Part shown: one piece after another, positions 1 to 64,000 of the stretch
Layout: the number at the start of each line of letters is the position of its first letter
How positions within the stretch are numbered: position 1 is the first letter of the stretch
From: Siphonodentalium dalli
Lineage: Eukaryota; Mollusca; Scaphopoda; Gadilida; Siphonodentaliidae
DNA: 64,000 bases
Direction of reading: 5' to 3'
NCBI GenBank assembly: GCA_032622095.1
Contig: CP136064.1
Coordinates: 262,797,863-262,861,862 of the forward strand
Position numbers and translations under genes: made by a program
The notes under the pieces: model-generated
What the model was told of the DNA's origin: nothing
The model's input: only the letters and a program-made list of their open reading frames with translations
The model's database searches: none

Positions 1-648
1 CCTGACATATTACCCACCCCCCCCCCCACCACCACGTTCTCAAACCCCGTTCTGCATATCCATTCCGATTTGTCACCAAATGCTGAGATTTTTTATAAAG
101 CAAGTTTTCAAACTGCTGTTTAATATTCATCGTAGTAGTAAATGGGCATTGAAACACAATCGCTCTTTATCGTTGATGATCCGGCTGACAACAATTCAAA
201 ACCTGCTAAAATAATTATTCGATATCTTGCGAATTTACTAATATGTTCGGTCTCATATTTGCTGGGGGAAAATTCCAATGAGCAGAAACTTACCATGCAC
301 TGGCTCTTGTGGTATACTGGGTATTGGGTATATAAGATACCTGCTGTTCTCAGAGATATTCATGAGTTGAGAAAAACTTCGCGCGCGCATAACACCTCCG
401 CTACCGGCGTCGGTGTCACCAGCACGTGCTCAAGTCCTTCCAACTCACGAATTCCTCGAGACCAGTAGCCAGTAGGCTATATGTAACGATTACGTACCAC
501 GTGCAAAGGTATTATATGGTACCTATAGATACTATCGGGAACCGTTCGAATAATTAATAATTAAAGCACCATATTTTATATATATTATTGGCAACGGGTC
601 AAATAAGTAAAGTACTTTCGTGCATGCAAATGCATGTAGGAATTTCCC
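1..648. other. no supported gene
   Basis: A C-run near position 20-30 is followed by ordinary AT-rich sequence. The open frame at 142-468 (+) has no recognisable domain, no clear splice context and an arbitrary composition, so it is not called. Nothing else is visible. Confidence 0.6.
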
Positions 649-657
649 GGATTGGTC

Positions 658-1206
658 AGGGGGGGGGGTCGAAAACAAAATTCAGGCACGTATGGCATTT
701 TTTCCCTTCCGATCATTTTTTGTACACACCCACCCCCACCGCCAATTTTTTTTCCGTTTTCGGCAGTTTTTTCCGACCATTTTTTGACACCCACCCCCCC
801 CCCCTTTTAACACTAAAACAGAGATTTGGGGGGGGATTCACTGTAAACAGCTGTATAAGAATTTATGTGCATACTATTTATCATGGATGTTAACATGGAC
901 ATGTAAATAGGAATGAGTCATTTTGAGGTCATTCGGCCAAAAAAAACATGGCTGCCAGCGGCCATCTTGGATTTCAAAATTTGCACAAAATACAACACGA
1001 TAACTGCCTGCAGTCAGTTTACAGTTAGAATTACATTATTTCTCTCATTCAAAGTGGTTTTGAAGCCCAACTCATTGCCAAAACACTAAAAAACAAGCAG
1101 GAATTGTTTTTTTTAGTTGCGGAAAAAATTGCTTGTTGGTGGCTTTGACCACCCACCCACCCCGGCATACGTGCCGGAATTTGTTTTTTCACCCCCCCCC
1201 CCCCCT
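658..1206. mobile_element. 549-bp non-autonomous DNA transposon (MITE), hAT-like
   Basis: Terminal inverted repeats of about 40 bp are seen: the left end starts AGGGGGGGGG and continues TTCAGGCACGTATGGC, and the right end (about 1164-1206) carries the complement, GGCATACGTGCCGGAAT, ending in a run of C then T. The element is flanked by the 9-bp direct repeat GGATTGGTC at 649-657 and 1207-1215. The exact TSD is 7-9 bp because terminal bases are ambiguous; an 8-bp TSD with CAGGG-type ends would suit hAT, but that family call is inference. No transposase is encoded. The interior holds further G/C runs and one ATGGCTGCC/GGCCATCTTGG motif pair (about 950-970) like those seen elsewhere in the window. 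Confidence 0.75.
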
Positions 1207-2819
1207 GGATTGGTCTGGTTCTTATATATCAAGATGTGTACATTATGTGACAATGTCAAGCTACACACAGAAAATGTATTGGGCTAACGTTAAATTCTCT
1301 GTTTATTTCAGGACTTATTTACTTACTATCCTGTTTCTGGATCTGGATATTTTGTGTATAAGCTACGGTACTATACAAGCGGATTCGATCAAAGATTACT
1401 CGTCTGTCGAAACCATTAACGGCTTGGGGATATGAACTTACATGTACAGTATTCCAGCATGGTCTTTCTCGTGTTGCACATCGTTATATTGTGAATATTA
1501 TTGCACGACTGACACCAGCGCGACCGACATAACACCATGTACGACATGAATTCGTCAGTTTATGGTTATTCACTTGGATGGAAATTCTTACTTGTCCTGT
1601 GTTGTGCTTTCAATCAGATGCACACAAAAAAAAACTCGGCATTCATCGGTGTATCGATAATCGGCACTGAAATGATGATGTGTGTTCATCTTGTTGTGGC
1701 AGTTATACATCTGATACATCAGTTATTAATAACGTAATGATAACCTATGAAAATGGTAAATTCCAGATATTCAAGGAGGTGAATATAAAATGGTTTCTCT
1801 CGCGATATGATTTCTTCAGAAGAATTGTCAATCAATGTCCTACAAAACAGTTGCTTCATACAAGCCAAGTTCCTGCATACATATATGCATGAGCCATGAG
1901 TACACTGAATCCAGTTTATGACAGATCATGGAATGATGAAAATATTATTTTTCATATAATATGTTGGGTTTTGTATACATAAATTAATCTTTATGGATCC
2001 ATGGGTTTAATTTCTCCCAGATAAATCATTCCAACATATGCAACAAGTGGCATACATATGTGCATGGATACAAATAAGCTTAGTAATTGCTCATTTCATA
2101 ATATGTCAACAGATAAAATTAATTGCTGTACATGCATGTATTGAATTTATATAATCAGAATCTACAGTATCATGGACTAATTAGAAAACGGATTGCAAAA
2201 ACGCGATATTCTTTCTTATGTGACATTGTATATCACCATGCACAGAGTTCCCTCTATATAATAGCACTGGTACGTAAATGAGCAATTACTAGGTTTAATT
2301 TAATCATATGTACTTTGAGCCGTTTCAAATTTTGCACATCTACATCAGATCACCCTCCAGAATAATGATGTTCGAAGAAGATGTAACCTGACCAAAGTTT
2401 AAAGCCACATAATGTTTGAATATTTTGTTTCCAACATTATCGAGAGCACAAAATCGCAAATTAAGTTGAAATAAAGACATTTCTATTGTATGGTAAAGGG
2501 ATATATAAGCTAACAAAAAAATGGAGCATTTTCGATAACTTTATTCAGGAGACCAATACAAAATATTTTTCTTTAGAGTGAGTAGATGGTCAAGATTCTT
2601 AAAATCAACAACTAATGACATGTCATTTTGTCTTTATTTAAATCGGCATACACTTTTTTTTCTATATGTTTCAGTGTATGTTTCATTTTATTCTGGTTTC
2701 ATATTTGTGAAATTGAATGTTGTTTTCAATTATAATACTTTGACGTTGCAAACATTATGTGAGACTTGAAATAATATTGGTATGTTGTATCTCATCGGAT
2801 GTTAATTTTATAAGGACGC
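1207..2819. other. AT-rich intergenic sequence, nothing recognised
   Basis: Small open frames occur (1133-1435, 1537-1737, 1680-1892, 2578-2769) but none has a recognisable motif or splice context. No tandem repeat or paired inverted repeat was noticed. Confidence 0.5.
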
Positions 2820-2829
2820 CCTAATGTGA

Positions 2830-3372
2830 GGGGAATCGACCCTACGAATGGAGCCTCGATCCGTCCCTGTCAATGCCCAAACACAACGTTGGATTCCAAC
2901 GTTGAGAGAAATGACGTTGGCCAAACGTTGGCCCAACTTCGTATTATTAGTGGAATTCACCGTTGGTTCGACGTCGTTTCAACGTCGGCTGCCCGACGGC
3001 GCCCCACCGTCGGATCGACGTCGAACCACCGTCGAGTCGACGACGGGATCCGACGCCGAGCCAGCGGCAACAGCCATAGTTGGCCCAACGTTGGATTTCA
3101 ACGTTGATAGAAATGACGTTGGCCCAACGTTGGCCCAACGTTGGCCCAACGTCGTATTATAAGTGGAATTCACAGTTGGTTCGACGTCGTTTCAACGTCG
3201 GGTGCCCGACGGCGCACCAACGTCGGCTCGACGTCGAACCACCGTCGAGTCGACGACGGGATCCGACGCCGAGCCAGCGGCAACAGCCATAGTTGGGCCA
3301 ACGTTGGATTCCAACGTTGGCCCAACGATAGAAATGACGTTGGCCCAACGTTGGCCCAACGTGGGTGTGCCT
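2830..3372. repeat. CpG-rich repeat, 213-bp unit in two copies, dense CCAACGTTGG palindromes
   Basis: The segment from GGAATTCACCGTTGG (about 2952) recurs 213 bp downstream as GGAATTCACAGTTGG (about 3165). Both copies are rich in GTCGACGTC-like and AACGTTGGCCCAACGTTGG palindromes. The region is sharply more GC- and CpG-rich than its surroundings and is open in several frames on both strands only because TA-containing stop codons are rare. A diverged relative with the same GTTGG/CCAAC grammar lies at about 41655-41905. It is probably a MITE or satellite-like repeat rather than a gene. Confidence 0.75.
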
Positions 3373-3564
3373 TCTGGGTGGAGCATTCGGACCACACTTC
3401 GTAACAAGAAATACATTAGAAGAGAAATGATTCCTGGATCAGCAGACAGTAACTGACTTCTGACCGCTTCGGACGTCTTCTATCATACTTGGTAGAATAT
3501 GTCTTGATTTCTGCTCGAATGTGTACTATTCGAAATTTTAAGGATAAAACCTTGCAAATATGTG

Positions 3565-3633
3565 AATGTTATGAGAACCAAACGTTATCACGGTGTCGAT
3601 GATGCGGATTTTTATGGTAAGGTCATGGACATT
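3565..3633 (+). pseudogene. decayed copy of an oxygenase exon (relic of exon at 9006-9120)
   Basis: The read NVMRTKRYHGVDDADFYG, followed in the DNA by a GGTAAGGTCATGGACAT context, matches NVMRTNWYPAVDEADFGG and its donor context GGTAAGATTATGGACAT at about 9070-9137. Similarity continues past the donor into intron sequence, which argues for genomic duplication rather than retrocopying. The 5' part of the exon and its acceptor are not recognisable, and no other exon of this copy was found. It stops just before the Helitron at 3727. Confidence 0.65.
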
Positions 3634-3766
3634 ATATCGTCTGGGGATAAGATTTTCGTCAACGTGACTTAACCATAAACGGAATATTAACCCTGTTTAT
3701 ATTAAATGGATTATCCCATACAGTTATCGATATATATATTTTGAGACTTCCGTATATATGTATATA

Positions 3767-4559
3767 TCTATTATATATTTTGGGAGATCTGTGTGTTTGT
3801 GTGTGTGTGTGAGTGTGTGTGTGTTCGCGATGGACTCGAACACAGCTGGACCGATTTCGCCAAACTTGGTACGGACACGTAATTCGACCCGGGAACGAAC
3901 ATGGGCCTATTGATTTTCAGATCCGAGGTCATCTTTTCACGTGCCGATGTCAAATCTGTTTTTACGCTGTGTTACGGGACTTTCATTTGAGTTCGGTGCT
4001 TACAAATCGATTCGAAACAGCGCGAATAATAAAATGCCAGTCATAATAATGACACTTTGAGAATCTTTCGTGTTTCCTCTTTCCAACGATTTATAATGCG
4101 TATGTATCCGTTTTAGTTATCTGCCTCAATTATCAAGAAGTGGTACTATCTTCCATCAGGATAAAAACAATGCGTAACTTCTATGACGTCGTTAGAGGTC
4201 ATAACGTTAGATCACGTTAACGCTTAAACGGCCGATGCATTTGACTGTTTCAGACGTCTTGGCGATATCTCGGGCACCGATGGTAATTTATCTTTACGTT
4301 GAAACTTGGTAATTAATGAGCGTGTGTATATGAGGCGCGTTTATACACTTGAGTGGAAATCAAATCGGGTTAAACTGGCGGATTTGTACGGACGAAATTT
4401 GATGCATAGGGTATCTCGGTATCCGCTGGGCCGATTTCCCGGTATCCGCTGGGCGATTTCCACCATTTTTGGGGTGTTGGTGTTTGACCCCATCTGACCT
4501 TGACCTTCAAAATGGTCAATTCAAGGTCAAAGCCCGGACGAAGTCGGGTCACCTTCTAG
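3767..4559 (+). mobile_element. Helitron nested inside another Helitron
   Basis: The 5' end is A|TCTATTATATATTTTGGGAG at 3767. The 3' end has an imperfect hairpin CCCGGACGAAGTCGGG (4533-4548), a short spacer and CTAG at 4556-4559 followed by T. The sequence on either side (TTTTGAGACTTCCG before, the conserved Helitron body after) belongs to one outer element, so the nesting is visible directly. The interior contains TGACCTTGACC and TCAAGGTCA motifs and the phrase GGTATCCGCTGGGC, which also occur in the right-hand Helitron array. It is non-autonomous. Confidence 0.85.
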
Positions 4560-4851
4560 TATATATATATATGTGTGTGGGTACTTCATGGAATCAAAAA
4601 CGCGTGTACAGATTGAGCTCAAACTTCCTATGTAAGTGTAAAATTCCACCGACACCGCCGTGGTCGCGTTTTGGAGAAGCTCAGATCACCCGTTCTCCAA
4701 ACTCAGTCACAAAAAACGGCACTGCGGTGGTTAAGACATCAACGATCTTTATATTGACCTTATACGGAGGTGTTAACAATCAACGCTCTTTATTGCAATG
4801 GACGTGGCTAAACGACTGACCCCATGCGTCCGAAATGCGTTATCTTGGAAT

Positions 4852-5245
4852 CGGGTGGAGCTATCGACTTGAAATTTGCTATGTGAATGTATCTTGCCCC
4901 GGATACAAATATTATCCGGTCGCCGAGTCCGTGCGACGCCCGTACAGCGCGTGCGCAGACGAGATCTCGGAAACGGGTGGAGCTATCGACTTGAAATTTG
5001 GTATGTGAATGTATCTTGCCCCGGGTACGAATTTTATCGGGTCGCCGAGCCCGTGTGACGCCCGTACAGCGCGTGCGCAGACGAGATCTAGGAAACGGGT
5101 GGAGCTATCGACTTGAAATTTGCTATGTGAATGTATCTTGCCCCGGATACGAATTTTATCGGGTCGCCGAGCCCGTGCGACGCAAGCTTCGCGCATGCGC
5201 AGACCAGATCTCGGAAACGGGTGGAGCTATCAACTTGAAATTTGG
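4852..5245 (+). repeat. 122-bp minisatellite, three full copies plus a partial one
   Basis: CGGGTGGAGCTATCGACTTG begins at 4852, 4974 and 5096, and a near copy (CAACTTG) at 5218, so the period is 122 bp. The open frames at 4876-5058 (+) and 4912-5196 (-) are by-products of this repeat and have no coding support. It lies wholly inside the outer Helitron, just before its 3' hairpin. Confidence 0.85.
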
Positions 5246-5320
5246 TTAAATTAAAAAAATGTCATGTTTCTGAAACAAAGCCATGAGACGAATGCCGCCA
5301 GTGGCGGGCCAACCTGCTAG

Positions 5321-5692
5321 TAAAATATATATTAGAATGGTCTAGTATTCATTTGGGGATGTAAAGGATAAACATATATGCACAGACGACAACAAGACCG
5401 TGTGATAATATAAGTGCAGACTACATATTCATTGACGGGAGATATTTAGATAATAAGTTCAACATGGTTGTTTGTTGAACTTATCTGTTGAACTGATCAT
5501 CTGAACATTTTAAGGGAACTATTAGTCAATGAAATTTAGTATAGAAAGTGTTAAACTATTTGAATCGGCAGTTAACAAAGAACCCGATTTAGACAGCATA
5601 GCGCTGGTATGATACATTTTGTATCTGAACCATGAACTTTCTTTCTTATTCAATGTGCGGAGACGGCTAGGCCTGCCATATGAGTGATAACA
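5321..5692. other. no feature recognised
   Basis: This is AT-rich spacer between the Helitron 3' end and the next inverted-repeat element. I see no gene or repeat. Confidence 0.5.
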
Positions 5693-6128
5693 ACGATCTT
5701 ATATCGATAATATGTGACCCGCCATTTCAAATCCAGTCGTAAGTCAGCGTAAGTCGGGATTTGTTTACCCTGTGCCAATGCATTCTCTTATATATGCGAG
5801 TCGACCATAGGTCGCATCGCATATATAAGAGAATGCATTGGCCTAAACAATTTTTTACAATTTTAATAATTTTGTCTTGTATTCTTTAACAATTTTATAA
5901 TTTCACCCATACAGAGCCCTAGACAAACATGAGCAGACGACACTCTTATATATGATTCTATAAATGTGTGGGGCTTTACTTTATGTCCTAAACATTGTAA
6001 GAAACATTTATTTTGTTTAAATGATAAAAAATTATTGCGAGGCGAGGCGACCTTGGCACAGGGTAAAAACATCCCGACTTACGACTGGATTTGATATGGC
6101 GGGTCACATATTATCGATATAAGATCGT
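5693..6128. mobile_element. 436-bp inverted-repeat element
   Basis: The left arm starts ACGATCTTATATCGATAA and runs to about 5780; the right arm (about 6050-6128) is its complement ending TTATCGATATAAGATCGT, giving about 75-80 bp of TIR. The left arm differs by an internal 10-bp duplication (GTAAGTCAGC type). The interior carries the hairpin unit TGCCAATGCATTCTC...GAGAATGCATTGGC (5777-5841) shared with the TTAA MITE family. Target duplications are not clear. Confidence 0.7.
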
Positions 6129-6670
6129 CTCCAGCTATTGGAAATGCAGGAGTTGTGAAATTCACAAAATTGATGGTATGTTCTGAGCAATTATGTTGAC
6201 TTGTGTTTTGTCCTCTGTGTATTTCCATGTTTAGTTTTCCTCCCATTGAATACAGTTATCAATCCAACTGGTCTCCAAACTATAACAGACGAACTTAGAC
6301 TCGGTATAACGAGTGTCCATGTGGTTTTAATCTCAGATGTTTTAACTGGGTGTGACGGATCGGCCATATATTTCACTACAGGGCCATCTTAACTCGAGAT
6401 GAAACCATCAATATTATTTATATATCCTTTCCAATATATGGTACATATCATATCCATGCTGTGACCTGGATGTTGAAATTTAATAAATAATTGTGAGTTA
6501 AATATTTACATAAGACAAGACGGTGTCTATCTCAGACATGTTGTCTGAAAAGATACAATTGATCTAGTTGAAATGTTCACTCACAGTAAATATTGTTCAA
6601 AGGGAAAAGGGTTTGTGCACTCACCTGTCATTTTTACTCACAACTGAAATATGCTCACAATGTCTTTAAG

Positions 6671-6784
6671 GTATGGCCACAGGAAGTGAAGCAATTCGAG
6701 AAGGCACACAGAGACCTCTTCAAACAAGCAGCGGACCTTAGCTACCGCGTTGTCGACACAATTTCATTGAATTTCAACAAAGAG
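6671..6784 (+). CDS. oxygenase exon a (38 codons)
   Basis: The acceptor is CTTTAAG before 6671 and the donor is GAG|GTAAGAA at 6785. It encodes VWPQEVKQFEKAHRDLFKQ and then ADLSYRVVDTISLNFNKE. In IPNS-like proteins this is the WP...F..A...LF..A..LS.RV...I...L helix that precedes the double-stranded beta-helix core. Both borders are phase 0. The acceptor lacks a strong pyrimidine tract, so the start could be slightly different. Confidence 0.75.
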
Positions 6785-7392
6785 GTAAGAATTTATCTAT
6801 ATAAAAGGCAAGTATGTATCTGTGTTTGTATCTGTGTGTATCTGTCACGATTTTGGCACGTTTAAAAATACATCACACCCATATCCGATTGCGCCAAAAT
6901 TTCCTTCCTGAGGCATAATTATATTATAATACGACGCGAACAATTTCAAACCAATCGGTATTATATAAGACAACATGAGACATCCCAAATGTTATCATGG
7001 TGATATTTTCAGGACAAAGTCTGCGCACCGTTTGTCGGTTTCTTTATATCGATATCAGCAGTACAGTGGTGACGATATTTTCCTACATGAAATGTTTGTC
7101 ACCCGTACCTTTTCACCTCTTGTGACTTAAAGGGACATAATATATGAGCAAAAAGAGCCTTCATTAGCAGCTTAGAAAATATGTAGGGAATTTGGTTCAC
7201 ATTGCTCACGTGGCCAGGGGAATGTCATGGGATAGGCGCCTTCGACCTCAGATGATTTAAAGGATGACTTATAAACTGCGAATAATAAAGAGCGTTTATT
7301 ATCATCTCAGAAAATATGTGGGATAATTGGTGCACGGAGGTAACAAGACATGGGAAATATCAGTTAGGTGCCGTTGTCACCAAATAGCTTAA
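6785..7392 (+). other. intron of the oxygenase gene, no further feature
   Basis: A possible Helitron-like 5' start (A|TCTATATAAAAGGC at 6796) is present, but no matching hairpin-CTAG end was found. The rest is unremarkable. Confidence 0.4.
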
Positions 7393-7769
7393 CCCTTTAC
7401 CCAACAAACCGGCCAAAAACGCCCAAATAAAGCTTCAACAGCCTAAAATATCTTCGGTCTGTCTCAATAACACCATACAAATATGGATATCGTTGGAACC
7501 GGTTCATTGACCACATTGTGATGGTTACAGTTATGCCCTGTGCCAATGCATTCTCTTATATATGCGAGTCGACCATAGATCGCCTCGCATATATAAGATA
7601 ATGCATTGGCCTAAACAACACTTTTTACCATTTTTTCTTACAACAATTTTATAATTTTTCTTACATTTTTATCATTTTTAATATGTTAAGCCAATGCATT
7701 CTCTTATATATGCGAGGCGACCTATATATAAGAGAATGCATTGGCACAGGGCCGTTGTTGGGTAAAGGG
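7393..7769. mobile_element. TTAA MITE (piggyBac-like ends), copy 1
   Basis: TTAA target duplications at 7389-7392 and 7770-7773 flank TIRs CCCTTTACCCAACA and TGTTGGGTAAAGGG. CCC(T/Y)TT-type ends with a TTAA duplication are typical of piggyBac-group elements; the family is inferred from the ends alone. The interior has two hairpin units built on TGCCAATGCATTCTC and TTATATATGCGA (7541-7605 and 7690-7746). A second full copy lies at 44228-44619, with nearly the same interior. Confidence 0.88.
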
Positions 7770-7987
7770 TTAAATGCACTAATAATACCCATGATGATTC
7801 GTATCTTATTGGGGATGTACTCATAAATATTCCCGTTTCTGTTGGAACATGACTTTTCCATGTGACTAATCCACTGTATATTCTGCTCCCATTTAGCACA
7901 GTCTATCTATCTGCATATGGAGTCGCGAAGGAACAATACATAAGTACTATATATCACAATAATTTGTTTTGTGAAAACTCCATAATT

Positions 7988-8370
7988 GCAAACGCTTTTT
8001 GTTATCAACCGCTATTGGTTGACGGAATCATGGACGCCCTTTATATGAGGCGGTCATTGGAATATTTCCCTGACTGACAACAATAAAAAACGTGTTAAAA
8101 CTTCCTCCGTTGAAAGTCGATACGTGGTCTGCATTGATCCGCTCCACGCACATATTGATTTGGTTGTAACTGGTCCAAATTCGTTGCTCTTCTAAGACTT
8201 TCAGGCAAAACTATAAGCCTCGCTATTCCACTATGGTACATTTCAAACGCTTTTTGTGGTCAACCACTATTGGTTGACGGAATCATGGACGCTCTTTATA
8301 TGGGGCGGTTATTGGAATAGGCCTGGTTGAAAAAATTCAAGACAAATTCAAACTTCCTCTTTTGAGAGTC
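7988..8370 (+). repeat. 258-bp diverged direct duplication
   Basis: AAACGCTTTTTGTTATCAAC (about 7990) and AAACGCTTTTTGTGGTCAAC (about 8248) start two related segments. Both continue with ATTGGTTGACGGAATCATGG and then AAACTTCCTC...GAGAGTC/GAAAGTC, and the similarity then fades. It lies in the intron between exons a and b. Confidence 0.7.
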
Positions 8371-8399
8371 CATATCTGGTCACAAAGATCTCATATTGA

Positions 8400-9005
8400 T
8401 GGTTTCATGAGCCCGATCTAAAATGTTCTGGTGTATAATGCCTACGGGTGATGGTTTTATGGTGCCAGTAGTAATAGTACATGAGCTGGTAGGACCCCTC
8501 GTGCACCCCACCCCACTACTTAACTTCTTTTGGTATTTTTATGTACCCGAATATGTACCTGTCAGGAAAAATGATGTTAACAGCAAATATTTTGGATCCT
8601 GTTTACCTACTGGGTCAAAGTTTAGCCATTTCATTGGTGACCTTTCATTGATGATGTCACCAGAGGTAAAAAGGTCATGCAACGGCGATGAAAACACAAA
8701 TATAATAGTCTGGGATATGATATGGTACCCCTGCACCCCAGACACAGGACTTAACTTTACCCCACTCATTTTCTTCCTTATTTTTTCCCTCAACTTGAAA
8801 AAAAAATGGCCGTTTCCACACGAGATAAGATGGCGTCCAACATGGCCGCCATATTTAGACAAGGCAATATAAATCAGTTTGATGCAAATTATTAAGATAA
8901 CATCTTGACAAGTGTATATAAATGTATATATTATCTGGTTTCACCATATTTCAAAAAGTATTTTCGTCTGTAAGTATCAATGACGGTATTTTGTACCTCT
9001 TGCAG
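8400..9005 (+). other. intron sequence with a GCCGCCAT repeat motif
   Basis: The longest open frame (8423-8872, +) has no recognised domain and seems to be chance. AAGATGGCGTCC and ATGGCCGCCAT at 8827-8852 belong to the window-wide ATGGC/GCCAT repeat family. No exon is supported before 9006. Confidence 0.5.
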
Positions 9006-9120
9006 GACCGACATTTCATGAGGAATTACCACACCCCACTAGAGAAACAAGACGACATTCAATGTGGGAATGTAATGAGAACCAACTGGTATCCTGCTGT
9101 CGACGAGGCCGATTTCGGTG
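9006..9120 (+). CDS. oxygenase exon b
   Basis: The acceptor is CCTCTTGCAG before 9006 and the donor is GGTG|GTAAGAT at 9121. It encodes DRHFMRNYHTPLEKQDDIQC and GNVMRTNWYPAVDEADFG, the strand corresponding to F...H....N...LR..YYP in IPNS-like oxygenases, leading to the first iron-ligand strand. It starts in phase 0 and ends in phase 1. A decayed duplicate lies at about 3565-3633. Confidence 0.8.
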
Positions 9121-9429
9121 GTAAGATTATGGACATAATATAATAGAAGTTAAATGAATAATATAACCATTTACTACACTACAGTGCCTCACCAACTAAA
9201 GTTACATTCACTGACACATTGTAGCAAACCATCGTGGCATCTGGTAAGGCGAACAATAGATACAGCGATGGAAGACATACTCGCTATTTCCGAAACTCAT
9301 CACTCAAAATATTGCATCAGATATCCACGTATATTTAGTGAAACGAAAATAATTCGAAAGCATAATACGACTGGGACGAAACATTAACCTGCGCCAGCTT
9401 GTTCTCCCGAAAATCTGAAGGTTCTCTGC

Positions 9430-9600
9430 TTATACTATAACTTGTTTTATGTAGGCAATCTGCTTAGAATCGCCTCATTTTGAGTCGATACAATGTGCTG
9501 AAATGAGAGCGTTTTAGTCACATTATCGACTTATAATGAGGCCATTATAAGCAGATTTAATGACACAAATAAACCAACTCACGACTTTTCGGGTGTACGC
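9430..9600 (+). repeat. dispersed repeat, copy 1 (partner 16140-16310)
   Basis: TTGTTTTATGTAG...AATCTGCTTA...AATCGCCT, GAGTCGATA...TGTGCTGAAA and CCAACTCACGACTTT occur in the same order here and at 16160-16295. The inner part is partly self-complementary (AATCTGCTTA versus TAAGCAGATT), suggesting an old hairpin MITE. Confidence 0.65.
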
Positions 9601-9791
9601 TCTTTAACATTGTGGCCCGCGCCATAAAACAAAATAACGGCTATGACTCCATTATCTGCTTATTCCAGAATCAAATAATCACAGTATGTACCTATTTCTC
9701 ATTATAGGTAGATTATGTGCGTATTTGTGAGATGATATGTTGCCATCCGAGTAACAAAAGTCATGCTTGTGTCACGGTCATCTTCTATTAA

Positions 9792-10017
9792 CCCTTTCAT
9801 GGCGGGATCTGCGCTGGTGCAGCATTAAAGATAAAGTGCATTATCTTGTATATATAACGCGTCTCCCACGGGGAGCCTAACATATATAAGAAATTGGAAT
9901 GGCTTACAGGGTCAATGTATATATTGTTTGGCCAATGTATTATCTTATATACGGGAGATTCGCATATATGAGAATGTATTGGCACAGGGTTTTCGAAAAA
10001 ATTCAGTCATGAAAGTG
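9792..10017. mobile_element. TTAA MITE, 226 bp, short subtype
   Basis: TTAA at 9788-9791 and 10018-10021 flank ends CCCTTTCATG and CATGAAAGTG. The interior has degraded copies of the TATATGCGA / GAATG(C/T)ATTGGCACAGG hairpin seen in the longer TTAA elements. It is closely related to the element at 26639-26866. Confidence 0.8.
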
Positions 10018-10473
10018 TTAAAACTATCTTCCTGAATCCTACAGTTAACATATTGTATTGAATATTAGACAAAACGTCCGGTATGCAGATTGAATAGTAA
10101 TGGCATCGATTACTCCCGAGACCGATGATACATGTTGATGAAATTCATCTATGAACCTCCTATTATGTTGAAATTAATTTTTTTAAAGTACAAGTATGTG
10201 TGAAATGTAGGTCTGTGGTACGTTGTGCATAATTAATAGGCATAATTCACCCCTCCGATCAAATTGGATATATATGATGAGTATCAGTTAACAGGAGGGT
10301 ATGAATCCTACGTAGGCCAACCTCCGAAAAGAACCCGCATTGCTCGTACCATACAAGAATGTTGAAACTCGTTCATTGGACCCACATCGCAAAACTTATT
10401 CCTTAATTCTGAGCATTCGGTTCTGAATATCCAGTTAAGGGATCCTTTCGATATTTCTACTCTCAATTCACAG

Positions 10474-10559
10474 ATACAACCTGGAACAGCCGACTTGGGG
10501 AGCATTGTGACTGGACGACAGTCACGCTAGTATTCCAAGATGACGTCAGTGGCCTCGAG
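10474..10559 (+). CDS. oxygenase exon c with HxD iron-binding motif
   Basis: The acceptor is CTCAATTCACAG before 10474 and the donor is CTCGAG|GTGAAT at 10560. Entering in phase 1, it reads RLGEHCDWTTVTLVFQDD then VSGLE; H and D of EHCD are the first two Fe(II) ligands and TLVFQD...GLE is the family signature. The exon is 86 nt, which takes phase 1 to phase 0 and fits both neighbours. The first codons (DTTWNS) are atypical, while the +1 frame of the same bases reads IQPGTA, the usual text before RLGEH. See the findings for this possible one-base loss. Confidence 0.78.
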
Positions 10560-11117
10560 GTGAATAACACCGATAACGCAATTTGCATTTTGGCACAGTT
10601 TGCTTTATTGTTAGGCAGGTTCAGCCTCACGTACGTGTAAGTTGTAAGTGTGTTACTATGGTATTGCTATGGAGATTAACATAGCAGGAGCAGCCAGAAG
10701 AGTTTGCGGCGCCAAACGTACAACCAGTCACAATGCCACCAGCGAAGCGCTCAATTGCCTTCAATCAACTTAAAGACATATTATGTACTTGTTCTGGTTG
10801 GTAAAACTGATCAGTTAGTATCCAGACGCTATGCCAATTGGAGGAATGTAGCATTCTACTAACATTGCCGAAATCTGAACTAAATCGACCGTACCACTTC
10901 ATAGAAAACATCGTTGGAACTACGCTCAATTGTAAATATTTACTACTCGAATCGGGACGCATCTATCGGCGATAAACTAACGAAAACGATTTCGCCATAA
11001 AGAGTCACTGCATTTAATTATTATATAAGAATAACGGTTGTCAATTTGGATATAATATTTGTAAAAATTTCTACTTTGAACAAGATTATTCTCCATTTAT
11101 ATTTGATCACCCTAATG

Positions 11118-12040
11118 GAGTGTTTCATATCACTTTGAGATTTATTCGCTCAGTTGAACCTCTGCGTGCTGATCGTTAAGATTTCTTCGCTCAGTTTAAT
11201 CTCTGCCTGCACATCGTTAAGATTTATTCGCTTAGTTTAAGCTCTGCCAGCACATCGTTAAGATTTATTCGCTCAGTTTAACCTCTGCCTGCACATCGTT
11301 AAGATTTATTCGCTTAGTTTAATCTCTGCCTGCGCATCGTTAAGATTTATTCGCTTAGTTTAATCTCTGCCAGCACATCGTTAAGATTTATTCGCTTAGT
11401 TTAATCTCTGCCAGCACATCGTTAAGATTTCTTCGCTTACTTTAACCTCTGCCTGCACATCGTTAAGATTTCTTCGCTCAGTTTAATCTCTGCCAGCACA
11501 TCGTTAAGATTTATTCGCTTAGTTTAATCTCTGCCAGCACATCGTTAAGATTTATTCGCTTAGTTTAACCTCTGCCTGCACATCGTTAAGATTTATTCGC
11601 TTAGTTTAATCTCTGCCAGCACATCGTTAAGATTTATTCGCTCAGTTTAACCTCTGCCTGCACATCGTTAAGATTTATTCGCTCAGTTTAACCTCTGCCT
11701 GCACATCGTTAAGATTTATTCGCTTAGTTTAAGCTATGCCTGCTGATCGTTGAATGCGCGTTTCAGATCACTTTACGATTCCCTTCGCTTAGTTTAATCT
11801 CTGCGGCTGATCGTTGAATGCGCGTTTCATATCACTTTAACATTTCTTCGCTTAGTTTAATATCTGCCTGCTGATCGTTGAATGCGCGTTTCATATCACT
11901 TTAAGATTTATTCGCTCAGTTTAACCTCTGCCTGGACATCGTTAAGATTTCTTCGCTCAGTTTAACCTCTGCCTGCTGATCGTTGAATGCGTATTCTTAG
12001 TTTAATATCTGTCTGCTGATCGTTGAATGCGCATTAGGTT
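11118..12040 (+). repeat. 41-bp satellite (about 20 copies) with longer variant units
   Basis: The core unit CATCGTTAAGATTTATTCGC followed by TTAGTTTAATCTCTGCCTGCA repeats with a 41-bp period from about 11140 to 11750. After that, longer units with CTGATCGTTGAATGCGCG and TTTCATATCACTTTA alternate with it to about 12040. It lies within the intron between exons c and d. No flanking inverted repeat was seen. Confidence 0.9.
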
Positions 12041-13217
12041 ATCAGAAGATTGGACTATTCCTCTTCGCTACAATTTCCATATGCTACATGTTAGTATGCA
12101 AACAGATCTTCCACAACCAGTACAATGCATAGTAACGCCTCTGTAAAGAATTCCATATTAAGAATTGAATATGATATTCAAACTTGTGTATCAACAGAAA
12201 TATAATGGTGTATTAGTTCATTTGGTCGGAATTAATCACCAATAAAGATGGAAAAGCTACAACATTAAAGAGTGTCAATTTACGTATGCTACACGTTAGA
12301 CACAAAATTGTAAACGGTTTGACCGTGTCCGTGTAGGCCAAATAATCACGATAATCAGGTTAGCTCCGTTGACAATGTAACACACGATACATGTTACAGG
12401 TACGTGTTTTGTGGTTTATGCCAATTATGGCAAAGGGGATGTCAAGACCTGATAACTTAGGGCAAGGTCCGCAAACACCACACCGACACACCGAGCAGGC
12501 AGATAAAAACCAGCGTGATGGGCCGACTGGTAACCGGAAGGCGTGAACCCACGGTTATCTAGAAGTCAATAAAAAACAGTTAGGATAGTAGAACGGTTAA
12601 GTTTTAATCACGCGATAACAGTATAAGGCATATACATGTATCTATTAAGTATACAGAGTAGTTACACACCCATGTGGTTACACAAATATAGATAAAGGTT
12701 ATCGCAGTACATTGGATGAGTATATTTCCTCATAAATATAGTTAAATAAAAACCTTATTATAAATAGCACACCTTTTCTGGTGGTACGTTTATGTATATG
12801 TTTATTGTTATACAACACACGATACATGTTACAGGTACTTGTGGCTGAACCTGATTATTGTCATCATTTAAATATATACATATGGCTCATTATGTCCACG
12901 TGATTCACGAAACATACAATCCACCCGCTCTAAATATTCGATAAAAAATGTGGAAACTTACTGAAATTTACTAGTTTTGAATATGTGTCCCATAACTGAC
13001 AAAATTTGTTTAGTTTTACCATACCATACCATACTAACAATGTACGCCCTTTATTACACATAGTTTGTTTACTTATGAATACCCGGAATGTGATATACAC
13101 AATAATTCGTTAGGTTCAATTTTAGGCCTGCACTTTATCAGTCGTTATATATGTCTTTAATTTGAAATCATATTTCAGCACTACATCTAGCATAACCATT
13201 ATTTCGTTCGGTTTCAG
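12041..13217 (+). other. intron, short direct repeat only
   Basis: ACACACGATACATGTTACAG followed by GTAC occurs at about 12381 and again at about 12816. No gene or element boundary was recognised in the rest. Confidence 0.5.
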
Positions 13218-13328
13218 GTCTGCGATAAAGCGGGCAACTGGCTGACAGTTGTTCCTATACCAGGGACGATCGTGGTCAATATTGGTGACATGATGAAGAG
13301 ATGGACCTCTGATAAACTGGTTTCGGGT
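13218..13328 (+). CDS. oxygenase exon d
   Basis: The acceptor is GGTTTCAG before 13218 and the donor is GGT|GTAAGT at 13329. Its 37 codons, phase 0 at both ends, read VCDKAGNWLTVVPIPGTIVV then NIGDMMKRWTSDKLVSG. This is the G.W..V.P.PGT.VVNIGD...RWT.D...S strand pair of the family core. The next exon supplies LHRV directly in frame. Confidence 0.88.
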
Positions 13329-13405
13329 GTAAGTTGTGGCTACAACCAAATCTCCATATTTCTTATAATCGTGATATCACTCGAGTGGCGGGTGGTATAT
13401 ATGCT

Positions 13406-13800
13406 TTTTATGTTTACCTATACCATAGTATGGTAAACATAGTGTCGTTGTCCGGATTGACCACTCATCGTTAGTCCGTCCGTCCGTCCGTCTGTCTGTC
13501 TGGCTGTCTGTCTGTCTGGCTGTCTGTCTGTCTGTAGACACTTTACGCATGGTGCGATAACTCGAACATTTTATATCTGATCGGAACCAAATTTTTATAT
13601 GAATTTCTCAGCACCAAATACAGATCTAGTTCGAATATGGGTTTGATCCGTTCTTTTTTTTACGGAGTTATGGCCCTTTTTCTACTTAGAATTCATGCAT
13701 GCTGCCATAACTCAAAACATGGAGTTTTAATGGAGTTATGGCCCTTTGACATAGAATCCATGCATACTTCTATAAATTAACCATTTTTCAACTGATAGGA
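13406..13800 (+). repeat. dispersed repeat with TTATGGCCCTTT motif, copy 1
   Basis: Starting at TACCTATACCATAGTATGGT and continuing through a GTCC/GTCT microsatellite (13472-13540), TAGACACTTTA, GTTCGAATATGGGTTTGATC and GAGTTATGGCCCTTTT, the same order recurs at 14488-14790. CCATAGTATGG is itself palindromic. It is probably a non-autonomous interspersed element; no ends could be fixed. Confidence 0.75.
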
Positions 13801-14487
13801 ACCAAATTTTGTATGTGAGTTTCTCAACTCTAAATACAGATCGAGTTCGAATATGGGTTTGATCTGATATTTTTTAATGGAGTTATGGCCCTTTGATTAT
13901 TTTATTCATCTCTAAAATATATCAAAGATACAGGTTGCATTGTCCAGGTAGAATCTCATAAATCAGGTTTACAAAGCCATAAAGTTGTCTTCTCACATAG
14001 ACCAACAGCGATAGTATCCAGTTACACTGACTCTCTCTTGCATTGAGTTTAATTAACTGCTACCAGATGCTTTGGCCATATGATGAGATATCATAGATGG
14101 AATGTTTATGCTATTATATTTTTTATGCATGGTTATTTAAATGTCATCTTTAAGTTAAAGGCATAATCTGGTTTTATTGTTTAATAGCATTACTATTGGA
14201 GGTTAATGGTGCGATTGTGTTTAGTAGATGTGTTGGAATTATGTTGGTTGCATGGGAAGACAACTTTGGTTTTCAAATATTTAAAAACTTGAGAGCTCTG
14301 TATCAGTCTATGAGACAAAATAAATGTTCATAAAACTTTTAGAACTGCAGGTCTAGTTTGTTTTATTTATATATTAATGGAAAGCCTTTTTGACATTGAT
14401 TTCAATTGATTACAAATGTGAATATAAATATTAAAGGGGCACACCAGGTTTGATATATTTTTCTTGTACTCTGAATGAGATAACACT

Positions 14488-14890
14488 TTTTATGTGTACC
14501 TATACCATAGTATGGTACACATATTGTCAATGTCCAGATTGACCACTCGTCGTTCGTCCGCCCATCTGTACGTCCGTCTGTCTGTCCGTCCGTAGACACT
14601 TTAGGTATAATGCGATAACTCTAACATTTTCTATTTGATCGAAACCACGATATTGTATATAGGTTTCATATCCCAAAATACAGTTCGAGTTCGAATATGG
14701 GTTTGATCCAATTTTTTGTACAGAGTTATGGCCCTTTTTTACTTAGAATTCATGCATGCTGCCATAACTCACAAATTTTGTATCTGATTGACAAAAATTT
14801 GGTATGTTAGATTGTCAGCCCAAAATACAGATCAAGTTCGATTATAGGTTCGATTTTATTTATTTTAAAGGAGTTATGACCCTTTTTTCT
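14488..14890 (+). repeat. dispersed repeat with TTATGGCCCTTT motif, copy 2
   Basis: This is the second copy of the 13406 repeat, with a shorter GTCC/GTCT tract (about 14542-14592) and the same GAATTCATGCATGCTGCCAT block. It is followed by T-rich low-complexity sequence to about 14940. Confidence 0.75.
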
Positions 14891-14939
14891 TTTTTTTAAA
14901 GATTCGAAATTTTTTTATTTTTTATTTTTAGATTTCCTC

Positions 14940-16139
14940 GCTCAATTTAACACGCAAAAAATATTTTAAAACTGTTATAATAATAAATAAATTATTTAAT
15001 TAAAAAAACAATTGTCATTGACACTAATTTGTTTTAGTTGTATATCATTAATTAGGTGTGATGTCCTGTTTTTAAAATATGAAGATTTTATTGCAATAGT
15101 TGCATGTAATATAATGATATCAATAAATTGCCATGTGAACATCCAATATCCAGACTATATGAGTGTACCTTTAATAGATGTCATTCCAAGCGAAATATGT
15201 TATTAATTGAGTGACGACATATGTTACAGAGCTCTAGGGGGTGGTTGTATGAAGGTAAAGATAAACAACCTGCTGGCTGGATAATTGTTTATCCTATCTG
15301 TCCAATTGATTAATGGCTAAACCATTGGATCTCACAGTGAGAGCTCCTTGTGTGAATAGGGACAGAGTTATGAGATTTAAAACGACTCCCCCACCCCAAA
15401 TACTTTAACCCCTTCTTAAGACAAATTATATGAGCTTTTGATTTTAAGTTTAAGTACTGATTTATATGTATTACTGTGATCATATCTTTGACCAATTATC
15501 AGTTATAACTAATCGCTATCGCCAAGGTATGGGTTAAACATCTGCCGATCGTGATGGCCTCTCGTTTATAAACGCATACCTCTTTGGGAAAAGTTGTGGA
15601 TATCCAAAACGACATCAAAGTTTGGCCCATATTGCATATACAATATAGCTTTTGGGGAAAAAACCCATATATATACTGTTGTGTCGAGGTGTGCACTACA
15701 GGTATGATACAATGACGATACTGGAATGTGAAATAGCTTTACTTTGGGTCAAAACTAATAAGCCGATGACGATGGTTTGTTTGTTATTGTTGTTAGTATT
15801 TACTCTTTAGCATTTACGAGGTTCAAGGCGTGCAGCCGACAATTTATTTTCGCGGAAAAATAATTCTATAAAATATTAAAATGGCTGACGCTGAAAGTCA
15901 CTTTCTGCCAAACGATGTGCTTTCCCATTTGCAGAATTACTTTTGGGTGTACCATTCTATAATTTGAATTGAAGAACGTTTGTATTGTAATTAGTTTAAG
16001 GTTCGACCATACTAGCCAACGAAACATGGTATGCTCATAGTAAGTCAATTGACCAAAACAATTGACCATAAAGGTACATGTATATATAATATGGACAACT
16101 CCCTGCTATTTGTGTCACCATATATATTATAAACCAGCC
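14940..16139 (+). other. intron, nothing recognised
   Basis: AT-rich. Small open frames on both strands lack motifs. No repeat pair was found in this stretch. Confidence 0.45.
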
Positions 16140-16375
16140 TATTTCTGCTTATTATAGAAGTTGTTTTATGTAGATAATCTGCTTACAATCGCCTGATTTT
16201 GAGTCGATATTGTGCTGAAAATGTGAACACATTCTAAGCAGATTATATGCGGACAAGGAGTGAAGGACATAAATAAGCCAACTCACGACTTTGCAGGTGT
16301 ACTCGCATATATGAAAGAATGCATTGGCACATGGTTTTCGCAAAATTTCAGGAAGCTTCAGTCGTGGAAGGTTAA
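16140..16375 (+). repeat. dispersed repeat copy 2 plus a broken TTAA-family 3' half
   Basis: 16160-16295 matches the repeat at 9430-9600. It is followed at 16300-16375 by CTCGCATATATGAAAGAATG and CATTGGCACATGG..., the right half of the TTAA hairpin MITE, truncated and diverged. Confidence 0.6.
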
Positions 16376-16595
16376 TAATACGCTTCACATTAGGTGCGTC
16401 TTCAATTCGAGATTGCAAGATTTGTGTGCGTTTGTGAGCCGATTTCTCTATGCAGCGCTTACGATCATACGATTTCGCCCGTGGTAACCAATTCATGTGT
16501 AGTGATAAAAGGTTCACACATGTCGCCTAATTAATACAGTCTCGAGCTGAAACATTAACCTGCGATACATTAAGACAAGGTAGGATAGTGAATAC

Positions 16596-19500
16596 TAGTA
16601 GAGGCTCTTATGTACTCCCGTGTGCACTTTGTGAAGAAATATAGCGACTATGCCAATGACGTTGCTTGATATCTCAGGCACCAGAAAACAAATGTTAGAC
16701 ACATTGGGGTCGCGACTGGGTGGATTTATGACGTCATCAAGGTGGCCGCCATACACAATTTCACAGTATGCACTGAGTCAGTTTGATTAATATCTACTTG
16801 TAAATTTATTATAGAAATTTGATTATCTCACCACTGACGTGAAACTAATACCCCATACTTCCATTTGACAGAAAAAGTGGCCACCATAAACCAAGATGGC
16901 CGCCAAAATGGCGACCGAAATTCAGAAAATTGATGATTTTTCACACTTTCCTCTTGAATCATTAACCGATGTTTGAAATTTGTAACGAATAAAGACCTAA
17001 ATTTGAATAAATTCTAGTATCCAACCATTTCTACAACATAATATGTCATATTTCGGATCTCATTCCTGCCATCTATCTTTAAAATGTGAATTCAAAAATG
17101 TGCTATGAAAGTTAACCAAAATTCAATTATGTGATTTTAGCCAAGAGTTGAACAGAAAATAACTGAATTTGATGAAGATAATGTAAAAATGTTTAAAATA
17201 TGTGAATTGCCATATAGTTACACTGAAAATAGTGCATTTTCGTTTAAGATGGCGGCCAAGATGGCTGCCAAAATGGAGAAATCACAAAAATCTGTCCAAT
17301 TTGTATTGATATCACTCGTGTGTTGGGGAAAAGTAAATATATGTGAATATGTGCTACTTTTTCGCGGACATCCATCGACTTATGGAATGATTTGTAAATT
17401 TGGTGAACCATATATCTGCTTATACCCGAGAATTCAACAGAATTATACCACGGAAATTAAGTCAAATCATCTTCATGGCAGCCACACAAAATTGCAGAAT
17501 GGGCACTGAGTGAGGAAGAAAATTTAACACAGAAAATGAAAAATATTTCTACGGCAATGATAAAATTGCACCAACCTTCCGTTTGAAAGAACAAGATTGA
17601 TAGAAAAAAACAAGATGGCTGTCAAAATGGCGACCGAAATATAGAAATGTGTTGAATTGTTACACATGCCCCTTACATCATTTTCGATTATTTGTAAACT
17701 GTGGCGAGTAGGACTTGTCTTTGTTTTTATCAGTCATGACACCAAGTACTTTGGAAAACATAGTATGCTGTAATTTGTGTCTAATTGTTGTCCATACTCC
17801 GAAAAATGCAAATTAAATAATGCGCTATGTAATTTCACAAATAAACTTGCTTCTCGAAGTTCTAGATTAACATTGGACAGAAATAGGCATAATAAAATAA
17901 ACAAAAGTGTACACAGTTTTAAATATCGTTAGTGTCATTCAATTACACTCGACATTGATCTATTTGACCCAAGATGGTCGCCAGAATGGCCGCGAAAACT
18001 CAGTTATAAAATGTGACAAATGTGTATATTCTCAAACGGCATTTAGCAAAGGAGTTGGATATATTCGCCCAATCTAAATTATATACTATCATGTTAAGGT
18101 ATATTGTGACTATGTTTGACATAGTTTGTTTGTAATCGAGAATATATCAGAATGGACTCTTAGAAACCTAACATGAAATTGCCCAATATAATTTGAACGA
18201 TCCTGCCCTTTTCCTGGGTAGGAGGTCAAACCGGATATGTGCTGACTGTATCATTATAAGAGCATAACGAGTACTCGAGCGCAAAAGAATCCCTGCAGTC
18301 ATAATACAGGCAGAAATCCAACTTTATGGCTATATTATTTCGTTTGGGGCAGATCTGCTTTATTCGTTGCCTATTCTTGATGAATTGTTGACCACGTTGA
18401 TTTCGCCCGGCCACAAAAATTTAGAAGATTCAGGAAAAATATAACACCTTGACTTCATCGAAGTCGAAGTTGCATTGCTATCATACTGCCACCGGGAAAT
18501 ATAATTGATCAACTTAGAAATACACAGGCATTACATGTTAGTGCAAACATTATTTCGTATCTAATTATGAAACAGTTGTGTCTAATAAGATACAATAAGG
18601 GGAGATTGCATTGTTCAGTTTCTTGTTTTTGGCATATATGTGTTTCATCACCCGAAATTCGTTTGAATAGTTGAGACATTGTCACACTTCTCAAGACGTG
18701 TGTCAGCACATGTACCACTCTTGTTACTTCGTCCAATAGATGGTCACTTTGATGGTAGTCTATCTACAACCAACTCACCCCAGCAACTACAGTTGAATTA
18801 CAAACTCATCTCGCAAGCTAACAGAGCTCACCACAAAACTCTCCGACTGCATATCAGAGACTCCATATAGAATGTTTGCTTCGGTTGTGGAATGGAGAGT
18901 CCATAATACAGATTTAATAAATAAATGTCAATACTGCCGCTGACCTCATAGCAGATACATTGCATGTTCACTTCGATGTAGTCTAACATATGTCAAAACA
19001 TCAGTATCGGGCAAAAATAGCCTAAGGTTTGGCATTCTCCGTGTCGAGTCCAGCAAGTGACAATAACGGCTCCTCAACTTCTTCCTGATTGTCAACGAAA
19101 AAATATCGTGAAATCAAAATGCCTATGCCTAGTGCCTGGATATTTAGTGATGAAATACCTCATCGAAACACCAGAAGCTCATCTTTGGCCCATGCCATAT
19201 GATGGTGCGTCGAAGTAATGAATACAGTGACGGGTCATCAAGGTCATTTAATGGAACGTTTATTAAGATTTCTTGCAAAACGTCCACATGGGGACATTCA
19301 TTAGCATTATACATCAACTGTTAGTTCACAGAAAGTAAAGATCTTCGAATCACAGAAACCCCGCAATCTCGAACGAAATCCTTTAATTGTCCATCGAACA
19401 AATGTAGTTTATAGAATTTGCTGGCAAACCGTACAACCATAATAGTCTGATCCACAAGTAGGCCAATAACAAGCTTGGAATATAGATACTGCGCAAAATT

Positions 19501-22367
19501 TAGAAGTAATAGATAACAATGTTATGCTTGAATTGAGAGAATATTGTGAATCGTTAGCTATTTGAAGAGTCCATAACTGAAATTTACTTCAACTATTGCT
19601 CAGGAAGGTATAAGATTACAACGTTTAACGACCTGAGTTTTCTGCAGACCTGATTTCACTGTAGTGGGATATCAAATGTTCCTGTATAAAACATCTGGAA
19701 GAATTCTACAAACTTTCCACCCAATAATAATACATGTACCTCAACATGTCGGTGAGTTGAATTGCCTCTACAGCCAAGCCGAACTGTGCATTTGTACGAG
19801 AAATTATTATCAATTTTATCTGGAACATTGCCGATAGCCGATACTATTACAGAAATGCAGGCATTTAAAGAAAATTTGGTGTGAATATGTTTCTTGTATG
19901 ACATTTTGATGAGACCGCATAACGCAGGCATGAAATAACTTCGATAACACATGTGACAAATATGACATAAGTGCATAAGTTCTGCACCGGAAGATGGGGA
20001 TCAAACACGGAACGAACTTGCAGTATTTGCGATGTCCAGAAAACTATATATGTGGAACTCAAATACACATGTATACCAATTGAACTCATTATATGAGGCT
20101 ATCTTCCTATCCTAGCTTGATCAAAATCAGCCACGCTTCGCAAATCGTGGGTGTGGAGTCAGTGAGTTGAACTATGAGCTGTCCAGAGCTCCACAGCATT
20201 TTCTGTTTTGGTACGAACCTGAACATAATTTATCTCTAGTCGCTCTATATCGCATGTAATAAGCTGAGGTCTGGTAGAAATCCGCCAATGCGATTCTTCT
20301 TCGCAGACACATAGAGCTCACATCTGAACGCTCTCGTTTGGTAGTCCGCGACAAAGCAATTAATGTAATATAATCCCCTGATGCACACACAATATGAACT
20401 AGATGTTATTCAAGGACGAGCAATTGTAAATTTTCTCAGTTTCACAAAAGTATACCCTGTGTTTTCGTACATGTATATTAATAAGAACGAATCACACAAA
20501 TATTAGCTCCTATTCTTATATTTGGACTTAGTGTACACTAATTATTAAGCTTGTTAACATGGAAGATGTCTGTAATGTCAACGCATTATATGCCGCTACT
20601 GTTTTTGGGTACTGCATTGTGTGATGTCCATTCAATTAATGTCCGTGAGCAGCTGAATTTCGGTAGAATTGACTTAGTATGATGGCATTACATGAGCAAT
20701 ACAGGAGTCAAGTGAAACATTCTTAGCCAAACCCCATAAGGGGGGCGATATCAATGGGAAGTAATTAAAGTATTGCTCAATACCGACATCCTTATTGTTG
20801 AGGTAGGGATTTTTCTCCAGTCGAGTCACCCAATCAGGACATTTCCGATGTACATGTAATGATGGATGTAATCAGCATATATTCAGATTTGGATATTTTC
20901 AAATAGGTCAACATCAGATGAATTTATCTACTGTTCATGGTTTCTGTTTCCATTCTCATGAAATCTCGGATATAAGCAGCTACTGTTCGCAAAATATTCA
21001 TATTGTATCAGCATTCCTGGCACTTTTGTCAAGAGGGGAACAAATGTGTTTACCAGTAGTCACTGAAACCGACATTAGGAGCGTTATCAATAAAAACTAG
21101 CAAATTTGGATGATTTCTCCATTTTGGTAACCATCTGAGTCACCATCCTGAATTTAGATTAATATGGATAATAATATATTAATCTAACATATCATGGTTG
21201 TCGAATGATTAGATAGTATAATTCATTCAAAATAAGGTTGCTAGTAGCCACCGATTTCAAACCGCTGTGAATAATTTAAGAGGCGAGTGTGAAAAATCAT
21301 CAATTATTAGAATTTCGGTCGCCGTTTTGGGAGCCATCTTGGATTTTGAGGTCCAATTTGCACCGTCAAGAGGAAGTGTGATCCAATGGTATTATTGGTC
21401 GCGAAACATAATCATTTCACTATCTAAATTTTCCTCCCAGACTAAATGCCAACTCTGAAATTGTTCATGGTTGCCATTTTGATGATTTCATCTAATTTTC
21501 GTCGTTTCATTCTCTCGAATTCTTGAGTATAAACAGCCATTGTTCACAAACTATTCATATTGTTTCATATTTCCATGTTATTACACCAACACGGAGCAAA
21601 TATATTCACCTATATTCACTAAATCGCACATTAGGGGTGATATCAAAGAAAATTTGACAAATTTTAGTGATTTATCAATTTTGGCAACCATTTTGGTCGC
21701 CATCTTGAATACAGATGCACTTTTTTTGGTTGTAATTATATGGCAATCTATATGTTTAAACCTGTTGCAAATGTTTGTCATCAAATTCAACTATTTTCTG
21801 GCTAACACTTGGCTTGAATTACAAAATCGATATTTGGTAAAATTTCATAGCATATTTATGAATTCACATTTTGACGACATTTTGTAGGAATAAGACCCAA
21901 TGTATGACATATTATCATGTTCAAATGGTTAGGTATTCAAATTTATTTAAAATTAAGTTGCTATTAGCCACCGATTTCAAACAACCGTGAATGTTTTAAG
22001 AGACATGTGTGAAAATTCATCATTTCCCCGAACTTCGGTTGCCATTTTGGCGGCCATCTTGGTTAAATGTGGTCAATTTTTCTGTCAAAGTGAAGCCTGT
22101 TATCATAGTATCACAACAGTAGAGAAATATTATACTTCCTACCATAAATTCACTACTAGCTATTAATCAAACTGATTCAGTGCCTACTCTGAAATGTTGG
22201 ATGGCGGCCATTTTGATGACGTCATAAATCCACCCAGTCGCGACCCCCAGGTGTCTAACATTTGTTTTCTGGTGCCCCAGATATCAAGCAACATCATGAG
22301 CATAGTGGCTATATTTCTTCACAAAATGCACACGGGAGCCAAAAAATGGACATAAGAGCCTCTACTA
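16596..22367. mobile_element. ~5.8-kb foldback: diverged inverted repeat with arms of at least 1.3 kb
   Basis: The left arm begins TAGTAGAGGCTCTTATG (16596). The right arm ends with its complement CATAAGAGCCTCTACTA (about 22351-22367). Moving inward, both arms keep the same order: CCCGTGTGCA, GCTTGATATC, CACCAGAAAACAAATGTTAG, GTCGCGACTGGGTGGATTTA, TGACGTCATCAA, ATGGCCGCCA, ATAATATGTCATA. Homology is traceable to about 17650 on the left and 20930 on the right. Each arm also contains internal repeats centred on AAGATGGC(C/G)GCC. The centre (about 18000-20900) is not obviously symmetrical. It is probably a large non-autonomous foldback transposon or an inverted segmental duplication. Confidence 0.75.
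19144..19515 (-). pseudogene. decayed protein-coding fragment, family not recognised
   Basis: Reading the minus strand from about 19513 to a stop at 19144-19146 gives a coding-like sequence with one internal TAA. It includes YLYSKLVIGLLVDQTIMVVR, LHLFDGQLKDFVRDCGVSVI and, after the stop, ANECPHVDVLQEILINVPLN and LLRRTIIWHGPKMSFWCFDE. Residue composition and hydrophobic patterning look like real protein, unlike the shadow frames around it. I cannot name the family. It lies in the centre of the 5.8-kb foldback and could be the remains of the element's own or a captured gene. Confidence 0.4.
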
Positions 22368-22569
22368 TACATGCTATATTATACATGTGTCATTTGTTAG
22401 CAGTTATAACGTTTCCCGTCAGATCTTCAAACGTTCCCAGGTTTGAACTAGTGTAATATTACGCGTGTAAACATTATAGTAAAGATTCATCGAATGATCA
22501 ACAGCTGCTCGGGTCTTTGTATTGCACCAGACCCTATATCAGTAGGGGAGTATGGAAGGGTGGTGCGAA

Positions 22570-22615
22570 GTGGCGCGGAAAACTCTCGAGATATGACATA
22601 ATATTCTGATCACAG
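22570..22615 (+). repeat. 46-bp exact repeat (partner 26019-26064)
   Basis: The segment from GTGGCGCGGAAAACTCTCGA through AATATTCTGATCACAG is identical at both places, 3.4 kb apart. Flanks differ. Confidence 0.8.
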
Positions 22616-22672
22616 GTTTATTACGCCCTCTGTGGTCGTGCATTCATGAATCCAATTTATTTTTTATTACAT

Positions 22673-24420
22673 ATTAGATCATGACATGACTCTCTACTCT
22701 GGATAACGGGCGTTAGTGTAACATAGTTACCTGTGAACGGGCGTTAGTGTAACATAGTTACCTGTGAACGGGCGTTAGTGTAACATAGTTACATGTGAAC
22801 GGGCGTTAGTGTAACATAGTTACCTGTGAACGGGCGTTAGTGTAACATAGTTACATGATAACGGGCGTTAGTGTAACATAGTTACCTGTGAACGGGCGTT
22901 AGTGTAACATAGTTACCTGTGAACGGGCGTTAGTGTAACATAGTTACCTGTGAACGGGCGTTAGTGTACCATAGTTACCTGTGAACGGGCGTTAGTGTAA
23001 CATAGTTACCTGTGAACGGGCGTTAGTGTAACATAGTTACCTGTGAACGGGCGTTAGTGTAACATAGTTACCTGTGAACGGGCGTTAGTGTAACATAGTT
23101 ACCTGTGAACGGGCGTTAGTGTAACATAGTTACCTGTGAACGGGCGTTAGTGTAACATAGTTACTTGTGAACGGGCGTTAGTGTAACATAGTTACCTGAT
23201 AACGGGCGTTAGTGTAACATAGTTACCTGATAACGGGCGTTAGTGTAACATAGTTACATGTGAACGGGCGTTAGTGTAACATAGTTACCTGTGAACGGGC
23301 GTTAGTGTAACATAGTTACCTGTGAACGGGCGTTAGTGTAACATAGTTACATGTGAACGGGCGTTAGTGTAACATAGTTACCTGTGAACGGGCGTTAGTG
23401 TAACATAGTTACCTGTGAACGGGCGTTAGTGTAACATAGTTACCTGTGAACGGGCGTTAGTGTAACATAGTTACCTGATAACGGGCGTTAGTGTAACATA
23501 GTTACCTGTGAACGGGCGTTAGTGTAACATAGTTACCTGATAACGGGCGTTAGTGTAACATAGTTACCTGTGAACGGGCGTTAGTGTAACATAGTTACCT
23601 GTGAACGGGCGTTAGTGTAACATAGTTACTTGTGAACGGGCGTTAGTGTAACATAGTTACCTGATAACGGGCGTTAGTGTAACATAGTTACCTGATAACG
23701 GGCGTTAGTGTAACATAGTTACATGTGAACGGGCGTTAGTGTAACATAGTTACCTGTGAACGGGCGTTAGTGTAACATAGTTACCTGTGAACGGGCGTTA
23801 GTGTAACATAGTTACATGTGAACGGGCGTTAGTGTAACATAGTTACCTGTGAACGGGCGTTAGTGTAACATAGTTACCTGTGAACGGGCGTTAGTGTAAC
23901 ATAGTTACCTGTGAACGGGCGTTAGTGTAACATAGTTACCTGTGAACGGGCGTTAGTGTAACATAGTTACCTGATAACGGGCGTTAGTGTAACATATTTA
24001 CCCGTGAACGGGCGTTAGTGTAACATAGTTACCTGTGAACGGGCGTTAGTGTAACATAGTTACCTGTGAACGGGCGTTAGTGTAACATAGTTACCTGTGA
24101 ACGGGCGTTAGTGTAACATAGTTACCTGATAACGGGCGTTAGTGTAACATAGTTACCTGATAACTGGCGTTAGTGTAACATAGTTACCTGTGAACGGGCG
24201 TTAGTGTAACATAGTTACCTGATAACGGGCGTTAGTGTAACATAGTTACCTGATAACGGGCGTTAGTGTAACATAGTTACCTGTGAACGGGCGTTAGTGT
24301 AACATAGTTACCTGTGAACGGGCGTTAGTGTAACATAGTTACATGTGAACGGGCGTTAGTGTAACATAGTTACCTGTGAACGGGCGTTAGTCGGAGTAGA
24401 GATCCATGTCATGATCTAAT
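22673..24420. mobile_element. inverted-repeat element filled by a 31-bp satellite
   Basis: The left terminal repeat ATTAGATCATGACATG... (22673-22702) and right terminal repeat ...CATGTCATGATCTAAT (24392-24420) are complementary over about 29 bp. Everything between is one satellite. A 77-bp relative with similar ends and a single TAACGCCCG core lies at 30065-30141, so the satellite appears to be an expansion of the element's interior. Confidence 0.75.
22703..24391 (+). repeat. 31-bp satellite, about 54 copies
   Basis: The unit GAACGGGCGTTAGTGTAACA then TAGTTACCTGT repeats without interruption. The main variants are the GTGAACGGG/ATAACGGG swap and CCTGT/CATGT/CTTGT at the junction. Identity is very high. 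It lies in the last intron of the oxygenase gene. Confidence 0.95.
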
Positions 24421-24533
24421 TATATATATGTGCCTAATAATTAACGCCCATCGGGTGTATACTGGTGGGCAAATTTTAGATCGATGTGTGTCTGTGGACG
24501 TTTTATAAATAGATAATCGGTTTTTCCGGTTTT

Positions 24534-24957
24534 GACAATTCGCAGTAGTATAGGTCCCTATTCGCGGAGTTCCCCTAAAATTGTCAAAATATGTTGATTT
24601 TAATGAGGGAACGGTGCGTATATTTCAATTGATACGTATTTTAAACAAATAACGACACGATCATCATAATAGTGGTTTGTTCTATCAATCATATCATCAT
24701 CATCATCATCATAATACGGAACAAGTCTTGCGACTTTTCGTCCCAATAATATTATTTGCAATGCTTGTTTACAAATATATGTATCGTCATTCGATATTTA
24801 CTTGTTTACTTTAGTGACAATTCGCAGTAGGTCCCTATTTGCGGAGTTCCCTGAATTCGCGGAGTTCCCCTAAAATGGTCGAAATGTGTTGATTTTATTG
24901 AGGGAACGGGTGCGTATATGTCAATTGATACGTATTTTAAACATATAACGACACGAT
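24534..24957 (+). repeat. ~130-bp direct duplication, two copies
   Basis: 24534-24661 and 24819-24957 share GACAATTCGCAGTA, GCGGAGTTCCCCTAAAAT, GAGGGAACGG, TCAATTGATACGTATTTTAA and ATAACGACACGAT in order. An ATC microsatellite (ATCATC..., about 24690-24712) lies between them. Confidence 0.8.
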
Positions 24958-25167
24958 TTATAGCAGGAACGCAATGACTCCGATTTTTTATCCGCATTTA
25001 GAGACTTCTGGTGTGGTAAATTAGAAACCTGCAGTAATAGGGCGTAGTTTTTTGTAATAATTTGATGGATTAGTTGTTTTAACTGAATTCTGAGGCAGTG
25101 CATTCATGTAACCAATATATTTTACATTTTGTTTTATAATTATTATTTATGCGTAATAATATAATCT

Positions 25168-25232
25168 TGAGGGCGTTACCATTTCTGAATCTGGTTTTCT
25201 TGTATGATATTGAGGGCGTTACCATTTCTGAC
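25168..25232 (+). repeat. 22-bp direct repeat next to the last splice acceptor
   Basis: TTGAGGGCGTTACCATTTCT occurs at about 25168 and 25211, the second copy about 25 bp before the acceptor of the terminal oxygenase exon. It looks like a small local duplication. Confidence 0.7.
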
Positions 25233-25254
25233 AATTATTTTCGTGTTTATACAG

Positions 25255-25434
25255 CTACACAGAGTGGGCTTGCCAAGTGATACAGAAGGTCGGCGGAAAT
25301 CAAGACAGTCCATCGCATTTTTTTGTGGCCAGAAGCTCGATGAAGAGATTTCATGCTTGGATGGGTCGAACAAGTACCCACCGATAACGCCTCGACAATA
25401 CTATGCCGACATGTTTAAAGTTGTTGGAGTTTAA
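25255..25434 (+). CDS. oxygenase terminal exon with His ligand and RxS motif
   Basis: The acceptor is TTTATACAG before 25255, phase 0; TAA is at 25432-25434. It reads LHRVGLPSDTEGRRKSRQSI and ends YYADMFKVVGV, with ECLDGS-like SCLDGSNKYPPITP between. H of LHRV is the third iron ligand, and R and S of RQS bind the 2OG carboxylate in this superfamily. The C-terminal helix matches IPNS-like proteins, so the 3' end of the gene is complete. Confidence 0.92.
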   Translation, partial: LHRVGLPSDTEGRRKSRQSIAFFCGQKLDEEISCLDGSNKYPPITPRQYYADMFKVVGV

Positions 25435-26254
25435 CTTATATGACCACTTTTGTCAATAGAAAGAAACAACAAACGCCTGGGAAGGTCACCATTCCAAAGA
25501 TCAAACAGCGACAAGTTGTTTAACTCCCAGCCATGGTGCATACGCTCTTTGTGTTATCATGTGGACTGACGGTGCGGAATTAGAATACAGTGTTGACAAT
25601 TCTTCTAACGCCAATAAGAGTATGGCATAACAGTACACATGTTGACAATTTCATCAGCAGCATCTTTGTACTATCTTGCCCTGATCTCAGTAAAGGGTCC
25701 AACAATTCGTTTAGGCCTACAGTATAGACTGCCTGGCAATCTTACTTTTTAAATGAACAAGCGGACACAAACAAACACATTACAAGGATGCAAAGGTTCC
25801 AAAAACATCCGCATATGCTTTATGGATCCCAAGAGTATGGTGCTTCATTTAAAATATTTATGTGTTTACATAGTGGCGGAATATAAGATTGTGAAGCAGC
25901 GATGTCTCCTGTTGACCTGATTATGTGTTCAAGTATAGATAACATCATTTGGGAAATAAGCATATTAAATGAAGCACCCATTGAGGCTCAATATGGTTTA
26001 TCTCTTCCGGGACACAATGTGGCGCGGAAAACTCTCGAGATATGACATAATATTCTGATCACAGATTGTGAAGCAATGTTGTGTATCTCCTGTCCTTGTG
26101 AAGGAAATCACGGTTCCCAAACTATCGACATGTAGTATAAAGAGTGTGCGATCAGCAAAACACTTAAACAGTGGGGATTTTTCTAGGAATGTAATTCTCG
26201 GTGACCCACTCAGCGCCGAAAGCTTGTTTGCGGCTGTTATATCCAAACCGCACC
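25435..26254. other. downstream of the oxygenase gene, little recognised
   Basis: The second copy of the 46-bp exact repeat is at 26019-26064. No polyadenylation signal could be chosen with confidence and no other gene is visible. Confidence 0.5.
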
Positions 26255-26489
26255 ACACTGTTAAACAATTTCCGTTCTCACGGCACATAATCCCGTAAAT
26301 TTACGAAATATTTACCAGTTTCTTTACGGTTCTATGTCCTTTATGGATATGGAACTCTGCTCCATAGCCGTACAGAACATATGACCGTAATGAAATGGTA
26401 GAATGTTCGTAACCCTTACGGTACAAAGTGCCGGCAGCATTTTTTCCGGAACTTTGTATCGTATGATAACGGATTGTTTTTAACAGTGT
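26255..26489. mobile_element. 235-bp MITE with ACACTGTTAAA ends
   Basis: The left end ACACTGTTAAACAATTTCCG and right end CGGATTGTTTTTAACAGTGT are complementary. The interior is full of TTACGG/CCGTAA and ACTTTGTA inverted motifs. The target duplication is not clear. Confidence 0.65.
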
Positions 26490-26638
26490 ATACACGAAAT
26501 GAAACAGAGCGACACACCAGGGATTACCTATAATCACCGCGAACCTTCTATATATATATATAACGGGGAATGCATCGAACAAGTCTTCAACTTCCACAAA
26601 TTATAATTGTGCCGTAATTATACGTTTTAACAAGTTAA

Positions 26639-26866
26639 CCCTTTCATGACTGGAGCTTCTTGATTTTTTTGCGAAACCATGTGCCAATGCATTCTGTTAT
26701 ATATGCGAGTCTCTCATAGGATGCCTCGCATATATAAGAGAATGCATTTGCATAAAAATATTTACCTTAACCTTGTAAGCCAGTGCATTCTTTATAGTAT
26801 ATATAAGAGCATGCACTGGCACTTGGTATTTAATGCTGTACCAGCGCAGCTCGCGTCATGAAAGCG
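26639..26866. mobile_element. TTAA MITE, 228 bp, short subtype
   Basis: TTAA at 26635-26638 and 26867-26870 flank ends CCCTTTCATGACTGGAGC and GCGTCATGAAAGCG. Two internal hairpins of the TGCCAATGCATTC...GCATATATAAGAGAATGCAT type are present. It is the sister of the element at 9792-10017. Confidence 0.85.
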
Positions 26867-26870
26867 TTAA

Positions 26871-27760
26871 GGCATGTACATGTAGCTGTTGGTAATCTGC
26901 GGCGATTCTCCTTGTTTCGCGGTAATTGTTAGTGAGCTCTGGGGAGTCTGCATGTCGATTCATGTGTTACACAAGTTACAGGTTACAAGTGTTTATTCTC
27001 AAATAAAACACTTTACATGATATTATGGGAACATAATACATAATTATACAAATACAATATATGGTATGCAACAGTGGACATGGGTTCCTCAGTGTGAAGG
27101 GGGTGCAGCTATTCAATGTTTATATTCTAGGGCAACACAATAATGTTTGATGACATGGATCACTAAATCGCGCCATCTCCTCTAAAATGTTGGAGATATC
27201 GCGACTGAGTGCAGATATAATGCATTATTCGTTATTAATTTGACCGTTCTGAATAAATTTGCAGAGTTTAATTGGTATATTCTTATTTTTGGAGTTAAAT
27301 TAACTAAATTCGGATAATTTCGAAAGTATTTAAAATGGCGCTCCGACATAAGTCTGCTTCAGTTTGCTGGTGGCGACACATGTGCGTTTGTCGTTCTTAG
27401 AAAGAGAACACGTCGTGTTCTACTTGGAACACGTCATGTTCTGAATAGAACACGTTATATTATCTGAAAATAATGTGACGTGTCATTCAGCTCCGCGAGT
27501 ATTTTTGAATACCGGCGTTCTGTTTTTTTGAACACCGGCGTTCTGTTTTCGCAGTTTGTATCTGACGATTCGTAATAAAAATGTGTTACATTAACTACAT
27601 GTATATGTTAAATATATTTTATTAGTTTTATATTCAAATCTTCTTATAAATAGGCCAATGCCAATTCTTGCCACACCCCACCTCAAATATATAGGCTTTT
27701 ATAAGGAAATATATATTCGTTTGGAAAAAGAAGGATACGAAAGACAAAATATACACACAA
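26871..27760. other. no gene recognised
   Basis: The only structure noticed is a short run of GAACACGTC/GACGTGTTC-like half-palindromes at about 27407-27456 and a duplicated GAACACCGGCGTTCTGTTTT-like motif at about 27510-27550. Confidence 0.45.
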
Positions 27761-27761
27761 A

Positions 27762-28020
27762 TTCGCTGAGTGTACTGCTGCGATGATGATATCCACGACC
27801 TAACCACCTCGGTAAAAAGGCTCGGTTACGGGGACACCCTTTATATACCATAAATGGATATTCGCTGAGTGTACTGCTGCGATGATGATATCCACGACCT
27901 AACCACCTCGGCTACTGGGACACCCTTTATATACCCGGCTACATGGACACCCTTTATATACCCGGCTACGGGGACACCCTTTATATACCCGGCTACGGGG
28001 ACACCCTTTATATACCCGAC
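27762..28020. repeat. 27-bp satellite, first block
   Basis: GGCTACGGGGACACCCTTTA followed by TATACCC repeats (27-bp period) at 27823-27850 and 27908-28020. The blocks are separated by a duplicated leader, TTCGCTGAGTGTACTGCTGC...CCACGACCTAACCACCTCGG (27762 and 27858). Because 27 is a multiple of three the repeat stays open in several frames, giving false GYGDTLYIP or RLRGHPLYT periodic 'proteins'. Confidence 0.9.
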
Positions 28021-28297
28021 AGGCAATTCTTCAAGGATTGTCCACTTATAAATGGACAATCGGTACCTAAAATGGTCATTAATAAATGGACAATCCAACC
28101 ACGCGTGGCACGCGAGCTTGGGATTGTCCACTAAATGAAGACATGTTTTGTTAATCCTGAATGAAGGGCAATAACTCTATAAATAATGTTAATTTGCTAA
28201 ATAACGGTGATTTGTATGAGAAGAAGTGTTTTTGACGAAATAACGGAGAGATTTGAAGAAGAGTTTTTGACGAAATAACGGAAATGTTCGGAAATAT
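28021..28297. repeat. spacer with GATTGTCCA palindromes
   Basis: GATTGTCCA...TGGACAATC pairs occur at about 28036-28061, and again between about 28087 and 28130 around an ACGCGTGGCACGCG motif. This AT-rich spacer separates the two 27-bp satellite blocks. Confidence 0.6.
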
Positions 28298-29108
28298 TCG
28301 GCTACGGGGACACCATTTATATACCCGGCTACGGGGACACCCTTTATATACCCGGCAACGGGGACACCCTTTATATACCCGGCTACGGGGACACCCTTTA
28401 TATACCCGGCTACGGGGACACCCTTTATATACCCGGTTACGGGGACACCATTTATATACCCGGCTATGGGGACACCATTTATATACCCGGCTACCGGGAC
28501 ACCCTTTATATACCGGTCTACGGGGACACCCTTTTTATACCGTAAATCCTAACCACCTCGGCTACGGGGACACCCTTTATATACCCGGCTACGGGGACAC
28601 CCTTTATATATCCGTATACGGGGACACCCTTTATATACCCGGCTACGGGGACATCCTTTATATATCCGGCTACGGGGACATCCTTTATATATCCGGCTAC
28701 GGGGACACCCTTTTTATACCGTCGTAAATCCTAACCACCTCGGCTACGGGGACACCCTTTATATACCGGCTACGGGGACGCCCTTTCTATATCCGTATAT
28801 GGGGGCACCCTTTATATACCCGGCTACGGGGACACGTTTTATATACCCGGCTACGGGGACACCCTTTATATACCCGGCTACGGGGACACCCTTTATATAC
28901 CCGGCTACGGGGACACCCTTTATATACACGGCTACGGGGACACCCTTTATATACCGTAAATCCTAACCACCTCGGCTACGGGGACACCCTTTATATTCCC
29001 GGCTACGGGGACACCCTTTATATACCGTAAATCCTTACCATATCGGCTACGGGGACACCCTTTATATACCCGGCTACGGAGACACCCTTTATATACCGTA
29101 AATGGATA
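28298..29108. repeat. 27-bp satellite, main block
   Basis: About 28 copies of the CGGCTACGGGGACACCC/TTTATATAC unit are interrupted every few copies by CGTAAATCCTAACCACCTCG, giving a higher-order pattern. Variants include TCC for CCC and GTATACGGGG for GGCTACGGGG. Confidence 0.92.
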
Positions 29109-29810
29109 TTCGCTGACAATATATGACACGTCATAAATACAATAATAATAATGCTATATAATAATAAATATCTAATACTGAATTGTATTTTCACTGTGTT
29201 ATGTACTGTTTTGTTTTGTTTTTTTGTTTATATATTTAAAAAGAAAATGGTTTGTGATATATTTAGATCGCGGAACGATCTAATCATATCATGACCTTTG
29301 AAATGGTAGGTTCTAATCTGAACTTATGCTGTTCTCTGCAAGGAGACATGTCCGGACAGTACTAGTTATTCGTGTAGGCTATTGCAAATATAGATTGACG
29401 CTGTCAATCATATTGCGTCGTGGCTTAAATTGTCTCACGATTTAACAATTTGAGTGTATATTTTATCTTTCCTATCTTTCCTTTTCCAAAAACGAGTATA
29501 TATAGCGTTATCGCTGTAAAAAATACATTTCTACAGCTGTTCCACGGCCTTGATTTCGACAATTTTATAATGAAACTTCTGGTGTCCGGCCAGTGGCGGG
29601 GTTAATATATATGTGTCTGGGGCGAATATCGGCCTTTCGTTAGACACCAAAAAGGAGCCCTATACGTGCTGTATGCTTCGAGATATCGGCCGTTCCACGC
29701 AATTTCAAATTCTGCTCCTCAGATTGTCATCCTATTCCATATTCCATCCCATCCCGCATATTGTCATGTCCCCATTTCTTCACGTTACGTGTAGATGCGG
29801 GCAGCGGTAA
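29109..29810. other. no gene recognised
   Basis: AT-rich spacer. The end (29780-29807, CACGTTACGTGTAGATGCGG) resembles 39484-39505, the flank of an apparently unoccupied copy of the same site. Confidence 0.45.
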
Positions 29811-30064
29811 AGCCGGGCGCACACGTCGCAAAAATGTTGTGCAACAATGTTATAGGGGTCATACAACATTGTTGTAAGTGTGCGCACACGCTACACCAAA
29901 ATGACACAACAAATTTTGTGCAACAATGTTGTGACTGATCGCATACGGCGAATTTGTTGTACAACAAGTCACGTGATTAAACGTCATCAAATCACGTGTT
30001 TATTGCATACTTTTTTCAGCTCTGGGTTTTTCCCAAAGTTGATCGATGCGGAAAGCAGGCATCA

Positions 30065-30141
30065 TGCTAGATCATGCCACGAATATCTACTCTGGCTAAC
30101 GCCCGTGGAGCCAGTGTAGAGATTCGTGGCATGATCTAGCA
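30065..30141. mobile_element. 77-bp hairpin MITE
   Basis: TGCTAGATCATGCCACGAAT... pairs with ...ATTCGTGGCATGATCTAGCA, leaving the core CTGGCTAACGCCCGTGGAGC. Ends and core relate it to the 1.75-kb satellite-bearing element at 22673-24420. Confidence 0.75.
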
Positions 30142-30629
30142 CCATAATTATTTCCTCCGACTTTTAAATAAATTTGATCTTGTCTTATCTTATGTGATGA
30201 CGAAATTCAAAGGGATATCAGGAGTTATTATTATACATCCTTTATTAAGTTATATGGTGATTGAGGGCATGATATACGCCAAACATGGACCTTGTTTTTT
30301 GTTTTATTTGGACAGAGTTCCTCTTACAAGTGTTTATGAATACATCTCATGTCCCTTCAGTGTTATTGGGAATTTTGGAACGAGCGTGTAGCCGTGGACT
30401 TTGATTTCGAACCTTTGTTCATATTAACTTTTTTTGTTTTGTATTTCGAGCGGTTCGAAATACGATTTACTTGCATTTACCAACCGCTTGAGCGATAGCC
30501 AACTTCTGTGTTGAATATATTGTTATTTTCACTACTATGTCTTGGTGAATTAACTTCCTATCCAAAGGAATGACACACCCACATCTTGAAAATTTTACAG
30601 GTCTGGGTAAATCATCAGTAAGCGAGATC

Positions 30630-30885
30630 ACTGAGTCGTGGCCATATTGGATTCATCCAGCTCCGATCCATGGTTTCCGAGATTCATCCAGCTCTCGTTG
30701 TGTGGCTCTAGGGCTACAGGTCAAAGTTCTTGAGCAGCATTTCCATATGTGGAAGTCATGAATAATTCATGACTTCCACGCAGAGAATTCCACTCCACAA
30801 CCCCGACCCGTAGTACCAAAACCACGGAACCGGGCGTGGTGGATCCAATATGGAAACGACTCGCACGAGTCAGAGACAGGGCATA
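30630..30885. repeat. palindromic block centred on a perfect 31-nt inverted repeat
   Basis: At 30749-30779, GTGGAAGTCATGAAT and ATTCATGACTTCCAC pair perfectly around a single A. Weaker complementarity extends outward (GAGTCGTGGCCATATTGGAT on the left against ATCCAATATGGAAACGACTC on the right), so the whole block is an older, longer palindrome. Confidence 0.75.
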
Positions 30886-31829
30886 TTGATCGACAACAGC
30901 CCGATCGGGCAATAATCGACTGATGGATCTTTCACAGCCATAACGGTTGCATAACAGATGTTTCGCTCTCTAAAATATTTGTTACGTCTCAATTGGTATA
31001 ATTTAACTATAAATTTTCACTGTAAACATCCATCAATTCTAGGTGTAAATAGGAACCGACATGAAAAACTTCCTTTACGCAAACGTTATGAAATCACGTG
31101 AATATTGATATGTGATTGAACCCATATAAATCTCGACCGATCGGTCTATTATAGTGATTTATAGTCAAGTTGGGCTATTATAGTTCAATCGGTGGTTCAA
31201 TCAGATTCAGTCAATTTCAGATCTGTACGGTACTGCTGTGACAGTGTAGTTTGTACAAATTACAATTATTGTCAAGTCATGGGAAGTGGAACATAGAAAA
31301 TGTATTCACCAAGACATAGAACAATTGAAATCGATTTCTGAAACTAGAACGTGGCCATTGCCATCGCTGAAAATGTTGTGGTATTGTCGAAAATGTAATA
31401 GCAATACATTATACAGTACTGGAGAACTGAACTGAATTCTGAACAGGAGAATGCCATGTTCACAAATTCAAGCGGCTGGTAGATAAAATCAAATCACATT
31501 TCGAAACCAAGAACCACTCCGCTAGGTCATACTATATCATTTCTCAATGTCTGCGCCTATTTTGTTTGAAAGCATGCTTCAGTTTTCAATGTTAGTTCAG
31601 AAAATCGACTGTAATAAATATCGAAGTGGAAGCCGCCATGTTTCTCTTCACCTTTAGTCATGTGATTTGACGCTATCCATCCATTGGCTACAACACGCAA
31701 AAAAATAAAAAACATTTGATCGCTCGCAACATTGGTGCGCAACAATTTTTTTTTCCTGCAACAAAAAGCGGGCCGCCGCACCCGACGCAACAATGTTGCA
31801 CATTGTTGCAACGTGTGCGGCGGGCTTAA

Positions 31830-32199
31830 GTCATGCGTAGGGGACGAAACTCTGTATGGAGCTTGGAGACTCACATGTTGACTGGATATGAACAACAACT
31901 TGTGTATATAACAGTGTGTACATTAAAAAATATATACAGGAACATTTATACATTCAATACTAAGTCCAAATATATCGAAAATGTGAAAACGGCTTGCCGT
32001 AAAAATATCAGTATTTATACTTAAGTATAACTCCTCGCCGAATTCACAAGTATGTGATATTTGGACTTTAAGTACAATTCGCTATTTGGACTTAAGTGCA
32101 AATATTTGCACTTAAGTACAAATAATTGCACTTAAGTGGAAAGGTCGAAATGCATGCTGATTTAACCCTAAACGGTTGCCATAGTATTTGTTTCGGCCA
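31830..32199. other. no gene recognised
   Basis: CACTTAAGTACAAATA-like repeats occur at about 32060-32140. Nothing else is seen. Confidence 0.45.
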
Positions 32200-32898
32200 G
32201 CAAATTAGGTCTTTGACATACAGCTTGGGATATCGGTTGTGATGATACTGTAAAAGCTTGGGATATCGATTGTGATGATGTTGTAACAGCTTGAGATATC
32301 GGTTGTGATGATGTTGTAACAGCTTGGGATATCGGTTGAGTTGATGCTGTAACAGCTTGGAATATCGGTTGAGTTGATGCTGTAACAGCTTGGGATATCG
32401 GTTGAGTTGATGCTGTAACAGCTTGGGATATCGGTTGTGATGATGTTGTAACAGCTTGGGATATCGGTCGTGATGACGCTGTTTTTTGGACCGAGTCCCC
32501 CCCCCCCGTTGCGCTTCTATATAAAACGTTATCGCCCAGAATCGTGGGTGGGAGTTATGTTGCTTTCCAGAGAATTTTGATTTGTCGCGCTATCAGAAAA
32601 TGCATGTAAACAATACATTAAATGATCGTACCATCACTATACCTTCTTCTATCATGGTAGATGATATATCATTTTGAAGAAGGTTAATCGGGGACATGTC
32701 AGGTGATCAATCACATTCAGGGATTTACGTGAATGTCCTGGCTCCATGTTTACATGTACGTCGTTTTAATGAACGCCGGTTATAGACGAGCAACAGGACG
32801 GGACTCGCTCCTAAATTAGCATAATCTCAACCGATATCCCAAGCTGTTGTTAACCGAGAAGACTTGGTCCAGTCTTTGGAGAGATCCAGACCTAATTT
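32200..32898. repeat. 33-bp satellite inside a small inverted-repeat structure
   Basis: ACAGCTTGGGATATCGGTTG followed by (A/T)G(A/T)TGATG(C/T)TGTA repeats with a 33-bp period at about 32219-32482, roughly eight copies. A single copy in the opposite orientation (CAACCGATATCCCAAGCTGT) lies at 32829-32848. AAATTAGGTCT (32203) and AGACCTAATTT (32888) pair further out, suggesting a foldback element. A C-run (about 32500-32508) lies between. Confidence 0.75.
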
Positions 32899-33158
32899 AC
32901 TGGACGATTTTTGTAAATTTCGCTATAAACTTGGAACGAGTTGTCGATTATATGCATTACTTGATTCAACAATCTGCATTAAACATACATAAATCAATAA
33001 TTTGGTTGTGAAATTAACATCGGCTTCTATAATGCATGCGATGACGTTTCACGTAACTATATACATTCGTTGTTTACCCGCGTAAAGAAATAGTCCCATA
33101 TAAATAAGACTCTGGTGTAATTAATGGCGTAAATCTAATGAAATGGCTTTTCTAACTA
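32888..33158 (+). repeat. TLR-flanking direct repeat, 3'-side copy
   Basis: AGACCTAATTTACTGGACGA through CGGCTTCTATAATGCATGCG, ATGACGTTTCACG and GCGTAAAGAAATAGTCCCA matches 35869-35985 joined to 37521-37656 on the same strand. The two copies bracket the TLR gene. This copy lacks the 1.5-kb insertion found in the other. Confidence 0.82.
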
Positions 33159-33327
33159 TATCAACATCAAACACAGGCACGGATTCTCATTCATTCCTTG
33201 TCAACCGAATCTGAATCACGTTTGCGAAACAATAATAAATTTGGGTACACCTGGCATTATTTGATGATGAAAACGGTCATGGACCTTGCATTCAATATAA
33301 TATGTGTTTATGTGTTTGGGACTATGT

Positions 33328-35826
33328 TTATTGAGTTTGTTTGCACGGAAGTGGCAACAGTTTCTCCTCCTTCTGCGGTCTAATACATTCATACAGTCGC
33401 TGCCAAAACATATGCTCCCCGAATCCTTCAGTGTATGTAATGTAAGTATCAAGCTCTCTGTGTTCCTTCATCTCCATGGGAATAAGCGACTCTGGAACGA
33501 AGCTGTATTCCACCAGAATAACGACGTTTCTATCAGAGTATATACCTTCCATTTTCGCCATGTTGAATTCATATCTGCACCACGAGCTCCGCACGTAGTC
33601 ACGTGATAAAATGACGACTGTACGTCTGCTATTATTAATAGCATTTAAGATGTTGGATGCAATTGCTTCGCCCGGCATAAAATCTCTCTGATGTAGACAC
33701 AATTTCAAACCGCGATCTTCCTCTAGAATTGGGATAATTTTACGGAAAATGAATTGATAATCCTCTGCTGCGTACGATATAAACACATCCCATTTGTACT
33801 CGTGTAAAGCCAGATTATCATAATCGTAATATTTCGACCGGAACAGATTGTACAAATACTGAAGTTTTAACCTCTCTTTATAAATCATCCCAATTAGAAT
33901 AGCGATAATTGCCAATGTGTTACATATTACACCAAACGCGATTATCAATGAGAAGGTGGCACAATTTAATTCCAGAGCGAGCAGTATGTTACCGATATCA
34001 GATTGTACAGTGGTTCCGTTCGGTAAGGTGCACTCAACAATGTGGTCATATGAAACATTTACACGTGTGTTTGTAAGCCAGTGAATGTAGTCAATGTTTT
34101 TGCACGAGCACTCCGGGGAATTCCCTGTAATGTCCAATCGAAACCCTGAACCAAACATTACCAGGGTTCTCCTGACAGACGCGGGTATTGTACTGATTCT
34201 GTTCCGTTTTAAACTGATGAACTGCAAACTCTTCATATGTGATATTTCTATGTTGATTTCGGTGATCGTATTGCCATTAAGAAGAATGGTTTTCATCTTT
34301 GTTTGATTAATGAAGATGTCATTATGTACGTCTCGTATATTGTTCACGCCAAGGTCAATCATCTCCAAATATCTCAATTCACTGAAAATGGCGCGGTGTT
34401 CAGGTCTCGACAAGACTATCCCCATCAAGTTATGACTGAGGTGTAGCTTTTTCAATCGTTTGCCGGCGTCGAAGAAACTAACTGACACACTACTGCATTG
34501 GTTTCCAGACAAATCGAGCATCGAGAGTGTCTCCATTGGCTGCAGGGAAACCCAATGTAATGCACCATTGTAACTATAATCGTAAATCTCCAGTGTTGGA
34601 ATAACACCGTAGGCAAAGTCTAGATAATCACGCTTCATTAGAGATCTGCTTACATCTAAATATATTAGAGATTTCAAAGATGATAATTGCGCATAGGCGG
34701 CTTGTGATGGGAGTAATCGGTTATAGCTCATGAAAAGATACTGGAGACCTTTCGGTAATAATTCTGGAAGCCCCGTCTCTACCGCCTCGATCGCGTTTGC
34801 ACCTATGTCAATGGAGCGCAAAGTCGTGTTTGTCATCCAAGATACGTGTTGTTTGCCGAGCATCACGCCTACGTCATAACGTCCAGTTATTTTGCTTACT
34901 TGTAGCAATACCAGCGTGGTCGACCCCCGAAATGGATAGAACGATGTTGCTAACACGTCCAATCCCAACCCTGGGTTGCGAGAAATATCCAAATGGCCGA
35001 CAGTGCGCACATGTGCAAATGTGGCGGGATGAATGGATTGAATGTTGCAATCACTAAGAGTGATGTTTCTGAGGTTAGGAATCGATTTGAAGAAATCCCG
35101 ATTGAGACGGTTTATTTGACAGAAGCCATAAGAATATCCCATCTTCAATGTCGTAAGATTAAAGAGGTTAACGGTGTCGGAGCTGAACGTGGCATTACTG
35201 AGTCCGTCTATCATCAGTTCTTCTAAAGATGTGAGTTTACCCAATGAATCGAGAGGGTAATGGTAAGATGGGTCCATGAATTGTATGTTACGACTCATAT
35301 ACAGAGTCTTTAGATTCACCAGGTTGATAAACAATTTTTCTGTGTAAGTCGATTGTGTCATTTTCAAATGATTCCCGGTTAAATCTAGTTCTATGAGTTC
35401 CATTAGACCATCAAATGCCAGAGGCTCCAATGTATCTATTCTGTTTTTTGACAAATCAAGTATGAGCAACACAGATGCACGCGTGAACACGTGATTAAGG
35501 ATAACCTCCAAATGGTTATGACTGAGATCGAGGGACAGACAGCCAGAATAGAATTCCGGGATCTCGGTAAATCCTTCCGATGGACACTCACATATCCATC
35601 CTGTTAACGTGAAGACGTCGCCTCTTCTCATTTGACAATTGCCAGCTGGCCTAATCATACTGGACCAATCACTGCTGCCACGAAGGGTCACATGTTGAGA
35701 ATCAATCACGCTCGTGAGAAAAACTGCATACAGATAAACCAATAACATCTCCATCGTGTTGTAAACGCACAGCAAAAGGTACTGAAAGGACATAAGCAAA
35801 AAATAATAATCATAGGATGGTCTCAT
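33328..35826 (-). CDS. Toll-like receptor, single exon, 832 aa
   Basis: Type I membrane receptor of innate immunity. The N-terminus is hydrophobic; the signal peptide is probably used from Met25 (MEMLLVYLYAVFLTSVIDSQ), as the 24 residues before it look like an upstream extension. LRRs run from about 90 to 560 (LDLSHNHL, LDLSKNRI, LDLTGNHL, LDLSGNQ, LHLSHNL, LKRNRI). One LRRCT follows with cysteines near 573, 575, 599 and 622, so it is a single-cysteine-cluster type. The membrane segment is about 625-649. The TIR domain is about 677-815: box 1 DVFISYA (680), box 2 RDFMPGE (714), box 3 FW (807). TIR-TIR contact with MyD88-type adaptors is expected from the family. The frame is intact and intronless. 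On the minus strand AATAAA overlaps the stop (33327-33332) and could serve polyadenylation. The ligand is unknown. Confidence 0.96.
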   Translation of the reverse strand: MRPSYDYYFLLMSFQYLLLCVYNTMEMLLVYLYAVFLTSVIDSQHVTLRGSSDWSSMIRPAGNCQMRRGDVFTLTGWICECPSEGFTEIPEFYSGCLSLDLSHNHLEVILNHVFTRASVLLILDLSKNRIDTLEPLAFDGLMELIELDLTGNHLKMTQSTYTEKLFINLVNLKTLYMSRNIQFMDPSYHYPLDSLGKLTSLEELMIDGLSNATFSSDTVNLFNLTTLKMGYSYGFCQINRLNRDFFKSIPNLRNITLSDCNIQSIHPATFAHVRTVGHLDISRNPGLGLDVLATSFYPFRGSTTLVLLQVSKITGRYDVGVMLGKQHVSWMTNTTLRSIDIGANAIEAVETGLPELLPKGLQYLFMSYNRLLPSQAAYAQLSSLKSLIYLDVSRSLMKRDYLDFAYGVIPTLEIYDYSYNGALHWVSLQPMETLSMLDLSGNQCSSVSVSFFDAGKRLKKLHLSHNLMGIVLSRPEHRAIFSELRYLEMIDLGVNNIRDVHNDIFINQTKMKTILLNGNTITEINIEISHMKSLQFISLKRNRISTIPASVRRTLVMFGSGFRLDITGNSPECSCKNIDYIHWLTNTRVNVSYDHIVECTLPNGTTVQSDIGNILLALELNCATFSLIIAFGVICNTLAIIAILIGMIYKERLKLQYLYNLFRSKYYDYDNLALHEYKWDVFISYAAEDYQFIFRKIIPILEEDRGLKLCLHQRDFMPGEAIASNILNAINNSRRTVVILSRDYVRSSWCRYEFNMAKMEGIYSDRNVVILVEYSFVPESLIPMEMKEHRELDTYITYTEGFGEHMFWQRLYECIRPQKEEKLLPLPCKQTQ

Positions 35827-35868
35827 ATATAGAGGATCTACAACGAGCCACCAGTTTATCTGAGGTCT

Positions 35869-37656
35869 AGACCTAATTTAATGGACGAATTTTGTAAATT
35901 CCGCTATAAATTGGGATGAGTTGTAGATTCTATTTATTACATGATCCAAAACATTCTTAAATCAACAAATGGGACGCGAAACTAAGGTGACGTTCACACA
36001 TAGCCGGTGAAGCCGTTACCCGGCGAACCCGTTAGCCGGCGAAGGTTGGGCAGAGTGTTTACACATCGCCGGCGAAGATAAGCATATATTCATGTGTCTC
36101 CTTTACTTGTTAATAGTTTTCGTTTTAGTTCTCACTGAACTGCAATATGATATTGCTGTACACCTGTAAACATCTAGCCGCTTCCTGTTAGAGATATGGT
36201 TGGGCAGTATAGTGAAATGAAACTTTTTAGAAATGGAAATGCTGAAATTATTAACATCCAACTCAAACTTTCAGGTATTGCTATTGGTAATTTTATAGAT
36301 ATTTAAAAAACATTGTTAATGGTTTGTTTGGATTCATATACAGCATGTGAAGTGAGTGTCGCACCAAAAGCATGGCCATTGTCAGTTTTGAGATCTTTTC
36401 GTCGCATACATCTACAAATTGGTGTCTAATCATTCGGATTGGATTTTATATTATATATATAAGTTTCAACATCGCGAATCTATTGTGACACATTTTCCGT
36501 TTGCACATTATACAATAAAATATGTTTTTCATTTTACTCGGGCGTTCACCATGTCCATGTATATAGGGCCGTGGCGATGGGGTGTCTCATCCCAACTTTA
36601 ATCAAAATATTCAAAAGCTGGAAATTTCATACCTGACACGGCAATAGTTGGACATTTGACACCAGCAATATGTTGAAATTGTTCTCGTAGTTTTATTTTC
36701 ATCAATTTGTTATTGGTGATTTCTTTAGGCAACATTTGCTTATTTTTTTACCAAATTGTTGGACTGAAATGACCATCAGTTGGAAATGATCCAACCTTAT
36801 TAGAGGTGCGTCAAGTTTGGAAAATGTCCAACAATTGGAAATATTAAGGCTGAATGCTAGGGTTTTGCAATTTTCAGGGTTCAGATTAAAAAAATTCTCA
36901 CACCTGCCATAACCACGGTCGGTCGATAAATTCCAAAGATGAACAGTCCCACACTCAGATTTAGATTATTGAACTAATTTTCCATTAAGTTTGAATCCAT
37001 AGAAACGTGCCATCCCATTTCCTCCATATATATATATGGACATACATGTACATGAATTAATTCCCTCGAATGCGCAACAAATGTACCATGCACATGCAGA
37101 GTACGTGTACCATCATCGGTTAGTATTTATAATAATAGCTTATAACCAAGGTGCGTGACCACCGACCTGACAGCTGATTAGAGACAATCAAACTGGCACA
37201 CTGACCAATATATACACAGGTGAAAAGCGGGCTGGTCTATCAGAGATTACACAATACTATTGTTCGAGTTAATTGTTGAAAGGAAATCACCCATGACGGC
37301 ATGACCACAGATAAACATCTAACTTAACCGCAGAGCGAATTAGAATCCACACGACAATCAGGTGCTTGTACTAAATCATTTTATCCAAAAGTTGAAAACC
37401 GTATAGCTGAGTATCCGGATAGCCGTAATTCTTATCCGGCGAAGTATAAACACTCTATTGTTATCGCTGCCGGCTAAAGCGAATGCGATCTTCGCCGGGT
37501 AATGTATAAACACCCCCTAAGATCGGCTTCTATAAGGCATGCGATGACGTTTCACGCAACTATGCGTTGTTTGTCCGCGTAAAGAAATAGTCCCAGATAA
37601 ATAAAGATTCTTTGGGGTATTTAATGGCAAATATTTAATGACATAACTTTTCAAAC
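35869..37656 (+). repeat. TLR-flanking direct repeat, 5'-side copy, split by a transposon
   Basis: 35869-35985 and 37521-37656 together match 32888-33158. The interruption is the TAA-flanked element at 35986-37517. The uninterrupted sister copy reads AAATTAACATCGGC where this one reads AAACTAA[element]TAAGATCGGC. Confidence 0.82.
35986..37517. mobile_element. 1.53-kb non-autonomous element with TAA duplication (PIF/Harbinger-like)
   Basis: TAA at 35983-35985 and 37518-37520. The left end is GGTGACGTTCACACATAGCC and the right end is ...GCCGGGTAATGTATAAACACCCCC. CCGGCGAA/TTCGCCGG motifs are repeated near both ends. No transposase frame is present. The element lies upstream of the TLR start and could affect its promoter, but nothing in the sequence shows that. 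Confidence 0.75.
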
Positions 37657-38080
37657 TCTTCATTCATTATTCATTATAGTTTGTTGGAAAAATATTGGAA
37701 GCCATAGTATTTTGAGACGTAGCGTACTACATGTAAACAGACCGTGACGACAAACTGGAAGTCAAAGGTAACCTGGTACTATATCCTGTTATTAAACGAA
37801 CGTTTAATATCACAATTTACAAAATGGGTTTATTGAATGGAATAAGGGTAGGATCATGTAATAAATAGCGTTATATCCAAAGTAGTTTCCAGTATAAATA
37901 CGTCAATCAGATTAAACATACCACATATCAGAGACTTCAAGTTAAGGTAAATGCATAAAACTGGCATTTGAATACTACTACATTGTATTAACAAGAATGC
38001 CAAACTTCCGATATAAAATGAAAGTTGGCAAAAACAAAATCTTGTTATATGTTGCACGATGACACCATCATATGCTCAGA
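37657..38080. other. no feature recognised
   Basis: AT-rich spacer between the TLR flank and the 43-bp satellite. Confidence 0.45.
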
Positions 38081-38645
38081 AATACAGACACCGTATGTGG
38101 GCGACGAGAGTATACAGAGTCAGAATACAGACACCGTATGTGGGCGACGATAGTATACAGAGTCAGAAATACAGACACCGTATGTGGGCGACGATAGTAT
38201 ACCGAGTCAGAAATACAGACACCGTATGTGGGCGACGATAGTATACAGAGTCAGAATACAGACACCGTATGTGGGCGACGATAGTATACAGAGTCAGAAT
38301 ACAGACACCGTATGTGGGCGACGATAGTATACAGAGTCAGAATACAGACACCGTATGTGGGCGACGATAGTATACAGAGTCAGAAATACAGACACGGTAT
38401 GTGGGCGACGATAGTATACAGAGTCAGAATACAGACACCGTATGTGGGCGACGATAGTATACAGAGTCAGAATACAGACACCGTATGTGGGCGACGATAG
38501 CATACAGAGTCAGAAATACAGACACCGTATGTGGGCGACGATAGTATACAGAGTCAGAATACAGACACCGTATGTGGGCGACGATAGTATACAGAGTCAG
38601 AATACAGAAATACAGACACCGTGTGGGCGACGATAGTATTCTGAG
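38081..38645 (+). repeat. 43/44-bp satellite, about 13 copies
   Basis: AATACAGACACCGTATGTGG then GCGACGATAGTATACAGAGTCAG repeats with a 43-bp period, or 44 where AAATACAG replaces AATACAG. It is near-identical throughout. Periodic open frames on both strands are artefacts. Confidence 0.93.
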
Positions 38646-38772
38646 TCAGAATACAGTACTATCCCAGAATACAGTACTAACCCAGAATACAGTACTATCC
38701 TAGAATACAGTACTAACCCAGAATACAGTACGATCCCAGAATAGAGTACTATCCCAGAATACAGTACTATCG
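38646..38772 (+). repeat. 18-bp minisatellite, about 7 copies
   Basis: AATACAGTACTATCCCAG/AATACAGTACTAACCCAG repeats directly after the 43-bp satellite. It shares AATACAG with it, so it probably arose from its edge. Confidence 0.9.
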
Positions 38773-40557
38773 CCAACAAACATAGTTTGTATGTGATAAC
38801 TGATATGACGCGATGGCACCATCATATATTCAGAATGATGTTGCCCACATACGAACGTTTTATTGTGATAAATTATATGAAACGACTATGTTCAGAATAC
38901 TGTGATTTTGTTTATAAACAACACACTTACATAAACTCGCCTCACAGATAGCTGCCAGATATATTTTTCTCTAGGCGGAGGCGGGAAAAAATTCCGGACA
39001 CCAAGCCACTTTTTAAATGTTGACCTATCTTCGCACCACCATTTGTTTACAAATAATTTCCGGTGTATTTTCAGAGACCAATATTTTGTGGCCAATTCAG
39101 TTAATCGGTGGTAATGGCGGAGCCAAATGCGAGAAACGGGTATTTGTGGTAGTATATTCGCCCTGTAATTTTTCGAAAACACCACACTGTCACCATTCTA
39201 GTTATCTTCGAACTTAACACGGTATTTCAATACACACATGCCTCGTAATTATCCAAGCTGCAAACCAGTTCAGTCCCCTTGCTACGCTATGTTTGACCGC
39301 TGCCGGCATGTGTATTTTCTTAATTAAATTTAATATTTTTTATTGAAGTGTTTTGTCAGTTACAATTCATTCTGGCTTGATCTAGACAATTTTCAAACGA
39401 ATATGGACAGTTCTGTTTCTCAGAATAATGCAGAATGAATTGTAACCTACAAAATTTTCAAATAAATAAATGTGACATGTCTTCACATTACGTGTATGTG
39501 CGGGCAGGGGTAACTCTACATGGAGCTCGGTAATTATCAATGAAATGTATAGTGACTGCAGTCATAGAAAACACTCAGCCAATTCACGACTTTTTAAAAA
39601 CAAATTTAATGCGCTGGATAAAACATAGTCCCTCAATTAGTATCACTCTTACCGCTACAAATGCTGATTTAGGTAAAACAAATTGCCATATAAAGCAGAA
39701 ATAAATATGCACAAAAATTAGTTTCTGCTGTAACTGATATCTTTTTCAGATCTTTGTCACTTACAAATGATTTTTCATCGGCGACCTGACCCATATCTTT
39801 GATTTGACTTCAACTTGAATGAAAGTGTCTATGACACTGTAGCTCAACTTGTATTGGGGATTATTTCATGTGTTACAGTCAAGTGAGCGATTAGGAATGC
39901 GGAAAGTTAAAATGTCTAAGTAATACTAGATGTCAAATGAGGATATATATATATAAAGTAACTTCCAAGATGTCTGCCATGTTTTTTACCGAGTTTCGGA
40001 ATAAAATAGATGGCTCCCATCTAGAGGTCACCCCGAAAATCCACATGACGTTTGCTGACCTGTAGGGTGTGCTAACCGAAAACTGTTGACGGACGCACGG
40101 CTCGGCGCACGGGAGAACGAAAGCACGCAAAGACGGACGACGGACGCCAACCCAAGACAATAGCTCAAACATGACTTCAAGTTGAGCTAAAAATGGAAAT
40201 TGCTTTTACTAATTGCATGTATGTTTCACGCCGTCTCTGTTTCGTGTCAAGAAATGTTGTCACATAATATCGAGACAATGATATTTAGGGAATAACGGTG
40301 TGTTCGGAAAGTTACATGGCGAATATACTGGCTGGCTGTCAAATTGTGTTAAACCTATAATAATTGTTTATTCTTACGCCATGTGTACATGGGTTTAAAG
40401 AATTAGATATAAGAAAAACACAAATAATTAACAAGAGCATGGCGTGGACATCAAATTCACTGGAAATGTATTCAAATGTATATATGATGGATGTGACAAA
40501 TCGATACATATATAAATATTATTCAATATCATTAGATTTTCAACGTTCGGTCTGTGG
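38773..40557. other. no intact gene; degraded repeats
   Basis: 39484-39530 resembles the flanks of the Harbinger-like element at 29811. 39958-40085 (CCAAGATGTCTGCCATG, CTCCCATCTAGAGGTCAC, GGTGTGCTAA) is a diverged relative of 53455-53600 inside the 4683-bp unit. An inverted pair TTACAATTCATTCTG/CAGAATGAATTGTAA lies at about 39359 and 39430. Confidence 0.5.
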
Positions 40558-41250
40558 TCATTGAAAACTGAGGAGAACGGCTAGTTTTCGGTTGACTATA
40601 CCGAGAAACATGCAAAGCCTCTTCGTGAAACTGGGCTTGCTATTTAACAAAAGGATGCGGAATTTAGCTTCATTGTGGAAGTTATAATATGCACGGGGTA
40701 TGTGTAGTTTTCTTTCATCTACAAAAGCATCACAGCTAAGAAGCGTGTGGTATTCATCACCAATCACGTTACGGGTACATAGTTCACATCTGCGTTGAAT
40801 ATAAGGGGTTTTGTTCCAACGACCGCGTTCTACCGGGAGTATATGATTTGCTGTTCTGAATCTTACGAGAATCTGCACATCTTTAAGACTCCGATTATGT
40901 AGGTATTTTTCGACACCAAAGTTTGGTTTGTTTTCCTTGTATGGCAACCCCTTAGTAGAGGCCTCCATTGATGAGGCCCATTCTTGCTTAAATTTATCCT
41001 GCCTTAATTTTACTGCCTTAATAATTATATCGTCTTCTATGTGGTGTTGGCATAACCATGCGTATGACATTCCACATTTGTCAAGCATGTTTTGAATAGG
41101 CGTAAAGTAACATTTCCGCGATGGTCGATATGATCGAGTGATCTTCTCCTTCACCGCATATGCCACAAGCGACGCCGCTGTTTTGTTTATATAGCAACCA
41201 GGTAGTGGCAGTATGCTGCTGTAAAAATATACGCGAAAGAATATCGAACG
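40558..41250 (-). pseudogene. non-LTR retrotransposon tail (jockey/CR1-like reverse transcriptase C-terminus), 5' truncated
   Basis: The minus strand is open to a stop at 40558 and reads, in order, EWASSMEASTKGLPYKENKP, EKYLHNRSLKDVQILVRFRT, ANHILPVERGRWNKTP and RRCELCTRNVIGDEYHTLLS followed by CDAF. The ...LxRFRxxxHxLxxExGRW...RxCxxC...DExHxLLxC pattern is the C-terminal CCHC-like module found after the reverse transcriptase in jockey/CR1-group elements of molluscs and other invertebrates. The frame continues upstream past 41166, where the codon is GTG rather than ATG, to about 41250, where similarity is lost. Endonuclease and RT palm are missing, so it is a dead 5'-truncated copy. Confidence 0.8.
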
Positions 41251-41377
41251 TTGACGCTGATCTGAATCTTTTGCGACAGTTTATCGATAATTGAACCCAC
41301 ACGGCCACCGCAAATCTTTGAGTTTTCAAGCGGTATATTGGCAGCTAGTGTTTAGAATAATATATCAATGGAATGTA

Positions 41378-41428
41378 TCTGTCTGTCTCTGTCTTTCTCT
41401 CTCTATCTCTATCTCTCTCTATTTTCCC
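41378..41428 (+). repeat. CT-rich microsatellite
   Basis: A CTGTCTCTGTCTTTCTCTCTCTAT-type tract, about 50 bp. Confidence 0.8.
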
Positions 41429-41654
41429 AAATAGACATCCACATTTCGGCACGGATTGCGATGAAATTTTCCATGGGTATGTATTTCGGTTCTCCGGGTA
41501 ACATATGTGGTGGGTCCGTAATGTTCAACGTCGCCTTTTTATATCCACAAAGTCACATTACCGAACAGAAACAACACGTACGCTATGTATCTTTTATCGT
41601 ACCTCAAGCAACTGTCCCTAGCCCGGAGAAACCCAGATATAGCATGACATATGG

Positions 41655-41905
41655 TTAATGTTGGCACAACAACCCTCTGCATGGTTGGGCCAACATTGGT
41701 ATCCAGCGTTGTGCCAACGTAATTTTGCTCATTGTGTCAACATTGGGACAACGTTGGACGACATATATACATGTGGGTCACCAGATCACATGGTTAGCAC
41801 AACATAGGTACATGGTTGGAAACTAAACCCTTTGGTTGGCATAACGTTGCCCAACAGAGGGACATGCAACGTTGGAACCTCAAACTAAAATTGTTGGAAT
41901 AACGT
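41655..41905. repeat. degenerate GTTGG/CCAAC repeat
   Basis: GGTTGGGCCAACATTGG, GTTGTGCCAACGT, CAACGTTGG and similar half-palindromes recur every 10-40 bp. This is a diverged relative of the CpG-rich repeat at 2830-3372 with most CpG lost. Confidence 0.6.
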
Positions 41906-42329
41906 TGGGGAACGGTACTGTGTTATTGTTTTGGCATCCAATAATTCGTTCACACCCTATTAGCCACCTTGTCACTGAGGCGAGTTTGGGGAGAAACTAC
42001 TACATGTACGTCAGTTATCCGCGATTTATATGTACGTACACTCAGCATTTGATTCAGAGAAACATATCGGGAAAATTATTAATTAATTTTAAATAACAAA
42101 AGTAGTGCTAAGAAACGTTAACTTACCTCGGATAGCGACACGATGGCTAAAGAATGAACACACTTTGAATTCCAAAATAAAGAAACTGAATCCTTTAGTT
42201 GCCAAAATCAATAAGAAGTAGTAGTCAGTGGATTAAGTAACATGATTAAAAACCAAGTGAGTTACAATTTGCTAACTCTTGGGAACAGAATAATCATGTT
42301 CGGGATATATGTAAAATAAAAATCAACTT

Positions 42330-43110
42330 TTTTTTTTACCAATTTTGGTTGCCATTTTGGAAGCCATATTGAGAACTTTTGTCTAAAAACACATTAGCGT
42401 GACACATTTAAGGCAGATCAAAACAATAAACATTTTCGATACCAAAGATAGTTCTATATACTTGAATAAATGGTCCAAACCGGAAAAGTAAATCTTTGCC
42501 GATTTTGATGTCAAGTTTGTATAGTTTCTATAAAAATCCAATAATTCTAGTAATGTCAGTGGTTGCATTAGTAACGCTTAACCAATGTGCATCAGAAATG
42601 TTAGAATTTAATGTATATAAGGCAGAAAAAACAATTTTATTCATCGACCACAACTTGTAAGCGATTATATGGCATGCTGGGCTAATATTTACCTTTCCCA
42701 GATTTTGGTCGCCATTGTGGCAGCCATTTTCAGACCAAGTGACAATCTTGGTTCCATTGAGTTGAAATATTCATATGTCATGGTATGCCTCACTTAGTTT
42801 GGCCAATTCTGTCCATTTCTTGTTAAAATATGACTAGAATCCTAACGGTGATTTTTTGTTCTGTAAAATATAATTTTCGAGGGATTGGAAGGGGCTAAGA
42901 CCTCATGGACGTCATATTTCATAGCTCCAATGATCAGTTAATATGAATAATACAAATATAAAATCACAAATCTGAACCAGTTCCATGCAGCAGAAACTTA
43001 TCTAGAAGATATTGGTAAAAACAAAAGGTCAAATTTTCCACTTACGGCTGCTACCATTTTGACGGCCATCTTGGACGGGAGTTCCAATTGTACCCTAAAA
43101 ATGTGGCATT
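42330..43110 (+). repeat. ~350-bp diverged tandem units with GCCATTTTGG cores
   Basis: TTTGGTTGCCATTTTGGAAG (42345), TTTTGGTCGCCATTGTGGCA (about 42703) and GCTACCATTTTGACGGCCAT (about 43050) mark three diverged units spaced about 350 bp apart. They belong to the same family as the arms of the 16596-22367 foldback. Confidence 0.6.
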
Positions 43111-44223
43111 ATATTTCGCAGAATCATAATATTATTTATAGTGGTCGAGTGCTTGCTGCTTTCGGCCCAGTGTCCAACAAGAGAACAACACCGCACACCT
43201 ATGCATATAAGTTGTTTTCGTCAAATGTTGCTTGATGTGCATGTTTTTCCGAACATTGATATTTTAGTCTCGAGTAATATGTGCGTTAACTTGTTGTGAA
43301 TGTCAATCGGATTCATATATGTTACAAACAGATATTGAGTTTCCTGGCTAGACTAATTGAAATTGAATCTTCTATATCTCCGGCGGATATCATATCTGTA
43401 TTAGTTCTTACGGACGTGGATCCGGACTTCATGTTTTGTAATATCTCTCATGCAAATACATGTTATTGATAGTACGATAATCTCCACTGAATATGCACGT
43501 TGATGTTCCGTGTATTATTGCTGTTAGATTATATCCATAAGCACGGCAACTCACTAGCAAGCCAGAATGTCACTGAAAAAAGATGTTTTGTCCACGATTC
43601 TTTTGAGTTAGGTGGCATTTGAATTGGATAAAATGGTAAGTAATGAAATACTGCAGGCTAGTAGCAAATATAAACTAGTCATTAGTCTTGATATATAGAT
43701 ATTCAAATTGTGTTTATGGTTTGGTATATGGCGCCTAGGCCATATCACGACATTGTATGCTTATGGGTGGCGGAAAGACAGCGCAGATCTTACCGCGGAA
43801 TCAATATACTCAGTGCACACATAAACCACCTATACACCCCAAACTTGCAAAGATATTGGAAAGTTATTTTCACTTAACATAGACCTCATATCAGTGTTGC
43901 TGATCGGAATTCATAACACCCTCGTCATTGGTTTCGTGTTTTAAGGGGATACAAGTAACTGAGTTTTAGTCAGAGTGATGTGATCAACTCAAAATTACTG
44001 GCATATAGTATTGTGTTCTTATTTACGCAGTAGAGTCCTTTGCGTTTCTAGAGAAAACCTGGAAGTGCCATGCACAAGTGCCCATTGCTGTAAATGCATA
44101 GATTCACATTGTATGACTCATATTCAATGAACATGTGGGAATTGGACATGTATTGCGCAGATCCCCATGTCTCTATGTCTTTATAAACATGTCGTCACTG
44201 GAGTCATGTTTGACCTTTAGTCA
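43111..44223. other. no feature recognised
   Basis: AT-rich sequence with no gene or structured repeat that I can support. Confidence 0.45.
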
Positions 44224-44227
44224 TTAA

Positions 44228-44619
44228 AACTTTACCCAACAAACCGACCAAAACCGGCCAAATAAAGCTTCAACAGCCTAAAATATCTTCGGTCTGTCTC
44301 AATAGAACCATACAAATATGGATATCATTGGAACCGGCTCCTTGATCACATTGTGATAGTTACAGTTATGCCCTGTGCCAATGCATTCTCTTATATATGC
44401 GAGTCGACCATAGGTCGCCTCGCATATATAAGAGAATGCATTGGCCTAAAAAAAATCTTTTTTTAACACTTTTTACCATTTTTTCTTACATTCTTTAACA
44501 ATTTTATAATTTTTAATGTGTTAAGCCAATGCATTCTCTTATATATGCGAGGCGACCTATGGTCGACTCGCATATATAAGAGAATGCATTGGCACAGGGC
44601 CCTTCTGTTGGGTAAAGGG
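44228..44619. mobile_element. TTAA MITE (piggyBac-like ends), copy 2
   Basis: TTAA at 44224-44227 and 44620-44623. The right end GTTGGGTAAAGGG is intact; the left end reads AACTTTACCCAAC, with CC changed to AA. It carries two hairpins with full TGCCAATGCATTCTCTTATA arms (44376-44441 and 44523-44595). It is a close match to 7393-7769 along its length. Confidence 0.88.
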
Positions 44620-44623
44620 TTAA

Positions 44624-45469
44624 ACGCTAATTGAATGGTTGGCTATCAGAGCCACGTAATACTTATGATTGAGAAAAGCAAATGTTGCTCATCTATAAAT
44701 AGATAAATATATGTCGATGCTATTCCGTTCCAAAATATTATTATTGAAAAGTTAACTTATCGCGTGATACCTACAATCATCTACCAGCACTAGAGCGAAC
44801 AAACAAACAAACAAACCATTTAAACGGTTGTTGAAGACTTCTGGTACTCCAACAACAAATCCAGCGAAAAAGGACGTCTCTTCTCTGGCTGTTGTACTTC
44901 TTCGCAAAATTGAAGTGACAACCATATTATGGGATTTCATCTTGTATTTTCATATCCCTCTGATAGCGAGTGTGGTTATCACATAATTATGTCGCACAAA
45001 ATGACATATACAACTGCGCATTTGTTGTTTTATTCTTGGTTACGATTCTCAGAGGTACATTTGTGCGCAATGTTATAACTTTAGAGATGAGGAATGTTGA
45101 GTTTTGTGTTTATCATTTCGCAAATTAAAAAATACGTTAATGACAGAACTACTATTTCATATGACTAATGTAACGAAATGAATGTAACGAATCGCCATAA
45201 TGATAATGTATACCACTGGATACGTCATTTATCCTGTTTTCCCGTATTTGTTTTCACGAAGTATTATACATTTGAGACATGACAAAGCTCATCAGATGTT
45301 TTGATTATATACTTGACCGCCCTATATTTTGGTCTCCGCCATCACGCAAACAATAAATTGCCATTTCATAATGGAACACACACTCTAGCTAATACATCGC
45401 TATAAGGAATACCACATGAGACGTGCTTTGCCCGCATATCGCATTAGTTGTTCACAAAGTGTTGACATT
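44624..45469. other. no feature recognised
   Basis: The open frame at 44752-44940 (-) has no motif. Nothing else is seen. Confidence 0.45.
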
Positions 45470-46400
45470 AAACTTAACTGCCATGTTGGCCCGCCATTAT
45501 GGCACCATAGTGGATGTGATTTCAAACTTTTTTGTTTCTTTATCGTATTCAGCACAAACGAAATCCAAAATGTATGCTCAATTCTTACAATCTTCATTGG
45601 CGCATTTGTGTGGAAGTTTGTGACTGTAGGGGGGGTTAAGTTTTTTGTCTATTGTTTGATCAATTGATAATATAGATTAATGGCGAATCTAATGTTTGAT
45701 ATGAAATAGTCTATGTAGTAAGTACAATGATACATTGTATATAGTACACCAATAGGGACGTACCTGTATTTGTCGTATGCCCGTTCACTAAGTTTTAAAA
45801 TTAAAATTGGCCGCCATATTGTACGCCATCTTGGATTATAATACTCTTCTAATAACAAATCTGGATGGCAATTTTCTCTTGTCAATTCGTATGTGTATTC
45901 TACATTAAATAAAACAAAATGCTGCGCATATATGCGATCATTCGTGGTTCTAATACCAGGCGATAACTTTAGGTCGAATTTTATGACATTGAACGGTGGA
46001 ATAAACTTTTGCCTATTATTTTACCAATTGATAAGATGTATTAATGGTGAAACTAATGTTTGATATGAAATGTTCTTCTGTATGGTCATTACAATAATGT
46101 ACAGTTTACCACTGGGGACGTTCCTTTTCTGGATGTGAGTCTTGAAATTAAAACTGAATGCCATATTCGACGCCATCATGGATTTTGATACTTTTCTAAC
46201 AGTGAATATGAATGGAAATTTCGAATTTTACACTTGTTATGTGTATTCTATATTAAATGAAGGGCAATACTACGCATTGTTCTAAAATTAATGGAACCAA
46301 TCCCCGGCGATGGCTATATTTCGAATTTTATGACAATGGGAGAGGGTTAAATTTTTGCATATTATTTCAAAATATATAGGCATATGACCATAAAGTGTAT
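45470..46400 (+). repeat. ~355-bp diverged tandem units with GCCAT cores
   Basis: GATCAATTGATAATATAGAT (about 45659) and CCAATTGATAAGATGTATTA (about 46024) start matching stretches (TTAATGG.GAA.CTAATGTTTG, GGGACGT, GCCATATT...CGCCATC). A third, weaker unit follows near 46350. The frame 45416-45667 is a by-product. Confidence 0.6.
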
Positions 46401-48395
46401 ACCACCAAGTAGCAAATACTCCACTCTTCCGATATATATCATAAGATGGGCTAGTGTATAGTGGTTTTGTATAGAGTTGGCGGGCGACAGTTTCTCGGAA
46501 TCGTCATGGATTTTTTTTACGCAGAACGTTACATTTTATACAATGACGTCGCGAAATCTGAAACAAACCAGAAAAAATAAGAACGTTCCGATCTAGTATC
46601 ACCATGTGCTACATAATAACAAATACATCGTTCTGTTTATTGTGATTTGATTGTCTTTTAACCAATTGTCTATTGCTGGTCAACCGCTGACAATAGGCAA
46701 TTTTTCGGTATGGTGTCTTCTAAAATAGTCTTACCATACAAGTGTACATTGCTGCCAGCAGTTCCGACAAGGCCAAGAATCATTTTCGTAAACAATATAG
46801 ATTTACCATCCAGAAAAAGTTGGTTTCAACTTGTTCTAGCGAGGGTAGGGGTATCTCGAAAACTAAGACTCTTGTTGGATTTGGCTGCTCCTCTAATAAG
46901 GTGGATAAATTGAACAGTGCGTACATACAGTCCACTAGCCAACCAAAGGGGACGACTTGATGACGCCATTTGATTAATCGATAATTATATGTATTTTTGT
47001 CTTGGTCGTCGGAAATAATCTCAAAATTAACGCTCGTATTAATTATACTTCTACTTATGGTGGTTCTCTTGTGAAATGATGGATTAAATTATAAGAAATA
47101 ACTTGTTCGATTAAGCTTATGCATTATGAGACAACTATACTATGTAACAAAAGTTATTTCTTAATTAAATGTTGACAGACCTTGGTAAACTAAGAAGGAT
47201 ACCGTTAAAACATTGAATCTGCCGAAACATCAACACATTTATATCCCGTGTGATGACCTCATGTAATATAGTTTCCATGATGGAGATTTATGCACAATTT
47301 ATGCGGCCACTGTCATTTGTTCGTCGGCTGTAACGACTACTGTAACGTCTGCGCGTTCGTGTTATTGATTTGTTGAGACCGACCAAACAACTTAAAGTGA
47401 CCCGGAACGTTCGTCTCTGAATTTGTATAAGTTTACATCGAGACAGGTGGCTACGTTTTTATAAACCTGAGGATACAACTTGGCAAATACATACTTAGCG
47501 TGATTACTGATATACCAACTATAAAATACAAACTGTATATAACATACATGGTACACTTGAAGAGGCTCGGAAGTGACTGGAATTCATTAGAATTCATTGG
47601 AATTTTGAATTTTTTACGAGTTGTTCAATACTCTACACATGTCTAGTATCGATGTAGTCCAATACAAGGCAATCAGGTTTTTACTAATGTAAGTCTGCGC
47701 TTTATTTTGCATGTCAAGAAATATACTTAATTCTAGAGCGATTCACCACACGGATATATACAACAAAGTGATATTATTCAACATAACCAATATTGATTCA
47801 TGCAGTCTAATATAAGGCAATGAGGATTTTCTTACCCGCTGTAATGGCCATAACAATATGTTCGATGCATGTATCGTCTTATCTCTGTTACTAGTATTTG
47901 TTGGCGCAACAAAATGAGTTATCAATAAATAGTGTATTGTCATATATAGTACTGATATTATTTGAAATAATCAACGTTCAATTCAGGTGGATGGATCGAT
48001 TTTGGTCTCTTCTTGTATTTGATGCGATGCCAGGTGAGATATTGGCATATCCTGGGAAGTAAAATATGCTGTCAAAAATTAAGACAGACGCTCTTCATTG
48101 TATGAGAAAGTAACAAACAGAGAAACCCGGAGAAGCCATGTATTGCATGTTGCAATATCTGTGATACACCGTGACCGTGTACTTTGTTTTTCGTTTTGCG
48201 TCGATAATTTATTTCACTTACTGCAAATGAGAATTATGAATATTGAATTACGAATTAAGTTCATTCGTAGCGGTAGTTTACCTTTTATTCAGAAAATATG
48301 ACATAATAAATAACGACACTAGTAACTACAGTCTAACTGCGGAGCGAGTGCAAAGTGATCAAAATTCGTGATGTGAAATATAATCAGATTCAAAT
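46401..48395. other. no supported gene
   Basis: Two overlapping frames at 46710-46960 (+) are somewhat protein-like (for example FTIQKKLVSTCSSEGRGISK) but match nothing I recognise and have no clear splice sites. The rest is AT-rich spacer. Confidence 0.45.
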
Positions 48396-48397
48396 CA

Positions 48398-48420
48398 GGG
48401 GGCGGGGGGGGGGGGGGGGG
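48398..48420 (+). repeat. G-run
   Basis: A 23-base tract of G broken by one C (48403). It could form G-quadruplexes and is prone to sequencing error. Confidence 0.85.
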
Positions 48421-48629
48421 TAGTAAGCAATTTGCAGGAAAGAATGCCGTTTTTTTTGCATCTGGCATTTTGAGGGACCCACACCCCCAAATCTGCAAAA
48501 AAATATATCCTGTTTCAGAAGCTGTTTTAATTTTGTTTTAAATGTTTTATAAATGGCTGATCATCTGCAAACCTAGGTCATTGCAATTGTGCAGGATACA
48601 ACAATTTCATAATTTCTAACTATTTCCAC

Positions 48630-48760
48630 TGTGTAGGAACTGTTACATCGGAAGTCGTTCTATCGCCGGTATTGTGATGGTTCTTGTCTGAATTGTTACG
48701 GTTCCTTCTGATTGAAAATAATCATTTTTGTGACAAAATCACGCATAACTATATATATCT
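48630..48760 (+). repeat. ~130-bp repeat, unoccupied copy
   Basis: CACTGTGTAGGAACTGTTAC, GGAAGTCGTTCTATC, CCGGTATTGTGATGGTTCTT and ACGCATAACTATATATATCT recur at 49648-49779, where the last motif is cut by the Helitron array. This serves as an in-window empty site. Confidence 0.8.
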
Positions 48761-49647
48761 TGAATATATTATACTTTCCTAATGCACAGAGACTGTAGAA
48801 GTGCCGTGTTATCGAAACCTGAACTCTAGACCAAAATTAACTCGGTATTAGTAGTTCACGCGTAAATATCAACATGTTATCACTGAAAATCAAGCCACGT
48901 GGACGCAATTTCTTTGTTTTTCGTGGCGTATAAAATATGAAACGCATTCTGAAGACAAACACTGACTATTAATTATACCCGTGTTATTCTTCAGTAAAAT
49001 AGCTGAAAATTATCCCGATAGGGGTTGATAATTGGGAGCTGTGGCCTCGTAATCAACACGGGTGCGTGTTACGGTTCTATTTCAAACCAATCATGGCTGT
49101 GACGGTTCTGTACATGAGATTTATTCGAACGATTTCTGCACTTTGGTCCGAAAATCGTCTTGTGTATCTGACATTTTAAACCAGATAATGACTGTAGCTT
49201 ATGTAATTTGCATAATATAGAATAGGTATATTTAGAAATAACACAATAAATACCTAATACGGGAGATTTAGTGACATTAATTGGCAGAAATAAAATATTG
49301 AAAGTCCCGATGAGTATAGTATCATAATCATGCCCGCCTATATAAATGACCAATGGTAATATAACTCTACTCTCAGGAGAATATAAGATGTTATATTCAT
49401 TTACTTAATCTGGGCATTATTGAAAGATCCAGGTGTGACAATATTTCAATGCCAGCGCCATCACATTTCCTCCTCTGAAGTCCGCCTGAGGGACATAAAC
49501 ACATGTTTATGAAATCACGTTCAACTAAATCATTGATAGGTTATGACGTGATTGGGTGGTGGGTGGACTTGGGGAGGGGGTGCTTAATTTGTGTCTATCC
49601 CCAACTTTGGTCAAAATGCTCAACGGTTACAAATTTCTTATCTTACA

Positions 49648-49779
49648 CTGTGTAGGAACTTTTACATAGGAAGTCGTTCTATCACCGGTATTGTGATGGT
49701 TCTTAACTGATTTGTTTACGGTTTCTTATGATTAAAAATTTTCATTTTCGGGACAAAATAACGCATAATTATATATATA
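49648..49779 (+). repeat. ~130-bp repeat, copy interrupted by the Helitron array
   Basis: Matches 48630-48760 up to ACGCATAATTATATATATA, after which Helitron sequence begins at 49780. A related CACAGTGTATAAACC...GGAAGTTGTT stretch lies on the far side, at 52652. Confidence 0.78.
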
Positions 49780-50575
49780 CTAGCAGGTTAGCCCGCCACT
49801 GGCGGCAATCGTCACAAACATGACAATTTTTAATTGTTTTAATTAATTTTTGTAATTAATTTTTGTAATTAATTTTTTAATTTAATTTTTCAATGAGTTA
49901 ATTGTGCCTTTTCAATTTAATGGTTTTTTTAATTAATTTTTGTATTTAATTTTTGTTTTTCAATGAGTTAATTGTGCCTTTTTAATTTTTTAATTATTTT
50001 TTTTGTTTTTCAATTTTACTCGATTTGACCTTGAATTGATCATTTTCAAGGTCAAGGTCAGGTCGGGGTCACAATTTAACCCGCCCATGACACTTCCCGT
50101 ACGTAGCAAGTTTGAGCTCAATCGGTTCGAGTCTATAAAGGACACACACATATATATCATTTGTGGGTACCCGTTTCAAGGTGAAGATCACCTCGGATGG
50201 AAAAACTGACCCGATGAAAATCTCCCCTGTTCCTAGGAAGCCCTAAGAACGAAATTCAGTACGATATTTCGCCTCGAGACGGTCAATGGAGCCGTATTTA
50301 TACTCGTCGTGTATATAGACGCTCTGTATCAACGACACTGATGATACGAACGCTCTTTAACTATCAACGCGATTAACACCACAGTGCCGTTTTTGTGACT
50401 GAGGGTGGAGAACGGGTGCTCGGAGCTTCTCCAAAACGACGCGACGACAATTTCCGTGGTTTTTTACCTTAGATGGGAAGTTTGAGCCCAATCGGTCCAG
50501 CCGCTTTCGAGTCTATAAAGGACAAATATACACATATATTTATATATATACGTAGTTCTCAAAATATATAGTAGA
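49780..50575 (-). mobile_element. Helitron 3 of a head-to-tail array (796 bp)
   Basis: On the minus strand it starts TCTACTATATATTTTGAGA at 50575 and ends with the hairpin CCGCCAGTGGCGG (49793-49805), a 9-nt spacer and CTAG at 49780-49783, followed by host T. Non-autonomous. The body is the same family as the outer Helitron at 3727-5320. The first ~130 bp at the left (49830-50020) are AT-rich low complexity. It contains two overlapping TCAAGGTCA motifs near 50046. Confidence 0.87.
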
Positions 50576-51681
50576 CTAGCAGGTTAGCCCGCCACTGGCG
50601 TGCTTGGTCAGAAACATGACAATGTTTTATGTTTTGTTTGTGTTTTTCAATGAGTTAATATTGGGTTTTTAAATATTTTACCCGATTTGACCTTGAATTT
50701 ATCATTTTCAAGGTCAAGGTCATGTCGGGGTCACAATATATAATTTGTGGGTACCAGTTTGAAGGTTAAGACTGACCCGATGAAAAATTCCCCGTTCCTA
50801 GGAACGACAGACATAAGAATGTTTCACACAATGCGACGTCGACGATCCCCGTGTGTTTTTTACACTTATATACGAAGTTTGAGCTCACCTAGGGCGGAAA
50901 AACTTACCCGATTCGCGTTCTTATGAACACAACACGCTCCGCGTTCTTAGGAACATGTCTATACACGCCCAGACCCAGAAGAGGTATGATTTTTTTAACC
51001 TGCCCGTGGCCATTGAGCAGCCCCTGACAGGAGTTGTCCACCCTTACGAGATGGTCAATAGTCCCCGCAAAGTTAATCCCGTCGTGAACCACATCCTCGC
51101 AAAGAGCGGACAGTCAATTAATCCCGCCGTGAACGCTATCACCAACGCGACGTAATTTTTTTTGGTATCATGTGTTGCGTTCTAAAAATAGGAAAGCACT
51201 TGTTCCCGTATACGTTTGCGTAAATACGAAATTGTGAGTGTTGGTTTGTAACCGGGATTTCTGAGAAGCATTATGCCTATAACTACCCCCCCCCCTAAGC
51301 CCTGACCTAAGTGTCATACATACTATAACAATGATGTTGTAAGAGTACTATGGCATCCAATAATTCTCCCCGCATAGGAAACCACTCAATGTTCCCGTAT
51401 TTCTCTCTGCAGATGCTAATAACGTTGAATGGTAAACAGACGCTCTTTATAGCGATGCGTCAAAAACAAACGCTCATTAAATAATCACTTGATTAACCCA
51501 CGCCGTGCCTTTGCGGTGATTTGGGAGTGGATAAAGGGTGCTCAGAGCTTCTCCAAAACCCGACAATTACGGTGTTCGTGTGTTTTACCCTTATATACGA
51601 AATTTGAGGTCGATGGGTGCAGTCGTTTTCGATTCTATAAAGTACACACACATACGGAAGTCTCAAAATATATAGTATAGA
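50576..51681 (-). mobile_element. Helitron 2 of the array (1106 bp)
   Basis: On the minus strand the 5' end is TCTATACTATATATTTTGAG at 51681, matching the reported Helitron 5' consensus TCTMTAYTA. The 3' end has the hairpin CGCCACTGGCG (50590-50600) and CTAG at 50576-50579. CTAG abuts the TC of the next element with no host base between. It contains a GC-richer open segment at 50955-51155. Confidence 0.87.
50955..51155 (+). other. possible captured coding fragment inside Helitron 2
   Basis: This is an open + frame (opposite to the Helitron) of 66 codons with higher GC and a protein-like run: DFFNLPVAIEQPLTGVVHPY, VNHILAKSGQSINPAVNAIT. Helitrons are known to carry captured gene pieces. No family is recognised and there is an upstream in-frame TGA, so it could equally be a chance frame. 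Confidence 0.25.
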
Positions 51682-52645
51682 CTAGCTGAGTACCCGTCCT
51701 GACGGGGAGAGTCGTTGTGTTGTTGTTTTTTCACCAACACCCCAAACAATGGTGGAAATCGGCCCAGCGGATACCGAGATACAGGTTCAAGGTCATTTGA
51801 AAGGTCAAGATCACGCTGGGTGGGACGGAATTTATTGGCATCCCCATCTACAACAATACCCCAAAAATGGTGGAAATCGGCAGAGCGGATCCCGAGATAC
51901 GGTTTCAATGTAATTTGAAAGGTCAAGGTCATTTTGAAAATGTTTGGCTACCCGAACTATCCCTACCTACGAAATTTCATCCCGATCGTCCCATCGCATT
52001 CCGAGATACAGAGTCAAGGTCATTTGAAGGTCAAGGTCACGCCGCACGGGCATCTGGGTGGGACGAAATGCATTGGCATTCCCATCTACACCAACACCCC
52101 AAAAATGGTGAAAATCAGCCCAGCGGATACCGAGATAAAGGTTCAAGATCATTTGAAAGATCAAGGTCACGCTACTACCCGTTGAACATATTTGGCTACC
52201 CGAACCATCCCTACCTACGAAATTTTATCCCGATCATCCCATCAGATCCGGAGATAGAGAGTCAAGGTCATTTGAAGGCCAAGATCACGTCGCACGGGCA
52301 TCTCGCTGGGACGAAATTTATTGGCATCCCCATCTACACCAACACCCCGAAAATGGTGGTAATCGGCCCAGCGGATACCTAGATACAGGTTCAATGTCAT
52401 TTGAAAGGTCAAGGTCACGCCGCACGGGCATCCGAGCGTAACGAAATGGCTCGGCGCCTCACACTGCCCCTACATACCAAATTGGTCCAAATCGGCCCAG
52501 CAGGAGCCGAGATACAGGTTGAAGGTCACCGGTTTGAAGGTCAAGGTCACTCCGCACGGGCAAACGGATAAGCCCATGTTGTCCTCTTTTCGAGTCCATC
52601 GCGGCCACACAGACACACACACACACTCCTCAAATATATAATAGA
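51682..52645 (-). mobile_element. Helitron 1 of the array (964 bp)
   Basis: On the minus strand it starts A|TCTATTATATATTTGAGGAG at 52645 and ends with the hairpin CCCGTCAGGACGGG (51693-51706), a 7-nt spacer and CTAG at 51682-51685, directly followed by the TC of Helitron 2. The body holds four diverged blocks of TACCCGAAC..CCCTACCTAC / TCGGCCCAGCGGATACCGAG / TTTGAA.GTCAAGGTCA and eight exact TCAAGGTCA motifs. The frames at 51867-52382 and similar are repeat by-products. Confidence 0.87.
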
Positions 52646-55600
52646 TATCTTCACAGTGTATAAACCGTACAAACATTAAATCGGAAGTTGTTTTCGAAAA
52701 GACAAAAAATGCTATTTTTAGAACGTAAATGTGACAGAAATGTCACAACAACACCACAAAATCCAGGTTTCAGACGGACACACGGTTGCACCACTTCTAC
52801 ATACACATTTGCCGATCGTAAGCGAGCTCCATTCGAGCGAAAGACTCTGTTTAATAGATCAAAATGGCCTTTGATCACTTCAGAAAATAATTTTCTCGCA
52901 AAATTTCCCTCTTCAAATGTCATTTTAACACATATCCAGCATCTGTCGGAAATCCCACTATATTGCAACGGAAAGACCGTTATGTGTGTAACATATATGG
53001 ACATGCCCTTGGCTCGATTGTATTCAAAATTTGAACGTAGAGAGTATTTATTTGGACACCCCGCTCTCAGTCTATGTACGCCTAGTTGTTAAAGTTGATG
53101 ATCACTAGTTGCCAAAAATATGTACGCCAAGTTGTGATGGGTTTGTGTGCAAAGACGAACCCGTGAATTAGGTTTCCATATTAGAGATACTCGGTCTACC
53201 GATGGTCATTATTAACCTTCAATCACAAGAGGAAGTTACTGTTCCGCTCCACATCCGTTTTCCGATTCTGGGATAGGGACCCACTCCATCCAAACTGCGT
53301 CAAATGACTATTTTACTCAGTGTTCCTGATCTATCTTTTCATTATCATGATTATAGAAGCATTCCTACTTTTATATACCAACAGCACTGTAAAGTTTCAA
53401 AACAATTCTCCAATAAATGTGGGCTGTAGGGTATGCTGATGGATTGACATTTTAAATCCAAGATGGCTGCAGGTGCCCATGTTTGTTTTAAACAAATTTT
53501 GGGGAACAATGGAGGCTCCCATTTAGAGGTCACGTCGAAGATCCATATGGAGTTCGGTGACGATTTGATGAGAAATGTGACCTGTAAAGTGTGCTAAAGG
53601 ATTTGGTCATACAAAGAGTAAAATCCAAGATGGCCAAAATGGCAGCCATTTATTTTACAAAATTTGGAAAAAATCGAAGGCACCCATCGAGAGGTCTCAA
53701 CGAAGATCCATTTAAAGGTTGGTAATGATCGGATGAGGGATAAGCTCTGCATGGTGTGTTAAAGGATTTAGTGATGCAAAGAGTAAAATGCAAGATGGCT
53801 GCCAGTGGCCATATTTTTCAAAAAAAATCATTCAAATTTGACAGCTCTCCTCGATCCATATACCGAATATTGTTGAAATCGGTCAAAGTTTGTTTTAACA
53901 CATTTGTTTTATTTTATTACAGATTTTTAATAGTCTATTTTTATTTGAAGAGTTAAAGGTACTCAATCCGAAATGTCTATTTCCTTGGCATCGGCGGTAA
54001 AAGATATTTGATCCGAGTCGAGGAACCGACCCATCAAAGCTCAGAGTAATCAGATCTCGATGTTTGAATTCTATTATTTTAATTTTAGGTGGCCCAGTAA
54101 ATAGTCGACGAGAAGACTTCTCTGAACAAATTGCGGATGAAGATGGATAACTCTAAAATCAAGTGACTTTTTTGTGTCAGATATTTGACAATAACATGTT
54201 TTGGGCAATTGTATACTATAGTTGACTGTGATTAACAATATTTTTGGGCAATTACTCGATTCTTATAACTGAAGCGGCATTTGTTTTTAAATTGTTGTTG
54301 TTGGAATCTGATGATATGGGGACCATCGAATCGGATTGAGTACCTTTACGTGAAGAGTTTACATTTATTTGAAGAATATATTATTGTGTTATGTTTTCGA
54401 TTAAATGATTTTTAATAAAACTATTTAAATATGAGCCTTTCCATGCCAGTGTGCAATTATAGATCCTTGGTGAAAACATTTAGCAAGCTGACATTTTTAT
54501 TACCCCTTGGTGTCATTCCTCATTATTAACTGCTGGTGAACTCAACCCCCCTACCAAGAGTTAAGTGCATACATATTACATAATTGAAGCATTCTTAAAA
54601 CCTTTTTGTCCCATTATTTTGAAGAAAAATGACTCTAGGAAAAACATTACAGGGACAGGGAAAATGTGTAAGCATGGCTGCAGAACCAACCACCGCCCCA
54701 CCTAGTGTTCGAAAAACAATTGCAGACCCCACCGTTGACGTATACAAATTCCATCACAGAATACAACATATTTCCTCAACCCCCAAATACAGTTTTGTTA
54801 CATGCGGAGTCGAATAAAAGTAGCTAAGTGTTAATCGGAATACCTTGTTTGATTCAGGCAGAGTCTATACGTTCAATGCCGTGACATGTCGAAGACATAG
54901 TTATGTTTAAGTGGGTCGAAAGGAACATATCATTACTATACGATTCATGTACAACGTCGCAACTGGTATTGTCGTCGTACACAACTTGCCGGACATAGAC
55001 TGAAGAGTGGGGTGTCCAAATAAATACTCTCTACTTTCAAATTGTGAATACACTCGAGCCAAGGGCATGTCCATATATAGTCTGGTCGATAAAAGGTTTG
55101 ACCTAGAAAAAATTTGGACTAAGTTGGTTTTTATTCCATTTTGAAGAGGAATATTTCCTCTACAACATATCCAAAATCCGCTAAAATCCGCTTTGAGCAA
55201 ACTTTTTTACAGAGATTTTAAAAAATGCTCATTTTTCGACCTTGCGAAGTACGTTTTTCTACAATATCCCGCATCGGCGACACCAGGACGCATTAATCCT
55301 CCATCCGATATATACCAGTTTGTGTAAAAGAGTATAGGAGGCGAATAGAGTGACAAGGACAGAAAACAATGCATTCGCGGCGATGAAATGGCTGTCAAAA
55401 TGGCCGCAACTACAATCCATGCTACGATGAAAGCAATATATTGGATAACCCCCTATAAGCGAAAATACACATTTGTAATTTACAAGAATGTTGTTATATA
55501 TCTTTAAAGGCACACATATAATTAAAACAGATCTATCTGAATTATTTATCGATCACTGCTACGCACGTTAACCCAATAATTTACGTTCGGGTTTTCTTAT

Positions 55601-56420
55601 TAGAATACATCCAACAGTCGGACCAAAATCAGTTATGTTGGGCATGGAACACACGAAGTAATATTTCGTCACACAGTGCGTGGTAGTTTCCTTTTGGAAT
55701 GGTGATTAATTATTGAATGTAAAGCAGAAACTGAAGTGTCCACCCTATCTGTGTAAATACTAGTTATATTTCCAGAATTTTCAACACTCTCCGTGACAAT
55801 AAACCATACACGTATGTCGTAATGCTGATTATACTGTCAAGAAACACTTATCTCTTCAACAGAATAGTACCCTATCTCACTAGATCGAAGAGACTGTACA
55901 TCGTACATTTTATTTAGTACTTATTTTCATGGTGCTCCCAAACCGGTTTCTTAGTAGTCAATTATGTTCAAATTACTTCAATCGACACTTTACAACATAA
56001 ATATGTACAACGCAATACACACTATTAGTTGTCAGTATCTTGTTGTTTGACATTATGTTACCATTGCCACCCATATACTTGCGGTAAATATCAGGTCATC
56101 AGCGTTTACAGTTATTAGTTCTGCGTTTACCATTCACTCAATGTTGCTATTTATGGTTTTGTATGCAGCAGATATGTGTAACATTAGGGAGAATGGGTAA
56201 ACGCGGCGATGCGGTTGCAGAAAAGGTCGTACGTTTCGCGTATATGTGGCCTTAGTGCATTTAAGTGCACACAATTTCCAGGTATAAAGACAGTCTCTGC
56301 CATAGAGTATGTAGGCAATTTGGGTTATGTTGAGAATTTATTGAAGATAGTCTATTGTAATCCTTTGTATTTTGATAAATTGCGTTCATGGTATACCACC
56401 ATGTATTTGTGTGATAAAAA
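51738..56420. repeat. 4683-bp tandem unit 1
   Basis: It starts inside Helitron 1 (CACCCCAAACAATGGTGG at 51738) and contains the rest of that Helitron to 52645, then about 3.78 kb of other sequence. In the latter are ATGGCTGCC/GGCAGCCAT motifs (53460, 53630, 53800), an inverted pair at 52993-53077 and 54993-55078, and the unit end GTATTTGTGTGATAAAAA. Opposed open frames at 52688-53092 (+) and 52651-53004 (-) have no recognised domain; both stay open in all units only because the units are almost identical. Confidence 0.95.
52993..55078. repeat. inverted repeat pair inside unit 1 (2.1-kb possible element)
   Basis: ATATATGGACATGCCCTTGG...CAAATAA-type sequence (the 52993-53077 arm) is the complement of 54993-55078 (CCAAGGGCATGTCCATATAT at its end), about 85 bp per arm with a few differences. 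The enclosed 1.9 kb may be a foldback element. The same pair recurs in the other units. Confidence 0.7.
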
Positions 56421-59400
56421 CACCCCAAACAATGGTGGAAATCGGCCCAGCGGATACCGAGATACAGGTTCAAGGTCATTTGAAAGGTCAAGATCACGCT
56501 GGGTGGGACGGAATTTATTGGCATCCCCATCTACAACAATACCCCAAAAATGGTGGAAATCGGCAGAGCGGATCCCGAGATACGGTTTCAATGTAATTTG
56601 AAAGGTCAAGGTCATTTTGAAAATGTTTGGCTACCCGAACTATCCCTACCTACGAAATTTCATCCCGATCGTCCCATCGCATTCCGAGATACAGAGTCAA
56701 GGTCATTTGAAGGTCAAGGTCACGCCGCACGGGCATCTGGGTGGGACGAAATGCATTGGCATTCCCATCTACACCAACACCCCAAAAATGGTGAAAATCA
56801 GCCCAGCGGATACCGAGATAAAGGTTCAAGATCATTTGAAAGATCAAGGTCACGCTACTACCCGTTGAACATATTTGGCTACCCGAACCATCCCTACCTA
56901 CGAAATTTTATCCCGATCATCCCATCAGATCCTGAGATAGAGAGTCAAGGTCATTTGAAGGCCAAGATCACGTCGCACGGGCATCTCGCTGGGACGAAAT
57001 TTATTGGCATCCCCATCTACACCAACACCCCGAAAATGGTGGTAATCGGCCCAGCGGATACCTAGATACAGGTTCAATGTCATTTGAAAGGTCAAGGTCA
57101 CGCCGCACGGGCATCCGAGCGTAACGAAATGGCTCGGCGCCTCACACTGCCCCTACATACCAAATTGGTCCAAATCGGCCCAGCAGGAGCCGAGATACAG
57201 GTTGAAGGTCACCGGTTTGAAGGTCAAGGTCACTCCGCACGGGCAAACGGATAAGCCCATGTTGTCCTCTTTTCGAGTCCATCGCGGCCACACAGACACA
57301 CACACACACTCCTCAAATATATAATAGATATCTTCACAGTGTATAAACCGTACAAACATTAAATCGGAAGTTGTTTTCGAAAAGACAAAAAATGCTATTT
57401 TTAGAACGTAAATGTGACAGAAATGTCACAACAACACCACAAAATCCAGGTTTCAGACGGACACACGGTTGCACCACATCTACATACACATTTGCCGATC
57501 GTAAGCGAGCTCCATTCGAGCGAAAGACTCTGTTTAATAGATCAAAATGGCCTTTGATCACTTCAGAAAATAATTTTCTCGCAAAATTTCCCTCTTCAAA
57601 TGTCATTTTAACACATATCCAGCATCTGTCGGAAATCCCACTATATTGCAACGGAAAGACCGTTATGTGTGTAACATATATGGACATGCCCTTGGCTCGA
57701 TTGTATTCAAAATTTGAACGTAGAGAGTATTTATTTGGACACCCCGCTCTCAGTCTATGTACGCCTAGTTGTTAAAGTTGATGATCACTAGTTGCCAAAA
57801 ATATGTACGCCAAGTTGTGATGGGTTTGTGTGCAAAGACGAACCCGTGAATTAGGTTTCCATATTAGAGATACTCGGTCTACCGATGGTCATTATTAACC
57901 TTCAATCACAAGAGGAAGTTACTGTTCCGCTCCACATCCGTTTTCCGATTCTGGGATAGGGACCCACTCCATCCAAACTGCGTCAAATGACTATTTTACT
58001 CAGTGTTCCTGATCTATCTTTTCATTATCATGATTATAGAAGCATTCCTACTTTTATATACCAACAGCACTGTAAAGTTTCAAAACAATTCTCCAATAAA
58101 TGTGGGCTGTAGGGTATGCTGATGGATTGACATTTTAAATCCAAGATGGCTGCAGGTGCCCATGTTTGTTTTAAACAAATTTTGGGGAACAATGGAGGCT
58201 CCCATTTAGAGGTCACGTCGAAGATCCATATGGAGTTCGGTGACGATTTGATGAGAAATGTGACCTGTAAAGTGTGCTAAAGGATTTGGTCATACAAAGA
58301 GTAAAATCCAAGATGGCCAAAATGGCAGCCATTTATTTTACAAAATTTGGAAAAAATCGAAGGCACCCATCGAGAGGTCTCAACGAAGATCCATTTAAAG
58401 GTTGGTAATGATCGGATGAGGGATAAGCTCTGCATGGTGTGTTAAAGGATTTAGTGATGCAAAGAGTAAAATGCAAGATGGCTGCCAGTGGCCATATTTT
58501 TCAAAAAAAATCATTCAAATTTGACAGCTCTCCTCGATCCATATACCGAATATTGTTGAAATCGGTCAAAGTTTGTTTTAACACATTTGTTTTATTTTAT
58601 TACAGATTTTTAATAGTCTATTTTTATTTGAAGAGTTAAAGGTACTCAATCCGAAATGTCTATTTCCTTGGCATCGGCGGTAAAAGATATTTGATCCGAG
58701 TCGAGGAACCGACCCATCAAAGCTCAGAGTAATCAGATCTCGATGTTTGAATTCTATTATTTTAATTTTAGGTGGCCCAGTAAATAGTCGACGAGAAGAC
58801 TTCTCTGAACAAATTGCGGATGAAGATGGATAACTCTAAAATCAAGTGACTTTTTTGTGTCAGATATTTGACAATAACATGTTTTGGGCAATTGTATACT
58901 ATAGTTGACTGTGATTAACAATATTTTTGGGCAATTACTCGATTCTTATAACTGAAGCGGCATTTGTTTTTAAATTGTTGTTGTTGGAATCTGATGATAT
59001 GGGGACCATCGAATCGGATTGAGTACCTTTACGTGAAGAGTTTACATTTATTTGAAGAATATATTATTGTGTTATGTTTTCGATTAAATGATTTTTAATA
59101 AAACTATTTAAATATGAGCCTTTCCATGCCAGTGTGCAATTATAGATCCTTGGTGAAAACATTTAGCAAGCTGACATTTTTATTACCCCTTGGTGTCATT
59201 CCTCATTATTAACTGCTGGTGAACTCAACCCCCCTACCAAGAGTTAAGTGCATACATATTACATAATTGAAGCATTCTTAAAACCTTTTTGTCCCATTAT
59301 TTTGAAGAAAAATGACTCTAGGAAAAACATTACAGGGACAGGGAAAATGTGTAAGCATGGCTGCAGAACCAACCACCGCCCCACCTAGTGTTCGAAAAAC

Positions 59401-61103
59401 AATTGCAGACCCCACCGTTGACGTATACAAATTCCATCACAGAATACAACATATTTCCTCAACCCCCAAATACAGTTTTGTTACATGCGGAGTCGAATAA
59501 AAGTAGCTAAGTGTTAATCGGAATACCTTGTTTGATTCAGGCAGAGTCTATACGTTCAATGCCGTGACATGTCGAAGACATAGTTATGTTTAAGTGGGTC
59601 GAAAGGAACATATCATTACTATACGATTCATGTACAACGTCGCAACTGGTATTGTCGTCGTACACAACTTGCCGGACATAGACTGAAGAGTGGGGTGTCC
59701 AAATAAATACTCTCTACTTTCAAATTGTGAATACACTCGAGCCAAGGGCATGTCCATATATAGTCTGGTCGATAAAAGGTTTGACCTAGAAAAAATTTGG
59801 ACTAAGTTGGTTTTTATTCCATTTTGAAGAGGAATATTTCCTCTACAACATATCCAAAATCCGCTAAAATCCGCTTTGAGCAAACTTTTTTACAGAGATT
59901 TTAAAAAATGCTCATTTTTCGACCTTGCGAAGTACGTTTTTCTACAATATCCCGCATCGGCGACACCAGGACGCATTAATCCTCCATCCGATATATACCA
60001 GTTTGTGTAAAAGAGTATAGGAGGCGAATAGAGTGACAAGGACAGAAAACAATGCATTCGCGGCGATGAAATGGCTGTCAAAATGGCCGCAACTACAATC
60101 CATGCTACGATGAAAGCAATATATTGGATAACCCCCTATAAGCGAAAATACACATTTGTAATTTACAAGAATGTTGTTATATATCTTTAAAGGCACACAT
60201 ATAATTAAAACAGATCTATCTGAATGATTTATCGATCACTGCTACGCACGTTAACCCAATAATTTACGTTCGGGTTTTCTTATTAGAATACATCCAACAG
60301 TCGGACCAAAATCAGTTATGTTGGGCATGGAACACACGAAGTAATATTTCGTCACACAGTGCGTGGTAGTTTCCTTTTGGAATGGTGATTAATTATTGAA
60401 TGTAAAGCAGAAACTGAAGTGTCCACCCTATCTGTGTAAATACTAGTTATATTTCCAGAATTTTCAACACTCTCCGTGACAATAAACCATACACGTATGT
60501 CGTAATGCTGATTATACTGTCAAGAAACACTTATCTCTTCAACAGAATAGTACCCTATCTCACTAGATCGAAGAGACTGTACATCGTACATTTTATTTAG
60601 TACTTATTTTCATGGTGCTCCCAAACCGGTTTCTTAGTAGTCAATTATGTTCAAATTACTTCAATCGACACTTTACAACATAAATATGTACAACGCAATA
60701 CACACTATTAGTTGTCAGTATCTTGTTGTTTGACATTATGTTACCATTGCCACCCATATACTTGCGGTAAATATCAGGTCATAAGCGTTTACAGTTATTA
60801 GTTCTGCGTTTACCATTCACTCAATGTTGCTATTTATGGTTTTGTATGCAGCAGATATGTGTAACATTAGGGAGAATGGGTAAACGCGGCGATGCGGTTG
60901 CAGAAAAGGTCGTACGTTTCGCGTATATGTGGCCTTAGTGCATTTAAGTGCACACAATTTCCAGGTATAAAGACAGTCTCTGCCATAGAGTATGTAGGCA
61001 ATTTGGGTTATGTTGAGAATTTATTGAAGATAGTCTATTGTAATCCTTTGTATTTTGATAAATTGCGTTCATGGTATACCACCATGTATTTGTGTGATAA
61101 AAA
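56421..61103. repeat. 4683-bp tandem unit 2
   Basis: Repeats unit 1 base for base apart from a handful of substitutions noticed by eye, for example 52250 G to T at 56933 and 52795 T to A at 57478. Its Helitron part begins at the same internal base, so it lacks the 56 bp carrying the hairpin and CTAG. The join reads GTGATAAAAA|CACCCCAAAC. Confidence 0.95.
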
Positions 61104-64000
61104 CACCCCAAACAATGGTGGAAATCGGCCCAGCGGATACCGAGATACAGGTTCAAGGTCATTTGAAAGGTCAAGATCACGCTGGGTGGGACGGAATTTA
61201 TTGGCATCCCCATCTACAACAATACCCCAAAAATGGTGGAAATCGGCAGAGCGGATCCCGAGATACGGTTTCAATGTAATTTGAAAGGTCAAGGTCATTT
61301 TGAAAATGTTTGGCTACCCGAACTATCCCTACCTACGAAATTTCATCCCGATCGTCCCATCGCATTCCGAGATACAGAGTCAAGGTCATTTGAAGGTCAA
61401 GGTCACGCCGCACGGGCATCTGGGTGGGACGAAATGCATTGGCATTCCCATCTACACCAACACCCCAAAAATGGTGAAAATCAGCCCAGCGGATACCGAG
61501 ATAATGGTTCAAGATCATTTGAAAGATCAAGGTCACGCTACTACCCGTTGAACATATTTGGCTACCCGAACCATCCCTACCTACGAAATTTTATCCCGAT
61601 CATCCCATCTGATCCTGAGATAGAGAGTCAAGGTCATTTGAAGGCCAAGATCACGTCGCACGGGCATCTCGCTGGGACGAAATTTATTGGCATCCCCATC
61701 TACACCAACACCCCGAAAATGGTGGTAATCGGCCCAGCGGATACCTAGATACAGGTTCAATGTCATTTGAAAGATCAAGGTCACGCCGCACGGGCATCCG
61801 AGCGTAACGAAATGGCTCGGCGCCTCACACTGCCCCTACATACCAAATTGGTCCAAATCGGCCCAGCAGGAGCCGAGATACAGGTTGAAGGTCACCGGTT
61901 TGAAGGTCAAGGTCACTCCGCACGGGCAAACGGATAAGTCCATGTTGTCCTCTTTTCGAGTCCATCGCGGCCACACAGACACACACACACACTCCTCAAA
62001 TATATAATAGATATCTTCACAGTGTATAAACCGTACAAACATTAAATCGGAAGTTGTTTTCGAAAAGAAAAAAAATGCTATTTTTAGAACGTAAATGTGA
62101 CAGAAATGTCACAACAACACCACAAAATCCAGGTTTCAGACGGACACACGGTTGCACCACATCTACATACACATTTGCCGATCGTAAGCGAGCTCCATTC
62201 GAGCGAAAGACTCTGTTTAATAGATCAAAATGGCCTTTGATCACTTCAGAAAATAATTTTCTCGCAAAATTTCCCTCTTCAAATGTCATTTTAACACATA
62301 TCCAGCATCTGTCGGAAATCCCACTATATTGCAACGGAAAGACCGTTATGTGTGTAACATATATGGACATGCCCTTGGCTCGATTGTATTCAAAATTTGA
62401 ACGTAGAGAGTATTTATTTGGACACCCCGCTCTCAGTCTATGTACGCCTAGTTGTTAAAGTTGATGATCACTAGTTGCCAAAAATATGTACGCCAAGTTG
62501 TGATGGGTTTGTGTGCAAAGACGAACCCGTGAATTAGGTTTCCATATTAGAGATACTCGGTCTACCGATGGTCATTATTAACCTTCAATCACAAGAGGAA
62601 GTTACTGTTCCGCTCCACATCCGTTTTCCGATTCTGGGATAGGGACCCACTCCATCCAAACTGCGTCAAATGACTATTTTACTCAGTGTTCCTGATCTAT
62701 CTTTTCATTATCATGATTATAGAAGCATTCCTACTTTTATATACCAACAGCACTGTAAAGTTTCAAAACAATTCTCCAATAAATGTGGGCTGTAGGGTAT
62801 GCTGATGGATTGACATTTTAAATCCAAGATGGCTGCAGGTGCCCATGTTTGTTTTAAACAAATTTTGGGGAACAATGGAGGCTCCCATTTAGAGGTCACG
62901 TCGAAGATCCATATGGAGTTCGGTGACGATTTGATGAGAAATGTGACCTGTAAAGTGTGCTAAAGGATTTGGTCATACAAAGAGTAAAATCCAAGATGGC
63001 CAAAATGGCAGCCATTTATTTTACAAAATTTGGAAAAAATCGAAGGCACCCATCGAGAGGTCTCAACGAAGATCCATTTAAAGGTTGGTAATGATCGGAT
63101 GAGGGATAAGCTCTGCATGGTGTGTTAAAGGATTTAGTGATGCAAAGAGTAAAATGCAAGATGGCTGCCAGTGGCCATATTTTTCAAAAAAAATCATTCA
63201 AATTTGACAGCTCTCCTCGATCCATATACCGAATATTGTTGAAATCGGTCAAAGTTTGTTTTAACACATTTGTTTTATTTTATTACAGATTTTTAATAGT
63301 CTATTTTTATTTGAAGAGTTAAAGGTACTCAATCCGAAATGTCTATTTCCTTGGCATCGGCGGTAAAAGATATTTGATCCGAGTCGAGGAACCGACCCAT
63401 CAAAGCTCAGAGTAATCAGATCTCGATGTTTGAATTCTATTATTTTAATTTTAGGTGGCCCAGTAAATAGTCGACGAGAAGACTTCTCTGAACAAATTGC
63501 GGATGAAGATGGATAACTCTAAAATCAAGTGACTTTTTTGTGTCAGATATTTGACAATAACATGTTTTGGGCAATTGTATACTATAGTTGACTGTGATTA
63601 ACAATATTTTTGGGCAATTACTCGATTCTTATAACTGAAGCGGCATTTGTTTTTAAATTGTTGTTGTTGGAATCTGATGATATGGGGACCATCGAATCGG
63701 ATTGAGTACCTTTACGTGAAGAGTTTACATTTATTTGAAGAATATATTATTGTGTTATGTTTTCGATTAAATGATTTTTAATAAAACTATTTAAATATGA
63801 GCCTTTCCATGCCAGTGTGCAATTATAGATCCTTGGTGAAAACATTTAGCAAGCTGACATTTTTATTACCCCTTGGTGTCATTCCTCATTGTTAACTGCT
63901 GGTGAACTCAACCCCCCTACCAAGAGTTAAGTGCATACATATTACATAATTGAAGCATTCTTAAAACCTTTTTGTCCCATTATTTTGAAGAAAAATGACT
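61104..64000. repeat. 4683-bp tandem unit 3, cut by the window end
   Basis: The first 2897 bp of a third unit. Private differences include 61610 (A to T relative to unit 1) and an A-run change in GAAAAGAAAAAAAATGC (about 62065). The array continues beyond the window, so copy number is unknown. Confidence 0.95.

Follow-up and report, generated by a model that had tools for sequence, protein, structure and literature searches.

How did a 4.7-kb segment come to be repeated head to tail with its junction inside a Helitron? A first-pass annotation of this locus described the array as what a rolling-circle product with failed termination would leave, and named unequal crossing-over or an assembly artefact as alternatives. 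We analyzed the window, the whole 64,000-nucleotide stretch of DNA in which the array lies. The array is probably a recent tandem segmental duplication, produced by an illegitimate event with its left breakpoint inside the Helitron (called Helitron A here) and then enlarged by unequal exchange.

Units, junctions and passenger of the array

When the window was compared with itself at an offset of 4683 bp, identity per 250 bp stayed at a background of 0.18–0.32 up to 51.75 kb and was then 0.99–1.00 to the limit of the comparison. The array consists of at least three near-identical head-to-tail units with a period of 4683 bp. It is real, and at such length and identity chance is ruled out as an issue. 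Unit starts were set by maximal leftward extension, to the first mismatch, at this offset. Unit 1 occupies 51736–56418 and unit 2 occupies 56419–61101 (4683 bp each). Unit 3 runs from 61102 to the window edge at 64000, which gives its first 2899 bp. The exact spacing proposed in the first-pass annotation was borne out by the identity profile and by the extension. The edge of the array had been put at 51738; an edge is present, but extension places it at 51736. The three units described there do start at 4683-bp spacing, but the third is only partial, and the right end of the array and its right-hand breakpoint lie beyond 64000.

Both internal joins are identical and read ...GTGTGATAAA followed directly by AACACCCCAAAC, in short GATAAA joined to AACACC. 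Thus the later units do connect the end of the non-Helitron segment, or passenger, straight to the Helitron interior, as had been noted. At the left edge of the array the same sequence is preceded by a different one (...TTTTTTCACC followed by AACACCCCAAAC, in short TTCACC joined to AACACC). The flank to the left of unit 1 is intact and continues through the undisturbed Helitron A and then through two more Helitrons, B and C.

The units are separated by substitutions only, with no indels, and these are as few as the first-pass annotation had them: 4 in 4683 bp between units 1 and 2, 6 in 2899 bp between units 2 and 3, and 8 in 2899 bp between units 1 and 3. There are 10 variable sites in all, 8 of them within the 2899 bp common to the three units; transitions account for 3 of the 10 differences and transversions for 7. 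Units 1 and 2 are identical for the first 514 bp from the array edge and differ equally little in the Helitron part (1/910) and in the passenger (3/3773). The Helitron parts of units 2 and 3 show 4 differences in 910 bp. Within the shared 2899 bp, unit 1 has 2 private changes, unit 2 has none and unit 3 has 6 (exact p 0.033; post hoc, uncorrected). Five of the six private changes of unit 3 fall within 565 bp, at 61505–62069 (p 0.028; post hoc, uncorrected). The excess divergence of unit 3 speaks mildly against a single burst of copying, and the clustering may reflect gene conversion or a local error in the sequence.

The passenger (52646–56418 in unit 1) is located upstream, on the 5′ side, of the complete Helitron A. 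Its length had been given as about 3.78 kb; the segment is there, and its exact length is 3773 bp, or 80.6% of the 4683-bp unit, all of it unrecognised as Helitron. A Pfam search (E 0.01) with 9 of the 18 listed stop-to-stop open reading frames of at least 60 aa that overlap the passenger, the minus-strand frames being one codon short, returned no family. One open reading frame inside Helitron A likewise had no Pfam family at E 0.01, and Rfam returned nothing in the whole window. The 4.7-kb unit is apparently non-coding, and there is no indication of a function for the array. Outside the array, the passenger has only short matches in the window, at approximately 939–979 and 39964–40059.

The passenger carries a transposon-like inverted-repeat element at 52993–55078, whose 98-bp arms are 92% identical. 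A smaller inverted-repeat element at about 53954–54348 is nested within it and has ends reading TAAAGGTACTCAATCCGA, beginning with TA. An exact scan for the passenger inverted repeat gave 0 matches in viral contigs, where animal genomes are not expected.

Two other features were seen in the wider window. On the minus strand, 33328–35877 holds an 849-residue open frame that combines leucine-rich repeats with a TIR domain, similar to a Toll-like receptor. This frame marks the window as animal DNA, and resemblance to known Helitrons would suggest a mollusc. The open frame at 28257–28727 consists of a short, repeated RGHPLYTRL-like motif and is the coding-frame view of a minisatellite.

Helitron A and its neighbours

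Helitron A is a complete, non-autonomous element of 964 bp on the minus strand (51682–52645). Its 5′ terminus begins with TC at 52645 and reads TCTATTATATATTTGAG (52629–52645, minus strand). Its 3′ end is CTAG (51682–51685), and the subterminal hairpin, CCCGTCAGGACGGG, has a 6-bp stem and ends 7 nt before it. This spacing is slightly short, since the hairpin of a Helitron usually lies 10–12 nt upstream of CTRR. In Helraiser it lies 11 nt before the 3′ end, according to the part of PMC4778049 cited here. The 5′ flank of Helitron A ends in A, the T of Helitron B follows its CTAG, and the 3′ flank of Helitron C starts with T, an arrangement that fits integration between A and T with no duplicated target.

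Satellite-like tandem repeats lie inside the element (51741–52562, minus strand) at spacings of 109–129 and 238–248 bp, and a TG microsatellite lies near the 5′ end. The internal repeats are diverged, and the left edge of the array falls in the repeat copy closest to the 3′ end. Short matches to these repeats occur at 4411–4483.

The first-pass annotation placed the repeat boundary 56 bp short of the Helitron 3′ end. The boundary does lie inside the element, but the distance is 54 bp. These 54 bp (51682–51735, minus strand), which contain the hairpin and CTAG, belong to the flank of unit 1 only and are unrepeated. A search of both strands of the window with the last 30 bp of Helitron A, allowing up to 6 substitutions, found this copy alone, which upholds the statement that only the leftmost unit keeps the hairpin and CTAG. 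The 5′ end is present in all three units, at 52629–52645, 57312–57328 and 61995–62011. Units 2 and 3 each contain a truncated minus-strand copy of 910 bp, at 56419–57328 (1 difference from Helitron A) and 61102–62011 (5 differences), which keeps the 5′ TC end and lacks the last 54 bp. The array as a whole therefore has three Helitron 5′ ends versus one 3′ end. This count agrees with the earlier description of a minus-strand chain of units, of which the last alone ends in the terminator.

Helitron B (50576–51681, minus strand, 1106 bp) has its 5′ TC abutting the CTAG of Helitron A, and Helitron C (49780–50575, minus strand, 796 bp) has its 5′ TC abutting the CTAG of Helitron B. The ends of Helitron B were read from the sequence; its 3′ stem is only 4 bp and was missed by strict pattern scans. 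From 49780 to 52645, three different Helitrons (C, B and A) thus follow one another head to tail, and at each of the two joins CTAG passes into TC with no spacer. The chain looks as if each later Helitron had inserted between A and T at the 5′ end of its predecessor.

A plus-strand Helitron is found at 3727–5320, with TC at 3727, a second 5′-like end at 3767 and CTAG at 5317–5320. It is possibly a nested pair, and it contains partial relatives, short stretches similar to Helitrons A, B and C. Weak 5′-like matches (up to 2 errors) at other sites, for example 9303, 13910 and 34655, are taken as chance. Recognised Helitrons make up 7.9% of the single-copy-equivalent sequence of the window, so a breakpoint inside one of them is no great coincidence. 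Exact scans with the 3′ end of the B/C type in viral contigs and with the 3′ end of Helitron A in prokaryote contigs gave 0 matches; animal genomes are not expected in either collection.

Origin of the array

Helitron copying begins at the 5′ end and runs to the 3′ hairpin, and bypass of the hairpin captures DNA beyond the 3′ end, as described in the cited parts of PMC4778049 and PMC12628747. Plain failed termination should therefore leave the terminator in every unit, with the downstream DNA (Helitrons B and C) as passenger. We set this reading aside. Units 2 and 3 have no terminator, the passenger is on the wrong (5′) side of Helitron A, and the matches of Helitrons B and C to the unit are only 17–23 bp long (12 rows, E 0.026–0.32); with an E threshold of 1e-3, no match over 25 bp to either was found within the array. 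The failed-termination product proposed in the first-pass annotation thus fits poorly, and the anatomy of the unit makes duplication with unequal exchange, close to the crossing-over alternative named there, the better reading. Nor does a terminator confined to the last unit favour a rolling circle, because any tandem duplication that breaks inside an element gives the same result.

The tandem duplication that we favour would have proceeded in two steps. First, an illegitimate event between sister chromatids, through end joining or microhomology-mediated replication restart, may have placed a second copy of a 4683-bp segment head to tail with the original. The sequence ending in GATAAA would thereby have been linked to the interior of Helitron A, 54 bp before its 3′ end. 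Further units could then have been added by unequal exchange between identical copies, or, alternatively, by re-integration of an excised 4.7-kb circle through homologous recombination. Helitron A would have been cut as a bystander, and the confinement of the terminator to the leftmost unit follows automatically from a breakpoint inside it. The array has near-identical units, a constant spacing and one repeated junction. The exact spacing without indels, the single identical internal junction and a left flank like that of an original locus all support duplication. So do the large share of the unit unrecognised as Helitron, on the side that read-through does not reach, and the equal divergence of Helitron part and passenger between units 1 and 2. 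Some observations count against it. The excess of 5′ over 3′ ends is also a signature of rolling-circle Helitron arrays in the cited part of PMC12628747, and the left breakpoint lies in the Helitron internal repeats near the hairpin, a site at which a process tied to Helitrons might operate. The divergence pattern of unit 3 and its clustering, judged by post hoc p values, also weigh on this side, as does the position of the right-hand breakpoint, with any microhomology there, outside the window.

A different kind of rolling circle was considered. A circle without a terminator, made of the first 910 bp of Helitron A and 3773 bp of transduced 3′ DNA, would have been copied repeatedly and inserted as a concatemer beside the 5′ end of the resident Helitron A. 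Such a concatemer would give the three 5′ ends and the one 3′ end, and it would give identical sequence up to 64000. On the Helitron strand the passenger does come after the truncated Helitron A in units 2 and 3, and each passenger meets the next TC exactly. Insertion at the 5′ end of another Helitron is seen in the chain of Helitrons A, B and C and is described for maize in the cited part of PMC2267711. According to the part of PMC4778049 cited here, Helraiser runs past its 3′ end, more often when the hairpin is missing, and produces circles whose ends are joined; the model itself comes from published work on plants and has also been applied to oyster Helitrons (PMC12628747 and PMC8268682, in the parts cited). 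However, this origin requires a separate ancestral element, and none is seen in the window. The concatemer must also be nearly equal to the resident Helitron A, which differs from the copy in unit 2 at 1 of 910 positions, fewer than the 4 that separate units 2 and 3 over the same length. An independently inserted Helitron A would be expected to stand out as the most divergent copy, although the numbers are few. Moreover, the published arrays are described, in the portions cited, as truncated Helitrons without a larger foreign segment. We consider this concatemer unlikely.

The other two explanations appear weaker still to us. One or two real units could have been multiplied in the assembly, through reads that were collapsed or wrongly joined or through the two haplotypes, an artefact that the very high identity would suit, as would the 7 transversions among 10 differences, which random errors might yield. 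Mis-joined haplotypes of a polymorphic animal would usually show indels, and here indels are absent, distinct substitutions set the units apart and the period is exact across two full spacings; we judge an assembly artefact quite improbable. Finally, Helitron A could have recombined, by unequal homologous exchange, with a second, 3′-truncated copy of its type that already lay to the right of the passenger with the edge GATAAA joined to AACACC. Exchange between transposable elements is a common route to tandem duplication, the internal repeats of Helitron A are of a recurring kind (the short matches at 4411–4483), and the junction taken alone is compatible with it. Yet an older copy should differ, and units 1 and 2 are identical over those first 514 bp and differ only once in the 910 bp of the Helitron part, unless conversion erased the differences. 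This exchange is very improbable. Tandem duplication by an illegitimate event remains the reading that we prefer.

As a tandem duplication the array is ordinary and of local interest, and a young macro-repeat of this kind could seed a satellite. A rolling-circle origin, if true, would provide evidence from within a genome that animal Helitrons can amplify and integrate concatemers bearing large passengers; the passenger would be four times the element's own part, caught at less than 0.3% divergence. In our judgment it is unlikely that an animal Helitron lost its terminator, picked up 3.8 kb from downstream by transduction and gave rise to a concatemer of several units next to a complete resident.

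Comparison with known systems

Among the matches listed in a search of the literature on Helitrons and tandem arrays in general, there was no description of this array. The rolling-circle model credited to Xiong et al. (2016) holds, in the cited parts of PMC12628747 and PMC8268682, that loss of the terminator from a circular template gives many 5′ ends and one 3′ end. Like the plant arrays described there, the present array is a head-to-tail chain with several 5′ ends (three), a single 3′ end and inner copies without a terminator. Unlike them, it is not built of truncated Helitrons alone, since 3773 of the 4683 bp of each unit are unrecognised as Helitron and the complete copy has the passenger on its upstream side. 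As to the recombination between internal repeats by which that model removes the terminator, one side of the junction lies in the internal repeats of Helitron A; the other side (…GATAAA) is identical to Helitron A there at only 11 of 40 positions, which is no similarity.

The head-to-tail Helitrons of maize, in the cited part of PMC2267711, which also cites cases from Myotis, resemble Helitrons A, B and C in joining CTAG to TC at a G/T junction with no spacer. Here three lie in a row, and the likeness concerns the neighbour of the array. Bivalve Helitrons with satellite-like repeats, likened by their description in the cited part of PMC8268682, share with Helitron A conserved-looking ends, a TG microsatellite near the 5′ end and central diverged repeats.

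For the yeast CUP1 arrays, attributed to unequal non-homologous recombination, the cited part of PMC4232551 reports that tandem arrays of a few kb can begin at joins where homology does not exceed 3 bp. Single-copy strains are known in yeast, and joins were compared on both sides, whereas here the comparison is with the left side alone and no gene is recognised in the unit. In both cases, near-identical units of a few kb are arranged head to tail, and a fixed junction unites two separate points of the single-copy locus.
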